DNA from: Nitrospirota bacterium
Lineage (GTDB): Bacteria > Nitrospirota > Nitrospiria > Nitrospirales > Nitrospiraceae
Direction of reading: 5' to 3'
DNA: 64,000 nt
NCBI GenBank assembly: GCA_004296885.1
Contig: SCVN01000016.1
Coordinates: 124,001-188,000, forward strand
Shown here: in pieces, positions 1 through 64,000 of the stretch
Position numbering within the stretch: the first letter of the stretch is position 1
How the letters are laid out: every line of letters starts with the position of its first letter
Program-made: the position numbers and the translations under genes
Notes under the pieces: model-generated
What the model saw: the letters and a program-made list of their open reading frames with translations, nothing else
Databases searched by the model: none
What the model was told of the DNA's origin: nothing

Positions 1-2391
1 GGGTACGCGGATTTTATGGGGCACCACTGGATCATCCTGGTCCGCATGGATCGGGAGGAGATTCTGGCTCCGATTCGCGCGCTGCTGTGGCGGCTGGGGG
101 TGGTGGGGACGTTGGTGGTCCTGCCGATCCTCGGTTTTCTGTACTGGACCGTCAGGCGTCTGAGGCAGGAATGGACCGTGAGCGAAGGACGGGCCACGGC
201 CATTCAGACGCTGGAAGCGACCATGAGAGAGCTTGCCTGCGAGCCGGACCTCGACGTGTTGTTGACGCGGATGACGGAGGAGGCCCGGACGCTCACCGGA
301 TCCCAATATGCCGCGCTGGGCGTCTTCGATGAAACGGGAGGGGAGCTCGCGCGATTCATCACGTCGGGGATGGACGAGGCGCTCAAACAGCGAATCGGGA
401 AGATGCCGGAAGGCCGAGGCCTGCTCGGGCATCTGGCGGAGCAAGACGGCGTGCTCCGCGTGAAGGACCTGACCCGGCATCCGGCCTCGGTGGGGTTCCC
501 GGACGGCCATCCGATGATGCGCAGCTTCCTCGGCGTGTCCGTGCGCGTGCACGGCCGGATCATGGGACGATTCTACCTGACCGAAAAACAGGGCGCCGAT
601 GAGTTTACGGAGTTGGATGAGCAGATTATGTCCACGCTGGCCCTGGCGGCCGGCGCGGCGATCGAGAAGAATCGACTGATCATCGGGCTCCGGTCAGCCG
701 AGAACCGGTCCCGCACGCTGCTCGAATCCACGAGCGAGGGCATTTACGGGATTGATCGGGAGGGGGGCTGCATTTTTATCAACAAAGCCGGCGCCGCGAT
801 GCTCGGCTATCGGCCGGAGGAAGTCCTGGGCAGAAGCATGCATGCGCTGCTCCATCACAGCCGGGAGGATGGCTCTCCCTATCCGGACGAGGCCTGTCCT
901 ATTTTCAAGGCATCCCAAGCCGGCGTTGCCTGCCGGGTGGATGATGAGGTGTTTTGGCGGAGGGACGGGACGGTGTTCCCGGTAGAGTACTCGGCCGCGC
1001 CCCTCTCCGAGCATGGGTGTGTCGCGGGGGCGGTCGTGGCGTTCACCGATATTGCCCGGCGCAAACAGGTGGAGGCGCAACTCAACGACCTGGCTCACTA
1101 TGATGCGCTCACCGGCTTGCCGAATCGCCGCCTGTTCACGAACCTGTTGCCGAAAGCACTGGCACGCGCCGGCAGGTCGAAACGGATGGTGGCCTTGCTG
1201 TTTCTGGATCTGGATCGCTTCAAACTCATCAACGACACGCTCGGCCATGCCTGCGCCGATCTCCTGCTGAAGGCGTTTGGCGCCAAACTGCAGGGCTGTG
1301 TGAGGACGACGGATACGGTGTCCCGCCTGGGGGGCGATGAATTCACCATCATCCTTGAAGACCTTCCCTGTTCGGATGAGGCCGTGCTGGTGGCCCGCCG
1401 CATCCTCGACGCGCTGATGCTCCCGTTCACGATTGAAGGGCGCGAAGTGTTTGTCGCCAGCAGTATCGGTATTGCACTGTTTCCCTCGGACGCCAAGGAT
1501 GCCGACAGCCTCATGGTCAACGCCGATGCCGCCATGTATGCCGCCAAAGAACGCCGGGGATCGTTCCAGTTCTATGCGCCGGACATGAATAATAGGGCGG
1601 ATGAACGGCTGCGGTTGGAAACGGGGCTGCGGCATGCGCTGCAACGGCAGGAGTTCGTGCTGCACTACCAGCCCCAGATCGATGTCCGGAGCGGGAAGAT
1701 TGTCGGCGTCGAAGCCCTGGCCCGCTGGCAGCATCCGGACCGTGGGCTGGTGCCGCCGAACGATTTTATCCCCTTGGCCGAAGACACGGGCCTGATTGTG
1801 CCGATCGGCGAATGGGTCCTGCGCACGGCCTGCGCGCAAGTCAAGGCCTGGCAGGCGAGCGGGCACCCGCCGCTGCGCCTGGCGGTCAACCTGTCGAACC
1901 GGCAGTTCCTGCAGCCCGACCTCGTCGAGATGATCCGCCGCGTCGTGCAGGAAACGGACTTTGATCCGCACTGCTTGGAGTTGGAGTTGACCGAAAGCCT
2001 GCTGATCCGCAATATGGAACGGACGATCGACGTCTTGCAGTCGTTGCATGGGCTGGGCATTCGACTGTCGATCGATGACTTCGGAACCGGATATTCCTCG
2101 CTGGGCTATCTCAAGCACCTGCCGGTCAATGCCTTGAAAATCGACCAGTCCTTCGTCCGGCATGTCACCACCAGCGCCAAGGATGCCTCGATCGTCAAGG
2201 CGATTATTGCGCTGGCGCGCAGTCTCCAGATGGAGGTGATCGCGGAGGGCGTAGAAACGGAACAGCAGGGAGCCGTCTTGCAAACGGAGCAGTGCTTCGA
2301 AATGCAAGGCTATTATTTCAGTCGCCCGGTGCCGGCCGGCGATCTGGCCGCGTGGCTGACCCAGCGCGAGGGACATGCGTTGGTGTCGTGA
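1..2391 (+). CDS. Membrane GAF-PAS-GGDEF-EAL cyclic-di-GMP signalling protein (5' end outside window)
   Basis: The frame is open to the first base, so the gene starts upstream; the first ATG is at 16 but the preceding codons fit the same protein. Counting from that ATG, a membrane helix lies at about residues 27-46, a GAF domain at 70-215, a PAS domain at 230-350, a GGDEF domain at 360-520 and an EAL domain at 535-785. GGDEF is intact at 439-443 (RLGGDEF), EAL at 566-568 (VEALARW), and DDFGTGYSSL follows near 677, so both the diguanylate cyclase and the phosphodiesterase motifs look complete. The residues before the helix are probably the end of a periplasmic sensor. It lies 54 bases before cheB on the same strand. 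Which activity dominates cannot be told from sequence. Confidence 0.9.
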   Translation, partial: GYADFMGHHWIILVRMDREEILAPIRALLWRLGVVGTLVVLPILGFLYWTVRRLRQEWTVSEGRATAIQTLEATMRELACEPDLDVLLTRMTEEARTLTGSQYAALGVFDETGGELARFITSGMDEALKQRIGKMPEGRGLLGHLAEQDGVLRVKDLTRHPASVGFPDGHPMMRSFLGVSVRVHGRIMGRFYLTEKQGADEFTELDEQIMSTLALAAGAAIEKNRLIIGLRSAENRSRTLLESTSEGIYGIDREGGCIFINKAGAAMLGYRPEEVLGRSMHALLHHSREDGSPYPDEACPIFKASQAGVACRVDDEVFWRRDGTVFPVEYSAAPLSEHGCVAGAVVAFTDIARRKQVEAQLNDLAHYDALTGLPNRRLFTNLLPKALARAGRSKRMVALLFLDLDRFKLINDTLGHACADLLLKAFGAKLQGCVRTTDTVSRLGGDEFTIILEDLPCSDEAVLVARRILDALMLPFTIEGREVFVASSIGIALFPSDAKDADSLMVNADAAMYAAKERRGSFQFYAPDMNNRADERLRLETGLRHALQRQEFVLHYQPQIDVRSGKIVGVEALARWQHPDRGLVPPNDFIPLAEDTGLIVPIGEWVLRTACAQVKAWQASGHPPLRLAVNLSNRQFLQPDLVEMIRRVVQETDFDPHCLELELTESLLIRNMERTIDVLQSLHGLGIRLSIDDFGTGYSSLGYLKHLPVNALKIDQSFVRHVTTSAKDASIVKAIIALARSLQMEVIAEGVETEQQGAVLQTEQCFEMQGYYFSRPVPAGDLAAWLTQREGHALVS

Positions 2392-3540
<1,149 letters not shown>

Positions 3541-4138
3541 CTGCGTGGAAGGTCCGATGATGTCCGCATCACAGGCGAGGCAGACATGAAAGATTTGCCC
3601 GGCGTGCTCTATATCGGGTGAGGCGCAGGCTTGTTGGGAGGCACGGACCGTCGATTGCACGGAGGCAAGTTGAAGCGATCGTGCCGCACCTCGGAGCGTC
3701 AGCCGATGCCTGGCCGCAGCCAGCCGGTGACGAACCGACCGTCGACTTGCCAACACGGAAATATAAAACCGCACGGAATCATGGCCTTACAGCACCACTG
3801 CGTACGACCAGCATTGACGCCGCTGCGTTCTGCCTGTAGTGTGAACGCGTAATGTGTTGAGCCTCGCTGACTGTCCTATCCCTCGCGCTTCTGGTTTCTT
3901 CCTGCGCGTCTGATTCCCCAGTCTCCGCCGCTCCTCGGTCGGGCCTCTCTGAGGCGTGATCGTCATGGGTAACCACTAGGTCCCAGGGTATTCGCATTTC
4001 TCGCTCCGGCATGGGAATGGAGGCGTATGTCTGCCTCGTCAACCGTCCGTTTGGGGGCAGGAACGTCGAGAGTGCTGATCGTGCGGCGGTAGCAAGGGGC
4101 GGAACCACGTTCGAGTCCACACAAGGGAGGTAGGCACC
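3541..4138. other. Intergenic stretch without a recognisable gene
   Basis: About 600 bases between cheB and the first small secreted protein gene. Short frames exist on both strands but none has a good ribosome binding site, signal peptide or familiar motif. I see no tRNA, repeat or clear terminator. A GGGAGG at 4125-4130 belongs to the next gene. Confidence 0.6.
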
Positions 4139-4402
4139 ATGAAAAGCGTATTCCACATCAAACAATCGGTCTTCGTCGCGTCACTCGTGCTGATTCTGGG
4201 GAGCGTCGCGTGGCCGACGCAAGCCGCGGAACCGTTGAGCGGGCTCGGCCTCGTGGCGTCCGGTGCAGTCGAAGATACGCTGCCGGCCTGTCTGGCCAGA
4301 ATTCCCAAGGACGCCAGCGCCGGTCAACGCATGTTTGCCGAGGAAAGCTGCAAGCGGGACGAGGCGGCCCGGGCATCGTTCCAAGCCGTGCCCGGTCGCT
4401 GA
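4139..4402 (+). CDS. Small secreted protein of unknown function
   Basis: An 87-residue protein with a clear Sec signal peptide: a basic start (MKSVFHIK), a hydrophobic core (VFVASLVLILGSVAW) and a cleavage site after TQAA. The mature part is about 58 residues, with two cysteines (LPACLARIP and EESCKRDE), enough for one disulfide. The start is fixed by GGGAGG eight bases upstream. I do not recognise the family. It is the first of several small exported proteins on this strand, which suggests a periplasmic or envelope role. Confidence 0.7.
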   Translation: MKSVFHIKQSVFVASLVLILGSVAWPTQAAEPLSGLGLVASGAVEDTLPACLARIPKDASAGQRMFAEESCKRDEAARASFQAVPGR

Positions 4403-4787
4403 GCACGCGCGTTGCCTCCTGCTGGTGAGGCCAGGCACGTGGCCGTGGGGCATCTTGTGCTGAGGAGAGGCCGACAGGCGGCGGATCTTCCTGTGCCGGC
4501 AGGCTCCGAGGGCACGTGTGTCGTCATGCTTTGTTGGGGCGGCGGCAGAAAGGGCAATCGTGAACGATGCGCAGATGATAATTCCCTGGATCACGCACCA
4601 TCCTTTGTCGGCCTCCGCCATCCTCTTTGGTGGGGCCATAGGTGCGGTGTTGCTGTACACGTATGTCTATGACTATGGAATGCTGACCCATCGAGTCGCG
4701 GCTGTGGCGGGCAGACTTCCCGGTGACGCATCGGGATCGTCCCTGGCCGAGCCAAGTGTGGCGACGTCGCTGAAAGGAGTGCCAGTC
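4403..4787. other. Gap that may encode an N-terminal membrane segment of the next frame
   Basis: The frame of the next gene stays open upstream to at least 4518 without a stop. From an ATG at 4575 it would encode a believable membrane helix (SASAILFGGAIGAVLLYTYV). No ribosome binding site precedes 4575, and a much better start lies at 4788, so I treat this stretch as probably non-coding. If it is coding, the downstream product would be a 179-residue protein with two hydrophobic segments. Confidence 0.4.
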
Positions 4788-5114
4788 ATGAAACTCTCTA
4801 CGATCGTGCTGACAGGGCTCGTGTTGGTCGGGACGGCCTCGCTGGTTCTGGCGAATCCGGCGCTGCTGCCCAAACATCCCGGCTATCCGGCTCGCGGGAA
4901 TGCCAATGATGCAGGGCAGGTCAACCTGACGCAGACGCAGTCCCTCAAGGCTTCGGCCGCGTCGGAGGATGCGCATACGGGCCAGGCGCTCGCGGACTCG
5001 AATAACGGCAGAAAGCTGCAGTCGCAAGGCGCCGGCCGACTGCCGACGGTGCAAGGACCCAACATCAAAATCATGCCGCCGGTCGCCGAAGCAACGCGCA
5101 TGCCCAAGAACTAG
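4788..5114 (+). CDS. Small secreted protein of unknown function
   Basis: A 108-residue protein. The ATG at 4788 is preferred because GAAAGGAG lies 12 bases upstream and the first residues form a signal peptide (MKLSTIVLTGLVLVGTASLVLA, cleavage likely after LVLA). The mature chain is polar, rich in alanine, asparagine and glutamine, without cysteine, and looks disordered; a proline-rich tail ends in MPKN. No family recognised. The same frame continues open upstream (see the preceding gap), so a longer product from 4575 cannot be excluded. Confidence 0.65.
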   Translation: MKLSTIVLTGLVLVGTASLVLANPALLPKHPGYPARGNANDAGQVNLTQTQSLKASAASEDAHTGQALADSNNGRKLQSQGAGRLPTVQGPNIKIMPPVAEATRMPKN

Positions 5115-5236
5115 CCGTCGATTCGCGCAAGAGGAAGGCCGTTCTCCGAATGGCTTTTCCCCATACGCCACGGTCCGGTTGCAGGGGGCCCCGCAACCAG
5201 ACCTCCATCTTTCGGCCTCACATCAAGGAGCAGGAC

Positions 5237-5563
5237 ATGATGCACACGACACGTATCGCGGTAGGAATCGCCATGGGAGTAACATTGGTCGTGGGCGGGC
5301 TCGTCTGGAGCAAGGACCGAGGCCAGGATAAACAGGAGGAGAACAAGCAGGTGGTGGCGATGGCGACGGTGGCCACCGTCACCGTCGAGCAAGCCATCAA
5401 GACTGCGCTCGAGAACTTTCCCGGCAAGGTGATCGAGGCCGAGTTGGGGAAGAAACAGGACAAGACGGTGTGGGAAGTTGAGATCCTGACGGCCGAGCAG
5501 GGCCTCATGGTCGTGCATATCGATGCCGGCTCTGGCTTGGTCATCAACACCGAGGAGAAATAG
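5237..5563 (+). CDS. PepSY-domain periplasmic protein
   Basis: A 108-residue protein with an N-terminal export signal or anchor (MMHTTRIAVGIAMGVTLVVGGLVW) and one PepSY domain at about 45-108: VEQAIKTALENFPGKVIEAEL, then the strands VWEVEIL and GLMVVHIDAGSGLVI. PepSY domains are small periplasmic or extracytoplasmic modules often linked to inhibition or regulation of proteases, but no peptidase is adjacent. AAGGAG at 5224-5229 sets the start; a second ATG follows directly. Part of the run of small exported proteins. Confidence 0.8.
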   Translation: MMHTTRIAVGIAMGVTLVVGGLVWSKDRGQDKQEENKQVVAMATVATVTVEQAIKTALENFPGKVIEAELGKKQDKTVWEVEILTAEQGLMVVHIDAGSGLVINTEEK

Positions 5564-5678
5564 GCCGGACCAACTCCGACGCCTGCAGTGTGGGCAGGAC
5601 CTGCGGGCGTCGGAAAGCCATAGCGCTGCCGCAGGACAGGATGATCCCCAGTTTGCGGGAACGACGAGGAGATGGGTG

Positions 5679-5870
5679 ATGACACCCGAAGAGCGCATCG
5701 CGAATATGACGAAAGCGATCCAGCAAGCCATCAAGGTGATGGGGGATCGGTTCGGATCGACGGAAGGCGACGTTGCGAGGGCGATTGAGGCGCTGAAGGT
5801 CTCGCTGCAGGCGTCATCGGACCAGGCTCCCAAACCGCCTGCCCAGCCAGTCGGCCAACCGATCGGATAG
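5679..5870 (+). CDS. Small protein of unknown function
   Basis: A 63-residue protein (MTPEERIANMTKAIQQ...) with a helical first 48 residues and a proline/glutamine tail (PKPPAQPVGQP). No signal peptide or membrane segment, so probably cytoplasmic. GAGGAGA seven bases before the ATG supports the start; a GTG one codon earlier is an alternative. Family not recognised. It sits between the PepSY gene and the RRM gene on the same strand. Confidence 0.55.
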   Translation: MTPEERIANMTKAIQQAIKVMGDRFGSTEGDVARAIEALKVSLQASSDQAPKPPAQPVGQPIG

Positions 5871-6022
5871 CACGTCACGAACAGGACCGGTCGGACTCGT
5901 GTGCGCGCGAGCCGAATCCGGCGGTCTCAAGCAACCGAGCGTGGTGAACATCTTCACGCAGTCCTCAGTGTACCCGAGGTCTGCACCGGAGCAGTGCCGA
6001 GGCGCGCTCGATGGGGAACGTC

Positions 6023-6262
6023 ATGGCGGAGAGGATATATGTGGGGGGCTTGTCGGACCTCGTCACGGACAAGCAATTGGGCGAACTGTGTGCTCCGCAC
6101 GGGACGGTCAAGTCGGCGCTTGTGATCACCGATCAGTGGACAGGCAAGTCACGCGGGTATGGGTTTGTCGAGATGGGATCGGCGGAGGAGAGTCAAAACG
6201 TCGTCGCCGCGCTCAATGCCATCCTGCTGGAGGGGCAGAGGCTGCGATGTTTCTTGGCCTAA
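6023..6262 (+). CDS. RRM-domain RNA-binding protein
   Basis: A 79-residue single RNA recognition motif of the small bacterial (cyanobacterial Rbp-like) type. RNP2 is IYVGGL (5-10) and RNP1 is KSRGYGFVEM (around 46-55), with the aromatic residues that stack on RNA bases. The fold runs almost to the stop: the last strand reads LRCFLA and then stops, whereas relatives usually continue with a basic or glycine-rich tail. Reading on in another frame gives DVSWPNPMPVPQ, so a frameshift near the end is possible but not shown. Such proteins are often cold-induced. Start chosen at MAERIYVGG. Confidence 0.85.
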   Translation: MAERIYVGGLSDLVTDKQLGELCAPHGTVKSALVITDQWTGKSRGYGFVEMGSAEESQNVVAALNAILLEGQRLRCFLA

Positions 6263-6351
6263 TCCGATGCCGGTGCCGCAGACCGTCTGCCGTCGAATCT
6301 CGTCGGGCGCGGCGCCGTGCCCGACGTTGACACAGTCTGGCAGGCACGACG

Positions 6352-7719
6352 TCAGGCGCTCGGCCGTATGTCATTCAGGTCGGGCATAGTGATCAACAGG
6401 CGTTGGTCGCCGGTCTGTCCGATGATGGACAGGGCCGCCTGAACCAGGAACCGCCGGCCGCTTTTTCGCAGTCCCTGCAGTTGCACGGCCAGAGGTTTCC
6501 CCGAAGTCCCTTGCGGGTCGGCTTCCTGCCGAAGTTGGGCCACGACGCGCAGCCAATCCGGCTCGGCGATCAAGAGGGTGATCGGTTTTCCCGCAACCGC
6601 AACCGCGTCGTACTCAAATCCTTGCAACGCGGGTTCGTTGATCGCCTCGATGCGGCCGTCCGGCTGAGTCAGAATGATGGGCATAGGGGAAGCCTGGATC
6701 AGCCCCCTGGCGCTCTGTTCGGTCTTCAGCCATGCGTGTAAGGTCCGTTGCAGCAAGGCGGTGCGTTCAGCCACTTGCTCCTTGAGCTTCACGTTTGTCC
6801 ATTGCAACTCGCCGTGCTGCCGCTTGATGATCTGTTCCATCTCGGCAAACGCTTTCCACAAAGACTTGACCTCGTCGCGTGACTCCGAGCCCCGCGCGCC
6901 GTGGGGTTCGGTCGAAGACGGCAGTCCGGTCGATCCGGTTAGCAGTGTTTTCATAAGCCGGGTGAGCACGCCCAGCGGCTTGGTCACAATCCGGTGCACC
7001 CCGTACCAGATCACGCCCACGAGCAAGATGCAGATGCCCGCCCCCCACATCAACAGCATGCCTTCGTCTCGGCGCACTTTGATGAGCCAGGACTCGATGG
7101 GGATTTGGATCTCCATGCCGCCCATCAGATCGTTCAATTGGAAATCATGCTTGGGGCTGTCGGGGTGTGCGTTGTGGCAGTCGACACAGACTTGCGCGGA
7201 GGCGAAGTCGCCCTTCATGAACCGCAAGGTCCGTTGTCCGTTGACCACTTCGATCCGGCTGAAGACGCCGTCGCGGTGCTGGGAGAGATAGGCGAAGCTT
7301 TCCTGCTGAAACGGATCGCGAAGGCCCTGGTTCTTATTGATGGGCCAGGGGCTCAGGAGTGCCGCGGTGTAATGCTTCTGGCTGTCGCGGATCGCTTCGG
7401 ACACTTCCCGCAGAAACGTGACCGGCAGGGGAACGGCTCCGGGCATGTCATGGTAGCGATCCGTCACCGCGACGCCGTTTTGCGCGATGAGGGGAATCAC
7501 GACCGTGGCATAGTAGGTCCGGTCCGCCATGATTTGGGTGGCAACCATCTGCGCCTGTTGCCTGACGGACTCTTCCACCCTGGCCATATCGCGGTGCCAG
7601 GCAAAGTACCATTCGAGGGCGAGGACGAATCCGGCAATGATCGGGAGGAGCAGAATGACGAGCTTGGTGCCGACGGACCGTTCACGCACCCATTGAAGAC
7701 CGGGAAGGGGCATCAGCAT
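6352..7719 (-). CDS. Membrane sensor with Tll0287-type c-haem domain and PAS domain, no output domain
   Basis: A 455-residue protein. A first membrane helix at about 18-38 is followed by a periplasmic domain of the DUF3365/Tll0287-like family that holds a c-type haem motif: C178-V-D-C181-H182. A second helix lies at about 224-243, then a HAMP-like stretch, a coiled coil (about 290-335) and a PAS domain (335-450). There is no histidine kinase, GGDEF or receptor-signalling domain after the PAS. The known family senses redox state or small ligands through its haem. Output must therefore pass through a partner protein. It is convergent with the RRM gene and divergent from the DHS-like gene. Confidence 0.85.
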   Translation of the reverse strand: MLMPLPGLQWVRERSVGTKLVILLLPIIAGFVLALEWYFAWHRDMARVEESVRQQAQMVATQIMADRTYYATVVIPLIAQNGVAVTDRYHDMPGAVPLPVTFLREVSEAIRDSQKHYTAALLSPWPINKNQGLRDPFQQESFAYLSQHRDGVFSRIEVVNGQRTLRFMKGDFASAQVCVDCHNAHPDSPKHDFQLNDLMGGMEIQIPIESWLIKVRRDEGMLLMWGAGICILLVGVIWYGVHRIVTKPLGVLTRLMKTLLTGSTGLPSSTEPHGARGSESRDEVKSLWKAFAEMEQIIKRQHGELQWTNVKLKEQVAERTALLQRTLHAWLKTEQSARGLIQASPMPIILTQPDGRIEAINEPALQGFEYDAVAVAGKPITLLIAEPDWLRVVAQLRQEADPQGTSGKPLAVQLQGLRKSGRRFLVQAALSIIGQTGDQRLLITMPDLNDIRPSA

Positions 7720-7895
7720 TCACCACAGGTCTGCGATGCATCATCGCAGGTTCCGGTGTATTGTCAAGCGAAGACACGGTAACGAGCATGACCCTGCGGT
7801 GCGGCGTTGGGTTGAATTGACGCGCAGCAGAGGGGTTGTGTATAAGGAATGTACGCGCCGCAGTGTGCGCAGCAGGACTCGAGGAGCAGCTGTCT

Positions 7896-8993
7896 ATGCA
7901 ACCGCGAGAGTTTCACGACGGGGCCCAAGACGGGCTTGAAGCGCTGGAGTCGCTCGATCCCGAACGCATCCGATCGTTTTCGGACCTGCTGGTCGCGATG
8001 CGGAAGACCGCGTTCGGCGGGCGCCGTCTCGGCGAGGCGTTCGAGGTGCTCTGGGCCATGATCGAAGACCCGGACTGCCATGTCGTGCTGACCCTGTCCG
8101 GCGCGATGACCATCGCCAAGATGGGCAAGATCATCAGCGGCATGATCGATCACGGGATGGTCCAGGCCGTGGTGTCGACCGGCGCGCTCATCGCGCATGG
8201 GCTCAGCGAGTCGGTGGGGAAGACCCATTACCGGCACGATCCGGCCATGACCGATCAGGACCTGTTTCAGAAAGGCTACAACCGCGTCTACGACACGCTG
8301 GAGATGGAATCCAACCTGAATTATGTCGAGCAGGTCGTTTCGCGGACGCTCAAGCGGATTTCTCCCGATCAACTGCTGTCGTCCGAGATGCTGACCCGCG
8401 AGTTGGGCCAGACCCTGGTCGAGGAGCATGAGGGAACCGGCATCCTCAAGAGCGCCTACATCAAGAACGTGCCGGTCTATATCCCGGCGTTTACCGATTC
8501 CGAGATGGGGCTCGACGTGGCGACCTGGGCGATGGGGCGGGCGCTGGATCGGGCCCGCAGCCAGGCCAAGGACGATGCCGCGGTGCTGCGCGCCTTGCAC
8601 CAGGTGCAGCCCTCCTTCAATCCCTATCTGGACTTGAACAGTTATGCCGACCGGATGCTGTCCGCCAAGCGGCTGGGCATCGTGACGATCGGCGGCGGGG
8701 TGCCCAGGAATTGGGCCCAGCAAGTCGCCCCCTACGTGGAGATCAGCAATGTCCGGTTGGGCCTGGACGTCAAGCCGCCGCGCTTCCAGTACGGGGTCCG
8801 GATCTGCCCGGAGCCGGATTACTGGGGGGGGCTCAGCGGCTGCACCTACCAGGAAGGCATTTCCTGGGGGAAGTTCGTGCCTCCCGAGGAAGGCGGCCGG
8901 TTTGCGGAAGTGTTGAGCGATGCGACGGTGGTCTGGCCGCTCTTGATGGTGGGCCTGCTGGAACGATTGCGTCACAAACCGGCCCAGTCCTGA
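7896..8993 (+). CDS. Deoxyhypusine synthase-like protein, possible homospermidine synthase
   Basis: A 365-residue NAD-dependent enzyme of the deoxyhypusine synthase fold. The family's catalytic lysine is present: K326 in GISWGKF corresponds to the lysine that forms an imine with the aminobutyl group in the human enzyme. Nucleotide-binding features such as LTLSGAMTIAKMGKII, STGALIAHGL and TIGGGVPRNW are conserved. Bacteria lack eIF5A, the normal substrate; some bacterial members are known or proposed to make homospermidine from putrescine. Arginine decarboxylase and agmatinase, which make putrescine, lie 3-5 kb downstream on the same strand, supporting a polyamine role. GAGGAG at 7881-7886 sets the start. 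Substrate is inference. Confidence 0.85.
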   Translation: MQPREFHDGAQDGLEALESLDPERIRSFSDLLVAMRKTAFGGRRLGEAFEVLWAMIEDPDCHVVLTLSGAMTIAKMGKIISGMIDHGMVQAVVSTGALIAHGLSESVGKTHYRHDPAMTDQDLFQKGYNRVYDTLEMESNLNYVEQVVSRTLKRISPDQLLSSEMLTRELGQTLVEEHEGTGILKSAYIKNVPVYIPAFTDSEMGLDVATWAMGRALDRARSQAKDDAAVLRALHQVQPSFNPYLDLNSYADRMLSAKRLGIVTIGGGVPRNWAQQVAPYVEISNVRLGLDVKPPRFQYGVRICPEPDYWGGLSGCTYQEGISWGKFVPPEEGGRFAEVLSDATVVWPLLMVGLLERLRHKPAQS

Positions 8994-9035
8994 GCCGAGC
9001 CAAGCGGTACGCGCCTGGCGGGACCCTCGATCCGG

Positions 9036-9410
9036 ATGAAGATGCCCGCACCACGCCCTGTCCCACCCCCGTACAGTACCGACCCGGCGCGGTTGGCGCG
9101 CGAGGTGGTCGTGGAGACCTGTCGCGCCGGGGGGCCCGGCGGCCAGCATCGCAACGTGACGGATTCGGCGGTGCGGCTGCTGCATGTACCCTCGGGTGTG
9201 CAGGTGACGGCGAGCGAGTCGCGCTCGCAGCACCGCAACCGGGCGGTGGCCTGGGAGCGGCTGATCGCCAGGCTGGAGCGGTTGAACCGGGTGCCGGCCA
9301 AGCGGGTACCGACACGGCGGTCGAAAGGCGCGGTCGAACGTCGGTTGGCCGAAAAGAAACGGCGCCAGGCGGCCAAGCGGCTGCGCACCACCGCGCGAAA
9401 CGAAGAATAA
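9036..9410 (+). CDS. Class I release-factor-like GGQ protein
   Basis: A 124-residue stand-alone catalytic domain of peptide chain release factors. The GGQ loop (RAGGPGGQHRN) that hydrolyses peptidyl-tRNA is intact. The rest, AVRLLHVPSGVQVTASESRSQHRNRAVAWERL, matches domain 3 of release factors, and a basic C-terminal tail (KKRRQAAKRLRTTAR) resembles the ribosome-binding tail of ArfB/YaeJ. There is no codon-recognition domain. A role in rescue of stalled ribosomes is likely but the exact subfamily is not clear. It starts 42 bases after the DHS-like gene and is probably co-transcribed. Confidence 0.8.
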   Translation: MKMPAPRPVPPPYSTDPARLAREVVVETCRAGGPGGQHRNVTDSAVRLLHVPSGVQVTASESRSQHRNRAVAWERLIARLERLNRVPAKRVPTRRSKGAVERRLAEKKRRQAAKRLRTTARNEE

Positions 9411-9444
9411 CAGACGGTACTAAGGCAGCGGTAACAGGGGACAC

Positions 9445-10140
9445 GTGAAAAGAACAGAACCGACGACATTGTCAAAACCCCGCCTACATCCGAGGCGGCC
9501 ACGGTGGCATGGCTCCCTGTGCCTTGTGACGGTTGTCCTCTTGATGACCGCAGCGGACGTGCGCGGGGAGGGCCTGGATTTTCTGCTGCGCGAAGACGGC
9601 CGGCTGCGAGGCAACGTCAAGGCGCCGGTGACTCTCATCGAATATTCCGACTTCACCTGCGGGTTCTGCCAAAAGTGGTTTCAGGAAACCTGGCCGCGCA
9701 TTCAGGCCAAGTATGTGGACACCGGCAAGGTCCGGTTTTCCTATCGGGACTTTCCGAGGGCGTTCCAGGGGCCGGGACTGGACGGGGCGCTCGCATCCCG
9801 TTGTGCCGGCGAGCAGAACCGGTACTGGGCCATGCACGATGAGTTGTGGGGCGACCGGCGGCTCGGCGCGGAAGACCTGCAACGCCACGCCAAAGCTATC
9901 AAGCTGGATCTGCCGGCCTTCTCCAAATGTATGCGCGAAGAGCGCCACACGGATGACATCTTTCGGGATCGGGCGGAGGGGACGATTTTGGGTTTCCGGG
10001 GGACGCCGGGATTCGTTCTTGTTCGGACCGACTCGTCCGAGAAGGATCCGCCGGTGGTCATCCCTGGCGCCTTCCCGTTCGACGTGTTTGAGGAGCAGAT
10101 CGATCGCCTGTTGGGGGAAGGGGCAAAAGGGAAGCGTTGA
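9445..10140 (+). CDS. DsbA-family thiol-disulfide oxidoreductase
   Basis: A 231-residue exported protein. After a long basic N-region (KPRLHPRRPRWH) there is a hydrophobic stretch at about 24-37 acting as signal or anchor. The thioredoxin fold carries C72-G-F-C75 (SDFTCGFCQKW) and a cis-proline in FRGTPGF. The inserted helical domain and the pattern around CAGEQNRYWAMHDELW match the DsbA/ScoI-like group (thioredoxin_4), which handles disulfides of periplasmic proteins, including c-type cytochromes. A third and fourth cysteine (SRCAGE, FSKCMRE) are present. Same strand as its neighbours. Confidence 0.85.
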   Translation: MKRTEPTTLSKPRLHPRRPRWHGSLCLVTVVLLMTAADVRGEGLDFLLREDGRLRGNVKAPVTLIEYSDFTCGFCQKWFQETWPRIQAKYVDTGKVRFSYRDFPRAFQGPGLDGALASRCAGEQNRYWAMHDELWGDRRLGAEDLQRHAKAIKLDLPAFSKCMREERHTDDIFRDRAEGTILGFRGTPGFVLVRTDSSEKDPPVVIPGAFPFDVFEEQIDRLLGEGAKGKR

Positions 10141-10228
10141 GTCGGCTCGGGAGTTGAATTCCCTGCGCGGGGAGCCTATGCTCTCCGGCAGGACCCGCAT
10201 CATCGCGGGAGCACATGGGAAAGGAATC

Positions 10229-10507
10229 ATGGCGCACGAACAAGCATTTTGGCCGGTCGAATGTGGAGAAGGGGAGCCGGATTTGCTGGTCTGCATGTCC
10301 TGCCTGAGCGAAGTCTTTCGGCGCAAGGTGCCGATGCCGGACTGTCCGACCTGCCACGGGGTCTCCACGTATGAAGCCTTTACCGTGGACTCGATCCAGG
10401 ATTGGGGGACCGACGAACTCATTGCCAAAGCGCGGGTGGCGCAACAGGATGTGAGTCTGCCTCCGGTCCAGACCAACGACTTCTCTGCGGTCGAATTACC
10501 TGAATAA
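10229..10507 (+). CDS. Small zinc-ribbon-like protein of unknown function
   Basis: A 92-residue protein with two CxxC pairs, CMSCLSEVF and DCPTCHG, about 20 residues apart, a likely zinc ribbon. The acidic C-terminal half (DWGTDELIAKARVAQQ... FSAVELPE) has no known motif. No signal peptide, so cytoplasmic. The ATG at 10229 follows GGGAAAGGA; an in-frame ATG at 10180 would add 16 residues. It lies between the DsbA-like and aldehyde dehydrogenase genes. Confidence 0.65.
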   Translation: MAHEQAFWPVECGEGEPDLLVCMSCLSEVFRRKVPMPDCPTCHGVSTYEAFTVDSIQDWGTDELIAKARVAQQDVSLPPVQTNDFSAVELPE

Positions 10508-10551
10508 CGGGTTGCCTCCGGGCCTGTTCCTGGGGGTGCCGTGAGGATGCG

Positions 10552-11988
10552 ATGGGCGCGCGTCCGTTCCTGATCGGCCAACAGTGGCGTTCCTCGGCCG
10601 TGACCGCTTCCGTGCGGAACCCGTACACAGGCGCGCCGGTGGCGGACGTCTGTTTGGCCGGGAAGGCGGAGGCGGACGAGGCCATTGGGGCGGCGATGGT
10701 GGCCTGTACCTCCATGCGACGCCTCCCGTCGCATGCCCGGGCCGGCGCGCTGAACAAGATCGCGGAAAGCCTGACCGTCCGGCGCGAGGAGTTCGCCCGA
10801 ACCATCACTGCGGAAGCCGGCAAACCGATCGCGGATGCGCGACGGGAAGTGGGCCGGGCGATCCAGACCTTTGTGATCGCGGCAGAAGAAGCCAAGCGGT
10901 TGCCCGGCGACGTGCTCCCCCTGGACCTGACTCCCGGCACAGACTCCTATCTCGGCATCACCCGGCGCGTGCCGATCGGCCCCATTCTTGGAATCTGCCC
11001 CTTTAATTTTCCGCTGAATCTCGTCGCGCACAAAGTAGCGCCGGCCCTGGCTTGCGGCAACCCGATTGTGGTGAAGCCGGCCCCCCAGACCCCGCTCACG
11101 TCCCTGCTGTTGGGCGAGGTGATTCTGGAATCGGGGCTCCCCCGTGGGGCCTTCAGCGTCGTGCCCTGCGACAATGCCGTCGCCGAGCAGATGGCGATGG
11201 ATCCCCGCGTGAAACTGCTCAGCTTCACCGGCAGCGCGGCCGTGGGCTGGATGCTCAAGGCCAAGTGCGGGACCAAGAAGGTGGTGCTGGAGTTGGGGGG
11301 CAATGCCGGCGTGATCATCGAGCCGGATGCGGACCTCGAGGTGGCGGCCCAGCGCTGTGCCACCGGCGGCTTTGCCTATGCCGGGCAGACCTGCATCTCG
11401 GTGCAGCGGATCCTCGTGCACGAGGCGGCCTATGATCGGTTCGTGCAAGCGCTGCTCGATCGCGTGGCGGCGCTGGCGGTCGGGGACCCGTCGGATGACG
11501 CCACCGTGATCGGTCCCTTGATCGACGAAGCGGCGGCCCGCCGGGTGGAAGCCTGGGTGGCCGAAGCGGTGGCGCAAGGCGCATCGTTGCTGGCGGGCGG
11601 GCGGCGAACCGGTGCGCTCGTGGAGGCGACGGTGCTGGCCGATGTGGCGCCCGACATGAAAGTTTCCTGCCGGGAAGTGTTCGGGCCGGTCGTGACCCTC
11701 TCCCGGTACAAGCGCTTCGAGGACGCGCTGGAGGCGTTGAACGATTCCGAGTTCGGCCTGCAGGCCGGAGTCTTTACGAGGGACGTGGACCGCATTTTTC
11801 GCGCCTACCGCGATCTGGACGTGGGGGCCGTGCTGGCCAACGAAATTCCCACCTTCCGGGCCGACCACATGCCCTACGGCGGCGTGAAAGCCTCCGGGCT
11901 CGGCCGCGAGGGGGTCCGCTACGCCATCGAGGACATGACCGAGCTCAAACTGCTGGTGCTCAATCTGAAAGATTCCGGGCCGATCTGA
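10552..11988 (+). CDS. NAD(P)-dependent aldehyde dehydrogenase
   Basis: A 478-residue member of the aldehyde dehydrogenase superfamily. Catalytic residues are visible: N152 in CPFNFP, E247 in VLELGGN and the nucleophile C281 in YAGQTCIS. The nucleotide-binding FTGSAAVG (225-232) is intact. The overall sequence is closest in style to the lactaldehyde/succinate-semialdehyde/non-phosphorylating glyceraldehyde-3-phosphate group (for example PIGPILGICPFNFPLNLVAHKVAPAL), so the substrate is unclear. Its place upstream of arginine decarboxylase and agmatinase raises an aminoaldehyde substrate from polyamine turnover as a possibility; that is inference. Confidence 0.9.
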   Translation: MGARPFLIGQQWRSSAVTASVRNPYTGAPVADVCLAGKAEADEAIGAAMVACTSMRRLPSHARAGALNKIAESLTVRREEFARTITAEAGKPIADARREVGRAIQTFVIAAEEAKRLPGDVLPLDLTPGTDSYLGITRRVPIGPILGICPFNFPLNLVAHKVAPALACGNPIVVKPAPQTPLTSLLLGEVILESGLPRGAFSVVPCDNAVAEQMAMDPRVKLLSFTGSAAVGWMLKAKCGTKKVVLELGGNAGVIIEPDADLEVAAQRCATGGFAYAGQTCISVQRILVHEAAYDRFVQALLDRVAALAVGDPSDDATVIGPLIDEAAARRVEAWVAEAVAQGASLLAGGRRTGALVEATVLADVAPDMKVSCREVFGPVVTLSRYKRFEDALEALNDSEFGLQAGVFTRDVDRIFRAYRDLDVGAVLANEIPTFRADHMPYGGVKASGLGREGVRYAIEDMTELKLLVLNLKDSGPI

Positions 11989-12069
11989 TGTCCTGCCCGG
12001 CCTCGCGGTCTGTGTCTGGCCGCCGGTCTGAAAAAAACTTTCCCGCCGTATTGCGGAAACCTCGGCAAA

Positions 12070-12103
12070 TTGATACAACTGCGACCCTGTGCGTCTGTAT
12101 CAA
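12070..12103 (+). promoter_or_regulatory. Perfect 8-bp inverted repeat in the leader of the arginine decarboxylase gene
   Basis: TTGATACA and TGTATCAA are perfect reverse complements separated by 18 bases, about 90 bases upstream of the arginine decarboxylase start, within a 200-base gap after the aldehyde dehydrogenase gene. It could be an operator for a dimeric regulator or an RNA hairpin. No rho-independent terminator follows. Confidence 0.45.
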
Positions 12104-12192
12104 TGGCGTGGCGTTCGGCCGTTCTGCGAAGACGGAAGCCGGGGCTGTGAGCCTGGGCTTCTGTGCCGATCATGAGGCAGGAGGGAGTCACG

Positions 12193-12768
12193 ATGGTTCC
12201 ATCGCATATGTTCCTGACGCGGGGCGTGGGAGTCCACAAGGAAAAGCTCTCGTCGTTTGAGCTGGCCTTACGGAGCGCCGGGGTTGCCTACTGCAATCTC
12301 GTGACCGTCTCCTCCATTTTCCCGCCGGAGTGCAAAATCATCCCGCGCAAACGGGGCGAATCCCTGCTCAATCCCGGTGAAATCACCCATTGCGTCATGG
12401 CCCGGTCGGAGACCAACGAACGCAACCGGCTGGTGTCCGCCTCCATCGGCCTGGCCATCCCGACGGATCGGCGCATCTACGGCTATCTGTCCGAACACCA
12501 TGCCCACGGCGAGACGGACGAAGAGACCGGCGAGTACACGGAAGATCTGGCGGCGCAGATGCTCGCCACCACGTTGGGCATCGAGTTCGATTCGAACCTG
12601 GCCTGGAAAGAACGGGAACAGGTGTTCAAGATGGGTGGCAAGATCGTCCGGACCATGAACATCACCCAGTCGGCGATCGGCAAGGCCAATCGCTGGACCA
12701 CGGTCGTGGCCTTGGCGGTGTTTATTCCGCTCGAAAACCTGCCCAAGAAAACGCGTTCCCGGAGGTAA
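12193..12768 (+). CDS. pdaD: Pyruvoyl-dependent arginine decarboxylase
   Basis: A 191-residue proenzyme that cuts itself to make alpha and beta chains and converts arginine to agmatine and CO2. The self-cleavage site is S40-S41 in [12 protein letters not shown]41 becomes the pyruvoyl group. The surrounding pattern, including [20 protein letters not shown] near the N-terminus and the conserved glutamate in MARSETNE, matches the archaeal-type family. GAGGGAG just upstream supports the ATG at 12193 rather than an earlier in-frame start. Agmatinase follows 8 bases later, so the pair makes putrescine. Confidence 0.93.
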
Positions 12769-12776
12769 GCCGGCCT

Positions 12777-13703
12777 ATGGCGCTTCCCGCTGGGTGGCTC
12801 GGGGTGGACGAGAATTTTCTCGGCCTCGACGAGCCCTGGTGTCACCCAGACCGAGCCGGCGTCCGCGTCCTGCCCGCTCCCTACGAACATACCTCCAGCT
12901 ACATTCTCGGATCGGACCGGGGACCTTCCGCGATCATTGAAGCCTCCCAGCAGGTCGAGCTCTACGACGAAACGCTCGACCGCGAGCCCTACCGCGAGTG
13001 GGGCGGCGTGGCTACCGCGGTTCCGCTGGATTTGGGCGGCAAGGTAGACCGGGCGGCGGTGGAGGCGATCGAAGCTTTCGTGCAGCCGCACGTCGGGGAA
13101 GGCCGCTTTGCGCTGACACTGACGGGAGAGCATACCGGCGCGTTGGGCGCCATCCGCGCCCATGCCAAACGATACCCGGACCTCTGCGTGGTCCAGATCG
13201 ACGCGCACGGCGACTTGCGCCAGGCCTATCACGATAACCCCTTCAGCCACGCCAGCGTCATGGCCCGGGTCGTGGAAGACGGGCTTCCCCTCGTGCAGGT
13301 CGGGATTCGCTCGATCTCGCCCGAGGAGATCGCCCTGATCGCCAAGACCGAGTCCATCAGCACCTTTTTCGCCGCGAAGATTCTGGACCCCTCCGGTCCC
13401 TATGAGGGCAAGGCGGTCCACTGGGTGCCCGAGGTCGTCAAGGCCTGCCGCGGCCCCGTCTATCTGACGTTTGACTGCGATGGGCTGGATGCGTCGCTGG
13501 TGCCGGCGCTGGGCACGCCCGAGCCGGGCGGGCTTGGCTGGTACGACACGCTGACCCTGGTCACGGCCCTGGCCGACGGGCCGGGTATCGTCGGCATGGA
13601 TGTGAGCGAGATCGCGCCGATCGAGGGGTTCGCTGCGCCGCAGTTTGCCATCGCTCGCCTGATCTATCGCATTCTGGGCCGCATCCGCGCCGGCCGCAGG
13701 TAG
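12777..13703 (+). CDS. speB: Agmatinase (arginase/ureohydrolase family)
   Basis: A 308-residue Mn-dependent hydrolase that splits agmatine to putrescine and urea. Metal ligands: H119 in the variant TGEHTGAL (commonly GGDHS), D142/H144/D146 in IDAHGDLR, and D233/D235 in FDCDGLDAS. The substitution of GGDHS by GEHT is unusual but keeps the histidine. GGAGG at 12761-12765 overlaps the end of pdaD and sets the start, so the two genes are one transcription unit. Neighbouring pdaD argues for agmatine rather than arginine as substrate. Confidence 0.92.
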   Translation: MALPAGWLGVDENFLGLDEPWCHPDRAGVRVLPAPYEHTSSYILGSDRGPSAIIEASQQVELYDETLDREPYREWGGVATAVPLDLGGKVDRAAVEAIEAFVQPHVGEGRFALTLTGEHTGALGAIRAHAKRYPDLCVVQIDAHGDLRQAYHDNPFSHASVMARVVEDGLPLVQVGIRSISPEEIALIAKTESISTFFAAKILDPSGPYEGKAVHWVPEVVKACRGPVYLTFDCDGLDASLVPALGTPEPGGLGWYDTLTLVTALADGPGIVGMDVSEIAPIEGFAAPQFAIARLIYRILGRIRAGRR

Positions 13704-13945
13704 GCGCGGAAAACGCTCCCCAACTTTGTTCTCGGTCGCTCGAACCCCTCAACGTACGGCAAGGCGAGAGGCAACGTACCTATCCGCTCGCAGGTGATCG
13801 AAGCGAGCGGTTCAAGCGAAGCTTGGTATGGACCTCCTCGGGGGCCTCACTCCCCGCGGCCTTGCCACGGGGCAAGGCGCGTCTTGGCGCGCCAGGGGTG
13901 GGCGGGTGAGAAGGCGGCCTTTTTCAGCAGCCTAGAGGGAAAGCC
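13704..13945 (+). repeat. Dispersed intergenic repeat, copy 1, with embedded hairpin module
   Basis: The left part (CCAACTTTGTTCTCGG, then CCCCTCAACGTAC) and the segment CCTCGGGGGCCTCACTCCCC match the copy at 42828-42952. The right end CCTTTTTCAGCAGCCTA resembles the ends of the copy at 37686-38022. Compared with the 42.8 kb copy, about 80 extra bases sit after CAACGTAC, which itself occurs twice (13750-13757 and 13772-13779). The extra part holds a hairpin with an 8-bp perfect stem (CCGCTCGC / GCGAGCGG), loop AGGTGATCGAA, and the tail TTCAAGCGAAGCTTGG, also found near 51.2 kb. No coding sense seen. Confidence 0.7.
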
Positions 13946-13996
13946 AGCTGTTATCTAACTGCGACGGTAGTTTATTCCGACCTCGTCATAGGATCT

Positions 13997-14800
13997 ATGA
14001 AGAAACTGGTCAAACGTACGGCAGGCCGGTCATCGGCCACTGAGCCGACACCGGCCCAGCGGAAGAAACAAGGGGGCGAGCTTGCCGCGATCCGGATCAA
14101 CAAGTTCTTTACGGAGCAGGGGCTGTGTTCCAGGCGGGAGGCGGACCGGCTGATCGAGGGCGGGCACATTACCATCAACGGGCGCCTGGCGGTGCTGGGC
14201 GATCAGGTCCGTCCCGGCGATGTCATTGCCCGGGACGGCTTGGTGGTGCCCTGGGGAAACCGGCCGGTCTACATCAAATTTCATAAGCCGGTGGGGGTGA
14301 CCACGACCAGCGAGCCGGACGTGCCGGACAACATCATCGCCTACATCGGCCATCCGGCCAGGATTTTCCCCATCGGCCGGCTCGACAAGGATTCTTCCGG
14401 GTTGATTCTGCTGACCAACGACGGCGATATCGTCAACCGGATCTTGCGCGCGGAGCACGGCCACGAGAAAGAATACCTCGTCCTCGTGGATCGCCCCTTC
14501 GACCAGGCGTTTCTGGATCAGATGGCGCGTGGAGTCGTCATCCTGGGCAAGCCCACGAGACCTTGCACCATCGCACGGCTCGGCCCGCGCAAGTTTCGGA
14601 TCGTCCTCACCGAGGGACGCAACCGGCAGATACGCCGCATGTGCCAGACGCTCGGCTATCGGGTCGTGGCGCTCCACCGGGTCCGGATCATGCACATTGC
14701 GATTCAGGGGCTCGGAGTGGGACAGTGGGCAAATCTCTCCGCGCATGAACAGGCCCTGCTGATGGAGACGCTCGGCGTCAAAAAAGGCGCGCCCTCATAA
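13997..14800 (+). CDS. rluF: 23S rRNA pseudouridine synthase, RluF-like
   Basis: A 267-residue protein with an N-terminal S4 RNA-binding domain (about 32-90: RINKFFTEQGLCSRREADRLI) and a RsuA/RluB/E/F pseudouridine synthase domain. The catalytic aspartate is in GRLDKDSSGL. The stretch HEKEYLVLVDRPFDQAFL, then GVVILGKPTRPC and RNRQIRRMCQTLGY, follows E. coli RluF more closely than RluB or RsuA. The modification would be pseudouridine in helix 74-75 of 23S rRNA, near U2604. A basic 30-residue N-terminal extension precedes S4. It is convergent with the gene that follows. Confidence 0.87.
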   Translation: MKKLVKRTAGRSSATEPTPAQRKKQGGELAAIRINKFFTEQGLCSRREADRLIEGGHITINGRLAVLGDQVRPGDVIARDGLVVPWGNRPVYIKFHKPVGVTTTSEPDVPDNIIAYIGHPARIFPIGRLDKDSSGLILLTNDGDIVNRILRAEHGHEKEYLVLVDRPFDQAFLDQMARGVVILGKPTRPCTIARLGPRKFRIVLTEGRNRQIRRMCQTLGYRVVALHRVRIMHIAIQGLGVGQWANLSAHEQALLMETLGVKKGAPS

Positions 14801-14809
14801 ATCTGCGGA

Positions 14810-15601
14810 CTAGTTTCGGGAGACTCCCGGATCCGTGCCTTCCAGCGGCAGGGAGAAAGGCGTGGGCTCTTTGGGCTCGGTGCGGATGAGGGGCTGGCTG
14901 GGCGAGACGGAGGTGGGAGCCGGTCGGAGCCCGACGAAGAGGTTCAGCAACGCAATCACGAAACTGCCGATCAAGAGGGAGCTGCTCGTGTTCCGGATCG
15001 TGCGGGTTCCTTCGTCGCGCATGTCCTTGGCCACATCCGCCACGGTCTCGAGCAGGCGGTCCAGCGCAAGACTGACCTGAATCAACTTGGGGCCGGCGTT
15101 GTCCGCGGCCTGCAGTTCGGCTTGATGCCGCAGCTCGGCCGCCTCTTGGGGCGACTTGGCGATCCACACCTGCGTCAGCAGGTTGATGGTCCGGCTGGCC
15201 GCCGAAAAGTAGGCGTCCAGGCTTTCCCGCACCGCCTGAATATCCTGAGGTTCGCTCCGACCGCTGCGCGACACGCGCAGGCTGGCGGAGGCGTAGCGGT
15301 CCACCGCATGCTGAATGCGGGCGTGCCGCTCGGGCAGGGACTTGGTGATCTTCTCGAATTCCTTTTGGCTCGGGGCTTCCAGCGCGCGCACGACCGACGT
15401 GCGGTAACGGATGACGTCGGCCGAGATGTGCGCGAGGTCCGTCGCGGCCAGCGTGTACTCCGTGTACATGATGCGCAGGTCACGGTCCACCTGGCTGAGC
15501 GCTTCGGCGCCCAAGAGGCCCAGGCTGGCGACCGATAAGCTGACCAGGAACTGACCCCAGGTGGGGCGCAGCATCCTCCATGTCAGGCGATCTCCGAACA
15601 T
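14810..15601 (-). CDS. Membrane protein with four-helix-bundle sensor domain, no output domain
   Basis: A 263-residue protein with a membrane helix at about 15-35, a periplasmic helical domain of the 4HB_MCP type (DRDLRIMYTEYTLAATDLAHISADV and on to about 210), and a second membrane helix near 211-228 (LLIGSFVIALLNLFVGL). It ends with about 35 proline-rich cytoplasmic residues and has no HAMP, methyl-accepting, kinase or GGDEF part. It is the last gene of the minus-strand exporter locus, 89 bases after the second ABC gene, so it may serve as a sensor or accessory subunit of that exporter. Function is inference. Confidence 0.7.
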   Translation of the reverse strand: MFGDRLTWRMLRPTWGQFLVSLSVASLGLLGAEALSQVDRDLRIMYTEYTLAATDLAHISADVIRYRTSVVRALEAPSQKEFEKITKSLPERHARIQHAVDRYASASLRVSRSGRSEPQDIQAVRESLDAYFSAASRTINLLTQVWIAKSPQEAAELRHQAELQAADNAGPKLIQVSLALDRLLETVADVAKDMRDEGTRTIRNTSSSLLIGSFVIALLNLFVGLRPAPTSVSPSQPLIRTEPKEPTPFSLPLEGTDPGVSRN

Positions 15602-15690
15602 CCGTCCTCTCCTTGCGGGCGATCACTCCGGCCCGCACCTGTCAATCTATCAGATCGGCCCGACCAAAAGAAGCCCGACGGAGGCCAGTC

Positions 15691-17367
15691 TCAATCCAGC
15701 TGGAGCCGCCGGTCTACGTGCGCGCTCAGGGCCGGGTCGTTGGATACGAAAATGAGCGACCAGGGCTCTTCCTTGCTGCACAGACGCCGAAGGATCGTGT
15801 CGCGGACGGTGGGCTGCATGCTGTGGAGCGTGCCGTCCAGGATCAGCAGCTGGGGGCGCGTGACGATCGCCCGCGCCACGAGCAGGCGCAGGATCTGGCT
15901 GGTGGTGAAGCCCCGTCCCTTGGCCTGGACCGGCGTGCGGAGCCCCATCGGCAGCGCATCCACTTCTTCTTCCATCTCGACGAACCGAAGTGCCCACAAG
16001 AGGTCGGTATAGGGAATCCCGGGCCGCCCCACCGTGATGTTCTCTTCCAGCGTGCCCTCGAACAGGGAGAGTTGGGAGTCGAGAATCAGGCCTCGGCAGG
16101 CGTTCAACGATTCCAGGTCCAGATCGCGGATGTCCACGCCGTTGTATCGGATGACGCCCGATGTGGGAAGGTAGAGCCCGGCCAGCACCCGCGCCAGGGT
16201 GGTTTTGCCGGTGCTGTTCTTCGAAAAGACGGCGATCTTTTCGCCGGGCACGAGTTCCATGCTGAAGCCATCGAAGATCGGGGCCGAGCCGGGATAGGCG
16301 AAGCAGAGGTCTTTGCACGTGAGCCGGACGCCATGGATCGTCGGGTCCGGCAGGGGCACGGTCAGCTTGGCGATTTCCTGATCTTTGGGCAGGGAGAACA
16401 AGTAATCCAACTCGGTCAGCGCGGTGAAAAAGTAGAACACGGTGCCCATCCGCTTGACGATCCCGTCGAAACTCACCAGTAACCCGCCGACGATCGCCTC
16501 CGCCGCCACGAACTGCCCGAGCGTCAGTTGGCCGATGGAGAGCAGCCAGCCGGCCGTGGCGATCAGGCCGCCGTGGGCCACGGCTTGCCAGCCGAGCGAG
16601 CCCATGTACTGGCGCATCAGGATCGTAAAGCGCGTCCCTCTGGCTTCCACGTAGGCCTGCACGTGTTCGTCGGTTTTCTGCAGCAGGAGCGGGGCGCTGA
16701 CGGTGGACTTGAAATGGGTCAGGTTGCCGGAGATTTCCTGCAACCAGTTGAACGTCTCGTACTTGGCGTGGGACATGGCGAGCGTGGAGCGGAGCCCGCC
16801 TTGGCTGAGCAGGGTGATCACCACCGCGAAGCCGCTGACCAGCAGGACGTTGTAGAGCAGAAAATAAGGATGGTACATGACCAGGATCGTCATGCCGACG
16901 GTTCCGCCGACCACCACGTTGATGATGTCTACGATCATGGCCGAGAGCGCCCGCTGCATGAGCACGGTCTCGAAGAAATAGTTCGTATACTTGGGCGGGA
17001 AAGTCTCTTCCCGGAACCGGGGGAATTGCTGGGTCAGTCCGAGCGCCACCCGGGCGAAGAGTCGCCGTTCGAGGACTTCCACCGCATAAAACTGCAAGGC
17101 TTTAAAGGCGCCCACGAACAAGAGGCTGCAGACCAGAATTGCGGCCAGGGTGACGATCATGATCGGCTGGATGGCGAAGGCGAAGGTATTGACCAGTTCT
17201 TGCACGGTCAACGGCACGATGAGCGCGAAAAGTCCGATGGCCAGAGCGTAGGAGGCAAGCAGGCCGAACACATCCCGCTCGAGCCGGAAGAACAGGCTCA
17301 ACCGGGCGATCATGCTGCGGAGCAAATCGCCGTGAGCCGGCTGGTTATCAGGCCCGTCCGCGTGCAT
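15691..17367 (-). CDS. ABC half-transporter with non-canonical ATPase motifs (second of pair)
   Basis: A 558-residue protein with a type-IV ABC exporter membrane domain (about 30-320) fused to a nucleotide-binding domain (345-558). The motifs are altered: Walker A is S382-KNSTGKT (two glycines replaced by serine, GKT kept), the signature is FTTSQ at 487-491 instead of LSGGQ, Walker B LLILD is followed by G512 where the catalytic glutamate belongs, the Q-loop position is serine (LDSQLSLF), and the H-loop reads SND with N543. The upstream paralogue, about half identical, has the same changes, so this is a conserved state and not recent decay. Lies in an adaptor-channel-exporter locus. Confidence 0.85.
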   Translation of the reverse strand: MHADGPDNQPAHGDLLRSMIARLSLFFRLERDVFGLLASYALAIGLFALIVPLTVQELVNTFAFAIQPIMIVTLAAILVCSLLFVGAFKALQFYAVEVLERRLFARVALGLTQQFPRFREETFPPKYTNYFFETVLMQRALSAMIVDIINVVVGGTVGMTILVMYHPYFLLYNVLLVSGFAVVITLLSQGGLRSTLAMSHAKYETFNWLQEISGNLTHFKSTVSAPLLLQKTDEHVQAYVEARGTRFTILMRQYMGSLGWQAVAHGGLIATAGWLLSIGQLTLGQFVAAEAIVGGLLVSFDGIVKRMGTVFYFFTALTELDYLFSLPKDQEIAKLTVPLPDPTIHGVRLTCKDLCFAYPGSAPIFDGFSMELVPGEKIAVFSKNSTGKTTLARVLAGLYLPTSGVIRYNGVDIRDLDLESLNACRGLILDSQLSLFEGTLEENITVGRPGIPYTDLLWALRFVEMEEEVDALPMGLRTPVQAKGRGFTTSQILRLLVARAIVTRPQLLILDGTLHSMQPTVRDTILRRLCSKEEPWSLIFVSNDPALSAHVDRRLQLD

Positions 17368-17522
17368 ACGCTGCCCAGTGCCAGGCCGGAGTCGCCGCCG
17401 AGGCGTCGGGGCGGACTCTCGCCTTCCCTCGGACCCCCGCCTCTGGGGCCCGTAAACGACCCTAGACTAGCAGAGGAGGCGGAAAAAAGCCACAGGACGT
17501 GCGGGGAGTGAAGGGGAGCCGG

Positions 17523-19214
17523 TCAGGCCACGGTCACGCGCCGGCCGACATGCTCGATCAGCAGCGGATCGTTGGAGACGAAGATGACGGACCAGGGCTC
17601 CTCTTTGGAGCAGAGCCGCCGGAGGATGATGTCGCGGGTCGTGGACTCCATATTGTGCAGGGTTCCGTCGAAGATCAGAAGCTGCGGGCGCGTGATGACG
17701 GCCCGCGCGACCAGGATGCGCAGGATTTGGCTGGACGTGAAGGCCTTCCCGCGCGCCTGGATCGGCGTGTGCAGGCCCAAGGGCATGGTTTCCACCTCCT
17801 CATCCAGTTCGGCGAAGCGGAGCGCCCATTGGATATCCTCGTATTGAATGCCCTTCCGTCCCATGGTGATGTTTTCTTCCAAGGTCCCGCCGAAGAGGGT
17901 GAGGCGGGAGTCCAGCACCAGCCCTCGGCAGGTGTTGAGACTCTCCATGTCCAGGTCGCGCAGGTCCACGTCGTTGTATCGAATCACCCCCGTGGTGGGG
18001 GCATGGATCCCGGCCAGGACCAATGCCAGCGTGGTTTTGCCCGTGCTGGTGCCGGAGAGGAGGGCGATTTTTTCGCCCGGCCCCACGTCCAGATTGAAGT
18101 GTTCGAAGATCGGGGGCGCAGAGGGGAAGGCAAACGACAAATCTTTGCAGGTCAGCCGGACGCCATGCAGGGTGGGATCGGGAAGCGCGACAGACATCCG
18201 GCCCGGCTCCGTGTCCCGGGGATGGGCAAAGAGGGTGGCGAGCTCATGCATGGAGGTGAAGGCGTAGATCAACGCATACATGCGCCGGGCCAGCGTATCC
18301 AGGTGGATGAGCAAGGCGCCGACGATGACCTCCGCCGCCACGAACTGCCCCAGCGTCAATTGGCCGGCGGCCATCAGCCAGCCGGCCGTGGCGATCAATC
18401 CGCTGTGTCCCAAGGCCTGCCACAGCACGGCCCCTTTGTATTGTCGCCCGGTCAGGATGTCGGAGCGTGTCTTGCGGGCCATGACGTAGGCCCGGACCAC
18501 CTCGTCCGTCTTCTTGAGCAGGAGCGGCATGCTGGCGGTGGATTTAAAGTGCAGCTGATTGTGGGCCACGTCCTGCAGCCAGTTCAGGGTCTGATAATGC
18601 AGGTCCGACACTTTCATCGTGATCAACAGGCCGCCGCGGCCGAACGTGGTGACGACGAAGGCAAACCCGCCGATCAGGATGACGTTGTAGAGCAGGAAAT
18701 AGGGATGGTACATGACCAGGATCGTCATGCCGATGCATCCGCCGATCGCCACGTTGATCAAGTCCGTCAGCATGGCGACCAGCGCCCGCGGCAGGAACTC
18801 CGCCTCCGCAAAGCGGTTGGCATGATGGGGAAGGAAACGGTCTTCGCGAAACTTGGGCAATTGCTCGGTGAGGGCCAGCGCGATGCGGGTGTAGAGACGT
18901 TGGACCAGGATTTCGACCGCGCGGGCTTGCAGCACGCGGAGGGCGCCGATGAAGATCAGCGTGACCGCCATGACGCCGGCCAGGGTCACGATCATGATCG
19001 GCTGGATGGCGAAGGCGAAGGTGTTGGTCATCTCCTGGACGGTCAACGGGACGATCAGGGCGAAGAGCCCGATGCCCAGGGCATAGGCCACGATGATGCC
19101 CAGGATCTTTCGCTCGATCCGCAGGAACAACCCGAGCCGGGCCAACGTGGCCTTGAGGAGGCCGCTCTGGTCGATCGGAACGTCGTAGGGCGCGTCGTGG
19201 CCAGGAACGCTCAT
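17523..19214 (-). CDS. ABC half-transporter with non-canonical ATPase motifs (first of pair)
   Basis: A 563-residue membrane/ATPase fusion paralogous to the next gene downstream; many blocks such as NTFAFAIQPIMIVTLA and GMTILVMYHPYFLLYNV are the same in both. The nucleotide-binding domain carries SGTSTGKT (387-394) for Walker A, FTSSQ (492-496) for the signature, LLIFD followed by G517 for Walker B, serine at the Q-loop (LDSRLTLF), and N548 at the H-loop. The two probably form a heterodimer with an HlyD adaptor and TolC channel. It starts 21 bases after the channel gene with a GGAG-type ribosome site. Substrate unknown; ATP hydrolysis by the usual mechanism is doubtful. Confidence 0.85.
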   Translation of the reverse strand: MSVPGHDAPYDVPIDQSGLLKATLARLGLFLRIERKILGIIVAYALGIGLFALIVPLTVQEMTNTFAFAIQPIMIVTLAGVMAVTLIFIGALRVLQARAVEILVQRLYTRIALALTEQLPKFREDRFLPHHANRFAEAEFLPRALVAMLTDLINVAIGGCIGMTILVMYHPYFLLYNVILIGGFAFVVTTFGRGGLLITMKVSDLHYQTLNWLQDVAHNQLHFKSTASMPLLLKKTDEVVRAYVMARKTRSDILTGRQYKGAVLWQALGHSGLIATAGWLMAAGQLTLGQFVAAEVIVGALLIHLDTLARRMYALIYAFTSMHELATLFAHPRDTEPGRMSVALPDPTLHGVRLTCKDLSFAFPSAPPIFEHFNLDVGPGEKIALLSGTSTGKTTLALVLAGIHAPTTGVIRYNDVDLRDLDMESLNTCRGLVLDSRLTLFGGTLEENITMGRKGIQYEDIQWALRFAELDEEVETMPLGLHTPIQARGKAFTSSQILRILVARAVITRPQLLIFDGTLHNMESTTRDIILRRLCSKEEPWSVIFVSNDPLLIEHVGRRVTVA

Positions 19215-19235
19215 GCCTGACTCTCTCCGGCCTCC

Positions 19236-20744
19236 TTACTTATCGAACGCGCGCGACGGTTGATAGCTCACGGGGATGGCCGAGGCGGGAGCCTTGGCCC
19301 AGGCCCCAATGGCCCACTGGTACATGGCGAGGGCTTTCTGGTAATCGGACTGCGCCCTGATCCACTGGGCCTCCGAATCCACGGTGTTGCGCTCGCGCAG
19401 ATTCACGAAGAGCACGCTCGTGGCACCCAGGCTGAACCGGAACCGTTCGCCTTCTTCCAACGTCCGGGCCATTTGGAGGGACTGTTGGGCGGCGGTAATC
19501 CGTTCCTTGGCCCGCTCCATGGCGGAGAGAGAATTGTCCACATCCACCGCCACCTGCTGCTGACGGAACAACTGGACCAACACGAGCCGGTCCGCCTTCC
19601 CCTGGGCTTCGAGCACCTCGCCCTTGCTGCGGCGCTGCATGAACGGTATCCGCAGTTCCAGGCCGAATTTATACCCGAGACCCAGCACGAATTTTTCCGG
19701 GGTGCGGGACGGCGTAGCCTCCGCATCCAGGCTGGGCAGGAGGTTGTTTTTCGCCAGTTCCAGATCGATGTTGTTCAGCTGGGCCTCGATCGAAATCGCC
19801 CGGATCTCGGGCCGCGCCGACTTGGCGTTGATCTTGTCGGCCAGCACCGTTTCAGCCGACGGGAGGCTCGTCACCCTGGGGAAATCGGCCACCCGTTCTC
19901 CGCCGGGGACGATCGGGGTATCCCGTTCCCAGAGGAACATGGAGAACTTGTACTGTTCCTGTTCGACAAGCCTGGTGGCGGCGATGAACGCCTCGCGCCG
20001 GCGCTGGACTTCCTGGTTGGCTTCGACCACATCCAGCGGCGCCACCGCTCCGGCTTTGGCGCGTCCCTCCACCTGCTTGTACCGGTCTTCCGCGACCTTC
20101 AGCGCGCGTTTGTGGACATCGGCGAATTTCCAGGCGGCGATCCAATCCCAGTATTGGCTCGCCCCCGCCAGAAACAGGTCCTGCCTGGTCTGGGCGACTT
20201 GAACGTCCGCCCGCGGGTCCGCGAGGCCGGACCGTTGGAGTTCGGCATTCTCCGGATTCACCATGAGCCCGCGGAGTAAGGGCATGGAGGCTCCCACGAG
20301 GATCTGTTCCCGGTTGCCGTCGAATCCGAGATCCGGAATCCTCGCATTGCCGATCACCTTCCGGTAGCCGGCCATGCCCTTGAAGCCGGAAGGATCCCTA
20401 AAGTCCAAGAAGGTGTCGTTGAACCCGGCGGTCTGAAGGGATTTCGACGGATCACTGGAAGAAATGAACCGTTCGATTTCGGAATCGTTCACGAGCGTGG
20501 GCTCGAAGGCGCCGAGAGCTTTCAGCATGCGGCCCCTGGCCACGACCTTTTCGGTGCCCGCGCCTTTCAGCAGCGGGTGAGACCGGTCCACCCAGGCCAG
20601 CACTTCGTCGAGCGAGAGCGGAATCGGCGGCAAGGCCTTGGTTTTCCCGTCGGCTGCGGCCGCGGCCGCGAACGCCGGGAGTTCGAGGAACGCAGCGGCG
20701 CACAGCAGCGCCGCCAGCATGATGACGGTACGTAGGCGAATCAT
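19236..20744 (-). CDS. TolC-like outer membrane efflux protein
   Basis: A 502-residue exported protein of the outer membrane efflux (OEP) family. The signal peptide is MIRLRTVIMLAALLCAAAFLE, with cleavage near AFAAAAAA. Two long helical repeats typical of TolC-like channels are visible (for example VVEANQEVQRRREAFIAATR and QQQVAVDVDNSLSAMERAKERI). AAAGGAG eleven bases upstream fixes the start at MIRLRTV. Preceded by the adaptor gene and followed by the two ABC genes on the same strand, it should be the exit duct of this tripartite exporter. Confidence 0.87.
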   Translation of the reverse strand: MIRLRTVIMLAALLCAAAFLELPAFAAAAAADGKTKALPPIPLSLDEVLAWVDRSHPLLKGAGTEKVVARGRMLKALGAFEPTLVNDSEIERFISSSDPSKSLQTAGFNDTFLDFRDPSGFKGMAGYRKVIGNARIPDLGFDGNREQILVGASMPLLRGLMVNPENAELQRSGLADPRADVQVAQTRQDLFLAGASQYWDWIAAWKFADVHKRALKVAEDRYKQVEGRAKAGAVAPLDVVEANQEVQRRREAFIAATRLVEQEQYKFSMFLWERDTPIVPGGERVADFPRVTSLPSAETVLADKINAKSARPEIRAISIEAQLNNIDLELAKNNLLPSLDAEATPSRTPEKFVLGLGYKFGLELRIPFMQRRSKGEVLEAQGKADRLVLVQLFRQQQVAVDVDNSLSAMERAKERITAAQQSLQMARTLEEGERFRFSLGATSVLFVNLRERNTVDSEAQWIRAQSDYQKALAMYQWAIGAWAKAPASAIPVSYQPSRAFDK

Positions 20745-20872
20745 GGGAGGTTCTCCTTTCTCCATACGAGGAACCGAGATGATGACCGAGGGCAGCTGGA
20801 ATGAACGCGGCTGGGCCGGCGCCGGTGGAGGGGCCGGGAAGGAAGGCCGACCATGCACGTGAGCGGCAGAAC

Positions 20873-22309
20873 CTACTTCGCACCTCGACCGGCTTTGGGT
20901 AAGAGCGTGTCGAGCAACGTCGGCGGGCCCTCCTGATAATCGGGCGGGAAGAGATTGAACCGCCGCCACAGCTCATACCACAGGGGGACCCGATTCAGAA
21001 TCACCCAGCCCATCACTTTGGTGCCTTGGCGGACGTGAGCTTGCTCCGGCCAGGGCCGCTCGTCCGGGTCCGGCACGACCCAGAAACGGAAGTTGCCCTT
21101 GCCGTTGTCCACCTGGTCCACGACTTTGATGATCCCGCCGTACGTGCCGGCCATGAGTTCGGGCCAGGCGGGGAGGGGGATGGCCGGGATGCCGTAGAAG
21201 AGCAGGCGGACTTTGCGGCCGGCGTTCAACAGCGGCGCGTCGAGCCCGTCCGCGAGCATCTCGCAGGCCTTATCCGCGCTGGTGGGGGAGATTTGCACGA
21301 GCCGGTCGCCGACCTTGACGGTCTCGCCGGGGCCGACTTCCGCCATGCGGACGACTGTGCCGTCAATCGGGGCCAGCACGCGGCTGGCGATGCGCCGCTG
21401 TGTGGCGTTGGAGAGGCGCAGCCCCACATTGGCGAGCTGGTCGGCGGCCCGCGCCGCCTCCGCCAGGGCGCCGGCCCGTTGGGCCTCGGCGTCCATGAGG
21501 CGTTGCAGGACCTCGGCGCTGATCTGATCGCGGCCGAAGCTCAGGGCGCGCATGCCCTGTTTGGCTTCCTTCAGCGTGGCCTCCGCTCCCTGCAGATCGG
21601 CCTTGCTGGCGATGGCGCCTTGAATGGACAGTTCCAGCTCGCGTTGCGACACGAGCCCCTGGGTCGCCAGTTCCTTGTGCCGGTTGACGTTCAGTTCCGC
21701 GGTGTCCACCGCGATCTTGGCGGAGACGACGCGCTGCTCGGACGCCCGCACTTTATTTTCAGCTTCGAGCACGCGGGCTTCGGCCGAGGGAACCGCCGCC
21801 CTGACCAAGTTCTGCATTTCTTTGATCCGGTCGGTCAACTGGTCGGCGCGTTCCAAGGCCGCTTTTCGGTTCTGTGCCAAAGCTTCTTTCTGTTGTTCGA
21901 GCAGCGGCAGCAGGTCGGGCGCCATGAAGCTCGGGTCCACATCGCGCAATTCCACGATCATGTCCCCTTGCTTCACCCGGCTGCCCTCGAAGACGTGCCA
22001 CTTGTTGACCTGCGCCGCAATCTGCGCCTCGATGTCTTGCGGCCGTTCGTAGGGCGAATAGGCGGAGAGCTGGCCGGTCACCGTGACCGTCTGGGTCCAG
22101 GGGACGAAGGCGATGACCAGGGTAAACAGCAGGATCAGCTTGATCGCCAGCCTGGCGTTGAACTTCAGCCGCTCGGGGATCTGGACGGCTTCCCAGGATT
22201 GGAGCTTGGCGGAGGTGGCGAGGTCGTCGACCTGGATGTCTTCCAGTCCCGTCGGATGCGTGACGAGGGCTTGCATCCGGCCCTTAATGCTGGCTTTCAG
22301 ATCGGGCAT
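20873..22309 (-). CDS. HlyD-family membrane fusion protein
   Basis: A 478-residue periplasmic adaptor. The cytoplasmic N-terminus of about 50 residues is followed by a single membrane helix at 52-70 (LAIKLILLFTLVIAFV), a biotinyl-lipoyl-like half (KWHVFEGSRVKQGDMIVEL), a long coiled coil at about 130-300, the second half (SRVLAPIDGTVVRMAEVGPGETVKVGDRLVQI), and a beta-barrel domain. Adaptors of this size join an inner-membrane ABC exporter to a TolC channel, as in type I secretion or microcin export. It is the first gene of the minus-strand locus and is divergent from purE; the gap between them must hold both promoters. Confidence 0.87.
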   Translation of the reverse strand: MPDLKASIKGRMQALVTHPTGLEDIQVDDLATSAKLQSWEAVQIPERLKFNARLAIKLILLFTLVIAFVPWTQTVTVTGQLSAYSPYERPQDIEAQIAAQVNKWHVFEGSRVKQGDMIVELRDVDPSFMAPDLLPLLEQQKEALAQNRKAALERADQLTDRIKEMQNLVRAAVPSAEARVLEAENKVRASEQRVVSAKIAVDTAELNVNRHKELATQGLVSQRELELSIQGAIASKADLQGAEATLKEAKQGMRALSFGRDQISAEVLQRLMDAEAQRAGALAEAARAADQLANVGLRLSNATQRRIASRVLAPIDGTVVRMAEVGPGETVKVGDRLVQISPTSADKACEMLADGLDAPLLNAGRKVRLLFYGIPAIPLPAWPELMAGTYGGIIKVVDQVDNGKGNFRFWVVPDPDERPWPEQAHVRQGTKVMGWVILNRVPLWYELWRRFNLFPPDYQEGPPTLLDTLLPKAGRGAK

Positions 22310-22507
22310 CCGGGGCCTCGCGAAGAGATACCCGGCATCATAGTGGATTTGCTAGGGCCGGGTCAAATTCCCTGCGGCCCGGCCGCCGCCTACGTCATTT
22401 TTCGACATCCCGTAGGGCTTGACCCCCGGAGGGGACAGGATTAAGGTTGAGCCCCATTACTACGCGACAGTGCGGCGCAAGGCCGCCTATCGAAGAGGGG
22501 GACGGGG

Positions 22508-23053
<546 letters not shown>

Positions 23054-23072
23054 CGGGAGGTGATGCGGCGCC

Positions 23073-24245
23073 ATGGCCAGAAAGACGACGCCACCCTCAC
23101 CAACCGCGATTGAACCGGGCTCGATGGTGGGGGTCCTGGGGGGCGGGCAACTGGGCGCCATGTTCGCCGTGGCTGCCCGGCGCCTGGGCTATCGAGTGGC
23201 GGTCTGGGACCAGGACGCCGATGCGCCTGCGCTGAAGATCGCCGACCTTCCGGTCAGCGCCCCCTTTACGGACCCGGCCGCCTTCGATCGGTTCGCCGGC
23301 TCCATCAGCGCCGCGACCTACGAATGGGAGAACATTCCCGTTGCGCTCGGCGAGGCATTGGAGCAACGCCTGCCCGTTAGGCCGGCCAGCAACATCCTGC
23401 GCATCCTGCAACATCGGGTCGAACAGAAACAGTTTCTCGCCAGCCACAACATCCCGGTTGCCCCCTTCAGACCGATTGCCGCGCCGGGCGATCTGCCCGC
23501 CGCTGCGGAATCCATCGGCTTTCCCTGCCTCTGTAAAACAGCCACCCATGGCTATGACGGCAAGGGCCAATGGCGGCTCGCCGGCGCGCAGGATCTTGTC
23601 TCGGTTCAAGAGCAGTTGAACAGGCAGGCCCACAGTCCTTGGGTACTCGAGCAGTTCCTGGCCTTTGAGAAGGAACTCTCCGTGCTGGTCGTGCGCGGAG
23701 CGGATGGAGATAAACGGGTTTATCCGACCGTCGAGAATGTCCACGAAGCCGGTATCCTAAGAACCACGAGGGTGCCGGCCGAGATCGATCCGAGACTCGC
23801 TCAGAAGGCAGAGGACCTGGCTGCGTCGGTCGTGGAGGCACTGGAGGGAGTGGGCGTCTTCTGCGTGGAGCTGTTTCTGATGTCCGACGGCCGCCTGTTC
23901 GTCAACGAGGTCGCGCCGCGCCCGCATAACTCGGGCCACTACACCTTGGATGCCTGCACCGTCTCCCAATTCGAGCAGCAAGTCCGTGCCGTCTGCGGGT
24001 TGCCGCTCGGCGAAGTACGCCTCTTGTGCCCGGCCGTCATGGTCAACCTCATCGGCTCGGACTTCACCAAGGTGAGCGCCGGCGAAGGACTGGCGAATCT
24101 CCTTCGCCGACCCGGCGCCATGCTGCATCTGTATGGCAAGAAGTCCGTCCGCCCCGGCCGCAAAATGGGCCACGTCACATTTTTGGCTGAGAAAGCCGCC
24201 GTCGCGTGGGAATCAGCCTGTGCCCTGAAACAGATGCTCGGCTGA
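23073..24245 (+). CDS. purK: N5-carboxyaminoimidazole ribonucleotide synthetase PurK
   Basis: A 390-residue ATP-grasp enzyme that carboxylates aminoimidazole ribonucleotide with bicarbonate and ATP. VGVLGGGQLGAMFAVAARRLGY is the N-terminal nucleotide-like fold; the grasp domain holds KTATHGYDGKGQ, VLEQFLAFEKELSVLVVR and the metal-binding FVNEVAPRPHNSGHYT. About 20 residues precede the usual start, but no better ATG lies inside. GGGAGG at 23055-23060 is the likely ribosome site. Pairs with purE just upstream. Confidence 0.95.
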   Translation: MARKTTPPSPTAIEPGSMVGVLGGGQLGAMFAVAARRLGYRVAVWDQDADAPALKIADLPVSAPFTDPAAFDRFAGSISAATYEWENIPVALGEALEQRLPVRPASNILRILQHRVEQKQFLASHNIPVAPFRPIAAPGDLPAAAESIGFPCLCKTATHGYDGKGQWRLAGAQDLVSVQEQLNRQAHSPWVLEQFLAFEKELSVLVVRGADGDKRVYPTVENVHEAGILRTTRVPAEIDPRLAQKAEDLAASVVEALEGVGVFCVELFLMSDGRLFVNEVAPRPHNSGHYTLDACTVSQFEQQVRAVCGLPLGEVRLLCPAVMVNLIGSDFTKVSAGEGLANLLRRPGAMLHLYGKKSVRPGRKMGHVTFLAEKAAVAWESACALKQMLG

Positions 24246-24583
24246 TCAAAGAGTAGGAAGGGATGGCATGGCGCTCGCTTCCGCGCCTCTCGGAGCGACC
24301 CTTCTGGCCTTTGCCAGGAGGAAGCCTTCGGAAATTCCCTCGCGGACTCGGTCAGTTTCCGTTTTCCTTCCCAGCAAAGGCTCAGTGGGTGCCCCGCTCC
24401 TTCGGCGAAGTCAGCTCGCAGCCACGCCAATCCCTTTTGTAAAAGTGAACGGTGACAGACCGCTTGAAAGTCTGTCACCGTTCACGCTTCGCCATGTTCA
24501 GCGGGCTATGCCACCAGTGATTACCTTACAACCGTGATGTCCCTGTTCTTCTCTCTATGGGCGGGTAGTTATCCCGATTCAGC
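24246..24583. other. Gap with repeat-like sequence and a strong hairpin
   Basis: No convincing gene. At about 24272-24303 GCGCTCGCTTCCGCGCCTCTCGG and the following GAGCGACCC resemble, in inverted orientation, a stretch at about 25599-25633 on the other side of the protease gene. A perfect hairpin lies at 24445-24485. Together they look like the left boundary of an inserted segment. Confidence 0.5.
24445..24485 (+). terminator. Perfect 16-bp hairpin
   Basis: GTGAACGGTGACAGAC and GTCTGTCACCGTTCAC are exact reverse complements around a 9-base loop. There is no run of T, so it may act as a bidirectional stop, or be one of the GTGAACGGT-type intergenic repeats found elsewhere in the window. It lies between purK and the convergent protease gene. 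Confidence 0.55.
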
Positions 24584-25315
24584 TTATTGCTCATGTTGTC
24601 GTTTGATCTGCAATGCGTCTAAGAGCATGTCCCGATCGAGGAAGTGAATCAATCCGGACTCCGGGTTTCCTCGCAGCACCATCCCACAGAGGATTGGTCT
24701 TGGCCGTTGCATGGGTAGCTCAACCCAGGCGAAGACAGGAGCTCCACTCAACCCACTGAATGTTTTTAGTGAGAGGTTGTCGAGGACAGAAAGAAGGTGG
24801 AGGTACGGCGGCCTGGATAGGCCGCGGTAGTGCCCGAGCAAAATCATGCGGTCTGCACGAAACTCTTGAGTTTCATAATTGAAGATTGACCGTTCTTCAG
24901 GATAGCCAAGGACAAAGAACTGTGCTTCACTCGCGTATCTCTTCCACTCACCGCAAGAGAGAGCAAGGTCAATCAGTCTTGCTCTCGCAACCTCTGGGTG
25001 AGTTATCCGATTTGTGTCAATTGCTATTACAGCAAGATCCACAAAATCATCGTCTTCGAGTGATCGAGGGACGTAAAACACATCCTTCAGCGGAATGAGT
25101 TGATGAGAAATGTCAGAAGGAAATATGCAAATTGGCACGAGATTATCGGGTTGGAGCGCATGGCGCGCAGTTATTACATAGGGCTTGCCTTCGTAGCCGA
25201 CCAAAAAAACAGTACCGCGTGTAGAAGAGTAGGGCGCGTATTCAACGCCCGTTTCGAAGATTAGCGGTTGAATGGAGGGAGCGAGGCGATCTATAGCATG
25301 CTGAGGAATTGGCAT
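24584..25315 (-). CDS. Trypsin-like serine peptidase domain protein
   Basis: A 243-residue protein without a signal peptide. The chymotrypsin-fold triad can be placed: His in VITARHAL, Asp in DDFVDLAVIAI and Ser in FSGLSGAPVF (GxSGAP in place of GDSGGP). It is thus probably a cytoplasmic trypsin-like protease or pseudo-protease of the kind seen in bacterial accessory and defence loci. Base composition is clearly lower in GC than the neighbours, and it is flanked by hairpins and inverted repeats, so it was probably acquired. The frame could start at a TTG six codons earlier, but the ATG at 25315 is preferred; neither has a good ribosome site. Confidence 0.75.
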   Translation of the reverse strand: MPIPQHAIDRLAPSIQPLIFETGVEYAPYSSTRGTVFLVGYEGKPYVITARHALQPDNLVPICIFPSDISHQLIPLKDVFYVPRSLEDDDFVDLAVIAIDTNRITHPEVARARLIDLALSCGEWKRYASEAQFFVLGYPEERSIFNYETQEFRADRMILLGHYRGLSRPPYLHLLSVLDNLSLKTFSGLSGAPVFAWVELPMQRPRPILCGMVLRGNPESGLIHFLDRDMLLDALQIKRQHEQ

Positions 25316-25817
25316 AATCGCTATAGAGCCCAAAAATATTTAGAGGAAGAGAAACGGGGAGAGTCAACGTTCATATGGTAACCATATTGCCATAACCCGT
25401 TGAGCTTGGCGAAGCGTTGAACGGGGACCGGTCTACAAGCGACCGGTCCCCGTTCCACTTTATAAATTAGGCGGCGGCGACGTGGTTGGCTCGCGACTGC
25501 GCGCGTCCAACGAGGGCCTTCTGAGGCCGCGCGTTGCGCGAGCACGGCGAGCCAACCAGGAAGCCAGTGCCCCACGCTTGCTCGGAGAGCCCGGATGGGT
25601 CGCTCCGAGAGGTGCGGACGCGAGCGGGCGTCCTACCCCGCTCTTTTCGGTCTTTGCCCGAGACATTCACCATTCCGAACTGCGCCAGCCCTGGTGTTGG
25701 CCGCTAAGCCTCTGACGCCTCGTGCGGCGCCTTCGAATTCCTCCATGGACCTCCGGCCTGCCTTGCCTTATGATGGCGGTCGTTGCGTGCGCGCCGTCGT
25801 TTGAACAGAGGGCATCC
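25316..25817. other. Gap with hairpin and inverted repeat copy beside the protease gene
   Basis: It holds a perfect hairpin at 25419-25455 and, in inverted orientation, a copy of the sequence found near 24272-24303 (CCTCTCGGAGCGACCC when read on the minus strand). Frames here on both strands lack ribosome sites and motifs, so I call none. The part after 25700 is the leader of the lipoprotein gene. Confidence 0.5.
25419..25455 (+). terminator. Perfect 15-bp hairpin
   Basis: GAACGGGGACCGGTC pairs exactly with GACCGGTCCCCGTTC around the loop TACAAGC. It lies upstream of the minus-strand protease gene and downstream of nothing, so it is more likely a repeat than a simple terminator. A related hairpin lies on the other side of the gene. 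Confidence 0.55.
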
Positions 25818-26984
25818 GTGGGCGATCGTTTCGGAAGCATGACCGTGGCTCTCTTCTGTTCGTGCGTGCTGGCCGCCTGTGCCGGCGGCCAGGCAGAGCT
25901 CCCTCCTCCTGTGATGGAAGCTCCCTCGATCGCAGAGGCCCAGAAGCGCGCAGAGCTCCAGAAGCGCCGTGCGATGGCCGAGGAGGAGCGCCGCGCCGCC
26001 GACCAGGAGCTGGCGCGGCGGGCCAGGGAAGCCTATGGGAGAGATATTCCGGACTATGCCCTTGTGCGGGTCATGTACGCGACGGATCGACGAGCGAGTC
26101 CCAGTGAGGATGCCGGCGAGTTCTACGGGAGCGACCGAGGGCTGCCGCAGTTGGGGCTCTGCACGGTTGGTGTTGCCCGCGATCACCGCATCGGAACGCT
26201 CGACGTGCACACCCTGGTGAGACCGAAGCCGGCCCGCGACTTCTACGAGCATGTACAGGACCGGCTGGCGGACGCCGACTCACGAGAGCTCTTGGTCTTT
26301 GTGCACGGGTACAACAGCACGTTCGACGACGCGGTGCGCAGGACCGCCCAGCTTGCCTACGACCTGGGTTTTCCCGGCGTGCCGATCGCCTATAGCTGGC
26401 CTTCGCAGGGCAGTCTCGGGAGCTATCTGGTCGACGAGACCAATGTGGAATGGGCCGCGCCTCACCTGCAGGCATTCCTCCTGCAATTAGCCGCCAAGTC
26501 CGGCGCGCAGACGGTCTACTTGATCGCCCACAGCATGGGGACGAGGGCGCTCCTGGCGGCGCTCCACCGCGTCGCCCAGAACCAACAAGGAGAGACTCTG
26601 CCGCGGTTCAAGGAGTTGGTGCTCCTGGCGCCGGATATGGATGCGGACGTGTTTGCCAACCAAGTGCAGGGGATTGCAAGGGTCGTGGAGCGGGTGACGC
26701 TGTATGCGTCGGCCAAAGATAAGGCCCTCGTCTGGTCCAAAACCGCCCATGGCTATCCTCGGGCGGGGGATGCCAAGCCGTCGCCCCTGGTCATGGAGGG
26801 CGTGGATACGATCGATGCCTCGTCGGCGGACACCAGCTTCACCGGTCACTCCTATTACGCGGACAGCCGGTCGGTGCTGTTCGATCTCTTCGCCCTGCTG
26901 CGATACGGCAAACCGCCGGGCGAGCGTTTCGGGTTGTCGGTGCGAGAGCAGGGCGGGCTCAAATATTGGGAGATCAGGCCCTGA
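25818..26984 (+). CDS. Alpha/beta-hydrolase lipoprotein (DUF900 / COG4782 type)
   Basis: A 388-residue protein that would be a lipoprotein: MTVALFCSCVLAAC gives the lipobox LAAC, followed by GGQ. A charged helix rich in Glu, Arg and Ala (KRAELQKRRAMAEEERRAADQ) precedes the hydrolase domain. There, LLVFVHGYNSTF is the oxyanion-hole strand, LIAHSMGTRAL carries the nucleophile serine, LLAPDMDADVF the acid, and FTGHSYYADS the histidine. The GTG at 25818 follows AGAGGG and gives a positive N-region; an ATG at 25839 is an alternative. Substrate unknown; DUF900 proteins are usually called putative esterases. Confidence 0.85.
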   Translation: MGDRFGSMTVALFCSCVLAACAGGQAELPPPVMEAPSIAEAQKRAELQKRRAMAEEERRAADQELARRAREAYGRDIPDYALVRVMYATDRRASPSEDAGEFYGSDRGLPQLGLCTVGVARDHRIGTLDVHTLVRPKPARDFYEHVQDRLADADSRELLVFVHGYNSTFDDAVRRTAQLAYDLGFPGVPIAYSWPSQGSLGSYLVDETNVEWAAPHLQAFLLQLAAKSGAQTVYLIAHSMGTRALLAALHRVAQNQQGETLPRFKELVLLAPDMDADVFANQVQGIARVVERVTLYASAKDKALVWSKTAHGYPRAGDAKPSPLVMEGVDTIDASSADTSFTGHSYYADSRSVLFDLFALLRYGKPPGERFGLSVREQGGLKYWEIRP

Positions 26985-27011
26985 GACAGAACGATGGATC
27001 AGGGCCGGTGC

Positions 27012-27746
27012 TCACCACTCGGACCTGCGCCAGGCTTGATGCCTGGCCGGGGCGAAGAAACGGACCTCGGGGCGTTTGAACAGTCCGATCAGGGCCATGC
27101 CCGCCACAAAGCCGCCGACGTGAGCAAAGAAAGCCACCCCGCCTCCTTTGCTGCCCAGACTCATCCCGCCGCTGAGAATCTGCATCACAAACCAGAACCC
27201 CAGCACGAACCCGGCCGGCACATACATCATCCTGGTGAACATGCCCAGCGGAATCAGCACCAGCACCTGCGCGCGCGGGAAGAGCAGCAGATAGGCGCCG
27301 AGCACGCCTGAGATGGCGCCGCTGGCGCCGACCATCGGCACGGTCGAGGCGGGATCGGTCAGGGCATGGCTGAGCGCGGCCAGGATGCCGCAGGTCACGT
27401 AGAAGACGATGAACTTGACGTGTCCCATCACGTCTTCGATGTTGTTGCCGAAGATCCAGAGGTAGAGCATGTTGCCGATCAGGTGCATCCAGCCTCCGTG
27501 GAGGAACATGCTGGTGAGGAGGGTGAGGTAGGCGGGAAATCCTGCCGCCTCGGGCGGCAAGGCCTTCAGTCCGGCCGGGTGGCCCAGGACGACGGCGGGG
27601 ATGGCGCCGTACTGGAAGATGAACGCCTCTCCGATCTGTTCAGGGAGCGAGACTTCGTAGAAAAATGCGAGTGCGCAGGCCACGATGAGCGCGATCGTGA
27701 CGATCGGCGTGAGTTCGGTCGGGTTATCGTCGTGCAGCGGAATCAT
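27012..27746 (-). CDS. Rhomboid-family intramembrane serine protease
   Basis: A 244-residue multi-pass membrane protein. The catalytic dyad is in VGASGAISGVLGAYL (GxSG serine) and HVGGFVAGM (histidine). Other rhomboid hallmarks are the helix-rich layout starting at PIVTIALIVACALAFFYEV and the WMHLIGNMLYLWIFGNNIED block between helices. It cleaves membrane proteins within the lipid bilayer; the target is unknown. It faces the lipoprotein gene convergently and follows the DHH gene on the same strand. Confidence 0.93.
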   Translation of the reverse strand: MIPLHDDNPTELTPIVTIALIVACALAFFYEVSLPEQIGEAFIFQYGAIPAVVLGHPAGLKALPPEAAGFPAYLTLLTSMFLHGGWMHLIGNMLYLWIFGNNIEDVMGHVKFIVFYVTCGILAALSHALTDPASTVPMVGASGAISGVLGAYLLLFPRAQVLVLIPLGMFTRMMYVPAGFVLGFWFVMQILSGGMSLGSKGGGVAFFAHVGGFVAGMALIGLFKRPEVRFFAPARHQAWRRSEW

Positions 27747-27753
27747 GGCTTAT

Positions 27754-27854
27754 GTGAATCGTGAAAGGTGAACGGTCAACAGTAAGAATTTGGGGCAAGA
27801 GCGCGACGGCTGATCAGAACGGCAGCCGTTAACTTTTCACCGTTGACGTTTCAC
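27754..27854. repeat. Heptad-type hairpin repeat (GTGAACGGT words)
   Basis: The left arm reads GTGAATC, GTGAAAG, GTGAACG, GTCAACA, i.e. words spaced by 7 bases. The right arm GTTAACTTTTCACCG then TTGACGTTTCAC is its imperfect reverse complement. The stop codon and last codons of the DHH gene (TSTVKS) lie inside the right arm. Confidence 0.7.
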
Positions 27855-28716
27855 CGGCGCTTTGCGCGAGCGGCGCGAGCGGGTCCGGGCCGGCCTCGCC
27901 CAGCGGCACGGAGAAGCCGGCTGCATGGGTATGGCCTCCACCTCCATGCTGGACGGCGATGGCCGCCACGTCGATCCCGTCGGGAGCCGACCGCATGCTG
28001 AAATAGCGCCGGCCGTCCTTGTCGTGCCAGATAAGGCAGAAGGGCCGCCCCTTGGCCAGCCGCTCGCCGATCTGGCTGGTCAAGATCGCGCTCTGCACCG
28101 CGGGAACCTTGTGCCCGTGGAACATGACCGTGACGGCTTCGGCGAGAATCTTGCCGATCATCTCCTGCTCGTACCGGAGGATGGCCTTGCCTTCGGCGAC
28201 CAGGGCCTCGCGGTGGAAGCTGTCCCAGAGGGCAAAGTCGAAGGGATAGGAGGAAAGGGCCGCCGTGACTTCCCGGCTGTCCGGGAGCGCCCATTGCCAC
28301 AAGTCCTTGTCCTGGACGTACTGGAGCAGCCAGGGGGCCGGCGACTGGTGGGCCCATTCCCAGGCCAGCACGGCGCCGGACTTTTTCTGGTCGAAATAGG
28401 CGTGAGGAAATCCTTCCAGCGCCTGCTGGGCCGTGATGTGATGATCCAGGATCAGGAGACTGGCCGCCTCTTGGGCCATGGCCTCGAGCATCGGCCGGAC
28501 GTAGCTGAAATCCGCAATGACGACGTGGCGGCCGGCCAGGCCCGGCGGGGGCGGAAAGCCGTGTTTGGCCGGGATGAATGTCGCCGAGGGGAATTTTTTC
28601 CAGATGGCCCAGGCGGCCCCGAAACCGTCCGTACATTCGGCATGGTAGAGGACGATATCCGGAGCCTGGACCGAGCCGGGCGTTCGTGGGGAGGAGGTCG
28701 TCACGGTGGGCAGCAT
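27829..28716 (-). CDS. DHH-family phosphoesterase
   Basis: A 295-residue protein of the DHH superfamily. The metal-binding motifs are seen in order: HAECTDGFGAAW, IADFSY, ILDHHIT (the DHH motif), and, in the C-terminal DHHA1 domain, GGGGHTHAAGF. Members hydrolyse short oligonucleotides or cyclic dinucleotide products; the short form here, with no RecJ extension or GAF/GGDEF part, does not tell which. The ATG at 28716 is preferred over a TTG 24 bases upstream. Its last six codons lie in a heptad-type repeat. Confidence 0.85.
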   Translation of the reverse strand: MLPTVTTSSPRTPGSVQAPDIVLYHAECTDGFGAAWAIWKKFPSATFIPAKHGFPPPPGLAGRHVVIADFSYVRPMLEAMAQEAASLLILDHHITAQQALEGFPHAYFDQKKSGAVLAWEWAHQSPAPWLLQYVQDKDLWQWALPDSREVTAALSSYPFDFALWDSFHREALVAEGKAILRYEQEMIGKILAEAVTVMFHGHKVPAVQSAILTSQIGERLAKGRPFCLIWHDKDGRRYFSMRSAPDGIDVAAIAVQHGGGGHTHAAGFSVPLGEAGPDPLAPLAQSAGETSTVKS

Positions 28717-28831
28717 ACCACGAGAGCCGGCCACAGCCAAACCGAACAGCTGCCTCCGCTTGTCAAATCTAGGCCTGCCCGATTACACTGACGAGCGTCC
28801 AGGGCGTATTGCAATCTGAATCGGAGATTCC

Positions 28832-30283
28832 ATGTCGGTTGGTGAGCAAGCCTTCCGCCGCCGCGCCGCGCACATTGCGCCGCATGGCCTCGGTCTGTCC
28901 GTGGACGTCTACACCCCGGACTTGTTCGAGTTGTTGGGCGCGCTGGAAGCAGCAGGGGCGCGAGCCGACTACTTGGAAATCTTCCGGGCTTCCCTCCCGG
29001 CGCTCCAAACGGTCCGGCAACAGTGCGCGTCGTTGCCGCTGGAATGCCACGCCGAAGGGTTGTGGCTGACGCAGCCGGACTGGCAACAGGCCTATCCGGC
29101 GGATCGGGAGCTGGAGGCGCTCGCCTTGCAGCTCCGGGCGTTGGGCTGCCAGTGGATGACGCACGAATGTGCCGCCAAGCAGATGGCCGGCTATTCGTTC
29201 GGCACCTATCTCCCTCCCATGTTCACGACAGCCGGCGCCGAGGTAACGGCGGACAATGTCACGCTGGCCCAGGCTCGACTCGACCGGGATGCCGGCCTGT
29301 CTCATGGGGACAGCCCTTTGCTGCTGCTGGAGGTGCCGCCCTGGACCTACTTCGGCTTGGGCGACCTGTCCGTGCCCGACTTCTTTCGAACGGTCACGGA
29401 TCGCACTGCTTGCGGCCTGGTCTTGGACATCGGCCATCTCTGGACGGTCTATCGCTATAGCGGGGCTTGGCGCGGGCAGCCCCTTGAGGAATTTGTCGCG
29501 GAGTTCTTGAATGCGTTTCCGCTTGAGCGGGTCGTGCAAATTCACGTGGCCGGCTTGGCCGAACATGAGGCGGCCGTATCGGCTCACGGCAGGAGCGGGG
29601 GCAGCGATCGGCTTCCGTTCTGGATCGACACGCATGGGGCTCCCATCCCGCCGGTGTTGTTCGACATGCTGGAGCAAGTTCTGGCCCATCCCCATCTGAC
29701 GCAGCTCAAAGGCCTGGCCTTGGAAGTGGATACGAAAGCAGTGCCGATGATCGTCCAGGAATTCCGACAGTTCCGGGAACGGTTCGGGCGAAGCTCCTGT
29801 CCGAGCCCTGGCCGGCAGGAGAAAGGGGCGTCGGTGGAGGCCTCTTCATCGTCGGCGCTGGGGTGTTCCGGGGATGCCGCAGCCCTGCGTCGGCAATACG
29901 AAGCCTACGCGCAGCTTGCGGCGGGACAGAATGACGTGCTCATGCCCATGCTGGTGGGTGAACCGAACGGGCTGGATCGGTACCGTCACGAGTATCTGCC
30001 CCATGAAATCCTCCACTGGGGCGGTGAACTCACGGATATGTTTCCGGCCACCTGCCGCGAATTGGAGCGAGCCGGCCTCGCTCTGGAGCGGTTCATCCAA
30101 TTCTGGTTCCGGGAGTCCCGTCCAATCGACGCCCCCTATGATTTCTTTTTGTTGAAGATCGAGCGGTTCGTGGAATTTGTGCGCGAGGTCCTGCCCGGCG
30201 CCCAGGCGACGGCCTTGCGAGAAGCAACGGAGTTGCGCGGGGCCTACCGGCAGGCGAGCGATACGGTGCAGGTTCTGACATGA
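28832..30283 (+). CDS. DUF692/MNIO-family multinuclear iron enzyme with C-terminal extension
   Basis: A 483-residue protein. Residues 15-315 form a TIM-barrel of the DUF692 (multinuclear non-haem iron dependent oxidase) family, known from MbnB and TglH, which modify peptides. Likely metal ligands: H73/E75 (CHAEG), H111 (THECAA), E167 (LLLEVPP), D199/H202 (LDIGHLW), H238 (QIHVAG), D266/H268 (WIDTHGAP) and E298 (LEVD). After a linker rich in Ser and Gly comes an extra domain of about 130 residues (LRRQYEAYAQLAAGQ... FFLLKIERF). No precursor peptide gene or usual partner is seen nearby. The gene ends in ATGA with the next start, so the two are translationally coupled. Confidence 0.85.
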   Translation: MSVGEQAFRRRAAHIAPHGLGLSVDVYTPDLFELLGALEAAGARADYLEIFRASLPALQTVRQQCASLPLECHAEGLWLTQPDWQQAYPADRELEALALQLRALGCQWMTHECAAKQMAGYSFGTYLPPMFTTAGAEVTADNVTLAQARLDRDAGLSHGDSPLLLLEVPPWTYFGLGDLSVPDFFRTVTDRTACGLVLDIGHLWTVYRYSGAWRGQPLEEFVAEFLNAFPLERVVQIHVAGLAEHEAAVSAHGRSGGSDRLPFWIDTHGAPIPPVLFDMLEQVLAHPHLTQLKGLALEVDTKAVPMIVQEFRQFRERFGRSSCPSPGRQEKGASVEASSSSALGCSGDAAALRRQYEAYAQLAAGQNDVLMPMLVGEPNGLDRYRHEYLPHEILHWGGELTDMFPATCRELERAGLALERFIQFWFRESRPIDAPYDFFLLKIERFVEFVREVLPGAQATALREATELRGAYRQASDTVQVLT

Positions 30284-31452
30284 GCTTCTGGCAGACTCTT
30301 CCCCGGCCGATCATCGGCCTCTCTCCGATGGATGGCGTCACGGACGCGGCGTTTCGTCTGGCGGTGGCGCGGCAAGGGCCCTCCGATGTCACCTTCACCG
30401 AGTTCACGAGCGTCGGCGACGTCTGCCGCGGTCCCGACCATCTGCTTTCGACCTTCCTCTACAGCGAAGAAGAACGGCCCGTGGTCGCGCAGCTGTACGG
30501 GAAACACCCGGACTTGTTCTATCTGGCGGCTCATGTGGTCTGCGAACTGGGGTTCGACGGATTGGACATCAACATGGGTTGTCCCTCCAAGAACGTGGCC
30601 TCGTCCGGATCGGGCGCCGCCCTGATCAAGACGCCGGACCTGGCCCATGCCATCATGCGCGCAACGCGACAGGGCATCCTGGATTGGGCGAACGGCCAAA
30701 CCCTGGCCCAGGCAGGCCTCAAGGCCTCGCGCGTGGACTTGATCCGGGCGATGAACGTGAAGCGCCATGGCCGGCCCTCGCCCCCCCGCCGCGCCATCCC
30801 CCTGTCCGTCAAGACGAGACTGGGCTACGACTCGGTGGTGGTGGAGGATTGGATCGGGCATCTGCTGGAGGAACAGCCGGCGGTCATCTCGGTCCATGGC
30901 CGCACGCTCCAGCAGATGTACAGGGGCGAGGCGGACTGGCACGCCATCGAGCGGGCCGCCGCCATTGTTCGCGGGACCTCCACGCTGCTCTTGGGCAATG
31001 GGGACGTGCAGTCGATGGACGACGTGGTCCGGCGGGTGCGGGAGAGCAAGGTCCATGGCGTGCTGGTGGGCCGTGGGGCCTTGGGCAATCCCTGGTTCTT
31101 CCGGAGGAAGGAACTGGCTCGTCAGGCCGCCCGTGACGGCGCGCCGGTCACGTCTAGCTCCTTGGATGAGGCGTTGAGTCTGGCGGATCGGTTCCGCGTG
31201 ATGGTGGAGCATGCCCGGCTGTTCGAGGGCATCGAGCGGGCGGACCGGTTCCCGCACATCCGGAAACACCTGGGCTGGTACTGCAAGGGCTTCCCCCACG
31301 CCGCCGCCATGCGCGCACGGATGGTCCGGGCTTCCAGCAGCGCCGATGTGGAACGGATCGTGGCGGAGCATCTGGCGTCCGACCCCTCGGCGGGTGCGGC
31401 GTCTGTCGCAACGTCCCGTCCTGCGCTGCCCACCAGCCTGTCCTGCGCCTGA
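30280..31452 (+). CDS. dus: tRNA-dihydrouridine synthase family protein
   Basis: A 390-residue flavin enzyme that reduces uridine in tRNA. The FMN barrel starts at IGLSPMDGVTDAAFR; the catalytic cysteine is in INMGCPSKNV; SVKTRLGY, ISVHGRTLQQMYRGEADW and GNGDVQS follow as expected. LVGRGALGNPWFF closes the phosphate site. An insert near 140-165 (RQGILDWANGQTLAQ) is unusual. The sequence is nearer to the bacterial DusC/unclassified group than to DusA, so position in tRNA is not assigned. It overlaps the MNIO gene by four bases. Confidence 0.9.
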   Translation: MSFWQTLPRPIIGLSPMDGVTDAAFRLAVARQGPSDVTFTEFTSVGDVCRGPDHLLSTFLYSEEERPVVAQLYGKHPDLFYLAAHVVCELGFDGLDINMGCPSKNVASSGSGAALIKTPDLAHAIMRATRQGILDWANGQTLAQAGLKASRVDLIRAMNVKRHGRPSPPRRAIPLSVKTRLGYDSVVVEDWIGHLLEEQPAVISVHGRTLQQMYRGEADWHAIERAAAIVRGTSTLLLGNGDVQSMDDVVRRVRESKVHGVLVGRGALGNPWFFRRKELARQAARDGAPVTSSSLDEALSLADRFRVMVEHARLFEGIERADRFPHIRKHLGWYCKGFPHAAAMRARMVRASSSADVERIVAEHLASDPSAGAASVATSRPALPTSLSCA

Positions 31453-31455
31453 TCC

Positions 31456-32088
31456 ATGGCTCTTGTGCTGGCCTCGACCTCGCCGCGCCGCAAAGACTTG
31501 CTGGCCTTGCTCCGGATTCCCTTCGAGATCGCCGCGCCGCATTTCATCGAGCATCTGCGCGGGGACCTGGCTCCGGAAGAACAAGCCAGGCAATTCGCGG
31601 ACGGCAAAGCGCAATCCTGCGCGATGCGTTTTCCGGATCGGCTGATTCTGGGGAGCGACACGTTGATCGCGCTCAACGGCGAGGTGTTGGGCAAGCCGGC
31701 CGACCTTGTGGACGCCCGTTCCATGTTGCAGAAACTGTCCGGCCGCCGACATTTGATTCATACGGCCGTGGCGCTCAGGCGGCAGGCCGATGCGGTGCAG
31801 GATGTGGCGGTTGAAACGGTCTTGGTCTGGATGAAGGCCTTCGACGAAGCCGAACTGGAAGCCTATCTGCACACGGGGGAAAGTTTGGGGAAGGCCGGCG
31901 CCTATTCGATTCAGGGCATCGGCGGGCGGTTCATCGAACGGATCGAGGGCGACTATACGGCGGCCGTCGGCCTGCCGTTGAGGCTCACGGCCGACTTGCT
32001 CCGCGGGCGCGGCTTGGCCGTTCCGGTGGACGTGGATGAGCTGTATCGCTCCAAGCCCTATCCGAACTGGAGAAGGTTTGAACGATAA
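31456..32088 (+). CDS. maf: Maf-like nucleotide pyrophosphatase
   Basis: A 210-residue Maf/Ham1-fold enzyme that hydrolyses dTTP, UTP or modified nucleotides to monophosphates. LVLASTSPRRKDLL is the family's N-terminal loop; SDTLIALNGEVLGKP holds the catalytic aspartate; GKAGAYSIQGIGGRFIERIEGDYTAAVGLPL is the conserved C-terminal block. It starts only three bases after the dus stop, so it belongs to the same transcript. Its stop codon is inside a GATGAAT-type heptad repeat. Confidence 0.93.
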   Translation: MALVLASTSPRRKDLLALLRIPFEIAAPHFIEHLRGDLAPEEQARQFADGKAQSCAMRFPDRLILGSDTLIALNGEVLGKPADLVDARSMLQKLSGRRHLIHTAVALRRQADAVQDVAVETVLVWMKAFDEAELEAYLHTGESLGKAGAYSIQGIGGRFIERIEGDYTAAVGLPLRLTADLLRGRGLAVPVDVDELYRSKPYPNWRRFER

Positions 32089-32166
32089 ATGATGAATGAA
32101 TGATGGGGGGAGGAGGCAGACATCTCCTATTTCAATTCATCATTCTTCGTTCATCATTCTGCATTG
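32083..32166. repeat. Heptad-type hairpin repeat (GATGAAT words)
   Basis: GATAAAT, GATGAAT, GAATGAT on the left are mirrored by ATTCATCATTC and TTCATCATTCTGCATT on the right, an imperfect inverted repeat around about 30 bases. It begins inside the maf stop region and ends before the leader of the secreted protein gene. Confidence 0.65.
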
Positions 32167-32228
32167 CTTTGACGCGGCGCTTTCCTTACAATGCCGCGCC
32201 ATCGGCTCATTCATCGAGGGAGGCCCGT

Positions 32229-32900
32229 ATGCGGTGCAAGGAGATGACAGGGTGGGGCGGCAGGGGCGGAAGTCTGGCCGTGCTGGCCGCGCTGGGGCTC
32301 GTGGCGTTGGCGGCGGCTCCGGCGCAGGCGATTGACGTCAAACTCACGATGGATGACGCCAAGAAAGCCCTGGCGGCGGGCCGCGAACCGATGGAGAAGG
32401 CCGACACTCCGGAAGACGTGAAAAAGGTCATGCAGCACGCGTCCTTGGCGACGCGGATCGGGTCCGATCCGGAAAAGGACCCCTGCGGGGCCAGCGCGAT
32501 TTTAAGAACCAAACGCTTTTGGCTGGAATCCTTCGGCCGGAAAGAAGCGGCGGAGACCAAGAAACAGAAGAAAGACGTGCGCATGCCCGAGGATAAGATC
32601 CAGAAGTACCTGGACATGCCGAACCTCGAAGTCGAAGTGCAGCTCTGCGGGGACGACGAGTATTTTGCGGAAGGCGCCCAGGTGGCGTTTCAACAGGGTT
32701 CGAAGACCGTCAAGCCGATCGACGTGAGTCCGGCCGACAAGGGGCGGAAGAACGAGGGCCAGGGCCCGGCCTACCGGTCCCGCTTCACGGCCCGGTTCGC
32801 CTACGACAGCTTCGACCCGAACGCCAAGACCAAGGTGCAGATCTATTTCCCGGACGGGAAGATGTCGGAGTTCGAGTCGGATTTTTCAAAAGTGAAGTAG
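32229..32900 (+). CDS. Secreted protein of unknown function
   Basis: A 223-residue exported protein. The signal peptide has a basic N-region, the core LAVLAALGLVALAAAPA and likely cleavage after AQA. The mature part has two cysteines (KDPCGAS, VQLCGDD) and a beta-rich C-terminal half (RSRFTARFAYDSFDPNAKTKVQIYFPDGKM). Family not recognised. GGGAGG upstream of the ATG at 32229 supports the start. It is likely periplasmic and stands alone between maf and the convergent ABC gene. Confidence 0.75.
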   Translation: MRCKEMTGWGGRGGSLAVLAALGLVALAAAPAQAIDVKLTMDDAKKALAAGREPMEKADTPEDVKKVMQHASLATRIGSDPEKDPCGASAILRTKRFWLESFGRKEAAETKKQKKDVRMPEDKIQKYLDMPNLEVEVQLCGDDEYFAEGAQVAFQQGSKTVKPIDVSPADKGRKNEGQGPAYRSRFTARFAYDSFDPNAKTKVQIYFPDGKMSEFESDFSKVK

Positions 32901-32910
32901 TCGAGCTGGT

Positions 32911-32996
32911 GTCGAAAAGTCTATAAAGTCGTACAGTCCTCAAGTCCGAAGATTAGGCCGCTGGCTTGATGGACTTTCAGACTTTCCAACTTTCTG
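32911..32996. repeat. Heptad/octad-type hairpin repeat (AAAGTC words)
   Basis: GTCGAAAA, GTCTATAAA, GTCGTACA, GTCCTCAA repeat with a spacing of 8-9 bases; GGACTTTCAGACTTTCCAAC on the right pairs back imperfectly. The stop and last codons of the minus-strand ABC gene (ESWKV) lie in the right arm. Acts at the junction of two convergent genes. Confidence 0.65.
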
Positions 32997-34722
32997 CCTG
33001 CATTTCTTCCACGCGCAGCGTATAGAGGTAGTGGTAGAGCCCCTTCTGCTCCATGAGCGAGGCGTGGGTGCCTTGCTCGACGATCCGGCCCTTGCTCAGC
33101 ACTAAAATCCGGTCGGCCTTTTGAATCGTAGTGAGGCGGTGAGCCACGACGATCGTGGTCCGTCCGGCCATCAACCGGTCCAGCGCCTCTTGCACCAACC
33201 GCTCGGACTCGGCATCCAGAGCTGATGTCGCTTCGTCGAGCATCAGAATTCTCGGGTTCTTCAGCACCGCCCGCGCGATCGCCAGCCTCTGTCTCTGCCC
33301 GCCGGAGAGGTTGACGCCCTTCTCGCCGACCACCGTCTGATACCCGTCCGGCATGGCGGTGATGAAGTCGTGGGCGTTGGCGGCGCGGCTGGCGGCCATG
33401 ATGTCGGCCTCGGTGGCCGTTTCTCGCCCGTAGCGGATATTCTCCAAGATGGTCCCTCCGAACAGGACCGTCTCCTGGGGTACCAGGGCAATCTGCCGGT
33501 ACAAACTGTCCAGCCGGATATGTCGGAGGTCATAGCCGTCGATCGTCAGCCGGCCGATTGTTGGGTCGTAAAAGCGATGCAGGAGGTTCACGAGGGTCGT
33601 TTTCCCCGAGCCGGTCGGGCCGACCAAGGCGATCACTTCGCCCGGCTTCGCCTCGAAGGAGACGTCCGAGAGGACCGGCTGCCTGGGGTCGTAGGCGAAG
33701 CTGACCGCGTCGGCCTTGACATGGCCGGCGATGGGCGGCAGGTCAATCGCATCAGGCCGGTCGTGAATCTCCGGTTGGGTGTCGAGGATCTCGAACACCC
33801 GTTGCATGGCGCCCTGGGCTTCCTTGATCTGGGCGAAGACCCGGGCCGCGGAGCCGAAGGGGCCGATCAGGATGCCGGCGAAGAGGACGAAGGCGAACAG
33901 ATCCCCCGGCGACACGGCCCCGTCGATCACCTGCCGGCCTCCGTACCAGAGGACCGCCGCGGCGGCCGCGAACGTTAGCAGGGTGATGGTCGGGACGAAC
34001 AGGGCCAGGACCGTTGCGCGGCGCAGGGCGAGCTGCAGGGCTTGTTGCGAATAGCGGGCGAACCGCGCCTCCTCCCTGGCGGTCTGCACGAAGGACTTGA
34101 CCACGCGGATACCCGACAGGACCTCTTCCGCCAGCGTCGTGACGGAGGCGGTCTGGTCTTGCATGGAGGTCGAGAGCGCGCGGAGTTTTTTCCCGAAGAA
34201 ACGGGCGACCAGGACCAGGAGGGGGAGCAGCAGCAAGATCAGCAGGCAGAGCCGCCAGTTCATGACGAGCAGGAAGGCGACGCCGCCGATGAAGGTGACC
34301 ACCTGCTTGGCCGAGTCGATCGGCGTTTCGGTCACGGTGGCCTGGATTACGCCCACGTCGTTCATGAGGCGGGAGAGGATTTCCCCGGTGCGGCGTTTGG
34401 CGAAGAAGCTGAGGGAGAGCCGCTGCAGGTGGCCGAACAGGTGGGTCCGGAAGTCGGCCATGATGCGCTGGGAAACCCAGGCGGTGAGGTAACTATGGCC
34501 CATCGAAAGCAGGCCTTGGGCCAGGACCAGACCGAGAAAGAGGCCGATCGTGCGGGTCATGCCGGCGGCGTCGTGCCGGACCGTGATGATGTCCCACAGG
34601 AAGCCGGCCAGCCGCAGCAAGGCCAGGTTCAACAGGGCCACGGCCATGACCAGCACGGCCGCCCCGGCCATCTGCGGCAGGTAGGGTCTGAGGAACGGCA
34701 GAAAGCGGGAGTAGTAGGACAT
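32977..34722 (-). CDS. MsbA-type ABC exporter (ATPase/permease)
   Basis: A 581-residue half-transporter: six membrane helices in about 15-310 and a nucleotide-binding domain at about 340-575. In contrast to the pair at 15.7-19.2 kb, all motifs are canonical: GPTGSGKTT (Walker A), LVPQETVLFGG (Q-loop), LSGGQRQRLAIARA (signature), ILMLDEATSALD (Walker B) and VAHRLTT (H-loop). Sequence style is that of MsbA/lipid flippases, so it probably moves lipid A core or another lipid across the inner membrane as a homodimer. Start ATG at 34722. Confidence 0.9.
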   Translation of the reverse strand: MSYYSRFLPFLRPYLPQMAGAAVLVMAVALLNLALLRLAGFLWDIITVRHDAAGMTRTIGLFLGLVLAQGLLSMGHSYLTAWVSQRIMADFRTHLFGHLQRLSLSFFAKRRTGEILSRLMNDVGVIQATVTETPIDSAKQVVTFIGGVAFLLVMNWRLCLLILLLLPLLVLVARFFGKKLRALSTSMQDQTASVTTLAEEVLSGIRVVKSFVQTAREEARFARYSQQALQLALRRATVLALFVPTITLLTFAAAAAVLWYGGRQVIDGAVSPGDLFAFVLFAGILIGPFGSAARVFAQIKEAQGAMQRVFEILDTQPEIHDRPDAIDLPPIAGHVKADAVSFAYDPRQPVLSDVSFEAKPGEVIALVGPTGSGKTTLVNLLHRFYDPTIGRLTIDGYDLRHIRLDSLYRQIALVPQETVLFGGTILENIRYGRETATEADIMAASRAANAHDFITAMPDGYQTVVGEKGVNLSGGQRQRLAIARAVLKNPRILMLDEATSALDAESERLVQEALDRLMAGRTTIVVAHRLTTIQKADRILVLSKGRIVEQGTHASLMEQKGLYHYLYTLRVEEMQAESWKV

Positions 34723-34737
34723 GCAAAGCCGTCTGTT

Positions 34738-34812
34738 TTCAGCAATCAGCGATCAGCATGAAGGGGGGCGAAAAGCTCCGAAGGCTGAGGGCTGAATGCT
34801 GACGGCTGAAAG
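34738..34812. repeat. Heptad-type hairpin repeat (GCTGA words)
   Basis: TCAGCAA, TCAGCGA, TCAGCAT on the left; GGCTGAG, GGCTGAA, TGCTGAC, GGCTGAA on the right: strict 7-base spacing and mutual complementarity. It fills the gap between two minus-strand genes and reaches the stop of the upstream small gene. Confidence 0.7.
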
Positions 34813-34818
34813 CGCTTT

Positions 34819-35037
34819 TTAGAGTTGCGTGATCGACTCGATCAGGTTCTTGTTGAGCGAGACGTAGTCAGCCCGTTCACGGTCGTCGATCATGACATCG
34901 GTGAGATTGATGAACAGCCGCTGCTCTTCGTTGAGCACGTCCGACACGCGGTTGCGCATCGGGGGAATGACGAAATCCCCGACGTAGATGCTGTTCATCG
35001 TGCGGACTTTTACGCGAGCTTTTCTGGCCTCGGGCAC
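34819..35037 (-). CDS. Small conserved protein of unknown function
   Basis: A 72-residue protein starting with GTG; ACGGAGGG six bases upstream supports this start. The basic start (ARKARVKVRT) is followed by what looks like a small beta-rich domain (NSIYVGDFVIPPMRNRVSDVLNEEQRLFINLTDVMI) reminiscent of DUF6812-type proteins; I am not certain of the family. No export signal. It follows the 31-residue basic protein gene by 30 bases and is probably co-transcribed with it. Confidence 0.65.
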   Translation of the reverse strand: MPEARKARVKVRTMNSIYVGDFVIPPMRNRVSDVLNEEQRLFINLTDVMIDDRERADYVSLNKNLIESITQL

Positions 35038-35067
35038 GGCGCCCTCCGTGAGCCAGAGCCGCCGGGC

Positions 35068-35163
35068 CTAAGCCCGGCGCCTCAGGAACTTTTGCTTTCT
35101 GCGCAGTTTCTTGTGCTTGTGTTTGCGCATCTTCTTCCTGCGCTTCTTGAGAACACTGGACAT
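35068..35163 (-). CDS. Very small basic AURKAIP1/COX24 (mS38-like) protein
   Basis: A 31-residue protein, too short for ordinary gene calling. It reads MSSVLKKRRKKMRKHKHK then KLRRKQKFLRRRA; about two thirds of residues are Lys, Arg or His. This is the bacterial form of the AURKAIP1/COX24 domain (DUF1713), whose mitochondrial relative mS38 is a small-subunit ribosomal protein. An RNA- or ribosome-bound role is likely. CAGGAG eight bases before the ATG is an excellent ribosome site. It is first in a minus-strand unit with the small conserved gene downstream. Confidence 0.85.
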   Translation of the reverse strand: MSSVLKKRRKKMRKHKHKKLRRKQKFLRRRA

Positions 35164-35498
35164 GCGTAGTCTCCTGAATGAAAAAGTGTATACAGAGATC
35201 GTCGGCCAAAAGCAAGCCGGATGCGCGCGCTGATCGCGCGGATGACGGTTTCTCGCACAGCCAGGAGTGGGTGTCGTAGCACAGGGGCGGGAAACCTGTC
35301 AAGGAAACGATGCCGGCGGCAAGGAATGCCTGCACGGTGGAACGTCTATAAAGTCCGAAAGTCACAGAGCCGACTGCCTGGGACGCTGGCGTGATGGTAG
35401 GACGCGGCGATGTTCAAACCGGTCGCCTCCATGCAGTTGCCGCGATTCTTTCAACAAGGCAGCTTGACGGGTCCGATCGGCCCTTCCTATACTGTGCC
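35164..35498. other. Divergent promoter region with a partial repeat
   Basis: About 335 bases between the basic small protein (minus) and the lipoprotein gene (plus). It must hold promoters for both. At 35342-35367 GTCTATAAAGTCCGAAAGTC matches the AAAGTC word of the repeat at 32.9 kb, but without its second arm. No further gene seen. Confidence 0.5.
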
Positions 35499-36005
35499 AT
35501 GCGTCGCCGATTCTTGCGGGTTCTGTCCCTGGGCGTTGTCGCCGTGCTGTGCGTGGCGGCCTCGGTCGGCTGTTCCACCAAGGAGGCCCGCTACCCGGCC
35601 GACTACGCGCGCTATCAGCGGATCGACAAGGCCGTCGAGGCGCTGGGCAAAGCCTACGTGAAGAAGGACGCGTCCGCCTTTCATGCCCTGTTGCTCCCCT
35701 CCAATCGCATCGACAAGATGGAAGCCGGGGCGAACAAGGATTTCGAAACGTTCAAGGACATCACCCTCGACCTCTCGATCGAACGCATCGTGATCGACGG
35801 AGATCAGATCGATGTCTTCGTCCACTGGCAGGGGCTGTGGAAGCGAGAGCAAGAGGATACCGAACAGCGGGAGCGGGGGCATGGCATGCTTCGCTGGCTG
35901 GGGACCCAATCCATTCTGCTGTCCAGTTTCGACGGGGATATCCCGTTCGGCATCTCCTCGCGCCATAAAGATTCGACAGCTCCTCCGAGCGCATCCTCCC
36001 GATGA
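35499..36005 (+). CDS. Putative lipoprotein of unknown function
   Basis: A 168-residue protein with a lipoprotein signal: MRRRFLRVLSLGVVAVLC then VAASVGC, lipobox SVGC with acylated cysteine. The mature domain (RIDKAVEALGKAYVKKDASAFHALLLPSNRI... LDLSIERIVIDGDQIDVFVHWQGLW) looks like a small SnoaL/NTF2-like fold, in which a helix pair is followed by beta strands, but I am not sure. It overlaps nadB by four bases (ATGA), so translation is coupled. Confidence 0.75.
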   Translation: MRRRFLRVLSLGVVAVLCVAASVGCSTKEARYPADYARYQRIDKAVEALGKAYVKKDASAFHALLLPSNRIDKMEAGANKDFETFKDITLDLSIERIVIDGDQIDVFVHWQGLWKREQEDTEQRERGHGMLRWLGTQSILLSSFDGDIPFGISSRHKDSTAPPSASSR

Positions 36006-37687
36006 ACGCCGATCGCTCAACTCGCCGGCCAGCCCAGTCCGCCCGGGCGGCCGAGGGCCCCGTCGCCGACTTTCTGGTCATCGGGAGCGGGGTGGCCGGC
36101 CTCCGCGCCGCGATTGAGTTGAGCCGCCACGGGCGCGTCATCATGCTGACCAAGGGACACCCGCTGGAGAGCAGCTCGATCTACGCCCAGGGGGGCGTGG
36201 CCGTGGCGCTCAGCGAAGAGGACGATGTGGCGATCCATCTGACCGATACGGTCAAGGCCGGCCACGGGCTCTGCCGCGAAGAAGCCGTTCGGGTGTTGGT
36301 GGAGGAGGGGCCGGCGCGCATCCAGGAGTTGATCACCTGGGGGGCTCGGTTCGACAAGGTCGGGGACAAATTCGCGTTCGCGCGCGAGGCCGCGCACAGC
36401 CGCAGCCGCATCCTCCGCGCGCGCGGGGACGCCACCGGCAACGAAATGGTCCGGGTGCTCCTGGCCGAGGCCAGGCGGCGGAAGATGATCCAGCACCTGG
36501 GGCGCCACTTCACCGTGGACCTGGTGGTGGTGGACGGCCGGTGCCGGGGCGCGCTCGTGCTGAACGAAGTGACCGGGGCGCGGTTCATCCTTCCGGCTCA
36601 GGCGGTCATCCTGACGACCGGCGGCGCGGGCCAGGTCTATGCGCGGACGACCAATCCCCCCAACGCCACCGGCGATGGAATGGCCATGGCCTATCGGGCC
36701 GGGGCCGCGCTGGAGGACATGGAGTTCGTGCAGTTCCATCCGACCGCCCTGTACCTTCCCTCCAGCCCGCCGTTTCTCTTGTCCGAGGCCATCCGTGGCG
36801 AGGGGGGCGAACTGCGCAACATCAAGGGGGAACCGTTCATGCAGCGGTACCATCCGGCCGGGACGCTCGCGCCGCGGGACATCGTGGCCCGGGCGATCTG
36901 GTCGGAGATGGCGGCGACCCGCTCCCGGCATGTGTATCTGGATGTAACCCACCTGGATGCGGCCTTCATCAAGCGGCGTTTCCCGACCATCTATTCCACC
37001 TGCCTCCGCTATGACATCGACATGACCGAGGAATGGATTCCCGTCTCGCCGAGCGCCCATTATATGATGGGCGGGGTCAAAACGGACACGATGGGAGCGA
37101 CAAGCCTGCCCGGACTCTTTGCCGCCGGAGAGGTGGCTTGCAGCGGGGTGCACGGGGCCAACCGGCTGGCCAGCAACTCGCTGCTGGAGGGACTGGTGTT
37201 CGGCGCGCGTTCGGCCAAGGCGGCGACCGTCTATGCGGCGCGCGGGGCTCGTGCGGCTGCGCCCGTGCCGTCACTGCGGGAATTGGATGCAGGTCCGCCG
37301 GCGGAGGTGGAGGATGCCGACAAGCTCCGCAGTTCGCTGCGCCGGGTCATGTGGGGCAAGGTGGGGTTGGTCCGCACCCGGGACTCGCTGGTCAGCGCCA
37401 CCGGGCAGTTGTCCCGTTGGGAGCGGGCGTTCAACCGGCCCTTCACGACGCGGCTGGCGTTGGAAGTCAAGAACATGGTGGAGGTCGGACGCTGCATCGC
37501 CGAGGCGGCGCTCTGGCGGGAGAACAGCGTCGGCGCCCACTACCGGGCGGATTTTCCCGATCACCGGAGGCCGGGCTGGAAGGTCCACAGCCATATGCAA
37601 CAGGACAGCCTTCTGTCCGACCCAGGCCACGAATCCAAGCGTCCGCGCGTGGTTCCGTTGCGGGCCGGCAAGGCCAAGCCTGCCTAG
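36002..37687 (+). CDS. nadB: L-aspartate oxidase NadB
   Basis: A 561-residue FAD enzyme that oxidises aspartate to iminoaspartate, the first step of NAD synthesis. The dinucleotide-binding VIGSGVAGLRAAIEL is at about 23-37; YAQGGVAVAL, FHPTALYLP and SPSAHYMMGGVKTD follow as in NadB and the related succinate dehydrogenase flavoproteins. The helical C-terminal domain (LRRVMWGKVGLVRT) is complete. Length is slightly above E. coli NadB. nadA and nadC are not in the window. Confidence 0.94.
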   Translation: MNADRSTRRPAQSARAAEGPVADFLVIGSGVAGLRAAIELSRHGRVIMLTKGHPLESSSIYAQGGVAVALSEEDDVAIHLTDTVKAGHGLCREEAVRVLVEEGPARIQELITWGARFDKVGDKFAFAREAAHSRSRILRARGDATGNEMVRVLLAEARRRKMIQHLGRHFTVDLVVVDGRCRGALVLNEVTGARFILPAQAVILTTGGAGQVYARTTNPPNATGDGMAMAYRAGAALEDMEFVQFHPTALYLPSSPPFLLSEAIRGEGGELRNIKGEPFMQRYHPAGTLAPRDIVARAIWSEMAATRSRHVYLDVTHLDAAFIKRRFPTIYSTCLRYDIDMTEEWIPVSPSAHYMMGGVKTDTMGATSLPGLFAAGEVACSGVHGANRLASNSLLEGLVFGARSAKAATVYAARGARAAAPVPSLRELDAGPPAEVEDADKLRSSLRRVMWGKVGLVRTRDSLVSATGQLSRWERAFNRPFTTRLALEVKNMVEVGRCIAEAALWRENSVGAHYRADFPDHRRPGWKVHSHMQQDSLLSDPGHESKRPRVVPLRAGKAKPA

Positions 37688-38022
37688 AAGGCTGTTGAAA
37701 AACTATTTTGGAGCCACTCGGGCATCAATGGCTCGATGGTCTGGGATAACATGAGGCTCCCCTGCAGGATGGTCAAAAAGCCACTTTCTCACCCGCCCAC
37801 CCCGCGTGCGTCAAACGCACGCTGTTCCCGCGGCTTGGCCGCAGCGAGTGAGTGGCGAGGAGGACATACCAAACTTCGTTTGAGCCGTTCGTCCTTACTC
37901 ATGGTTCTTGGCAAACGGATAAACCCCTGCAGTGATTCCGGGGTTGTTTTTCCATCTTGGTAATACGTGGAGTCTCTGAGCGATGCGAGAACGACGCTGG
38001 CGGACTTTTTCAACATCCTGCT
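37686..38022. repeat. Dispersed intergenic repeat, copy 2, with terminal inverted repeats
   Basis: The left end AGAAGGCTGTTGAAAAAC and right end GACTTTTTCAACATCCTGCT are imperfect reverse complements, as in a MITE. Inside, TTTCTCACCCGCCCACCCC, then CATACCAAACTTCGTTTGAG and CCG match copy 1 (13.7-13.9 kb) read on the other strand (there CATACCAAGCTTCGCTTGA). Size about 340 bases; no coding sense. It separates nadB from the convergent transglycosylase gene. Confidence 0.7.
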
Positions 38023-38034
38023 AAGGGGCGTTGG

Positions 38035-38751
38035 TCAGCGGACTGACGGGGCGGCGAAGACGAGGGGAGCGGACGCTTTCGATGACGTGACGGCCCCGGC
38101 CGATCGGAGCAGCGCCTCGGACTCGCTGGACAGGAACGCATGGTAGAACCGGAGTACTTTGCTGACGTAGTGGCGTGTCTCCTCGATGGGCGGCAGGTTC
38201 CGGTATCGTTCCACACGGGTTTCCCCCGCATTGTAAGCCGCCAGGGCAAGCGGCACGTTGCCGTGAAAGCGGTCCAGTAGGTAGCGCAAGTACTGAGCCC
38301 CGCCTCTGACATTCTCCTCCGGATTGTAGGGGTCCCGCACATTCAGCCTCAGCGCCGTGAGGGGCATCAATTGCATGAGCCCCATGGCTCCCGCCCGCGA
38401 CACCGCCGTGGGATCGAAGTCGGATTCCGCCTTGATGACCGCGCGGACCAGCGCCGGGTCTACCCGGTGCTGCCGGGAGTGGCGGAGGATTGTGTCGGTG
38501 AGATCGGCACCCTGCGCGACCGATGTGGAGGAACGGGCCGCGGAGGCCGGGCCGCGAAATTTGCGGAATCGGGAGTCGGTCGGGGTATTGGTGAAATGCA
38601 TCGTCCCCTCCCGATCCACATAATAGAACACGTCACCGGCGTCAACCGGCTGGACGGGGAAGAGGAGCTGGACGGAGAGCAGCGCAAGGGCGAGGCCCAA
38701 GCTTGCCGCGTTGCTCAACGCTCCCCGGACATGTTCCCAAGCCTTCGACAT
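38035..38751 (-). CDS. Lytic transglycosylase with DUF4124-like N-terminus
   Basis: A 238-residue exported protein. A hydrophobic signal (LGLALALLSVQLLFPVQPVDA) is followed by a DUF4124-like segment (VFYYVDREGTMHFTNTPTD) and an SLT domain: KAESDFDPTAVSRAGAMGLMQLMP has the catalytic glutamate, then GGAQYLRYLLD and ALAAYNAGETRV. It cleaves peptidoglycan to anhydro-muropeptides. The ATG at 38751 is chosen since it puts the signal peptide at the N-terminus; the open frame extends further upstream. Confidence 0.88.
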   Translation of the reverse strand: MSKAWEHVRGALSNAASLGLALALLSVQLLFPVQPVDAGDVFYYVDREGTMHFTNTPTDSRFRKFRGPASAARSSTSVAQGADLTDTILRHSRQHRVDPALVRAVIKAESDFDPTAVSRAGAMGLMQLMPLTALRLNVRDPYNPEENVRGGAQYLRYLLDRFHGNVPLALAAYNAGETRVERYRNLPPIEETRHYVSKVLRFYHAFLSSESEALLRSAGAVTSSKASAPLVFAAPSVR

Positions 38752-38887
38752 ACCGGCGACCATAGCACCGCCCCCCCAGCCTGTCAAAACCTTTGACCCT
38801 TTCGCGCAGGCGGTCCGTGGCGTATCGTGCCGGGCAGATACCATCATAGCTGTATCGGCCGGCTGCGAGGGGAGCTTGAATGGCCGG

Positions 38888-39748
38888 CTACGTGAGGAAT
38901 CGCGCGAGGTTGGAGTGGAACAGCTCCCGGAGCCTCCTGGCCACGGGTCCTGGACGTCCGGCTCCGATGGGGGCTTGGTCGAGCGAATGCACCGGCATGA
39001 TTTCCATCGAGGTATTGGTCAAAAAGACCTCTTCGGCATGGGCCAGGGCCTCGGCCGGATAACGGCCTTCTTCGACGGAAATGCCGTCCTCACGGGCCAG
39101 GGTCAGGACGACCTCCCTGGTAATGCCGTCCAGAATGCCGCAGTCCACGGAAGGCGTGTAGAGGCCACCGCCGGACACGAAAAAGAAATTGCTCGTCGTA
39201 CATTCGGTGAGCAGCCCCTCCGCATTGAGCATGAGGGCATCGAAGGTCCCGGCCTGCCCCGCTTCCCGCTTCGCCAGGATGTTGTTCAGGAAATTCAGCG
39301 ACTTGATCTGGGGCGGCAGGGCTGTGGCGAGGTTGCGTCTCGTCACGGCCAGCGTCAGCGGGACTCCCTCCTCAAACAGGTGGGCCGGATATTGGGCGAT
39401 AGGCCTGGCCATGATGACCAGGGTGGGCCTCGGGCAGAGGGCCGGGTCCAGGCCCAGCTCGCCTTCGCCGCGGGAGAGGGTGATGCGCAAGTGGGCGTCC
39501 GCGAGGCGGTTGCGCTCCACCGACTCCCGCAATAACGCCGGCCACTCTTGCTCGAGGATGGGAACGGTCAGCCCGATCAGGCGTGCCGAGCGCTGCAACC
39601 GGGCGAGGTGTTGCTGGAGCATGAAGAAGCGTCCGCCATAGGTGCGGAGCGTCTCATAGACCCCGTCCCCATAGAGGAAGCCATGGTCGAAGACCGAGAC
39701 CAGCGCCTCTTTCCGGTCCACGAACCGGTCGTTCAGATAGATCCACAT
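38888..39748 (-). CDS. pabC: Class IV aminotransferase, probable aminodeoxychorismate lyase PabC
   Basis: A 286-residue PLP enzyme of fold type IV. FDHGFLYGDGVYETLRTY is the family's start; the catalytic lysine is in the IKSLNFLNNILAKREA block context, and EVFLTNTSMEIMPV closes the active site. The family covers branched-chain and D-amino acid aminotransferases and 4-amino-4-deoxychorismate lyase; the gene follows pabB by 80 bases on the same strand, which favours PabC and p-aminobenzoate (folate) synthesis. The sequence alone does not rule out IlvE or D-alanine aminotransferase. Confidence 0.8.
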   Translation of the reverse strand: MWIYLNDRFVDRKEALVSVFDHGFLYGDGVYETLRTYGGRFFMLQQHLARLQRSARLIGLTVPILEQEWPALLRESVERNRLADAHLRITLSRGEGELGLDPALCPRPTLVIMARPIAQYPAHLFEEGVPLTLAVTRRNLATALPPQIKSLNFLNNILAKREAGQAGTFDALMLNAEGLLTECTTSNFFFVSGGGLYTPSVDCGILDGITREVVLTLAREDGISVEEGRYPAEALAHAEEVFLTNTSMEIMPVHSLDQAPIGAGRPGPVARRLRELFHSNLARFLT

Positions 39749-39759
39749 AGTGTTATACG

Positions 39760-39846
39760 GAGAGCATATGGCGTATGGCTAAGAGCCGATGGCAAGAGCT
39801 TGCTGTTAGGTTATCCGGCCATATGCTATCAGCTATCAGCTCCTAG
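39760..39846. repeat. Heptad-type hairpin repeat between pabB and pabC
   Basis: AGAGCATATGG and GGCCATATGCT are complementary, and ATCAGCT words repeat at 7-base spacing on the right. The stop codon of pabB (GADS then stop) lies inside the right part. Confidence 0.6.
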
Positions 39847-41304
39847 GGCTTTGAAAAGCGCCTCGGCCTTGAACAGCGTTTCCTCATATTCGCGGGCCGG
39901 GTCCGAATCCGCCACGATGCCGGCGCCGACCTGGAGGTAGCCGCGCCCCTTGGTCAATACCAACGTCCGGATGATGATGTTCAAATCCAGATCGCCGGAC
40001 CAGCTCAGATACCCCAGTGAACCGGTATAGGGCCCGCGCCGGACCGGCTCCAGTTCTTCGATAATCTCCATACAGCGGATCTTGGGCACTCCGGTGATCG
40101 TGCCGCCGGGAAATACCGCCGGGATCAGGTCGAAGCCGTCCAGCCCCTCGCGCAACTCGCCCGTGACGTTGGAGACGATGTGGCTCACGTGGGAATAACG
40201 CTCGACGACCATCAACTCATCGGCCCGGACCGTGCCGTAACGGCAGACACGTCCGAGGTCATTGCGCTCCAAATCCACGAGCATCAAATGCTCGGCCCGC
40301 TCTTTCTGGTTGGTCAGCAGCTCTTCCGCCAGCCGCCGGTCCTCGGCTAGGCTCTGGCCGCGCGGCCTGGTGCCGGCAATCGGGCGGGTATCCACCTGTC
40401 GGTCCTGTAGTCGGATCAGCCGCTCGGGCGAAGAACTGACCAGGCAGAGATCATCGAACGCGAGGAGTCCGGCGAAGGGGGAGGGATTCACCTGCCGGAG
40501 CCGCCGATAGAGAAAGGTGCCTTGCTCCGCTTCTGACCGGTTCCGGGCCAGATCGATCGTAAAGCGATGCGACAAGTTGGCCTGGTAGATGTCCCCCGTG
40601 CGGATGTAGTCCTGGACTTGTCCCACGCGGGCCATGTACTCGGCCTGCGATTGGCCCGGGGCGATGGCGCAGGCACCGGGCGTCGGAGCGTCGAGGGCGC
40701 GAGCGGGGACGGAAAGCCGCGCCTCCAATTCAGCCAAGCGATCGCATCCCTCCCGGTAGAGCTTTTCGCGTGGCTCTCCCAGGAGGCGTTCCATCGGAGG
40801 GGCGAAGATCAGGTGGAGCGTCCGTTCCTGATGGTCCAGGGCCGCGAGCAAGTCCACGAATGCAAATTGGATGTCCGGAGCCAGAAGATCGTCCGTGGCC
40901 AGGCTGGGCAATCGTTCGAACTGCCGGACTGCATCGTAGCTCAGGTAGCCGACCGCGCCGCCGAAAAACGGAGGCAGGCCTTCGGGCCTGGGCATGCGGG
41001 AGGCGCGCATGAGGTCTGCCAGGGCCGTGAAGGGACTGCCCACGTGACTGGTCATCCGGTCGCGCGAGCAGAGGGTGTAGCCGGATCCCTTGCCGGTCAG
41101 GACCAGATAGGGGTCGCTGCCCATGAACGACCAACGGGCGATCTCTTCGCCTCCCTTCCCGCTATCCAGCAGAAACGACAGCCGGCCGGAGACAGCCAGG
41201 CGGCGATACAGTTCAAATGCATCGGCGTCCGGCAGCGGCAGCGACACTGCCAGCGGCTCCGGCCGCTCCTCCATCAGAAACCGCGCGCGGGACGGGCGAA
41301 TCAT
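39829..41304 (-). CDS. pabB: Aminodeoxychorismate/anthranilate synthase component I
   Basis: A 491-residue chorismate-using enzyme. The C-terminal catalytic domain shows IYQANLSHRF, SSSPERLIRL, DTRPIAGTRPRG, LVDLERNDLGRV, HIVSNVTGEL and FPGGTITGVPKIR. The N-terminal domain has FFGGAVGYLSYD. Next to pabC it is most likely PabB, yet the key stretch reads PIAGT; E. coli PabB has lysine (PIKGT) there, and alanine is the TrpE state, also found in one class of PabB. So anthranilate synthase activity is a real alternative. The ATG at 41304 matches the usual N-terminus (IRPSRARFL). No glutamine amidotransferase gene is adjacent. Confidence 0.85.
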   Translation of the reverse strand: MIRPSRARFLMEERPEPLAVSLPLPDADAFELYRRLAVSGRLSFLLDSGKGGEEIARWSFMGSDPYLVLTGKGSGYTLCSRDRMTSHVGSPFTALADLMRASRMPRPEGLPPFFGGAVGYLSYDAVRQFERLPSLATDDLLAPDIQFAFVDLLAALDHQERTLHLIFAPPMERLLGEPREKLYREGCDRLAELEARLSVPARALDAPTPGACAIAPGQSQAEYMARVGQVQDYIRTGDIYQANLSHRFTIDLARNRSEAEQGTFLYRRLRQVNPSPFAGLLAFDDLCLVSSSPERLIRLQDRQVDTRPIAGTRPRGQSLAEDRRLAEELLTNQKERAEHLMLVDLERNDLGRVCRYGTVRADELMVVERYSHVSHIVSNVTGELREGLDGFDLIPAVFPGGTITGVPKIRCMEIIEELEPVRRGPYTGSLGYLSWSGDLDLNIIIRTLVLTKGRGYLQVGAGIVADSDPAREYEETLFKAEALFKALGADS

Positions 41305-41466
41305 GGCTTGGTTGTACCACAAGCAGCTACAGGGGGGCCACTTAAGGGGGCTGCCGTTCTTGGACATGGGGAAGAATCGATTTTCTTCCTGGAGGTCGGC
41401 GCCAGGCGCATATCGTTCACCTTGACAATACACTCGCCGTTTTGATTGAATAGCGCGCTTCCGAAA

Positions 41467-41540
41467 CGATGAATGCGGAATGCTGAGCGCTGAACGGTCC
41501 GAACTTCATCAGTCATCGTTCTACATTCAGCAGTATTCAC
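41467..41540. repeat. Heptad-type repeat upstream of atpZ
   Basis: GATGAAT, GCGGAAT, GCTGAGC, GCTGAAC at 7-base spacing, with a partly complementary right arm (CATCAGTCATCG, ACATTCAGCAGTATTCA). It lies just before the first ATP synthase gene, after the divergent pabB leader. Confidence 0.6.
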
Positions 41541-41759
41541 ATGCCGCCCTCGAACGATCCGTTCTACGCGGGCTTGGGGCAGGCGGTCCGGATGGGGACC
41601 GAACTGCTCGCCTCGCTGGTGGTGGGGGGCGGGCTGGGCTGGGCGGCGGATACCTACCTGTTCGGGTCCGGGTCCTGGGGCCTGGTGATCGGGCTGGTGG
41701 TGGGCGTGGCTGCGGGTATTCGCAACGTCATGCGGGTCGCGCAAAACTGGCCGAAATAA
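41541..41759 (+). CDS. atpZ: AtpZ/AtpI-family ATP synthase assembly protein
   Basis: A 72-residue membrane protein with two helices: GTELLASLVVGGGLGWAADTYL and WGLVIGLVVGVAAGIRNVMRV. Size, the hairpin layout and position right before atpB match the AtpZ/AtpI (subunit I) proteins that help assemble the c-ring or handle Mg2+. It starts inside the intergenic repeat region and is 19 bases from atpB. Confidence 0.85.
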   Translation: MPPSNDPFYAGLGQAVRMGTELLASLVVGGGLGWAADTYLFGSGSWGLVIGLVVGVAAGIRNVMRVAQNWPK

Positions 41760-41778
41760 GAAGAAAGAAGGAAATTTC

Positions 41779-42531
41779 GTGGAAGAAAGTCCGCTCCATC
41801 CGTTTGAACTGCACGAGTGGATTCCGATCTCGCTCTTCGGCCTGGATATCTCCATCAACAAGGCCGTGATCCTGATGTGGATCGTGGTCGGCGTGGCGGC
41901 CGCGCTCCTGGTGATCGGGGGTTCGGCCCGCAAGATGGTGCCCACGAAGCTGCAAAGCCTGGCCGAGTTGCTGGTGGATTTCATCCGCGGGATCATCCTG
42001 GACACGATGGGCAAGGATGGGATGAAGTTCTTTCCGTTGGTGGCGACGCTCTTCGTCTTCATCCTCTTTTCCAACTTGTTGGGGCTGATTCCCGGTTCGT
42101 ACACGGTGACCAGCCAGATCATCGTCACGGCCGTGTTCGCCATCTCGGTCTATGCGCTGAGCGTGGCGCTGGGGTTTATGCTGCACGGGATCAAGTTCCT
42201 GGGCATCCTGGTCCCGCCGGGCACGCCGGGGTGGCTGCTGCCGCTGATGATTCCGATCGAGCTGGTGAGCCAATTGGCCCGGCCCGTGTCGCTGGCCGTC
42301 CGGCTCTTCGCCAACATGACCGCCGGCCATACGATCTTGGGCGTGTTGTTCGGTTTGGCCATCGGCGGCGGGTTGCTGATCGGCTGGCTGCCCTTCGCCT
42401 TTACGATTGCAATGAATGCGCTGGAGGTCGGCATTGCCTTCATCCAAGCCTACATCTTTACGGTGTTGTCCTGCGTGTACTTGGGCGATGCGGTGACGTT
42501 GCATGGGCATGGCGATGCCCACGCGCACTAG
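41779..42531 (+). CDS. atpB: F-type ATP synthase F0 subunit a
   Basis: A 250-residue polytopic membrane protein. The essential arginine is in VRLFANMTAGHTI; HEWIPISLFGLDISINKAVI near the start and GLIPGSYTVTSQI are typical. It forms the two proton half-channels next to the c-ring. It starts with GTG after GAAGGAAAT. A histidine-rich tail (HGHGDAHAH) is odd for subunit a and might bind metal, though it may have no function. Confidence 0.95.
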   Translation: MEESPLHPFELHEWIPISLFGLDISINKAVILMWIVVGVAAALLVIGGSARKMVPTKLQSLAELLVDFIRGIILDTMGKDGMKFFPLVATLFVFILFSNLLGLIPGSYTVTSQIIVTAVFAISVYALSVALGFMLHGIKFLGILVPPGTPGWLLPLMIPIELVSQLARPVSLAVRLFANMTAGHTILGVLFGLAIGGGLLIGWLPFAFTIAMNALEVGIAFIQAYIFTVLSCVYLGDAVTLHGHGDAHAH

Positions 42532-42539
42532 ACAATAGA

Positions 42540-42575
42540 ATCAGCCATCGGCTATCAGCCATCAGCTCATAGCTT
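42540..42575. repeat. Single-arm heptad repeat (ATCAGCC words)
   Basis: ATCAGCC, ATCGGCT, ATCAGCC, ATCAGCT in strict 7-base spacing, between atpB and atpE. Unlike the other loci it has no clear second arm, so it should not stop transcription inside the operon. Confidence 0.55.
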
Positions 42576-42596
42576 TTCAAGGGAGGATCGAAGGAC

Positions 42597-42827
42597 ATGG
42601 ATGCAGCAGCAGCGGCACTGGTCGGAATGGGCTTGGCGGCGGCGGGATTTGCCGGCGCCGGCGTCGGGATCGGCTATATTTTCGGCAAGATGATCGAAGC
42701 GGTTGCGCGCCAGCCGGAGGCCGAAGGGCGGGTTGGCAAGTACATGTGGATCGGCTTCGCGCTGGTCGAGGCGATCGCGCTGTACGGGCTGGTCATTGCG
42801 TTCATCATCATGGGCCTCCGCAAGTAG
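42597..42827 (+). CDS. atpE: F-type ATP synthase F0 subunit c
   Basis: A 76-residue hairpin of two membrane helices. The first has the glycine/alanine motif GFAGAGVGIGYIFG that packs the ring; the polar loop is ARQPEAEG; the ion-binding glutamate is in IGFALVEAIALYGLVIAF. The glutamine in helix 1 typical of Na+ rings is absent, so proton coupling is expected. GGGAGG twelve bases before the ATG is the ribosome site. Confidence 0.96.
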   Translation: MDAAAAALVGMGLAAAGFAGAGVGIGYIFGKMIEAVARQPEAEGRVGKYMWIGFALVEAIALYGLVIAFIIMGLRK

Positions 42828-42952
42828 GATGCTGAAAACGGCCTCCAACTTCGTTCTCGGGCGCTCGACCCCCTCAACGTACTTTTCCAGTACGCCTCGG
42901 GGGTCTCACACCCTGCGGCCTTGTTGGGCGACCGTTTTGAGCATCCTGTAGA
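42828..42952. repeat. Dispersed intergenic repeat, copy 3, between atpE and atpF
   Basis: GGATGCTGAAAACGG at the left end and CCGTTTTGAGCATCC at the right end are near-perfect reverse complements enclosing about 95 bases. The interior (CTCCAACTTCGTTCTCGG, CCCCTCAACGTAC, CCTCGGGGGTCTCACACCC) matches copy 1 at 13.7 kb. It looks like a short MITE inserted within the operon, without the 80-base hairpin module present in copy 1. Confidence 0.75.
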
Positions 42953-42964
42953 AAGAGTAACGCC

Positions 42965-43474
42965 ATGCCACAGTTTGAAAGCCACTTCTTTTCGTCGTTG
43001 ATGTTCTGGGAGGTCGTTTCCTTCGCCATCCTGCTCTGGATCTTGGCCAAGTATGCCTTCCCGCCGATTCTCGAAACGCTGGAAGCGCGGGAGCGGAAGA
43101 TTCGGGAGAGCCTGGAGCAAGCCGACCGGCACCGCGCCGAGGCCGAGCGGAAGATGCACGAGTACGAGGCCAAGCTGGCGGCGGCGGCCAAGGAGGCCGA
43201 AGCCCTGTTCGCAGCCGCCCGGGAGCGGGCTCAGCGGGTGCAGGAAGAAAACGAACAGCGCTTGCAGGCCGACGCGGAGCGGATCAAAGGGGATGCGCAG
43301 CGGGAGATCGATGCGGAGCGGCGCAAGGCGATTCAGGACATCCGCAACCAGACGACGGACCTGGCCTTGTTGGTGGCGGAGAAGGTCTTGGGGCGCAGCC
43401 TCAACGATGCGGATCACCGCCGGCTGGCCGACGAAGCCCTGGCGGCCGCGGCCAAGCAGTTCCAGAAAAACTGA
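42965..43474 (+). CDS. atpF: F-type ATP synthase F0 subunit b
   Basis: A 169-residue stator subunit: one membrane helix at about 10-28 (MFWEVVSFAILLWILAKYAF) and a long charged coiled coil up to the end (ETLEARERKIRESLEQADRHRAEAERKM). The C-terminal part (ADLALLVAEKVLGRSL-like: TDLALLVAEKVLGRSLNDAD) is the region that contacts the delta subunit. It ends the F0 cluster; atpH, A, G, D and C are not next to it. Confidence 0.94.
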   Translation: MPQFESHFFSSLMFWEVVSFAILLWILAKYAFPPILETLEARERKIRESLEQADRHRAEAERKMHEYEAKLAAAAKEAEALFAAARERAQRVQEENEQRLQADAERIKGDAQREIDAERRKAIQDIRNQTTDLALLVAEKVLGRSLNDADHRRLADEALAAAAKQFQKN

Positions 43475-43496
43475 TCGGTCCCGGCGAGCGCAGTGA

Positions 43497-43530
43497 GAAA
43501 AGGCCCGGCATCCAGCCGGGCCTTTTTTAT
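43497..43530 (+). terminator. Rho-independent terminator after atpF
   Basis: GGCCCGGC and GCCGGGCC form a perfect 8-bp stem with loop ATCCA, with A residues before and TTTTTT after. It lies 23 bases after the atpF stop, ending the F0 operon, and between convergent genes it may also serve larE. Confidence 0.9.
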
Positions 43531-43540
43531 TGGCGTCGGG

Positions 43541-44341
43541 TCAGTTGCCGCCGCCCTGACGATAGCCGGCCGGATCGAGGGTGACGGTCGTGAAGCCGAA
43601 ACGGCGCAACTGTTCGGTGACCCTGCGCTGCATGGCCGGCTCCAGCAGCCGGGAGACTTCCTCGGGCTCCACCTCCACCCGCGCCGCGCCCTCCCGGTCC
43701 CGCACCCGGACCTGCAGGAATCCCTGGTCCATCAGAAACGCCTCGGCCCGTTCCACGCGCGCCAGCTTTTCGGCGGTGACGGGGGTCCCCCGCTGAATGC
43801 GGGATGAGAGACAGGCCGCCGCCGGCTTCTCCCAGTTCGAAAGTCCCAGCTCCCTGGCCAGCGCACGGACTTCCTCCTTTGAGAGGTTCGCTTCCACCAG
43901 GGGACTCCGCACGCCCCATTCCCGGGCGGCCAGGAGGCCGGGCCGGTCGTCACCCAGGTCGTCCAGGTTGGTGCCGTCCACCACGGCGCCCATCGCCATT
44001 TCTTGCCGGAGCTTGGCCAATCCTTGGTAGAGGTCGGTCTTGCAATGGTAGCAGCGGCCCGCGTCGTTCTTGACGAAGTCCTGGATCAGGAGTTGGTCGG
44101 TCTCCACGAGGCGGTGCCGGGCTCCGACTTGGGCCGCGACCTGCTTGGCCTGTTCCAGTTCCACGTCCGGAAGCGTGGAGGACACGGCGGTGACGGCGAG
44201 CGCCCGGGCCCCCAGCGCGTCGTGCGCGACTTTCATCACCACCGTGCTGTCGGTCCCGCCCGAATAGGCGACGAGCACGGAGCCCATCTTCCTGAGAAGC
44301 TGCTCCAGTGTCCGATGTTTCTGGGCGAGGGAGGGGGTCAC
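43541..44341 (-). CDS. larE: ATP-dependent sacrificial sulfur transferase LarE
   Basis: A 266-residue PP-loop enzyme. SGGTDST near the N-terminus is the PP-loop; GRCYHCKTDLY and WEKPAAACLSSRI hold conserved cysteines. LarE adds sulfur, partly from its own cysteine, to the nickel-pincer cofactor of lactate racemase and related LarA proteins. LarA, LarB and LarC are not in the window. The GTG at 44341 (VTPSLAQKHRTLEQLL) after GAGGAAG gives a protein of normal length. It follows the second M16 gene by 29 bases. Confidence 0.88.
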   Translation of the reverse strand: MTPSLAQKHRTLEQLLRKMGSVLVAYSGGTDSTVVMKVAHDALGARALAVTAVSSTLPDVELEQAKQVAAQVGARHRLVETDQLLIQDFVKNDAGRCYHCKTDLYQGLAKLRQEMAMGAVVDGTNLDDLGDDRPGLLAAREWGVRSPLVEANLSKEEVRALARELGLSNWEKPAAACLSSRIQRGTPVTAEKLARVERAEAFLMDQGFLQVRVRDREGAARVEVEPEEVSRLLEPAMQRRVTEQLRRFGFTTVTLDPAGYRQGGGN

Positions 44342-44370
44342 GGCTTCCTCGGCGTCATTAGCGCAGGGGG

Positions 44371-45771
44371 CTACTTGGCCAGCGTCGCGTTGGCGGTCGG
44401 CTTCACCTGCGCCTTGGCCTGGTTGGCCACCACGACCAGGGCATAGTTCGTGGAATTCAAGTACTGTTTCGCCACCCGCAAGACATCCTCCTTGGTGACT
44501 TTCTCGATCCAACTCGGATAGCGGGTGAAGTAGTCCATGCCCAGGCCGTAGAATTCCACCTGGCTGAGCACCTCGGCCAGTTTGCCGGTTGTGTCCAAGC
44601 GGAGCGGAAAGCTCCCCATCAGATAGGCCTTGGCATCGGCCAGTTCCTCGTCGGTCACGGGGGCATCGCGAATCCCGTTGAGTTCGGCCAGCACGCCGGC
44701 GATGGCCTGGTTGGCTGTTTCGTTTCTCGTCTGGAGGCTGATCATGAAGGCGCCCGGCATCAGGTTCGCGTCGAAGTTGCTCATCACCCCGTAGGCCAGG
44801 CCCTGGTTGTCCCGAATGGAATTCATGAGGCGGGAGGAAAACCCGCCGGCCCCCAGGATGTAGTTCATCACCGTCACGGCGTAAAAGTCCGGGTTGGTTC
44901 GGCTGATGCCCTGGTGGCCCAGCATGATCGTGGCCTGCGACAGCTCCTTCTGGATCAGCTTGACCACCGGCTTCGTGACCGGGGCCGCCGGGGTCGTGAC
45001 GCGGGGCGGCGGCTGCGCCCGCTTCCAGGAGCCGAAGTGTGTGGCCACCAGCGCCTTCGCCTGCTCGACCGTGATGTCGCCCACGATGGTCAGGATCGTC
45101 TGGTTCGGCAGATACTCGCGACCGTAGAACTGCCGGACGTCCTTCCGCGTGACGGTGGCCAGGGTCGCTTCGGTTCCGTTCACCGGCCAGCGGTAGGGAT
45201 GGCCGTCGAAGACGAGCTGGTTGAAGGCCTTGGCGGCGATCGTTCCGGGATCGTCTTTCTCGCTTTGCATCTCGCCCAGGATCTGGCTGCGGACACGACG
45301 GAGCTCTTTCTCCGGAAAGGAGGGGCGTAGCAGAACGTCGGCCAGCAGCGACACGCCCAGTGCCTGGTCCTTCTTCAGGACTTTCACCGCCGCCGTGGTG
45401 AAATCGTCTCCGCCTTTGATAACCAACTGGCCTCCCACAAACTCGATCTGCTCGGCCAATTGCGTGGCGCTGCGGGTGGCGGTTCCTTCATCCAGCAGGC
45501 TGGCCACGAGATTAGCAAGGCCGGCCTTGCCGGGCGGGTCCTGGACCGAGCCGGTCTTGACCAGCGCGTGGACTTGCACGATCGGCAGCGCCGGTTGTTC
45601 CAATACGAGCACCGTCAGTCCGTTCGGCGCGACGTAGCGGACCGGATTGATGTTGGCCGCTTGCGCCGTTTCGGCTTGGAGCAGGGGGCCGCAAACAATC
45701 AACAGCAGGCTGGCGACCAATAGGCAGGCTGCCCGCTGCATTCTGCGTTCTGCCTTCCGTGTTTTCATCAT
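44371..45771 (-). CDS. M16-family peptidase-like protein, probably inactive partner
   Basis: A 466-residue exported protein (signal core LLVASLLLIVCGPLL, cleavage near AQA). Two M16 domains are visible, but the zinc motif HxxEH is absent: the matching place reads GLANLVASLLDEGT. The C-terminal domain keeps the R/Y-type region (GGFSSRLMNSIRDNQGLAYGV). The start overlaps the stop of the upstream M16 gene (TGATG), so the two are made together and likely form a heterodimer in which this subunit helps bind substrate. Confidence 0.88.
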   Translation of the reverse strand: MMKTRKAERRMQRAACLLVASLLLIVCGPLLQAETAQAANINPVRYVAPNGLTVLVLEQPALPIVQVHALVKTGSVQDPPGKAGLANLVASLLDEGTATRSATQLAEQIEFVGGQLVIKGGDDFTTAAVKVLKKDQALGVSLLADVLLRPSFPEKELRRVRSQILGEMQSEKDDPGTIAAKAFNQLVFDGHPYRWPVNGTEATLATVTRKDVRQFYGREYLPNQTILTIVGDITVEQAKALVATHFGSWKRAQPPPRVTTPAAPVTKPVVKLIQKELSQATIMLGHQGISRTNPDFYAVTVMNYILGAGGFSSRLMNSIRDNQGLAYGVMSNFDANLMPGAFMISLQTRNETANQAIAGVLAELNGIRDAPVTDEELADAKAYLMGSFPLRLDTTGKLAEVLSQVEFYGLGMDYFTRYPSWIEKVTKEDVLRVAKQYLNSTNYALVVVANQAKAQVKPTANATLAK

Positions 45772-47156
45772 CACTGCGCCTCGCTCATGAGCGTCGGTGC
45801 CGGTGAAGGCGCCGCAGGTTGCGTCGGCGTCGGGATCAGGATGCCCACCGTGCGGGCGTCCTGGATCAGGTAGCGCTTGGCCACCCGCTGGACATCCGCG
45901 GCCGTGACGCGGCGGAGGCGTTCCACGAACTGGTCCACTTGGCGCCAGCCCGCTCCCACCGTCTCGGCCTGGGCGAGGAGCATGGCCTGGCGGAAGTTGG
46001 AGTCCTGGCCGAAGATATATTCCGCCTCCACTTGGTTCTTGGCCCGCTCCAGCTCTTTGGCTGTGGGCGGCGCGGCCTGCAGCTTGGCGATTTCCTTGTA
46101 GAGGGCCTGCTCGACGTCCTCCACCTTCTGGCCCGGCTTGACCACGACGAAGCAATAAAACAGTTCCGGGTCCGTGGCCAGCAGGTTGTACTCGGCCCCG
46201 ACGGCCAGGGCTTTCTTCTGCTCGTAGACCAGGCTCTGATACAGCCGCGCGCTCTTGCCGTGCGACAGGATGGATTCCAGGACCGTGAGGGCATAGGCGT
46301 CCTCGTCCTTGAAGTTCGGTACCCGGTACCCGGCCATGATGAACGGCAGTTGGGCGTCGCGCTTCACGACGATCCGCCGTTCCCCACGCTGCTCCGGCTC
46401 GGCCACGATCTGGGCGGTCGGCACGGGTTTGGCCGGGATGGGCTCGAACAGGCGTGTGATGGTCGGGAGCAGGGTCTCGGCCTTGATGTCCCCGACGACG
46501 ACCAGGGTCGCGTTGTTCGGCACGTAGTAGGTGTCGTAATGCTGCCGGAGGTCTTCCCTGGTCATGGCGTTGAGGTCCGGAAACCAGCCGATGATCGGCC
46601 AGTGATAGGGATGCATCAGGAAGGCCTGGGCGAAGAGGGACTCGGCCAGGAAGGATTGCGGATCGTCCTCCGTTCTCAGCCGGCGCTCCTCCTTGACCAC
46701 TTCCCGCTCGAGCTGGAATTCCTTGTCGTCCAGGAGCAGGCCGCGCAGCCGGTCGGCTTCCAGCTCCAGCGCCAGCTCCGTCCGGTCCGCCGCCAGGTTC
46801 TCAAAGTAACCGGTGAAATCCTGGCTGGTAAAGGCATTGTCGTTGCCCCCGTTCTTGCGGATGATTTTGGAGAAGAGGCCTTTGCCGTGCTTGGGGGTGC
46901 CCTTGAACATCATGTGCTCGAGCATGTGGGACAGGCCGGCCCGCCCCATGATCTCGTTGCGGGAGCCGACCTTGTACCAGATCTGGACCGTCACCACGGG
47001 AGCCTTGGGGGACTCGACCAGCAGCACTTTCAGCCCGTTCGCCAGGATGTATTCCTTGGTCTCGGCCGAGCGGGCGGCGCTTGGCCAGGCGGACAGGAGG
47101 AGCAGCGCAATCAGGAAAAAGGCTCGCGGGATGCAGGGCCGACGTACATTCATCAT
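45771..47156 (-). CDS. M16-family zinc metallopeptidase, active subunit
   Basis: A 461-residue exported peptidase. The inverted zinc motif is intact as HMLEHMMFKGT (HxxEH), with the downstream glutamate in the ELALELEADRL region. Signal peptide: RAFFLIALLLLSAWPSAARS. M16B peptidases of this kind degrade peptides in the periplasm. GAGGAA seven bases before the ATG at 47156 supports the start; an upstream ATG at 47174 is possible. It is 32 bases after rlmN and overlaps the inactive partner. Confidence 0.92.
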   Translation of the reverse strand: MMNVRRPCIPRAFFLIALLLLSAWPSAARSAETKEYILANGLKVLLVESPKAPVVTVQIWYKVGSRNEIMGRAGLSHMLEHMMFKGTPKHGKGLFSKIIRKNGGNDNAFTSQDFTGYFENLAADRTELALELEADRLRGLLLDDKEFQLEREVVKEERRLRTEDDPQSFLAESLFAQAFLMHPYHWPIIGWFPDLNAMTREDLRQHYDTYYVPNNATLVVVGDIKAETLLPTITRLFEPIPAKPVPTAQIVAEPEQRGERRIVVKRDAQLPFIMAGYRVPNFKDEDAYALTVLESILSHGKSARLYQSLVYEQKKALAVGAEYNLLATDPELFYCFVVVKPGQKVEDVEQALYKEIAKLQAAPPTAKELERAKNQVEAEYIFGQDSNFRQAMLLAQAETVGAGWRQVDQFVERLRRVTAADVQRVAKRYLIQDARTVGILIPTPTQPAAPSPAPTLMSEAQ

Positions 47157-47188
47157 GCAGCGTTCCTCATTCATCGTTGCCGTACTTC

Positions 47189-48310
47189 TTAACAACCGGC
47201 TTCCGCCGGTGTCAAGGCGGGGATCAGGGTCTGTGGCGTGATCAGGCCCTGGAGATCGCCGAGCTGGCCGCAGGCGCCCAGCACGTCGCGGCCCTTGCTC
47301 TTGCGGATGAAGGTATCCACCCCGGCCTGCTTCAGGATCGTCTGGAACCGCAGGACCCTGTCGTCGGTCGGGCGTTGGTAGGCACTGCCGGGAAAGGGAT
47401 TGAAGGGAATCAAATTGACCTTGCACCGGATGCCGGCGAGGAGCTTGACGAGCCGCTTGGCGTCCGCGTCCGTATCGTTCACCTCTCCCAGGAGGACATA
47501 TTCAAAGGTGAGGCGGCGGCGCGGCGGAAGAGGGTAGGCCCGGCAGGCGTCAAGCAATGTCTTCAAGGGGAACAGGCGGTTCACAGCCGGCATGAGCGTG
47601 GCCCGTTGTTCCTGGTTCGACGCGTTCAAGGAGACGGCCAGGTTGACGCCCAGCGCCGCCACCTCGTCCAGCCGGGAGGCGAGCCCTGCCGTGGACAGGG
47701 TGATCCGGTGGGCTGAAATGCCCAGGCCCCATCGTTTGTTGGTCAGCCTGGTGATGGCGTCCGAAACGGCATCCAGGTTGGCGAGCGGTTCCCCCATGCC
47801 CATCAGCACCAAGCTGGTCAATGTGTGCCCCGGCTCAAGCCGGTCCTGGACCGTGAGCACTTGGTCCACGATCTCGTGGGCTTTCAGGTTCCGCTTCAAG
47901 CCCATGGTGCCGGTGAGGCAGAAGGCGCAATCGAGGGTGCAGCCGACTTGCGTCGAGAGACAGAGCGTCAGGCGTCTGCCATCGGGAATCAACACGGTTT
48001 CCACCGTCAGCCCGTCCTCGAGACCGATCAGGAACTTGCTGGTTCCGTCGTCGGCCCGGAGCGTCCGGCACTGACGCGATCGCCCGACCGTTGTCTTGTC
48101 GTTGAGCAGTGCCCGCTCCGCCTTCGAGAGGTCCGTCATCTGCTCGACCTCGCGAACTCGGCCTTGATACAGCCAGCGGAGGATCTGCTGGGCTCGGTAT
48201 GTGGGCCAGCCGAGACGGTGGACGAATTGCTCGGCGGCCGGACAATCCAGGGTCAGCAGCGAGAGCGCCTCGGGAGCCGGCGTCGCTTGTCGGGGCTCAT
48301 GGGATGGCAT
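47189..48310 (-). CDS. rlmN: 23S rRNA/tRNA (adenine-C2)-methyltransferase RlmN
   Basis: A 373-residue radical SAM enzyme that methylates C2 of A2503 in 23S rRNA and A37 in some tRNAs. The cluster-binding CTLDCAFC (CxxxCxxC) is present, and GMGEPLANLD, VSLNASNQEQRATLMP and the C-terminal cysteine in VLGACGQLG match RlmN. The N-terminal helical part (WPTYRAQQILRWLYQGRV) is typical. It leads a minus-strand unit with two M16 peptidases and larE. Confidence 0.95.
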   Translation of the reverse strand: MPSHEPRQATPAPEALSLLTLDCPAAEQFVHRLGWPTYRAQQILRWLYQGRVREVEQMTDLSKAERALLNDKTTVGRSRQCRTLRADDGTSKFLIGLEDGLTVETVLIPDGRRLTLCLSTQVGCTLDCAFCLTGTMGLKRNLKAHEIVDQVLTVQDRLEPGHTLTSLVLMGMGEPLANLDAVSDAITRLTNKRWGLGISAHRITLSTAGLASRLDEVAALGVNLAVSLNASNQEQRATLMPAVNRLFPLKTLLDACRAYPLPPRRRLTFEYVLLGEVNDTDADAKRLVKLLAGIRCKVNLIPFNPFPGSAYQRPTDDRVLRFQTILKQAGVDTFIRKSKGRDVLGACGQLGDLQGLITPQTLIPALTPAEAGC

Positions 48311-48361
48311 GAGTCAGCCTAGCACAGGGAGAAAATGCCTGACAAGGAGCGGGGAAGCAAA

Positions 48362-48430
48362 CGATGAAGGCAGAACGATGAATGATGAATGTAGAATGGC
48401 AGAATCTTCAATGCATTACTCAGCATTCAT
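48362..48430. repeat. Heptad-type repeat (GATGAAT words) in the rlmN/slt divergent gap
   Basis: GATGAAG, GCAGAAC, GATGAAT, GATGAAT, GTAGAAT, GGCAGAA at 7-base spacing, followed by a weak right arm (GCATTACTCAGCATTCAT). It lies between the divergent starts of rlmN and the transglycosylase. Confidence 0.6.
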
Positions 48431-48516
48431 ACTTCGGCGTTACGTCAGCCTTGGTGGGATTGTGGTATACTACTTTCACTTGCATGCGTCCCTTTCACCT
48501 GGTTCACAGCGAACGC

Positions 48517-50763
48517 ATGTCCGTTCCTCGCCAATACCTCGTCGCGCCCTCCGGTCTCCTGTCCCTTGCCCTCTTCCTGATTTGCGCCGGCGCATCCGCG
48601 GCCCAGGCCGAGCCTCCCGATTCAGCCTGTGCGTCCCCGGAGGACTGTTATCGCGCGGCGTTCGCCAAGCCGCCGCCCGCCACCGATACGGCCAGCCAGT
48701 TCGCGGCTCGATTGCAGCGCTTGACGGAGGTGCGCGAGCGGTTTCCTGACTCCCTCTGGGCCAAGCGCGCCGGCCTTGTGACCGGGCTGCTGTTGCTGGA
48801 GCGGAACCCGGCCGAGTCCCTGCCATACTTCAGAGCCGCCCAACGTGACCTGCCGGTGATCGAGGATTACACCCGCCTCTGGATGGGAGAAGCGTTGCTC
48901 AAAATGGGGGATGCGCGGGATGCCGCGGTCCAACTCGAGCGCATTCCTGAGGCTGTGCCGGACACCTTGCTGGGAGTCCGCATCGCCTACCGGTCCGGCG
49001 AATCCTGGTACAAGGCGGGGCAGTGCGCCAAAGCCGTGGACCCGCTGGCGCGGGCGGTGCTGCTGGGGCCCCAGGAGCCGGCTGCACCCGGCGCCCTGTT
49101 GAATCTCGCCGATTGCCAGTTCAAGGACAACCGCCTTGCCGACAGCCAGGCGGCGTTGAAGCAACTCTGGGCGCGCTACCCGCAGACGCAGGAAGCAAAA
49201 GAGGCCGAGCGGCGTTTGTCCCAGATGACGAAGACGGTCTGGCGTCCGACGCCGGATGAATCGTACAACCGCGCCCTCTCGTTCCTGAACCTGGCCCTGC
49301 ACGACGAAGCCGTCGCCGACCTCCAGAAATTCCTCGGCGGCGCCCCGCACGATGCGCGCAAAGGCGAAGCTAAGTTGAAATTAGGCACGGCCCTGGTCCG
49401 TCTCAAGCGGTACGAGCAGGCCCGGCACGTATTCAAGGACCTGGCCGACGAGGCCGGGCCGGAATCGGACGAGGCGACCGTCTGGCTGGCGCGAGTCTAT
49501 CTGCGGCTCAACGACGGGGAGCGATTGCTGGCCCTGGCTGCGGCGGCCCCGCGGCGCGCCCTGTCCGCCGAACAACGGGCGGCCATCCAGTTGTTGGTGG
49601 GGAGTTGGCAGGATGACCAGGGCCAATACGACCAGGCCTTGACGACATATCGAAAAGTGCTGCAGCTGGGAGAAGCGTCGGGGCAGAAAACGGAAGCCCT
49701 CTGGCGGATCGGCTGGCTCCAGTACCGGACCGGCCGCTACGGGCAGGCGGTGGACGCCTTCCGCGACCTGTTGAAAGGCAAGGACGATCCGCAAGTCGCC
49801 CCCAAAGCGCTGTATTGGGCCGCGCGGGCGCTGGATCAGTCCAACGATCGCCAGTCCGCCGACCTGTACCTCCAGCTCTGCCGGCAATATGCGCGTACCT
49901 ACTACTGTCAGCTTGCGCAGATGCACGCGGCTTCGTCTCCCTTGGCCCCGCCGGTTCCGGCATCGGTGGACGGGCCTCCGTCCGGCGGCGGGGCGACGGG
50001 CGAGGAAGGCCGGGAGGCGGTCTTGCGGGACCCGCACTATCTGCGCGCCGTCGAACTGAGGCTTGTGGGAATGGATCAGGATGCGGCGAAGGAATGGGCT
50101 TCGTTGCCCGAGCGGTACGCCCGAGACCGAGCGGCGCTGGTGGAGCTCTCGACCCTGCTGGGCCAGTCCGGCGCCACCCACCATGCCCTGCGCCTGGCTC
50201 GGCTGTATTTCCGGGACGGCCTGGAACGCGGAGGGGAAACGGTTCCGTTGGCCCTCTGGAGCGTGGCCTATCCCATGGTGTACCTGCCGACCATCCGGAC
50301 GCATGCCGGTTCGGCGGTGGACCCCTATCTCGTCGCGGCGATCATTCGCGAGGAGAGCCAGTATGACCCGCGGGCCGTGTCACGGGTCGGAGCGGTGGGG
50401 CTGATGCAGGTCATGCCGGTCACGGCTCAACAAGTGGCCAGAAAACATGGTTTCCCGGACGTGGGGCGCGACGACCTGTTCGATCAGGACACGAACATCC
50501 GGGTGGGCGCCCGCTACGTCGAGCAGTTGCTCCAGCAATTCAACGGAAATGTTATGCATACCGTGGCCGCCTACAACGCCGGGCCTCAGGCGGTGGCGGG
50601 ATGGATCGCCAAATCCAACGGGCGGGACCCAGACGAGTGGGTCGAATTGATCCCCTATCAGGAGACGCGCCAGTACGTGAAACGCGTGCTGCGGAGCTAC
50701 CGCGAATATCACCGGTTGGGCGGCAGCGTCTGCGCGGTTCGCTTTCTTGACAAGGCCTGTTGA
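48517..50763 (+). CDS. slt: Soluble lytic murein transglycosylase with tetratricopeptide-like repeats
   Basis: A 748-residue periplasmic enzyme. The signal peptide is LVAPSGLLSLALFLICAGAS with cleavage near AQA. The first 550 residues are helical repeats (for example YDQALTTYRKVLQLGEASG and YGQAVDAFRDLLKG), as in the superhelical ring of Slt70. The C-terminal SLT domain has IIREESQYDPRAVSRVGAVGLMQVMP with the catalytic glutamate, GARYVEQLLQQF and VAAYNAGPQAV. The ATG at 48517 is chosen for the signal; an in-frame ATG at 48484 would add 11 residues. Confidence 0.9.
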   Translation: MSVPRQYLVAPSGLLSLALFLICAGASAAQAEPPDSACASPEDCYRAAFAKPPPATDTASQFAARLQRLTEVRERFPDSLWAKRAGLVTGLLLLERNPAESLPYFRAAQRDLPVIEDYTRLWMGEALLKMGDARDAAVQLERIPEAVPDTLLGVRIAYRSGESWYKAGQCAKAVDPLARAVLLGPQEPAAPGALLNLADCQFKDNRLADSQAALKQLWARYPQTQEAKEAERRLSQMTKTVWRPTPDESYNRALSFLNLALHDEAVADLQKFLGGAPHDARKGEAKLKLGTALVRLKRYEQARHVFKDLADEAGPESDEATVWLARVYLRLNDGERLLALAAAAPRRALSAEQRAAIQLLVGSWQDDQGQYDQALTTYRKVLQLGEASGQKTEALWRIGWLQYRTGRYGQAVDAFRDLLKGKDDPQVAPKALYWAARALDQSNDRQSADLYLQLCRQYARTYYCQLAQMHAASSPLAPPVPASVDGPPSGGGATGEEGREAVLRDPHYLRAVELRLVGMDQDAAKEWASLPERYARDRAALVELSTLLGQSGATHHALRLARLYFRDGLERGGETVPLALWSVAYPMVYLPTIRTHAGSAVDPYLVAAIIREESQYDPRAVSRVGAVGLMQVMPVTAQQVARKHGFPDVGRDDLFDQDTNIRVGARYVEQLLQQFNGNVMHTVAAYNAGPQAVAGWIAKSNGRDPDEWVELIPYQETRQYVKRVLRSYREYHRLGGSVCAVRFLDKAC

Positions 50764-50780
50764 AGCTCCTATAAGGAGCG

Positions 50781-50850
50781 CTCAGTTACGAAGTCGTCAG
50801 TTATCAGCATGCAGTGCTCGGAATCGGAGCTGACCGCTGAACGCTGATGG
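50781..50850. repeat. Heptad-type hairpin repeat before the zapB-like gene
   Basis: CAGTTATCAGCATGCAGTGCTC on the left is mirrored by GAGCTGACCGCTGAACGCTGATGG on the right; GCTGA words recur at 7-base spacing. It lies after the transglycosylase stop. Confidence 0.6.
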
Positions 50851-50867
50851 CTTCTTGGAGGGGTTTT

Positions 50868-51116
50868 ATGGCACTGGATAAGATGGCGGCGCTGGAAGCG
50901 CGCATCCGCAGCATGGTGGAGTTGATTCAATCGCTGAAGAAGGCCAATGCGTCGCTGGAGGGAGAGTTGCGTGCGGCGCGGGAACGTCTTTCGAAGCAGG
51001 ACGAAATGAACCGCCGGTGGGAACAGGAGCGGGACGACGTTCGGTCACGGATCGAAAAGGTCTTGGGCGAACTGGATCTCCTCGAGTGCGCGGAGGGCGC
51101 ACCATGCGAGGAATGA
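50868..51116 (+). CDS. Small coiled-coil protein, ZapB-like
   Basis: An 82-residue protein that is almost wholly one heptad coiled coil (MAALEARIRSMVELIQSLKK and so on), ending in an acidic tail with two cysteines (LECAEGAPCEE). GGAGGGG seven bases upstream sets the ATG. Size and place just before zapA fit a ZapB-type cell division factor acting at the Z-ring; coiled coils alone do not prove it. Confidence 0.7.
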   Translation: MALDKMAALEARIRSMVELIQSLKKANASLEGELRAARERLSKQDEMNRRWEQERDDVRSRIEKVLGELDLLECAEGAPCEE

Positions 51117-51450
51117 TAGGTTTAAAGCGTTCACATTGAAGTGTGTATCCGCGCGCCGCAATGTATGAGGCGCGCGGCCCACGCCAAGCGAGGGATGGGA
51201 AATAGCCACTGGAGGCAAAGTAACTATCCGCCGCGAGTTGATCGAACGCGGCGGTTCAAGCAAGCTTGGTTCATATTGTCACTGGTGGCAAAAAACTTCC
51301 CCCGGCGCATCTGATCGAAGCGCCGGGCTCAAGCGAACTCGGCATTTTAGAGAACTGCAAGATACATGAGGGGTTTACCCGTCGGCCACAATTACGATAA
51401 ACCGATCAATAGGCCGACGGTACACGCCAAGCGAGGGATGGAGGTGGTGC
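51117..51450 (+). repeat. Tandem array of four hairpin modules upstream of zapA
   Basis: Four stem-loops follow each other at about 75-85 base spacing: CCGCGCGCC/GGCGCGCGG (51149 on), CCGCCGCG/CGCGGCGG (51219 on, loop AGTTGATCGAA), CCCGGCGC/GCGCCGGG (51301 on, loop ATCTGATCGAA) and CGTCGGCC/GGCCGACG (51379 on). Each is followed by a tail with CAAGC (CACGCCAAGCGAGGGATGG twice, TTCAAGCAAGCTTGG, CTCAAGCGAACTCGG). CACTGGAGGCAAA and CACTGGTGGCAAA separate the first ones. The stems differ in sequence yet keep pairing. It also carries the zapA ribosome site. Confidence 0.75.
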
Positions 51451-51747
51451 GTGGCTAAGACTCTGGAGATCGAGATCTATGGCCAGAAGTACACCGTCAA
51501 GGCCGAGGCGGACGAGCTCTACATGCAGCGGGTGGCCGCCTATGTAGACGAACAGATGCGGAGTCTGGCGCGGGGCATGAAAACCGCCACGCCGTCAAAG
51601 CTGGCGGTGCTGGTGGCGCTCAACGTCGCCCATCAACTGTTCCAGGCGGAAGCCCAACGAGAGCAGGGCGTAGCGGACGTGGAGCGGCGTGCCCAGCATT
51701 TGATGGAATCCATCGAGGAAACTCTGCAAACGGGCCGACGGGGGTAA
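51451..51747 (+). CDS. zapA: Cell division protein ZapA
   Basis: A 98-residue protein that bundles FtsZ filaments. KTLEIEIYGQKYTVKAEADELYMQRVAAYVDEQMRS is the beta-alpha head domain (split here by the usual YxV core), and the rest is a coiled coil (NVAHQLFQAEAQREQGVADVE). It starts with GTG after GGAGG. The leader is the tandem hairpin array; downstream lies a 611-base gap before rny. Confidence 0.9.
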   Translation: MAKTLEIEIYGQKYTVKAEADELYMQRVAAYVDEQMRSLARGMKTATPSKLAVLVALNVAHQLFQAEAQREQGVADVERRAQHLMESIEETLQTGRRG

Positions 51748-52358
51748 TGGACGGCGGCGTGCGGGGCTTGCATTGGCTCCCGCCATTTGATACGGTACGC
51801 ACAATCTGAGAAGGAGAACCTGAGCGGAACAGGAGAACGACGGAGCGGCTCGGGGGCGACATTGATAGCACAAGAGGCGATTGGATGAGCCGGACTGATC
51901 CGGCACAGCGGAATGCGATGAAGATGTTGGCGACAGTCATGGCGTGGTGGTGTCGATGGGGCGCGGATGCAGGGCGAGCACTCGTGGCTTCTTTGGACCG
52001 TAGCGCGGGTGAGATAGCGGCCCTGCTGGCGCCGGTTGGGTTTGACGGGGGCGTGAGACAGTGTCCGGTGTCGGTCATGTCTCCCCGACTGGGTGGGGCT
52101 GGGCTGGCTCGCCGGTCTTCTCTCGCTCGAGGCCGACCAGGAAACCGGTCTGCCGCCATGACACTCTTCGGGACCTTCTGACCGTCCGCGGCGGGTTGTC
52201 CGCCGCACCTCTTGTCTTCGCCGTCACCAGGGCAACAGTTCCTGCGTCGTATCCCTCCCAAGTTTCTTCTGGCCGCACCCGGGGCGTGAGCCCCGCCTGA
52301 TTCTCCCTGCTGAACGTGAGACCGAGGCGTTGGTACGCCTCACCAACATGTAAAGGGG
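51748..52358 (+). other. Long gap between zapA and rny, possible structured RNA
   Basis: No good protein gene: a 98-codon frame here lacks a ribosome site and motif. The position right after zapA is where 6S RNA lies in many bacteria. Local hairpins can be drawn (GAGACA at 52055 with TGTCTC at 52079; GAGGCGT with ACGCCTC at 52323-52340, just before the rny start), but I could not recognise the 6S fold or any tmRNA or RNase P core. Confidence 0.35.
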
Positions 52359-53936
52359 GTGGAGACCATTCTTACGAGCGTTGCCATCTACGTGATCATC
52401 GGCGCCGTGGGCGCCCTGGTCGGCTTCGGCGTCTCCGAAGCCTTGCGTCGGACCCTGCTGGCGTCCCGGCATCAGCAAGCGGAAGAGCAGTCCCGCCAGA
52501 TCGTACAGGGGGCCGAGCGCGAGGCGGAGAACCTGGTCAAGGAAGCCAAGCTGGAGGCCAAGGACCGGCTGTTTCAAGCCAAAGCCGAGCTGGAGAAGGA
52601 ACAGAAGGACGTGCGTGCGGACCTCGCCGCGCAGGAGAAGCGGTTGCTCCAGCGGGAGGAAAATCTTGAGAAGAAGGCCGGCGCAGTAGACAAGCGCGAG
52701 GCCGAATCACAGAAACGCGAGCAGACGCTGGTCCGGCGCGAGGAAGCGCTCGCCGACAAGGAAGCGGCCTGCGAGAAGGCCGTCAAAGAGCATCGGCAGG
52801 CGCTGGAGCGGGTGGCCGGGATGACGGTGGACGAGGCCAAGCGGCAGCTGCTCGGCGAGATCGAGTCCGAAGCCCGGCTGGATGCCGCGGGCGTCGCCAA
52901 ACGCATCATCGACGAAGCCAAGGAAAACGCCGAACGCGAAGCCAGGGAAATCATCGCCCGGTCGGTCCAGCGTGTGACGCGGGACTACGTCTCCGAAGCC
53001 ACGATCTCCGTGGTGCCGATTCCCAACGACAGCATGAAAGGCCGCATCATCGGGCGCGAAGGGCGGAACATCCGCGCGATCGAGGCCGCAACGGGGATCG
53101 ACCTGATCATCGACGAGACGCCGGAAGCGGTCATCATCTCGGGGTTCGATCCGATGCGACGGGAAATCGCCAAGATCTCGTTGGAGCGGCTGATGCAGGA
53201 CGGCCGCATCCATCCGACCCGCATCGAGGAGATCGTCGAGAAGACCAAGACCGACGTCGAGAAGATGATGATCGAAGAGGCGGAAAAGATCATTTTCGAA
53301 GTCGGCCTGTCGGGGTTCCATCCCGAGCTGATCAAGGTCCTGGGGCGGTTGAAGTTCCGGACCAGCTACGGCCAGAACAATCTGTACCATGCCCGGGAGG
53401 CTTCGTACATCTGCGGGATCATGGCCTCGGAGCTGGGGCTGGACGTCAAGCTGGCCAAGCGCGGCGCTTTGCTGCACGACATCGGCAAGGCCGTGAGCCA
53501 CGAAGAGGAAGGGCCCCACGCCATGCTGGGGGCCGACATCGCGAAACGTTATGGGGAGTCGGACAAGGTCGTGAACGCGATCGCCGCGCACCACGAGCAG
53601 GTTGAGCCGATCTGCCCCGAGACGGTGCTGGTCGCGGCGGCGGAGGCCCTGTCCGCAGCCAGGCCCGGGGCGCGGCGGGAGGCTTTGGAGTCCTACGTGA
53701 AGCGGCTGGAGAAGCTGGAAGCCCTGGCAGTGGATTTCAAGGGCGTCCAGAAGGCCTATGCCATTCAGGCCGGACGCGAAATCCGGGTGATCGTCCGGCA
53801 GGAAGAAGTGAACGATGTGGAGTGTTCCCACATCTCCCGCGAACTGGCCAAGAAGATCGAGGCCGAACTGACCTATCCGGGCCAGATCAAGGTGACCGTG
53901 ATCCGCGAAAGCCGTTTCGTGGATTTTGCGAAATAA
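52359..53936 (+). CDS. rny: Ribonuclease Y
   Basis: A 525-residue membrane-anchored endoribonuclease that starts mRNA decay. An N-terminal helix (TSVAIYVIIGAVGALVGFGV), a long coiled coil at about 35-190, a KH domain (SMKGRIIGREGRNIRAIEAATG) and an HD domain (GALLHDIGKAVSHEEEGPHA, AIAAHHEQ) are in the usual order; the C-terminal IRVIVRQEEVND block is complete. It starts with GTG, with AAAGGGGG almost touching the start, an unusually short spacing. ymdB follows, a conserved pairing. Confidence 0.96.
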   Translation: METILTSVAIYVIIGAVGALVGFGVSEALRRTLLASRHQQAEEQSRQIVQGAEREAENLVKEAKLEAKDRLFQAKAELEKEQKDVRADLAAQEKRLLQREENLEKKAGAVDKREAESQKREQTLVRREEALADKEAACEKAVKEHRQALERVAGMTVDEAKRQLLGEIESEARLDAAGVAKRIIDEAKENAEREAREIIARSVQRVTRDYVSEATISVVPIPNDSMKGRIIGREGRNIRAIEAATGIDLIIDETPEAVIISGFDPMRREIAKISLERLMQDGRIHPTRIEEIVEKTKTDVEKMMIEEAEKIIFEVGLSGFHPELIKVLGRLKFRTSYGQNNLYHAREASYICGIMASELGLDVKLAKRGALLHDIGKAVSHEEEGPHAMLGADIAKRYGESDKVVNAIAAHHEQVEPICPETVLVAAAEALSAARPGARREALESYVKRLEKLEALAVDFKGVQKAYAIQAGREIRVIVRQEEVNDVECSHISRELAKKIEAELTYPGQIKVTVIRESRFVDFAK

Positions 53937-53938
53937 GC

Positions 53939-54014
53939 GTGAGTCGTAAAGTTTGAAAGTTGTAATGTCGCAAGTCGAGACTTGCTGACTTTCAGACTTT
54001 TCGACTTTACGACG
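53939..54014. repeat. Heptad-type hairpin repeat (AAAGTC words) between rny and ymdB
   Basis: GTCGTAAAGTTTGAAAGT and its continuation to CAAGTC pair with GACTTGCTGACTTTCAGAC and TTTTCGACTTTACGAC, a long imperfect hairpin with an almost complete closing stem. It fills the 98-base gap. Confidence 0.7.
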
Positions 54015-54034
54015 CGTGGCAACTTTGGTGGAAG

Positions 54035-54814
54035 GTGAAGGTTCTTTTTATCGGCGACATCATGGGGGAGCCGGGACGTCGGGCCATCGCCCGCCAACTG
54101 CCCAAGGTGGTGGCCCAGCATGGCGTCGATCTGGTGATCGGGAACGGGGAAAACGCGGCAGCCGGGTTCGGGATCACCAATGAGCTGGCCCGCGAGCTGT
54201 TCAGTCTTGGCTTGTCGGTCATCACGACCGGCAACCATGCCTGGGACAAAAAAGAAACCGTCGAGTTCATCAAGCAGGAGCCGCGCTTGCTGCGGCCCGC
54301 GAACTATCCGGCCGGCACGCCTGGCCAGGGCAGCATTGTGGCCGAAACCCCCAGCGGCGAGAAGGTGGCGGTGCTCCAGCTCATGGGCCGGGTCTTCATG
54401 CCCGCGCTGGACTGTCCCTTCCAGACCGCCAGGCGGGAGGTGGCCAAGCTGAAGGAGAAGACCAGCGCCATCATCGTGGACATGCACGCCGAGGCGAGCA
54501 GCGAGAAGATGGCGATGGGCTATTTCCTGGACGGAGACGTGACGGCGGTCGTCGGCACCCATACCCACGTCCAGACTGCCGACGAGCAGATTTTGCCGAA
54601 CGGCACGGCCTACCTGACCGACATCGGCATGACCGGCCCCGTGCAGGGGGTCATCGGAATCAAGAAGGAACTGGCCATCGAAAAGTTTCTGACCGGCATG
54701 CCGCGTCGCTTCGAAGTGGCGCAGGGGCCGGCCCTGTTTTGCGCCGTGCTGATCGAATTGGATCACCGGCTCGGGAAGGCGCTGACCATTCAGCGCCTGC
54801 GCATTCCGGAGTGA
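54035..54814 (+). CDS. ymdB: YmdB-family metallophosphoesterase
   Basis: A 259-residue calcineurin-like phosphoesterase. Metal ligands are in FIGDIMGEPGR, NGENAAAG, TTGNHAWDKKE, VDMHAEASSEK and VGTHTHVQTAD, the pattern of the YmdB/TIGR00282 family, known from Bacillus as a 2',3'-cAMP phosphodiesterase that interacts with RNase Y-linked RNA decay. It starts with GTG. Being next to rny fits that link. Confidence 0.93.
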   Translation: MKVLFIGDIMGEPGRRAIARQLPKVVAQHGVDLVIGNGENAAAGFGITNELARELFSLGLSVITTGNHAWDKKETVEFIKQEPRLLRPANYPAGTPGQGSIVAETPSGEKVAVLQLMGRVFMPALDCPFQTARREVAKLKEKTSAIIVDMHAEASSEKMAMGYFLDGDVTAVVGTHTHVQTADEQILPNGTAYLTDIGMTGPVQGVIGIKKELAIEKFLTGMPRRFEVAQGPALFCAVLIELDHRLGKALTIQRLRIPE

Positions 54815-54855
54815 CCGACGGTTCGGCCGCAATGAGCCTGGATTAGGCATCCCGC

Positions 54856-56205
54856 ATGCGTCCTGGCGCCCAGCCACAGCGGATCCTCACCGTCAGCGAA
54901 CTGACCCTGCTCGTCCGCGACCGGCTCGAACAGGGATTCCCCGAAGTCTGGATCGAAGGAGAGATCAGCACCCTTCGCAGCCCCGCCTCCGGCCACCTCT
55001 ACTTCACCCTCAAAGATGCCCAGTGCCAGATCCGGACGGTCCTGTTCCGGAGCCAGGCCCAGCGCCTGCGGTTTGCGCTGCGCGAAGGGCTGCAGGTCGT
55101 CGTGCGCGGGCGCCTGACTGTCTACGAGCCGCGCGGAGAATACCAGGTGGTGCTGGACTACCTGGAGCCCAAGGGGGTCGGCGCTCTGCAGCTGGCGCTG
55201 GAACAGTTGAAGGAAAAGCTGGCGCGCGAAGGGCTGTTCGACGAGTCGCGCAAACGGCCGCTCCCGTTCCTTCCGCGCCGGGTCGGCCTCGTCACGTCCC
55301 TCTCGGGCGCGGCCATCCGCGACATGCTCGTGGTCCTGGGGCGCCGCTGCCCGTCGCTGGATGTGCTGATCTGCCCGGTGCCGGTCCAGGGCGAAGGAGC
55401 GGGCACGAAGATCGCGGCGGCCATCCGCACCCTCAGCGCGTCCGGCAAGGTGGACGTGATGATCGTCGGCCGCGGCGGCGGGTCCATGGAGGACCTCTGG
55501 TGTTTCAACGAAGAAGTGGTCGTGCGCGCCATCGCCGCATCCAGGGTGCCGGTGGTCTCCGCCGTCGGGCACGAGATCGACGTGACGCTGGCCGATTTTG
55601 CCGCCGATTACCGGGCCCCGACGCCGTCGGCCGCGGCGGAAGCGGTCGCGCCGGTCTTGGCGGATCTGGTCAGGGCCGTGGCGGACCTCCGCGCCAGGCT
55701 GGAGCGGACCATGGAGACGCGCCTCATCCTGATCCGGCATCGCGTGGAGGACGCGCGACAAGTGGTGTCGCGATTGCTCCTGCCGGTGCAGCGGCAGGCG
55801 CAGCGGCTGGATGATCTTTCGGATCGCCTCGGCCAGTCGCTGCGGGTATCGCTGGGCCAACTCAGCCGGCGTTGGCTGACCGTCCACCATGGATTGGGAT
55901 TGGCCAGCCCGGTGGGCCGGGTCCGGGCCACCCTGGTGCTGGTGCCCCAGTATATGAAACGTCTGGAGCAGCAGACGCGCGCTCGGTTGGCGTGGCGCCG
56001 GCAGGCAGTTACGTCGCTGATGGGAACGTTGGACGGCCTCAGCCCCCTGGCCATCCTGGCGCGGGGCTACAGCATCGTGCAAACCGTGCCGGATGGGCTC
56101 GTCGTCAGGCGGGCCGACCAGGTGCGGGTCGGGGATGAAGTCAGCGCCAAGCTGGCCAGCGGTCGGCTCCTCTGCGTGGTCCGCGAGGCGGCCCCCGATT
56201 CGTGA
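54856..56205 (+). CDS. xseA: Exodeoxyribonuclease VII large subunit
   Basis: A 449-residue protein. The N-terminal OB-fold (LTVSELTLLVRDRLEQGFPEVWIEGEIS) binds single-stranded DNA; the catalytic domain has GRGGGSMEDLWCFNEE, VSAVGHEIDVTLADFAADYRAPTPSAAAE; a long coiled coil and the C-terminal LARGYSIVQTVPDG strand follow. It degrades single-stranded DNA together with several small subunits. Start ATG at 54856; a 41-base gap from ymdB. Confidence 0.95.
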   Translation: MRPGAQPQRILTVSELTLLVRDRLEQGFPEVWIEGEISTLRSPASGHLYFTLKDAQCQIRTVLFRSQAQRLRFALREGLQVVVRGRLTVYEPRGEYQVVLDYLEPKGVGALQLALEQLKEKLAREGLFDESRKRPLPFLPRRVGLVTSLSGAAIRDMLVVLGRRCPSLDVLICPVPVQGEGAGTKIAAAIRTLSASGKVDVMIVGRGGGSMEDLWCFNEEVVVRAIAASRVPVVSAVGHEIDVTLADFAADYRAPTPSAAAEAVAPVLADLVRAVADLRARLERTMETRLILIRHRVEDARQVVSRLLLPVQRQAQRLDDLSDRLGQSLRVSLGQLSRRWLTVHHGLGLASPVGRVRATLVLVPQYMKRLEQQTRARLAWRRQAVTSLMGTLDGLSPLAILARGYSIVQTVPDGLVVRRADQVRVGDEVSAKLASGRLLCVVREAAPDS

Positions 56206-56266
56206 TCGCTTGACCCAGAGGGGCGGCCAGGTATAATAGCGCCTTCGCTGGCGAAAAGGAGGTTCC

Positions 56267-56530
56267 GTGCCCGCGCTGAAGTTCGAAGAAGCCATGTCGC
56301 GATTGGAAACGATCGTGTCGGAGTTGGAGAAAGGCGATCTCCCGCTCGATGAGTCCTTGAAGATCTTCGAGGAGGGCATCAAATTGTCCAAGACTTGCCT
56401 CAAGATGCTGGACGATGCGGAGCGGAAAGTCGAAATCTTGGTGCAGGACAAGGATGGAAAGAAGCGCCTGCGCGCCTTCACCTTCGACGCCGACGAGCAC
56501 GCCGACGTCCTTCCGCCGGAATCAGATTGA
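56267..56530 (+). CDS. xseB: Exodeoxyribonuclease VII small subunit
   Basis: An 87-residue helical protein with the family pattern KFEEAMSRLETIVSELEKGD, LDESLKIFEEGIKL and CLKMLDDAERKVEIL. It binds the coiled coil of XseA. It starts with GTG; AAAAGGAGG eight bases upstream is a strong site. The acidic tail (DADEHADVLPPESD) is a little longer than in E. coli. Confidence 0.94.
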   Translation: MPALKFEEAMSRLETIVSELEKGDLPLDESLKIFEEGIKLSKTCLKMLDDAERKVEILVQDKDGKKRLRAFTFDADEHADVLPPESD

Positions 56531-56622
56531 GCTGGCCGCGCTCCCTGGCCGAGCCGATCGTCTGCGCCCGCCGGCGGTGCGGCGGGCATGACTGACACAC
56601 GTTCGCTGGATGCCTCCCCTTC

Positions 56623-57384
56623 ATGACGGCTCAGAAGAAGGCGCCGGTGCGGGAACGGTTGGATCGCGCCCTGGTGGCGCGAGGCTTGGCCGCCAGCCGT
56701 GAGCAAGCCGCCGGCCTCATCATGGCCGGAGCCGTCACGGTGGATGGAGCCCCGGTGGATAAGCAGGCGAAGCTGGTGGCCCACGACGCCAGGATCGAGG
56801 TGGCCAGCCGGCCGCCCTACGCCAGCCGGGCGGGCGGCAAGTTGGCCGCGGCGTTGGCTTCGTTCAAGGTTGTCCCGACCGGGCTGGCCGCCCTGGACGT
56901 GGGCGCGTCCACCGGCGGGTTCACCGATTGCTTGCTGCAAGGCGGAGCCCGCATCGTCTATGCGGTGGACGTCGGCTTCGGGCAGTTGGACTGGAAGCTG
57001 CGGCAAGATCCGCGGGTGGTCGTACTGGACCGGTGCAATATCCGGTACCTGGACCCGGCGGCGATTCCGGAGCCGATCGACCTGGCCGTAATCGACGTGT
57101 CGTTCATTTCGCTGACGCTGGTCTTGCCCTGTGTCGTCCGGTTTTTGCGCGAGCCGGCCTGGGTGATTGCGTTGGTGAAGCCCCAGTTCGAAGTCGGCAA
57201 GGGTCAGGTCGGGCGCGGGGGGATTGTCCGGGACGACGCGCAGCGGCAGGCCGTGACCGAGAAGGTCCTGGCTTGCGCGGAGGGTCTGGGCCTGGTGAAG
57301 ATCGGCGTGCTGGACTCGCCCGTGCCGGGACAAAAAGGAAACCGCGAGATTCTGGTTGGGTGGCGGTATCAACCGCGAGGCTAG
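56623..57384 (+). CDS. tlyA: TlyA-family rRNA 2'-O-methyltransferase (FtsJ/S4)
   Basis: A 253-residue protein with an N-terminal S4 domain (RLDRALVARGLAASREQAAGLIMAGAVTVDG) and an FtsJ-like methyltransferase domain: ALDVGASTGGFTDCLLQGGA is the SAM loop, then VYAVDVGFGQLDWKLR and LVKPQFEVGKG with the catalytic lysine. TlyA methylates cytidines in 16S and 23S rRNA; the older label hemolysin is misleading. The gene ends 8 bases before the first epimerase gene. Confidence 0.93.
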   Translation: MTAQKKAPVRERLDRALVARGLAASREQAAGLIMAGAVTVDGAPVDKQAKLVAHDARIEVASRPPYASRAGGKLAAALASFKVVPTGLAALDVGASTGGFTDCLLQGGARIVYAVDVGFGQLDWKLRQDPRVVVLDRCNIRYLDPAAIPEPIDLAVIDVSFISLTLVLPCVVRFLREPAWVIALVKPQFEVGKGQVGRGGIVRDDAQRQAVTEKVLACAEGLGLVKIGVLDSPVPGQKGNREILVGWRYQPRG

Positions 57385-57392
57385 GGTTGGGG

Positions 57393-58367
57393 ATGGGCAC
57401 AAGGGAATCTTGTACGCTGGTGACCGGCGGCGCCGGATTTATCGGCTCCCACGTGGTGGAAGCGTTGCTCGCCCGCGGCGAGCGGGTTCTGTGTCTGGAC
57501 AATTTCGACTCGTTCTACGACCCCGCCATCAAGCGCGTGAACGTCCGCGCGGCCCTGTCCAACCCCAAATACAAGCTGATCGAGGGGGATATCCGGGATC
57601 AGGCCCGGGTGGAATCCCTCTGCGAGGCCGAAGGGGTGACCAGGATTTTCCACGCGGCGGCCCGGGCCGGAGTGCGACCTTCGATCAAGGACCCGCTCCT
57701 CTACGAGGACGTGAACATGCGGGGCACGATCGTGCTGTTGGAGGTGGCGCGCCGGCGTCCGCTGACGACCTTCGTGTTTGCCTCTTCGTCGTCGGTGTAC
57801 GGAGGGCTGGCGATGGTGCCCTTTTCGGAAACGGCGGCGTTGAGCCGGCCCATTTCTCCCTATGCGGCGACAAAGCTGGCCGGCGAGCTGATCTGTTACA
57901 CCTACCATCACTTGCATAAGATTCCCATCACCTGTCTGCGATTTTTCACGGTCTATGGGCCCAGGCAGAGGCCGGAGATGGCGATCCATCAGTTTGTGCG
58001 GCAGATCGAAGACGGGCACCCGGTGCCGATGTTCGGCGACGGGAGTTCGAGGCGGGATTTCACCTACATCGACGATATCGTGCAGGGGGTCGTGGCGGCC
58101 TTGGACCGGCCTTTTCCCTTCGAGGTCTTCAATCTGGGCGAATCGGCCACGATCGAGCTGCGGGCGCTCATTCAGCTGATCGAGCAGTACCTGGGCAAAA
58201 CGGCGAAGATCCAGGCCTTGCCGGATCAACCCGGCGACGTGCCGGTGACCTATGCCGATATCACCAAGGCCCGGTCGCTCTTGGGCTATCGCCCCACCAC
58301 GCCGGTCGTGGAGGGCGTGCAACGGTTTGTGGACTGGTTCCGGACCATGAGGCGGGGGGGGGCATGA
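57393..58367 (+). CDS. NAD-dependent sugar epimerase, UDP-glucuronate 4-epimerase-like
   Basis: A 324-residue short-chain (extended SDR) enzyme. TGGAGFIGSHVVEALLARG binds NAD; the catalytic tyrosine and lysine are in SPYAATKLAGE; SSSSVYGG carries the serine. LDNFDSFYDPAIKRVNV is the stretch typical of UDP-glucuronate/galacturonate 4-epimerases. It probably supplies sugar nucleotides for cell-surface polysaccharide. It overlaps the next epimerase gene by four bases (ATGA). Confidence 0.88.
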   Translation: MGTRESCTLVTGGAGFIGSHVVEALLARGERVLCLDNFDSFYDPAIKRVNVRAALSNPKYKLIEGDIRDQARVESLCEAEGVTRIFHAAARAGVRPSIKDPLLYEDVNMRGTIVLLEVARRRPLTTFVFASSSSVYGGLAMVPFSETAALSRPISPYAATKLAGELICYTYHHLHKIPITCLRFFTVYGPRQRPEMAIHQFVRQIEDGHPVPMFGDGSSRRDFTYIDDIVQGVVAALDRPFPFEVFNLGESATIELRALIQLIEQYLGKTAKIQALPDQPGDVPVTYADITKARSLLGYRPTTPVVEGVQRFVDWFRTMRRGGA

Positions 58368-59287
58368 AGATTCTGGTGACGGGCGGCGCCGGCTTTATCG
58401 GATCCCATCTGGTAGACCGGCTGGTACAGGAAGGCTACGACGTGGTCGTGGTGGACAATCTCTCCACCGGCAAGCGCAAGAACATCAACAAGGCTGCAAA
58501 TTTTTACAAGACGGACATCCAGGGCAGCGGGCTCGAACGGGTGTTTCGGAAGGAGCGGCCGACGATGGTGATGCACCTGGCCGCTCAAATGGACGTGCGA
58601 CGTTCCGTGGCGGATCCGACCTATGACGCGCAGATCAATATTTTAGGCACTTTGAATGTCCTGGCCCAGGCGGTGAAGCACGGCACCAGAAAGATGATCT
58701 TTGCCTCGTCCGGCGGGGCCATCTATGGGGAGCAGGAGGTGTTTCCCGCTCCGGAGACCCATCCCCTCAGACCCATGTCCCCTTATGGAATCAGCAAGCT
58801 CAGCGGCGAACACTATCTGTTTTATTATCAGGCCATGAGCGGGATCCAGGCGGTCAGCCTCCGGTTCGCGAACGTCTACGGGCCCCGCCAGGACCCGGAG
58901 GGCGAGGCCGGTGTGGTCTCGATTTTCGCCCAGAAGCTCTTGCACGGCGAACAGCCGATCATCAATGGCAACGGCCGGCAGACCCGGGACTTCATCTTTG
59001 TGGACGATATCGTGGAAGCCCATCTGGCGGTCATGGGCAAGGAGGTCCAGGGGACCTACAACGTCGGGACGGGGGAGGAAACGACGGTCAACGAACTGTT
59101 CCGGATCCTGGCCGACCTGACCAACCCGCAATCCAAGGAGCTGCATGGGCCGGCCAAGAAAGGCGAGCAACTACGCAGCGTGGTGGACTCGACCAAGCTG
59201 CGGCGCGAACTGGGCTGGGACTCCAAGGTGTCCATTCGGGAGGGCCTGAGCCGGACGGTCGACTTCTTCCGTGGCGTCGGAGCTTAA
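58364..59287 (+). CDS. NAD-dependent sugar epimerase, UDP-glucose 4-epimerase-like
   Basis: A 307-residue extended SDR. TGGAGFIGSHLVDRLVQEGY binds NAD; VVDNLSTGKRKNIN is the typical loop; SSGGAIYGEQ and SPYGISKLSGEHYL carry the catalytic Ser, Tyr and Lys. The sequence is of the bacterial/archaeal GalE-like type. Coupled translation with the preceding epimerase suggests both act in one surface-sugar pathway. Confidence 0.88.
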   Translation: MKILVTGGAGFIGSHLVDRLVQEGYDVVVVDNLSTGKRKNINKAANFYKTDIQGSGLERVFRKERPTMVMHLAAQMDVRRSVADPTYDAQINILGTLNVLAQAVKHGTRKMIFASSGGAIYGEQEVFPAPETHPLRPMSPYGISKLSGEHYLFYYQAMSGIQAVSLRFANVYGPRQDPEGEAGVVSIFAQKLLHGEQPIINGNGRQTRDFIFVDDIVEAHLAVMGKEVQGTYNVGTGEETTVNELFRILADLTNPQSKELHGPAKKGEQLRSVVDSTKLRRELGWDSKVSIREGLSRTVDFFRGVGA

Positions 59288-59342
59288 GTCGTGCGTACCG
59301 GGGGCGCGTTGCGCCTGAGTGTGGGCTGCTGCCCGATGGAGC

Positions 59343-59666
59343 TCAGCGGTAGCGCGGGACGTTCGGGTCTACCTGGATGGACCAGGCATCAATGCCCCCG
59401 ACCAGGTTCTTCACGTTGGCGAAGCCCTGCTGGAGGAGGAACCCGGTCGCATCTGCGCTCCGCATCCCATGGTGGCAGTAGGCGATAATCTCGGCGTTCC
59501 GATCCAGCTTGTTCAGGGATTGAGGCAATGTGCCGAGAGGGATAAGGACGGACCCTTCCAGCTTGGCGAGAGAATTCTCCCACTCCTCCCGAACGTCCAG
59601 CAAACAGAGGGGTTCCCCTTTATCGAGCCGCTCTTTTAATTCGCGCGGGGTGATCGTAAAGCCCAT
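59343..59666 (-). CDS. Rhodanese-like domain protein
   Basis: A 107-residue single rhodanese domain. LCLLDVREEWENSLAKLEGSVLIPLGTL and the active loop AYCHHGMRS, with the cysteine that takes the persulfide, are clear. No signal peptide, so cytoplasmic, as in GlpE-type sulfurtransferases. TGGAGG before the ATG at 59666 sets the start; an upstream frame to 59699 is not needed. It is convergent with the epimerase gene. Confidence 0.9.
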   Translation of the reverse strand: MGFTITPRELKERLDKGEPLCLLDVREEWENSLAKLEGSVLIPLGTLPQSLNKLDRNAEIIAYCHHGMRSADATGFLLQQGFANVKNLVGGIDAWSIQVDPNVPRYR

Positions 59667-59791
59667 GACAACCTCCATAACGGATGGAGAGCGCATCATA
59701 AACTTGGATTTCCGCCTCTGTCAATCGGGGGTGGGGGCCGGCCCGCATCCCTGCGCGTACTTGTGGATGTCCGGAGCGTCGGGGCTCGGGC

Positions 59792-60163
59792 ATGGCTAGG
59801 AGACACCCTGGCGGGGAGGCTATTGTGGTGTTCGTCACGGCCTCCTCTGAGGAAGAGGCAAGCCGGATCGGGCAGAGACTCGTGAAGGACAAACTGGCTG
59901 CCTGCGTCACCCTCTTGCCGGGGGGCCGTTCCTTGTTTTGGTGGGAGGGGAAGGTGTCCGAGGAGCGAGAAACCCTGATGATCATGAAAACCAGGAGTTC
60001 CCTCTTTCGGGACCTGGCCAGGGAGGTGAGGGCACTTCATTCCTACCAAGTGCCGGAAATTGTTGCCCTCCCGATCAAAAAAGGCTCGACCGATTACCTG
60101 GCCTGGATTCAAACTGTGACGAGTAAGCCAAAGAAAAATCTCAGGAAATCTAAAAAATGTTGA
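59792..60163 (+). CDS. cutA: Divalent-cation tolerance protein CutA
   Basis: A 123-residue protein of the CutA1 family, a ferredoxin-like trimer. VVFVTASSEEEASRIGQRLVKDKLAACVTLL and the WWEGKVSEERETLMIMKT block, then YQVPEIVALPIKKGSTDYLAWI, match well. A C-terminal tail rich in Lys (KPKKNLRKSKKC) is extra. Linked to copper tolerance in E. coli, though the molecular role is unsure. The first ten residues may not be part of the fold. Confidence 0.93.
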   Translation: MARRHPGGEAIVVFVTASSEEEASRIGQRLVKDKLAACVTLLPGGRSLFWWEGKVSEERETLMIMKTRSSLFRDLAREVRALHSYQVPEIVALPIKKGSTDYLAWIQTVTSKPKKNLRKSKKC

Positions 60164-60189
60164 CCTGTCATGGCCGGTTTCAGTAAACT
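60160..60189 (+). promoter_or_regulatory. Possible sigma-70-type promoter for the M23 peptidase gene
   Basis: TTGACC at 60160-60165 and TAAACT at 60184-60189 are separated by 18 bases; the transcript would begin about 40 bases before the gene start. The -35 element overlaps the cutA stop. Confidence 0.4.
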
Positions 60190-60235
60190 GGCCCCCTTGA
60201 TGCAAAGAGTCCCTGTGGGGGACTTTGGAGTACAG

Positions 60236-61228
60236 ATGATGAGCCAACAAGACGACGCCTATACGATCGTGATATTTCGGGGGACCACGGCGAAGCCCCT
60301 GCGCTTCAGCTTCCCCAGGGCCATCGTGCGTAAAGCGATGATGGTGGGGGTCGCGCTGATCATTGGGGAGATTCTCTTGCTCTCCCAATATGTGATTCAA
60401 ACGGGCAAGGTGTGGGAATTACAGGAAATTCGGCAGGAGTTGATTAGCGCCAAGGAACAGACGAATGCTTTTTCCACGGCGGTTGAAGACCTCAAGCGCC
60501 GGGTCCTGGCCATGAAGGAAGTGAACGAAAAGCTGAGGGTCATGCTGGGCATCGAATCCTTGAAACCAGAGGACTATCTGAACGGCCAGGGTGGCGAAGA
60601 GACTCCGTTGGTTGAGAGCAGCCAGACTCCTGTCGACAAGACAGACGGGGCCTCGGTTGATGGCCAGGTTGCCGAACCCCAAACTCCCAAGCTGTCCGAA
60701 GAAAATCAACTGTGGGAACAAGACCTGGCGACAAAAGTCCAAAAGAAAATCGGCTGGTTGCAGCGCGAGGCCATCTCTCAAGAACGGTCCTTGGAAGAAT
60801 TGACCGAAGCAGCCAAGGAACGTTGGACCCGCTGGGGCTCGACCCCTTCCGTCTGGCCGGTCAAGGGCTGGGTCACCTCCGGGTTCGGTCCAAGGATTTC
60901 TCCCTTCACCGGACTGCCCGCCATTCACGACGGGCTGGACATCGGCGCTCCGCCGAATGCACCGGTCCATGCCCCGGCCGGCGGCTTGGTGACGGTGGTC
61001 GGTTTCGACGCCAAGATGGGGAACATGGTGGCGATCGAGCATGGGTTTGGGCTTGAAACCCAGTACGGACACTTGGCCAAGGCTATGGTGAAGCAGGGAC
61101 AGAAGGTGAAGCGAGGAGACTTGATCGGTCTGATTGGAAGCAGCGGCCTCTCAACCGGTCCTCATTTGCATTACATGATCAAAGTGAACGAACGGCCCGT
61201 CAACCCGCAGCGCTATATCCTGGAATAG
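60236..61228 (+). CDS. M23-family (LytM) peptidoglycan peptidase, membrane-anchored
   Basis: A 330-residue protein. A short cytoplasmic N-terminus is followed by a membrane helix (MMVGVALIIGEILLLSQYVI), a coiled coil (EIRQELISAKEQTNAFSTAVEDLKRR), a linker and a LytM domain at about 220-330. Zinc ligands: HDGLDIG (HxxxD) and GPHLHYMIK (HxH), so it should be active. GGAG a few bases before the ATG at 60236 sets the start. It acts on peptide bridges of peptidoglycan or as an activator of amidases. Confidence 0.9.
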   Translation: MMSQQDDAYTIVIFRGTTAKPLRFSFPRAIVRKAMMVGVALIIGEILLLSQYVIQTGKVWELQEIRQELISAKEQTNAFSTAVEDLKRRVLAMKEVNEKLRVMLGIESLKPEDYLNGQGGEETPLVESSQTPVDKTDGASVDGQVAEPQTPKLSEENQLWEQDLATKVQKKIGWLQREAISQERSLEELTEAAKERWTRWGSTPSVWPVKGWVTSGFGPRISPFTGLPAIHDGLDIGAPPNAPVHAPAGGLVTVVGFDAKMGNMVAIEHGFGLETQYGHLAKAMVKQGQKVKRGDLIGLIGSSGLSTGPHLHYMIKVNERPVNPQRYILE

Positions 61229-61319
61229 AGTCGAACCCCCTCCCATCCCTTGCTCGTCACCCCTACCGCGCTGTCGGCCCATCCCAACATTCGTAAGGCT
61301 CTGACCGAAGAGGTGCAGA

Positions 61320-63008
61320 GTGACTGACCTTGAAATTGCGCACCCCGTTTCCCCTCGTCCGATCGAACAGATCGGGGCCATGCTGGGGCTCCGGCCGGAG
61401 GATCTGATCCGTTACGGGCCTTGGAAAGCCAAGGTGGCCCCCTTGGCCCTTGAACGCCTGGCCGACCGTCCGTTGGGCCGCTACGTGCTCGTCACGGCCA
61501 TCAACCCCACGCCGCTGGGGGAAGGCAAGACCACGACCTCGATCGGCCTGGCCATGGCCCTCTCCCGGCTCGGCCGTCGGGCTGTCGTGACGCTCAGGCA
61601 GCCGTCGCTCGGCCCGGTCTTCGGAATCAAGGGAGGCGGCACGGGAGGGGGCCGGGCGCAAGTCATTCCGATGGAGGACATCAACCTCCATTTCACCGGC
61701 GATGCCCATGCCGTCGCCTCCGCCCACAACCTCCTCTCGGCGTTCCTCGACAACCATCTGTTTCAGGGCAACAGCCTCAATCTCGATCCGGCCAAGATCG
61801 CCTGGCCGAGGGCCATGGGGATCAGCGACCGGGCCCTGCGGCAGGTCCATTTGGGAGGGACGGAGGGGCGTCCCGGACGGGACGGAGAGTTTGTCCTGAC
61901 CGAGGCTTCCGAGATCATGGCGATCCTGGCCTTGGTCTCGGGAGCCAAGGATCTTCGCCGCCGCCTGGGCCGCATTCTGGTGGGCTTCACCAAAGAGGGG
62001 AGACCGGTCACTGCTGAGGAGTTGAAATGCACGGGGGCCATGGCGGTTCTTCTCCGGGACGCCCTCTGTCCCAATCTCGTCCAAACGATCGAGGGGACGC
62101 CGGCCTTGGTCCACACGGGGCCATTCGGGAACATTGCCCATGGAAACTCTTCAATCCTGGCCGACCAGTTGGCCTTGCGGACCGCCGAGTATGTGGTGAC
62201 CGAAGCGGGCTTCGGGAGCGACCTGGGCGCGGAGAAGTTCTTCAACATCAAATGCCGCACATCCGGCCTGCGTCCCGCTGCGGCGGTGGTCGTGGCCACG
62301 CTTCGGGCGTTGAAACTCCACGGAGGCGGAGGGGTCGTGAAAGCGGGAGTGCCGCTGCCCGGGGGACTGACCGGTCCGAACCGGGAGGCCCTGACCAGGG
62401 GGCTGGCCAATCTGGAGCAGCATCTGGCCAACGTCCGGACGTTCGGGGTGCCGGCCGTAGTGGCGATCAATGCCTTCAAGGACGATCCGGCCGATGAGTT
62501 GCAGTATGTGCGGAACTGGGCCCTCTCGGTCGGCGCGGTGGGCTCGGCCGTCTCTACCCACTTCATGGACGGAGGCCGGGGGGCCATGGAGTTGGCCAAG
62601 ACGGTCGAGGCGGCCTGCCAGGCTCCATCCGCCTACCAGCCCTTGTATCAGGACGACGCGCCGATCAAAGAGAAGATCGAGACGGTGGCCAGGCGCATCT
62701 ACGGGGCGGCGGCGGTGTCCTACGAGCCGCAGGCCGAGGCCCAGATCGAGCAGGCGGTGCGGCTGGGTTTCGGGGAGTTCCCGGTCTGCATGGCCAAGAC
62801 GCCCTTGTCCCTGTCGCACGACGCCCAGTTGAAGGGGCGGCCGACCGGGTTCACCCTGCCGATCAAGGAACTGCGCATCCTGGCCGGGGCCGGGTTCCTG
62901 ACGGCGGTCTGTTCGGGAATTCAACTGATGCCGGGCTTGCCGAAACAGCCGGCCGGCGAACGGATGGACCTGGACCCGGAGACGGGGGAGATCGTGGGAT
63001 TATCGTGA
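61320..63008 (+). CDS. fhs: Formate-tetrahydrofolate ligase
   Basis: A 562-residue enzyme that makes 10-formyl-tetrahydrofolate from formate and ATP. TPLGEGKTTTSIGLAMAL is the P-loop; RQPSLGPVFGIKGGG, FTGDAHAVASAHNLL and the C-terminal LPIKELRILAGAGFLTAVCSGIQLMPGLPKQPA are typical. It starts with GTG after GAGGTG. It feeds one-carbon units to purine and methionine synthesis. Its stop codon is the first part of a GTGAA-type heptad repeat. Confidence 0.95.
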   Translation: MTDLEIAHPVSPRPIEQIGAMLGLRPEDLIRYGPWKAKVAPLALERLADRPLGRYVLVTAINPTPLGEGKTTTSIGLAMALSRLGRRAVVTLRQPSLGPVFGIKGGGTGGGRAQVIPMEDINLHFTGDAHAVASAHNLLSAFLDNHLFQGNSLNLDPAKIAWPRAMGISDRALRQVHLGGTEGRPGRDGEFVLTEASEIMAILALVSGAKDLRRRLGRILVGFTKEGRPVTAEELKCTGAMAVLLRDALCPNLVQTIEGTPALVHTGPFGNIAHGNSSILADQLALRTAEYVVTEAGFGSDLGAEKFFNIKCRTSGLRPAAAVVVATLRALKLHGGGGVVKAGVPLPGGLTGPNREALTRGLANLEQHLANVRTFGVPAVVAINAFKDDPADELQYVRNWALSVGAVGSAVSTHFMDGGRGAMELAKTVEAACQAPSAYQPLYQDDAPIKEKIETVARRIYGAAAVSYEPQAEAQIEQAVRLGFGEFPVCMAKTPLSLSHDAQLKGRPTGFTLPIKELRILAGAGFLTAVCSGIQLMPGLPKQPAGERMDLDPETGEIVGLS

Positions 63009-63089
63009 AAAGCGAACGGTAAAAAGTAAAACGGGAACGGCGGAAGCAGAGCCTTGCCTACTTCTCACCGTTCACGTTTCACCCTTCAC
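63005..63089. terminator. Heptad-type hairpin repeat between fhs and hflC
   Basis: GTGAAAAGCGAACGG and the following TAAAAAGTA pair with TACTTCTCACCG and TTCACGTTTCAC over about 24 bases with few mismatches. It lies between convergent genes and includes the fhs stop, so it may act as a two-way terminator. Confidence 0.65.
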
Positions 63090-63092
63090 GGA

Positions 63093-63953
63093 TCAGCGCT
63101 GCTTCAGGTACTTGAAGAATTCCGAGTCGGGGCTCATGACGATCGTGGAGTTCTCTTTGAAGCTCTTCTTGTAGGCTTCCATCGTGCGGGTGAATTCGAA
63201 GAACTTCGGGTCCTGCCGGTAGGCTGTCGCGTAGAGTTTGAACGCCTTCGCATCCCCCTCGCCGCGCAGCTCTTCCGACGTCTTGTAGGCGCCGGCCAGG
63301 ATGATTTCCCGGTCTTTTTCCGCCTCGGACCGGATCTTCTGCGCCTCCTCGGCCCCCTCGGCCCGATACTGCTTGGCCTGCCGTTCCCGCTCGGCCTGCA
63401 TGCGGGCGAAAACCGCCTTTTCGTTCTGCTCTGGCAGGTCCGCCCGCTTGATCCGCACGTCCTGAATCTCGATCCCGTAGACCGCCGCCTTCTCGTTGGC
63501 CCGCTGCGTCACCAGCGACATCACCTCGGAGCGGGTCTTGGACACGATGTCGGAAAGGTCGTGGCGTCCGACTTCCACCCGCAGCTCGGAATAGATGATG
63601 TCGTCCAACCGGCGCAGAGCCCCGCGCTGGGTCTGGAAGGCCTGGTAGACCTTCAAGGGGTCGGTGATCCGCCACTTGGCGAAGTTGTCGATCAGGATCG
63701 TCTTCTTGTCCTGGGTGATGACTTCCTGGGCGGACGAATCGTAGTCCAGCAGCCGCTTGTCGAAGTAGGTGACCTCCTGGATGAAGGGCACCTTGACCTC
63801 CAGGCCTGGGGTGGTGATGTTCCGCACCGGCTTGCCGAGCTGGACGACGATCGCCGTCTGGGTGATGTCCACGATGAAGACCGGCGAGGCGCCCAGCACG
63901 AACAGCAGGAGGATGACCCCGATCACGCCGACGATCATATTCTGTCTGCTCAT
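63093..63953 (-). CDS. hflC: Membrane protease modulator HflC
   Basis: A 286-residue SPFH/band-7 protein. A membrane helix (MIVGVIGVILLLFVLGASPVFIV) is followed by the SPFH domain and a charged helical tail (QAERERQAKQYRAEGAEEAQKIRSEAEKDREIIL). With HflK it forms a large periplasmic cage around FtsH. It overlaps the hflK end by four bases (ATGA). The C-terminal FFKYLKQR is usual. Confidence 0.95.
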   Translation of the reverse strand: MSRQNMIVGVIGVILLLFVLGASPVFIVDITQTAIVVQLGKPVRNITTPGLEVKVPFIQEVTYFDKRLLDYDSSAQEVITQDKKTILIDNFAKWRITDPLKVYQAFQTQRGALRRLDDIIYSELRVEVGRHDLSDIVSKTRSEVMSLVTQRANEKAAVYGIEIQDVRIKRADLPEQNEKAVFARMQAERERQAKQYRAEGAEEAQKIRSEAEKDREIILAGAYKTSEELRGEGDAKAFKLYATAYRQDPKFFEFTRTMEAYKKSFKENSTIVMSPDSEFFKYLKQR

Positions 63954-64000
63954 GGCTTCTTCTCTTCCGCCGCCGCTTTGGGCGGCTTGTGGCTCTTGTC
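63950..64000 (-). CDS. hflK: HflK, last 16 codons (rest beyond window)
   Basis: Reading on the minus strand from the window edge, an open frame gives DKSHKPPKAAAEEKKP and a stop that overlaps the hflC start (ATGA). Position upstream of hflC and the charged proline-lysine tail identify it as the end of hflK; the sequence itself is too short to prove it. Confidence 0.75.
   Translation of the reverse strand, partial: DKSHKPPKAAAEEKKP

Follow-up and report, generated by a model that had tools for sequence, protein, structure and literature searches.

A T1SS-like operon of Nitrospirota with two degenerate ABC half-exporters, a proposed conduit or sensor independent of ATP hydrolysis

Introduction

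In the literature, the energy for tripartite exporters is attributed to ABC, RND or MFS pumps (PMC8277102). What can such a system do when neither of its ABC subunits retains the standard catalytic motifs? The question is raised by a stretch of 64,000 nucleotides from a Nitrospirota genome (the window), in which two half-exporters of this kind are encoded together with a HlyD adaptor, a TolC channel and a four-helix-bundle (4HB) protein. We read the operon, with a probability of roughly 0.6, as belonging to a T1SS-like branch of pseudo-ATPase exporters that acts as a gated conduit or sensor independent of ATP hydrolysis. Judged from their sequences, these ABC subunits very likely do not hydrolyse ATP, and we lean towards a conduit rather than a pure sensor.

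Results

The operon comprises five genes on the minus strand, from 22309 to 14810, in the order HlyD, TolC, ABC-B, ABC-A and 4HB protein (Table 1), and bears out the preliminary description in placing adaptor, channel and 4HB sensor at one locus. ABC-A and ABC-B are intact open reading frames, both on the minus strand. For TolC the most likely start is the ATG at 20744, downstream of a ribosome-binding site (GGAGAA) and upstream of the signal peptide. The HlyD protein consists of an N-terminal cytosolic segment, one transmembrane (TM) helix, an alpha hairpin and a lipoyl domain, and scores 59.6 bits against the NCBIfam model type_I_hlyD, below the cut-off. The RxxxLxxxxxxS motif at its hairpin tip is the TolC-docking motif of AcrA, MacA and HlyD adaptors (PMC3391258).

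Table 1. Positions of genes and former ATPase motifs of the operon in the window
Feature	Position	Strand	Remark
HlyD-like periplasmic adaptor P0003, 478 aa	20873..22309	minus	Pfam HlyD_3, E=4e-9
HlyD hairpin-tip RxxxLxxxxxxS motif, RHKELATQGLVS	21647..21682	minus	Pattern matched exactly
TolC-family outer-membrane channel P0004, 502 aa, signal peptide	19236..20744	minus	Pfam OEP, E=2.7e-33
ABC-B, degenerate half-exporter P0002, 563 aa	17523..19214	minus	
ABC-B former Walker A, SGTSTGKTT	18030..18056	minus	
ABC-B former Q-loop, DS	17907..17912	minus	Gln to Ser
ABC-B former signature, FTSSQ	17727..17741	minus	
ABC-B former Walker B and D-loop, LLIFDGTLHNME	17646..17681	minus	
ABC-B former H-loop, FVSNDP	17565..17582	minus	
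ABC-A, degenerate half-exporter P0001, 558 aa	15691..17367	minus	Six-TM exporter fold and pseudo-NBD
ABC-A former Walker A, SKNSTGKTT	16198..16224	minus	
ABC-A former Q-loop, DS	16075..16080	minus	Gln to Ser
ABC-A former signature, FTTSQ	15895..15909	minus	
ABC-A former Walker B and D-loop, LLILDGTLHSMQ	15814..15849	minus	Glu to Gly nearly invariant in family
ABC-A former H-loop, FVSNDP	15733..15750	minus	His to Asn
TM-4HB-TM protein P0005, 263 aa	14810..15601	minus	Pfam 4HB_MCP_1, 40.7 bits (cut-off 27)

The substitutions listed in the preliminary description are present in both ABC genes, so that neither site is a normal ATPase site. Walker A, GxxGxGK(S/T), has become SKNSTGKT in ABC-A and SGTSTGKT in ABC-B, with serine for glycines 1 and 4; the Q-loop glutamine is serine (LDSQ and LDSR), LSGGQ reads FTTSQ and FTSSQ, the H-loop histidine is asparagine in both, and Walker B LILDE has changed to LILDG and LIFDG, retaining the aspartate and replacing the glutamate by glycine. 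To this list we add the D-loop, in which SALD is HSMQ or HNME. Glycine 3, the lysine and the threonine of Walker A and the aspartate of Walker B are kept in this pair; the lysine, threonine and aspartate are lost in many relatives. The two proteins are related as proposed, at 62% identity rather than about half. Seven canonical ABCs encoded in this genome, including one in the window itself (32977-34722), have intact motifs in the corresponding alignment columns, which rules out alignment error as the cause of the motif loss; close homologues are all degenerate.

No consensus site is therefore left in an A/B dimer. The degenerate ABC exporters that we found in the literature (TmrAB, TM287/288, TAP, BmrCD and CFTR) keep one working site (PMC7756269). 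They resemble the window pair in having degenerate motifs and, in the present layout, two different half-exporters, whereas here both halves are degenerate in every motif, and relatives with a single ABC, such as that of Nitrospira moscoviensis, are degenerate as well.

The exporter fold itself is preserved. An AlphaFold2 model of ABC-A (mean pLDDT 77.9) has HlyB as its best PDB match (8dck, TMq 0.88, Z 29.7, rmsd 2.7 over 537 residues), and its Z-scores of 26-30 to HlyB, PCAT1, TmrAB and MsbA correspond to the type IV (HlyB/MsbA-like) fold. The highest-scoring families for both ABC proteins are those of bacteriocin export and T1SS; with TIGR03375, whose cut-off is 693 bits, the two proteins reach 138 and 135 bits. 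Like T1SS (HlyB-HlyD-TolC; TIGR03375 LssB, TIGR01846 HlyB), the operon encodes ABC, membrane-fusion protein and TolC together, with HlyB as top structural match and the docking motif in the adaptor. Unlike T1SS, its ABCs have neither functional ATPase motifs nor an N-terminal C39-like domain, a 4HB protein is added, and the NBD is lost in three relatives. No substrate gene was recognised alongside the operon, nor any RTX-type gene nearby, the neighbours resembling purE/purK and rluB. T1SS substrate genes can be unlinked.

MacA-MacB-TolC is likewise tripartite with an ABC-type inner-membrane protein, but the membrane domain here is HlyB-type, and MacB has a different fold and an intact ATPase (PMC5985334, PMC5673888). 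The window proteins have no Pfam match to a MacB/FtsX-type membrane domain and the listed structural matches are exporter-type. The fold thus gives no support to a MacB-like form of the mechanotransmitter suggested earlier.

In its AlphaFold2 model, the 4HB protein has a periplasmic four-helix-bundle sensor domain between two TM helices and ends in a short cytosolic tail, about 40 low-confidence residues past the second. It resembles 4HB_MCP_1 chemoreceptor sensors (PF12729), whose Pfam cut-off it passes and to whose ligand-binding domains the model has weak Foldseek matches. It differs from them in having no output domain (HAMP, MCP signalling, kinase or cyclase) among its Pfam matches, and in being the fixed partner of a transporter operon. 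The protein has an invariant core across 27 orthologues. The expected co-occurrence of genes holds in part: in nearly every locus with sufficient flanking sequence, hlyD and tolC lie next to the ABC gene, stand-alone paralogues excepted, whereas the 4HB gene was found only in Nitrospiraceae and is missing from the loci examined in the sister family, Nitrospinota, Sphingomonadales and Bacteroidota.

Sampling combined one contig scan with exact peptide patterns, whole-genome searches of Nitrospirota and of the phylum of the Nitrospinaceae locus, and plasmids. None of about 100 homologues, drawn from 75 loci, retains the consensus motifs, which is more than chance. These degenerate relatives come from Nitrospira, from Nitrospinota and from a sister family. 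When the membrane domain alone served as query, ABC-HlyD-TolC operons were also recovered from Sphingomonadales, among them the pNL2 operon of Novosphingobium aromaticivorans DSM 12444, and from Bacteroidota, and all members read were degenerate; the Pfam ABC domain is no longer matched in the two Sphingomonadales proteins scanned. In membrane-domain trees, 31 pseudo-ABCs fall on one side of a branch with 100/100 support and 13 or 14 canonical ABCs on the other. Within the sample, motif loss has a single origin, and the degenerate state is the property of a lineage. NCBIfam has no dedicated family for these proteins. Metagenome-assembled genomes classed as Armatimonadetes (L019) and Acidimicrobiia (L054) also gave matches; these probably lie on Nitrospirota contigs binned in error, and neither added to the phylum count.

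Within this lineage the former motifs are variable. Among orthologues the Walker A glycines appear as A, S, T or C, the lysine is replaced in a number of cases, and the signature drifts from FTTSQ to FAPTH to PAPTH; orthologous systems differ at Walker A Lys/Thr (RMS, RHR) and at Walker B Asp (E or N for D), and the A-loop tyrosine varies among relatives. The nearly invariant changes are Glu to Gly (95 of 97 aligned rows) and, within Nitrospiraceae, Gln to Ser. Two new residues, His515 and Asp544 (ABC-A numbering), are invariant in alignment A2; with G512 and S431 they form the set of new residues at the former site that are invariant or nearly so. Mean entropy over 15 motif positions is 1.47 bits against an NBD average of 1.20, with 10% of random sets reaching 1.47. 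Since it is no lower than the average, these positions are not specially conserved as a group, unlike G512 and S431. The proposal that selection holds identical replacements in both paralogues is thus sustained for the near-invariant changes and the new invariant residues, and weakened by the shared ancestry of the paralogues and the variation at most positions.

In three sister-family genomes (L092, L093 and L136) the membrane-domain protein, of 337-346 aa, carries no NBD. It is directly adjoined by hlyD and tolC in L092 and L093, where no NBD was found in the locus, and DabB-like DNA lies downstream in all three. Pairwise dN/dS among these proteins is 0.23-0.29, and RxxxLxxxxxxS is retained in the HlyDs of the NBD-less systems. 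Such relatives strengthen the earlier suggestion that the system works without normal ATP hydrolysis.

That the exporter is kept by selection is supported by pseudo-NBD dN/dS values of about 0.1-0.2 (0.10-0.18 for the window against its closest orthologues); values for HlyD are 0.02-0.05. Persistence of the NBDs under purifying selection in most members implies that they still do something. The pseudo-ABC operon is also repeatedly linked to the DabAB inorganic-carbon pump, which it adjoins in three lineages.

Discussion

Loss of nearly all residues that burn ATP, along with absence of the motor domain in some relatives, suggests that a pump has become a conduit or sensor not powered by ATP. 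We infer how such a complex would assemble and be gated without ATP turnover, and what might energise it; its conduit function is read from the partners HlyD and TolC. Two HlyB-type inner-membrane half-exporters would join the adaptor and channel in a trans-envelope complex. Its membrane domains would form a dimer, of A and B in the window operon and of A or B alone in other systems, that anchors the HlyD-TolC duct and gates it. The inert NBDs may serve as a scaffold or regulatory domain, one that a sister lineage could dispense with. The TM-4HB-TM protein of Nitrospiraceae would detect a periplasmic ligand or envelope state and probably control the gate. Any transport would be passive or coupled to an ion gradient, not driven by ATP.

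Alternatively, nothing is transported: the ABC-like protein would monitor envelope state or a ligand and signal through the 4HB protein here and a kinase elsewhere, with HlyD and TolC as mechanical contact to the outer membrane. We consider this rather unlikely. Judged by coordinates, six genomes have a separate paralogue immediately upstream of a PAS histidine kinase, and in the three whose loci were read an NtrC-type sigma-54 regulator comes next; these paralogues lack adjacent hlyD and tolC, which points to signalling rather than transport in their case, and the main operon carries a TM-4HB-TM sensor, although one without an output domain. However, other genomes have the kinase but not the paralogue, no kinase is encoded in the main operon, and loci lacking the 4HB gene still keep TolC, a conduit part. 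A second alternative, which we hold to be unlikely, is a switch in which A and B bind ATP without hydrolysing it and occupancy of two degenerate sites sets the open or closed state. The Walker A and Walker B residues kept by the window pair would permit such binding, and degenerate sites of known exporters can retain ATP for minutes (PMC7756269); against this, those residues and the A-loop tyrosine vary across the family, and some members have no NBD at all.

Power could also be supplied in trans. Because the Hly inner-membrane complex contains three HlyB dimers and six HlyD (PMC11026475), dimers of pseudo-ABCs might act as scaffold beside an active HlyB-type dimer encoded elsewhere, and a catalytically active ABC could share HlyD and TolC. 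The genome does hold canonical T1SS-like ABCs (L005, L007, L008), but these are only 23-25% identical to the pseudo-ABCs, no conserved cluster of canonical ABC genes was seen beside the operon, and the operon has its own HlyD and TolC, all of which make this arrangement improbable. Still harder to entertain is the new ATPase site chemistry raised in the preliminary description. Substitute catalytic residues such as H515 and D544 could be sought among the invariant positions, but drift affects most of the former catalytic positions, and loss of the P-loop glycines and, in a number of orthologues, of the lysine means that the phosphate cradle has not been conserved; in addition, three genomes lack the NBD and the two Sphingomonadales proteins scanned do not match the Pfam ABC domain. 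Decaying pseudogenes would account for motif loss and for a B subunit split across reading frames in one locus (L094), but that reading is effectively ruled out by open frames in nearly all loci, dN/dS of 0.05-0.27 among close orthologues, and conserved synteny and gene order across the group.

Taking the conduit reading further, we tentatively consider that a clade of ancient origin, present in at least four phyla (Nitrospirota, Nitrospinota, Pseudomonadota and Bacteroidota), may have made HlyB-HlyD-TolC a trans-envelope device that uses no ATP and is driven or gated by an ion gradient, a ligand or a partner such as DabAB, while the NBD was progressively degraded and, in one lineage, deleted. 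If so, tripartite systems would have a further class of energisation besides ABC, RND and MFS. A multi-phylum clade with no working site, and in some members no NBD, is a natural experiment on what a membrane domain and a HlyD-TolC duct do without ATP. The family is widespread in Nitrospira, to which major nitrite oxidisers belong; a search of the window's own genome for the narH family gave only partial matches below cut-off. Labels like 'ABC transporter ATP-binding protein' or 'HlyB' in genome annotations can mislead about mechanism.

In the open-access literature we found no earlier description of degenerate, ATPase-free or NBD-less ABC tripartite systems, nor was one met in work on Nitrospira secretion or on DabA links. 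For Riemerella and Novosphingobium the literature yielded a single related study. Its passages describe a sphingomonad HlyB-HlyD-OMP set, the HlyBD2-OMP2 'ABC-type pump' of Blastomonas fulva, compare it with Novosphingobium aromaticivorans, and treat it as an ordinary ABC pump with its motifs undiscussed there (PMC9505733); this set is possibly a member of the clade.

Results

The genome holding the window is of Nitrospira type (3.26 Mb, 23 contigs; the window is C16:124001-188000), and its nearest named relatives are Nitrospira and Nitrospirota MAGs. Five same-strand genes, encoding HlyD, TolC, two ABC half-exporters (ABC-B and ABC-A, 62% identical) and a TM-4HB-TM protein (the 4HB protein), probably form one operon, with successive gaps of about 128, 21, 155 and 89 bases. 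In both half-exporters Walker A glycines 1 and 4 and the Q-loop glutamine are serine, the Walker B glutamate is glycine and the H-loop histidine is asparagine. The LSGGQ signature reads FTTSQ/FTSSQ in ABC-A/ABC-B, and the D-loop SALD has become HSMQ/HNME in the pair. Still present are Walker A Gly3-Lys-Thr and the Walker B aspartate. The motif loss is not an artefact, because canonical ABCs, seven of them from this genome and several from one of the Nitrospinaceae, carry GxxGxGK(S/T), Q, LSGGQ-like, DE/DD and H in the matching columns of the alignment. Thus, the preliminary description was right that both subunits lack the standard catalytic motifs.

Coordinates of the operon, the internal control and related loci
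Feature	Sequence	Position	Strand
HlyD adaptor	window	22309-20873	minus
TolC	window	20744-19236	minus
ABC-B half-exporter	window	19214-17523	minus
ABC-A half-exporter	window	17367-15691	minus
TM-4HB-TM protein	window	15601-14810	minus
Canonical MsbA-like ABC exporter, motifs all intact (internal control)	window	32977-34722	
Third pseudo-ABC copy, same genome	C6	49210-50850	
Third copy with kinase and regulator	L091	9178-13704	
DabB/DabA and pseudo-ABC operon	L092	4444-11728	
DabB/DabA and pseudo-ABC operon	L093	1997-9744	
DabB/DabA and pseudo-ABC operon	L097	8723-18001	
DabB/DabA and pseudo-ABC operon	L144	82-5664	
DabB/DabA and pseudo-ABC operon	L136		
Split B subunit	L094	8382-10481 and 9655-10272	
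Pseudo-ABC, Sphingopyxis plasmid	L145	5944-7371	
Pseudo-ABC, Persicobacter plasmid	L148	5500-7674	

Scanning 84,980 species genomes yielded 75 loci, nearly all from Nitrospira, and every ABC read (about 100) has degenerate motifs. Across this genus gene order and flanks are kept, with purE/purK-like genes on one side and rluB-like on the other (names called by eye from sequence). Three layouts occur. The window shows the first, hlyD-tolC-ABC-ABC-4HB; the second, hlyD-tolC-ABC-4HB, has one ABC gene; in the third, 4HB is missing, hlyD either follows tolC-ABC or stands opposite to it, and some loci have three tandem tolC paralogues. These paralogues are diverged and precede a single pseudo-ABC (an ABC protein without consensus ATPase motifs) and HlyD in L062, L074, L077, L079, L080, L084 and the second set of L073, which suggests a heterotrimeric outer-membrane channel. 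In L094 the membrane domain and pseudo-NBD of the B subunit lie in different overlapping reading frames; this may be a frameshift, a sequencing error or a real split.

By whole-genome profile searches, the pseudo-ABC family is present in 61 of 246 Nitrospirota genomes, all within two families, f1 and f2, of a single order, and in 7 of the 77 genomes from the phylum to which the Nitrospinaceae locus belongs (E below 1e-200). An eighth match there (G303) is a canonical ABC, not a family member. Nitrospira-type loci in MAGs labelled Armatimonadetes (L019) and Acidimicrobiia (L054) are probably mis-binned contigs.

Three genomes of the sister family f2 (L092, L093, L136) carry a gene whose 337-346 aa product stops after the membrane domain (pairwise dN/dS 0.23-0.29); partial matches in G353 and G347, at contig ends or split between contigs, were left out of this count. 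In L092 and L093 hlyD and tolC precede it, the locus shows no detectable NBD, and beyond an intergenic stretch comes a DabB-like gene. DabB-like DNA is also downstream in L136.

Searching 72,556 plasmids by tblastn with a membrane-domain-only protein returned 22 records at about 30% identity, from Sphingomonadales and Bacteroidota; a second query also gave 22, with identical genus counts. The annotated loci read run ABC-HlyD-TolC except L145, where no hlyD or tolC is annotated adjacent and an IS3 transposase gene overlaps the end of the pseudo-ABC gene. Among the 16 records read for motifs, Sphingomonadales members have no recognisable ABC motif and Bacteroidota members keep traces; the Riemerella protein has a P-loop-like GDTASGKS without signature, Walker B Asp or His. 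The L148 protein carries an extra N-terminal domain of ~150 aa aligning to the N-terminal part of LssB, possibly a C39-like domain, hinting at PCAT/T1SS ancestry.

Two membrane-domain trees place 31/31 pseudo-ABCs on one side of a branch with 100/100 support; the canonical ABCs opposite number 13 in the first tree and 14 in the second, where PCAT, T1SS and NHLP types are included. Because the trees part all pseudo-ABCs from canonical ABCs, they support a single origin within this sample; with so few canonical sequences and such long branches, a canonical relative could possibly nest inside the clade.

Discussion

These ABC subunits are very probably unable to hydrolyse ATP. Comparing the window with its nearest orthologues (L016, L017, L056) gives an NBD dN/dS of 0.10-0.18, and all computed pairs together span 0.09-0.25; the membrane domain gives 0.05-0.27 against the same orthologues, and HlyD 0.02-0.05. 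Within the NBD, a 57-row alignment shows little or no variation at G512 (the E-to-G site), H515 and D544, and S431 is nearly invariant in Nitrospiraceae. The remaining former catalytic sites drift, which counts against the new ATPase site chemistry once proposed; the pattern fits retention of a non-catalytic role.

We favour, at roughly three chances in five, an ATP-independent gated conduit, in which membrane domains would anchor HlyD-TolC and the pseudo-NBD would serve as a scaffold or in regulation. For ABC-A, an AlphaFold2 model built on a 57-sequence alignment (pLDDT 77.9) has its best match in HlyB of the HlyB/HlyD complex (8dck; TMq 0.88, VIA Z 29.7, rmsd 2.7 over 537 residues), followed by PCAT1 (Z 28.6) and TmrAB (Z 28.5). 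The TolC-docking motif of AcrA/MacA/HlyD, RxxxLxxxxxxS (PMC3391258), is retained in the window HlyD as RHKELATQGLVS and in HlyDs of the NBD-less systems; a search for a pattern of this form is positive in 86/94 HlyDs, though it can also pick up other parts of the protein.

Rival readings are chiefly a pure sensor, that is, a pseudotransporter, and an ATP-binding switch; the readings overlap in part, and their confidences need not total one. Bearing on a sensor, the 4HB protein scores above the PF12729 cut-off, its periplasmic core is strongly conserved, and its model shows a weak likeness to the ligand domains of 4HB chemoreceptors (TMt about 0.8; Foldseek E-values above 0.001); it has no output domain. 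The third pseudo-ABC copy has no hlyD or tolC beside it; immediately downstream come genes for a PAS histidine kinase and an NtrC-type sigma-54 regulator, as in L099 and L101. Such stand-alone copies adjoin the kinase by coordinates in six genomes (G000, which holds the window, G218, G055, G224, G073, G151), and the kinase also occurs without the paralogue. In favour of a switch are the residues left in Walker A and B; against it, some relatives have no NBD.

We class the system as a pseudo-ATPase, T1SS-like tripartite system. NCBIfam has no dedicated family for these pseudo-ABCs, and in the open-access literature we found neither a fully degenerate ABC exporter clade nor NBD-less members described; a sphingomonad relative may already stand in print as an ordinary HlyB pump (PMC9505733).

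As a lead to function, genes for DabA or DabB, an inorganic-carbon pump, are observed adjoining the pseudo-ABC system in L092, L093, L136, L097 and Sphingobium L144, spanning three lineages. A P-II-like gene is also beside the operon in L092 and L097. Another stand-alone paralogue lies near family-2 and PMT-type (ArnT-like) glycosyltransferase genes in L098, L105 and L107 (and L104).
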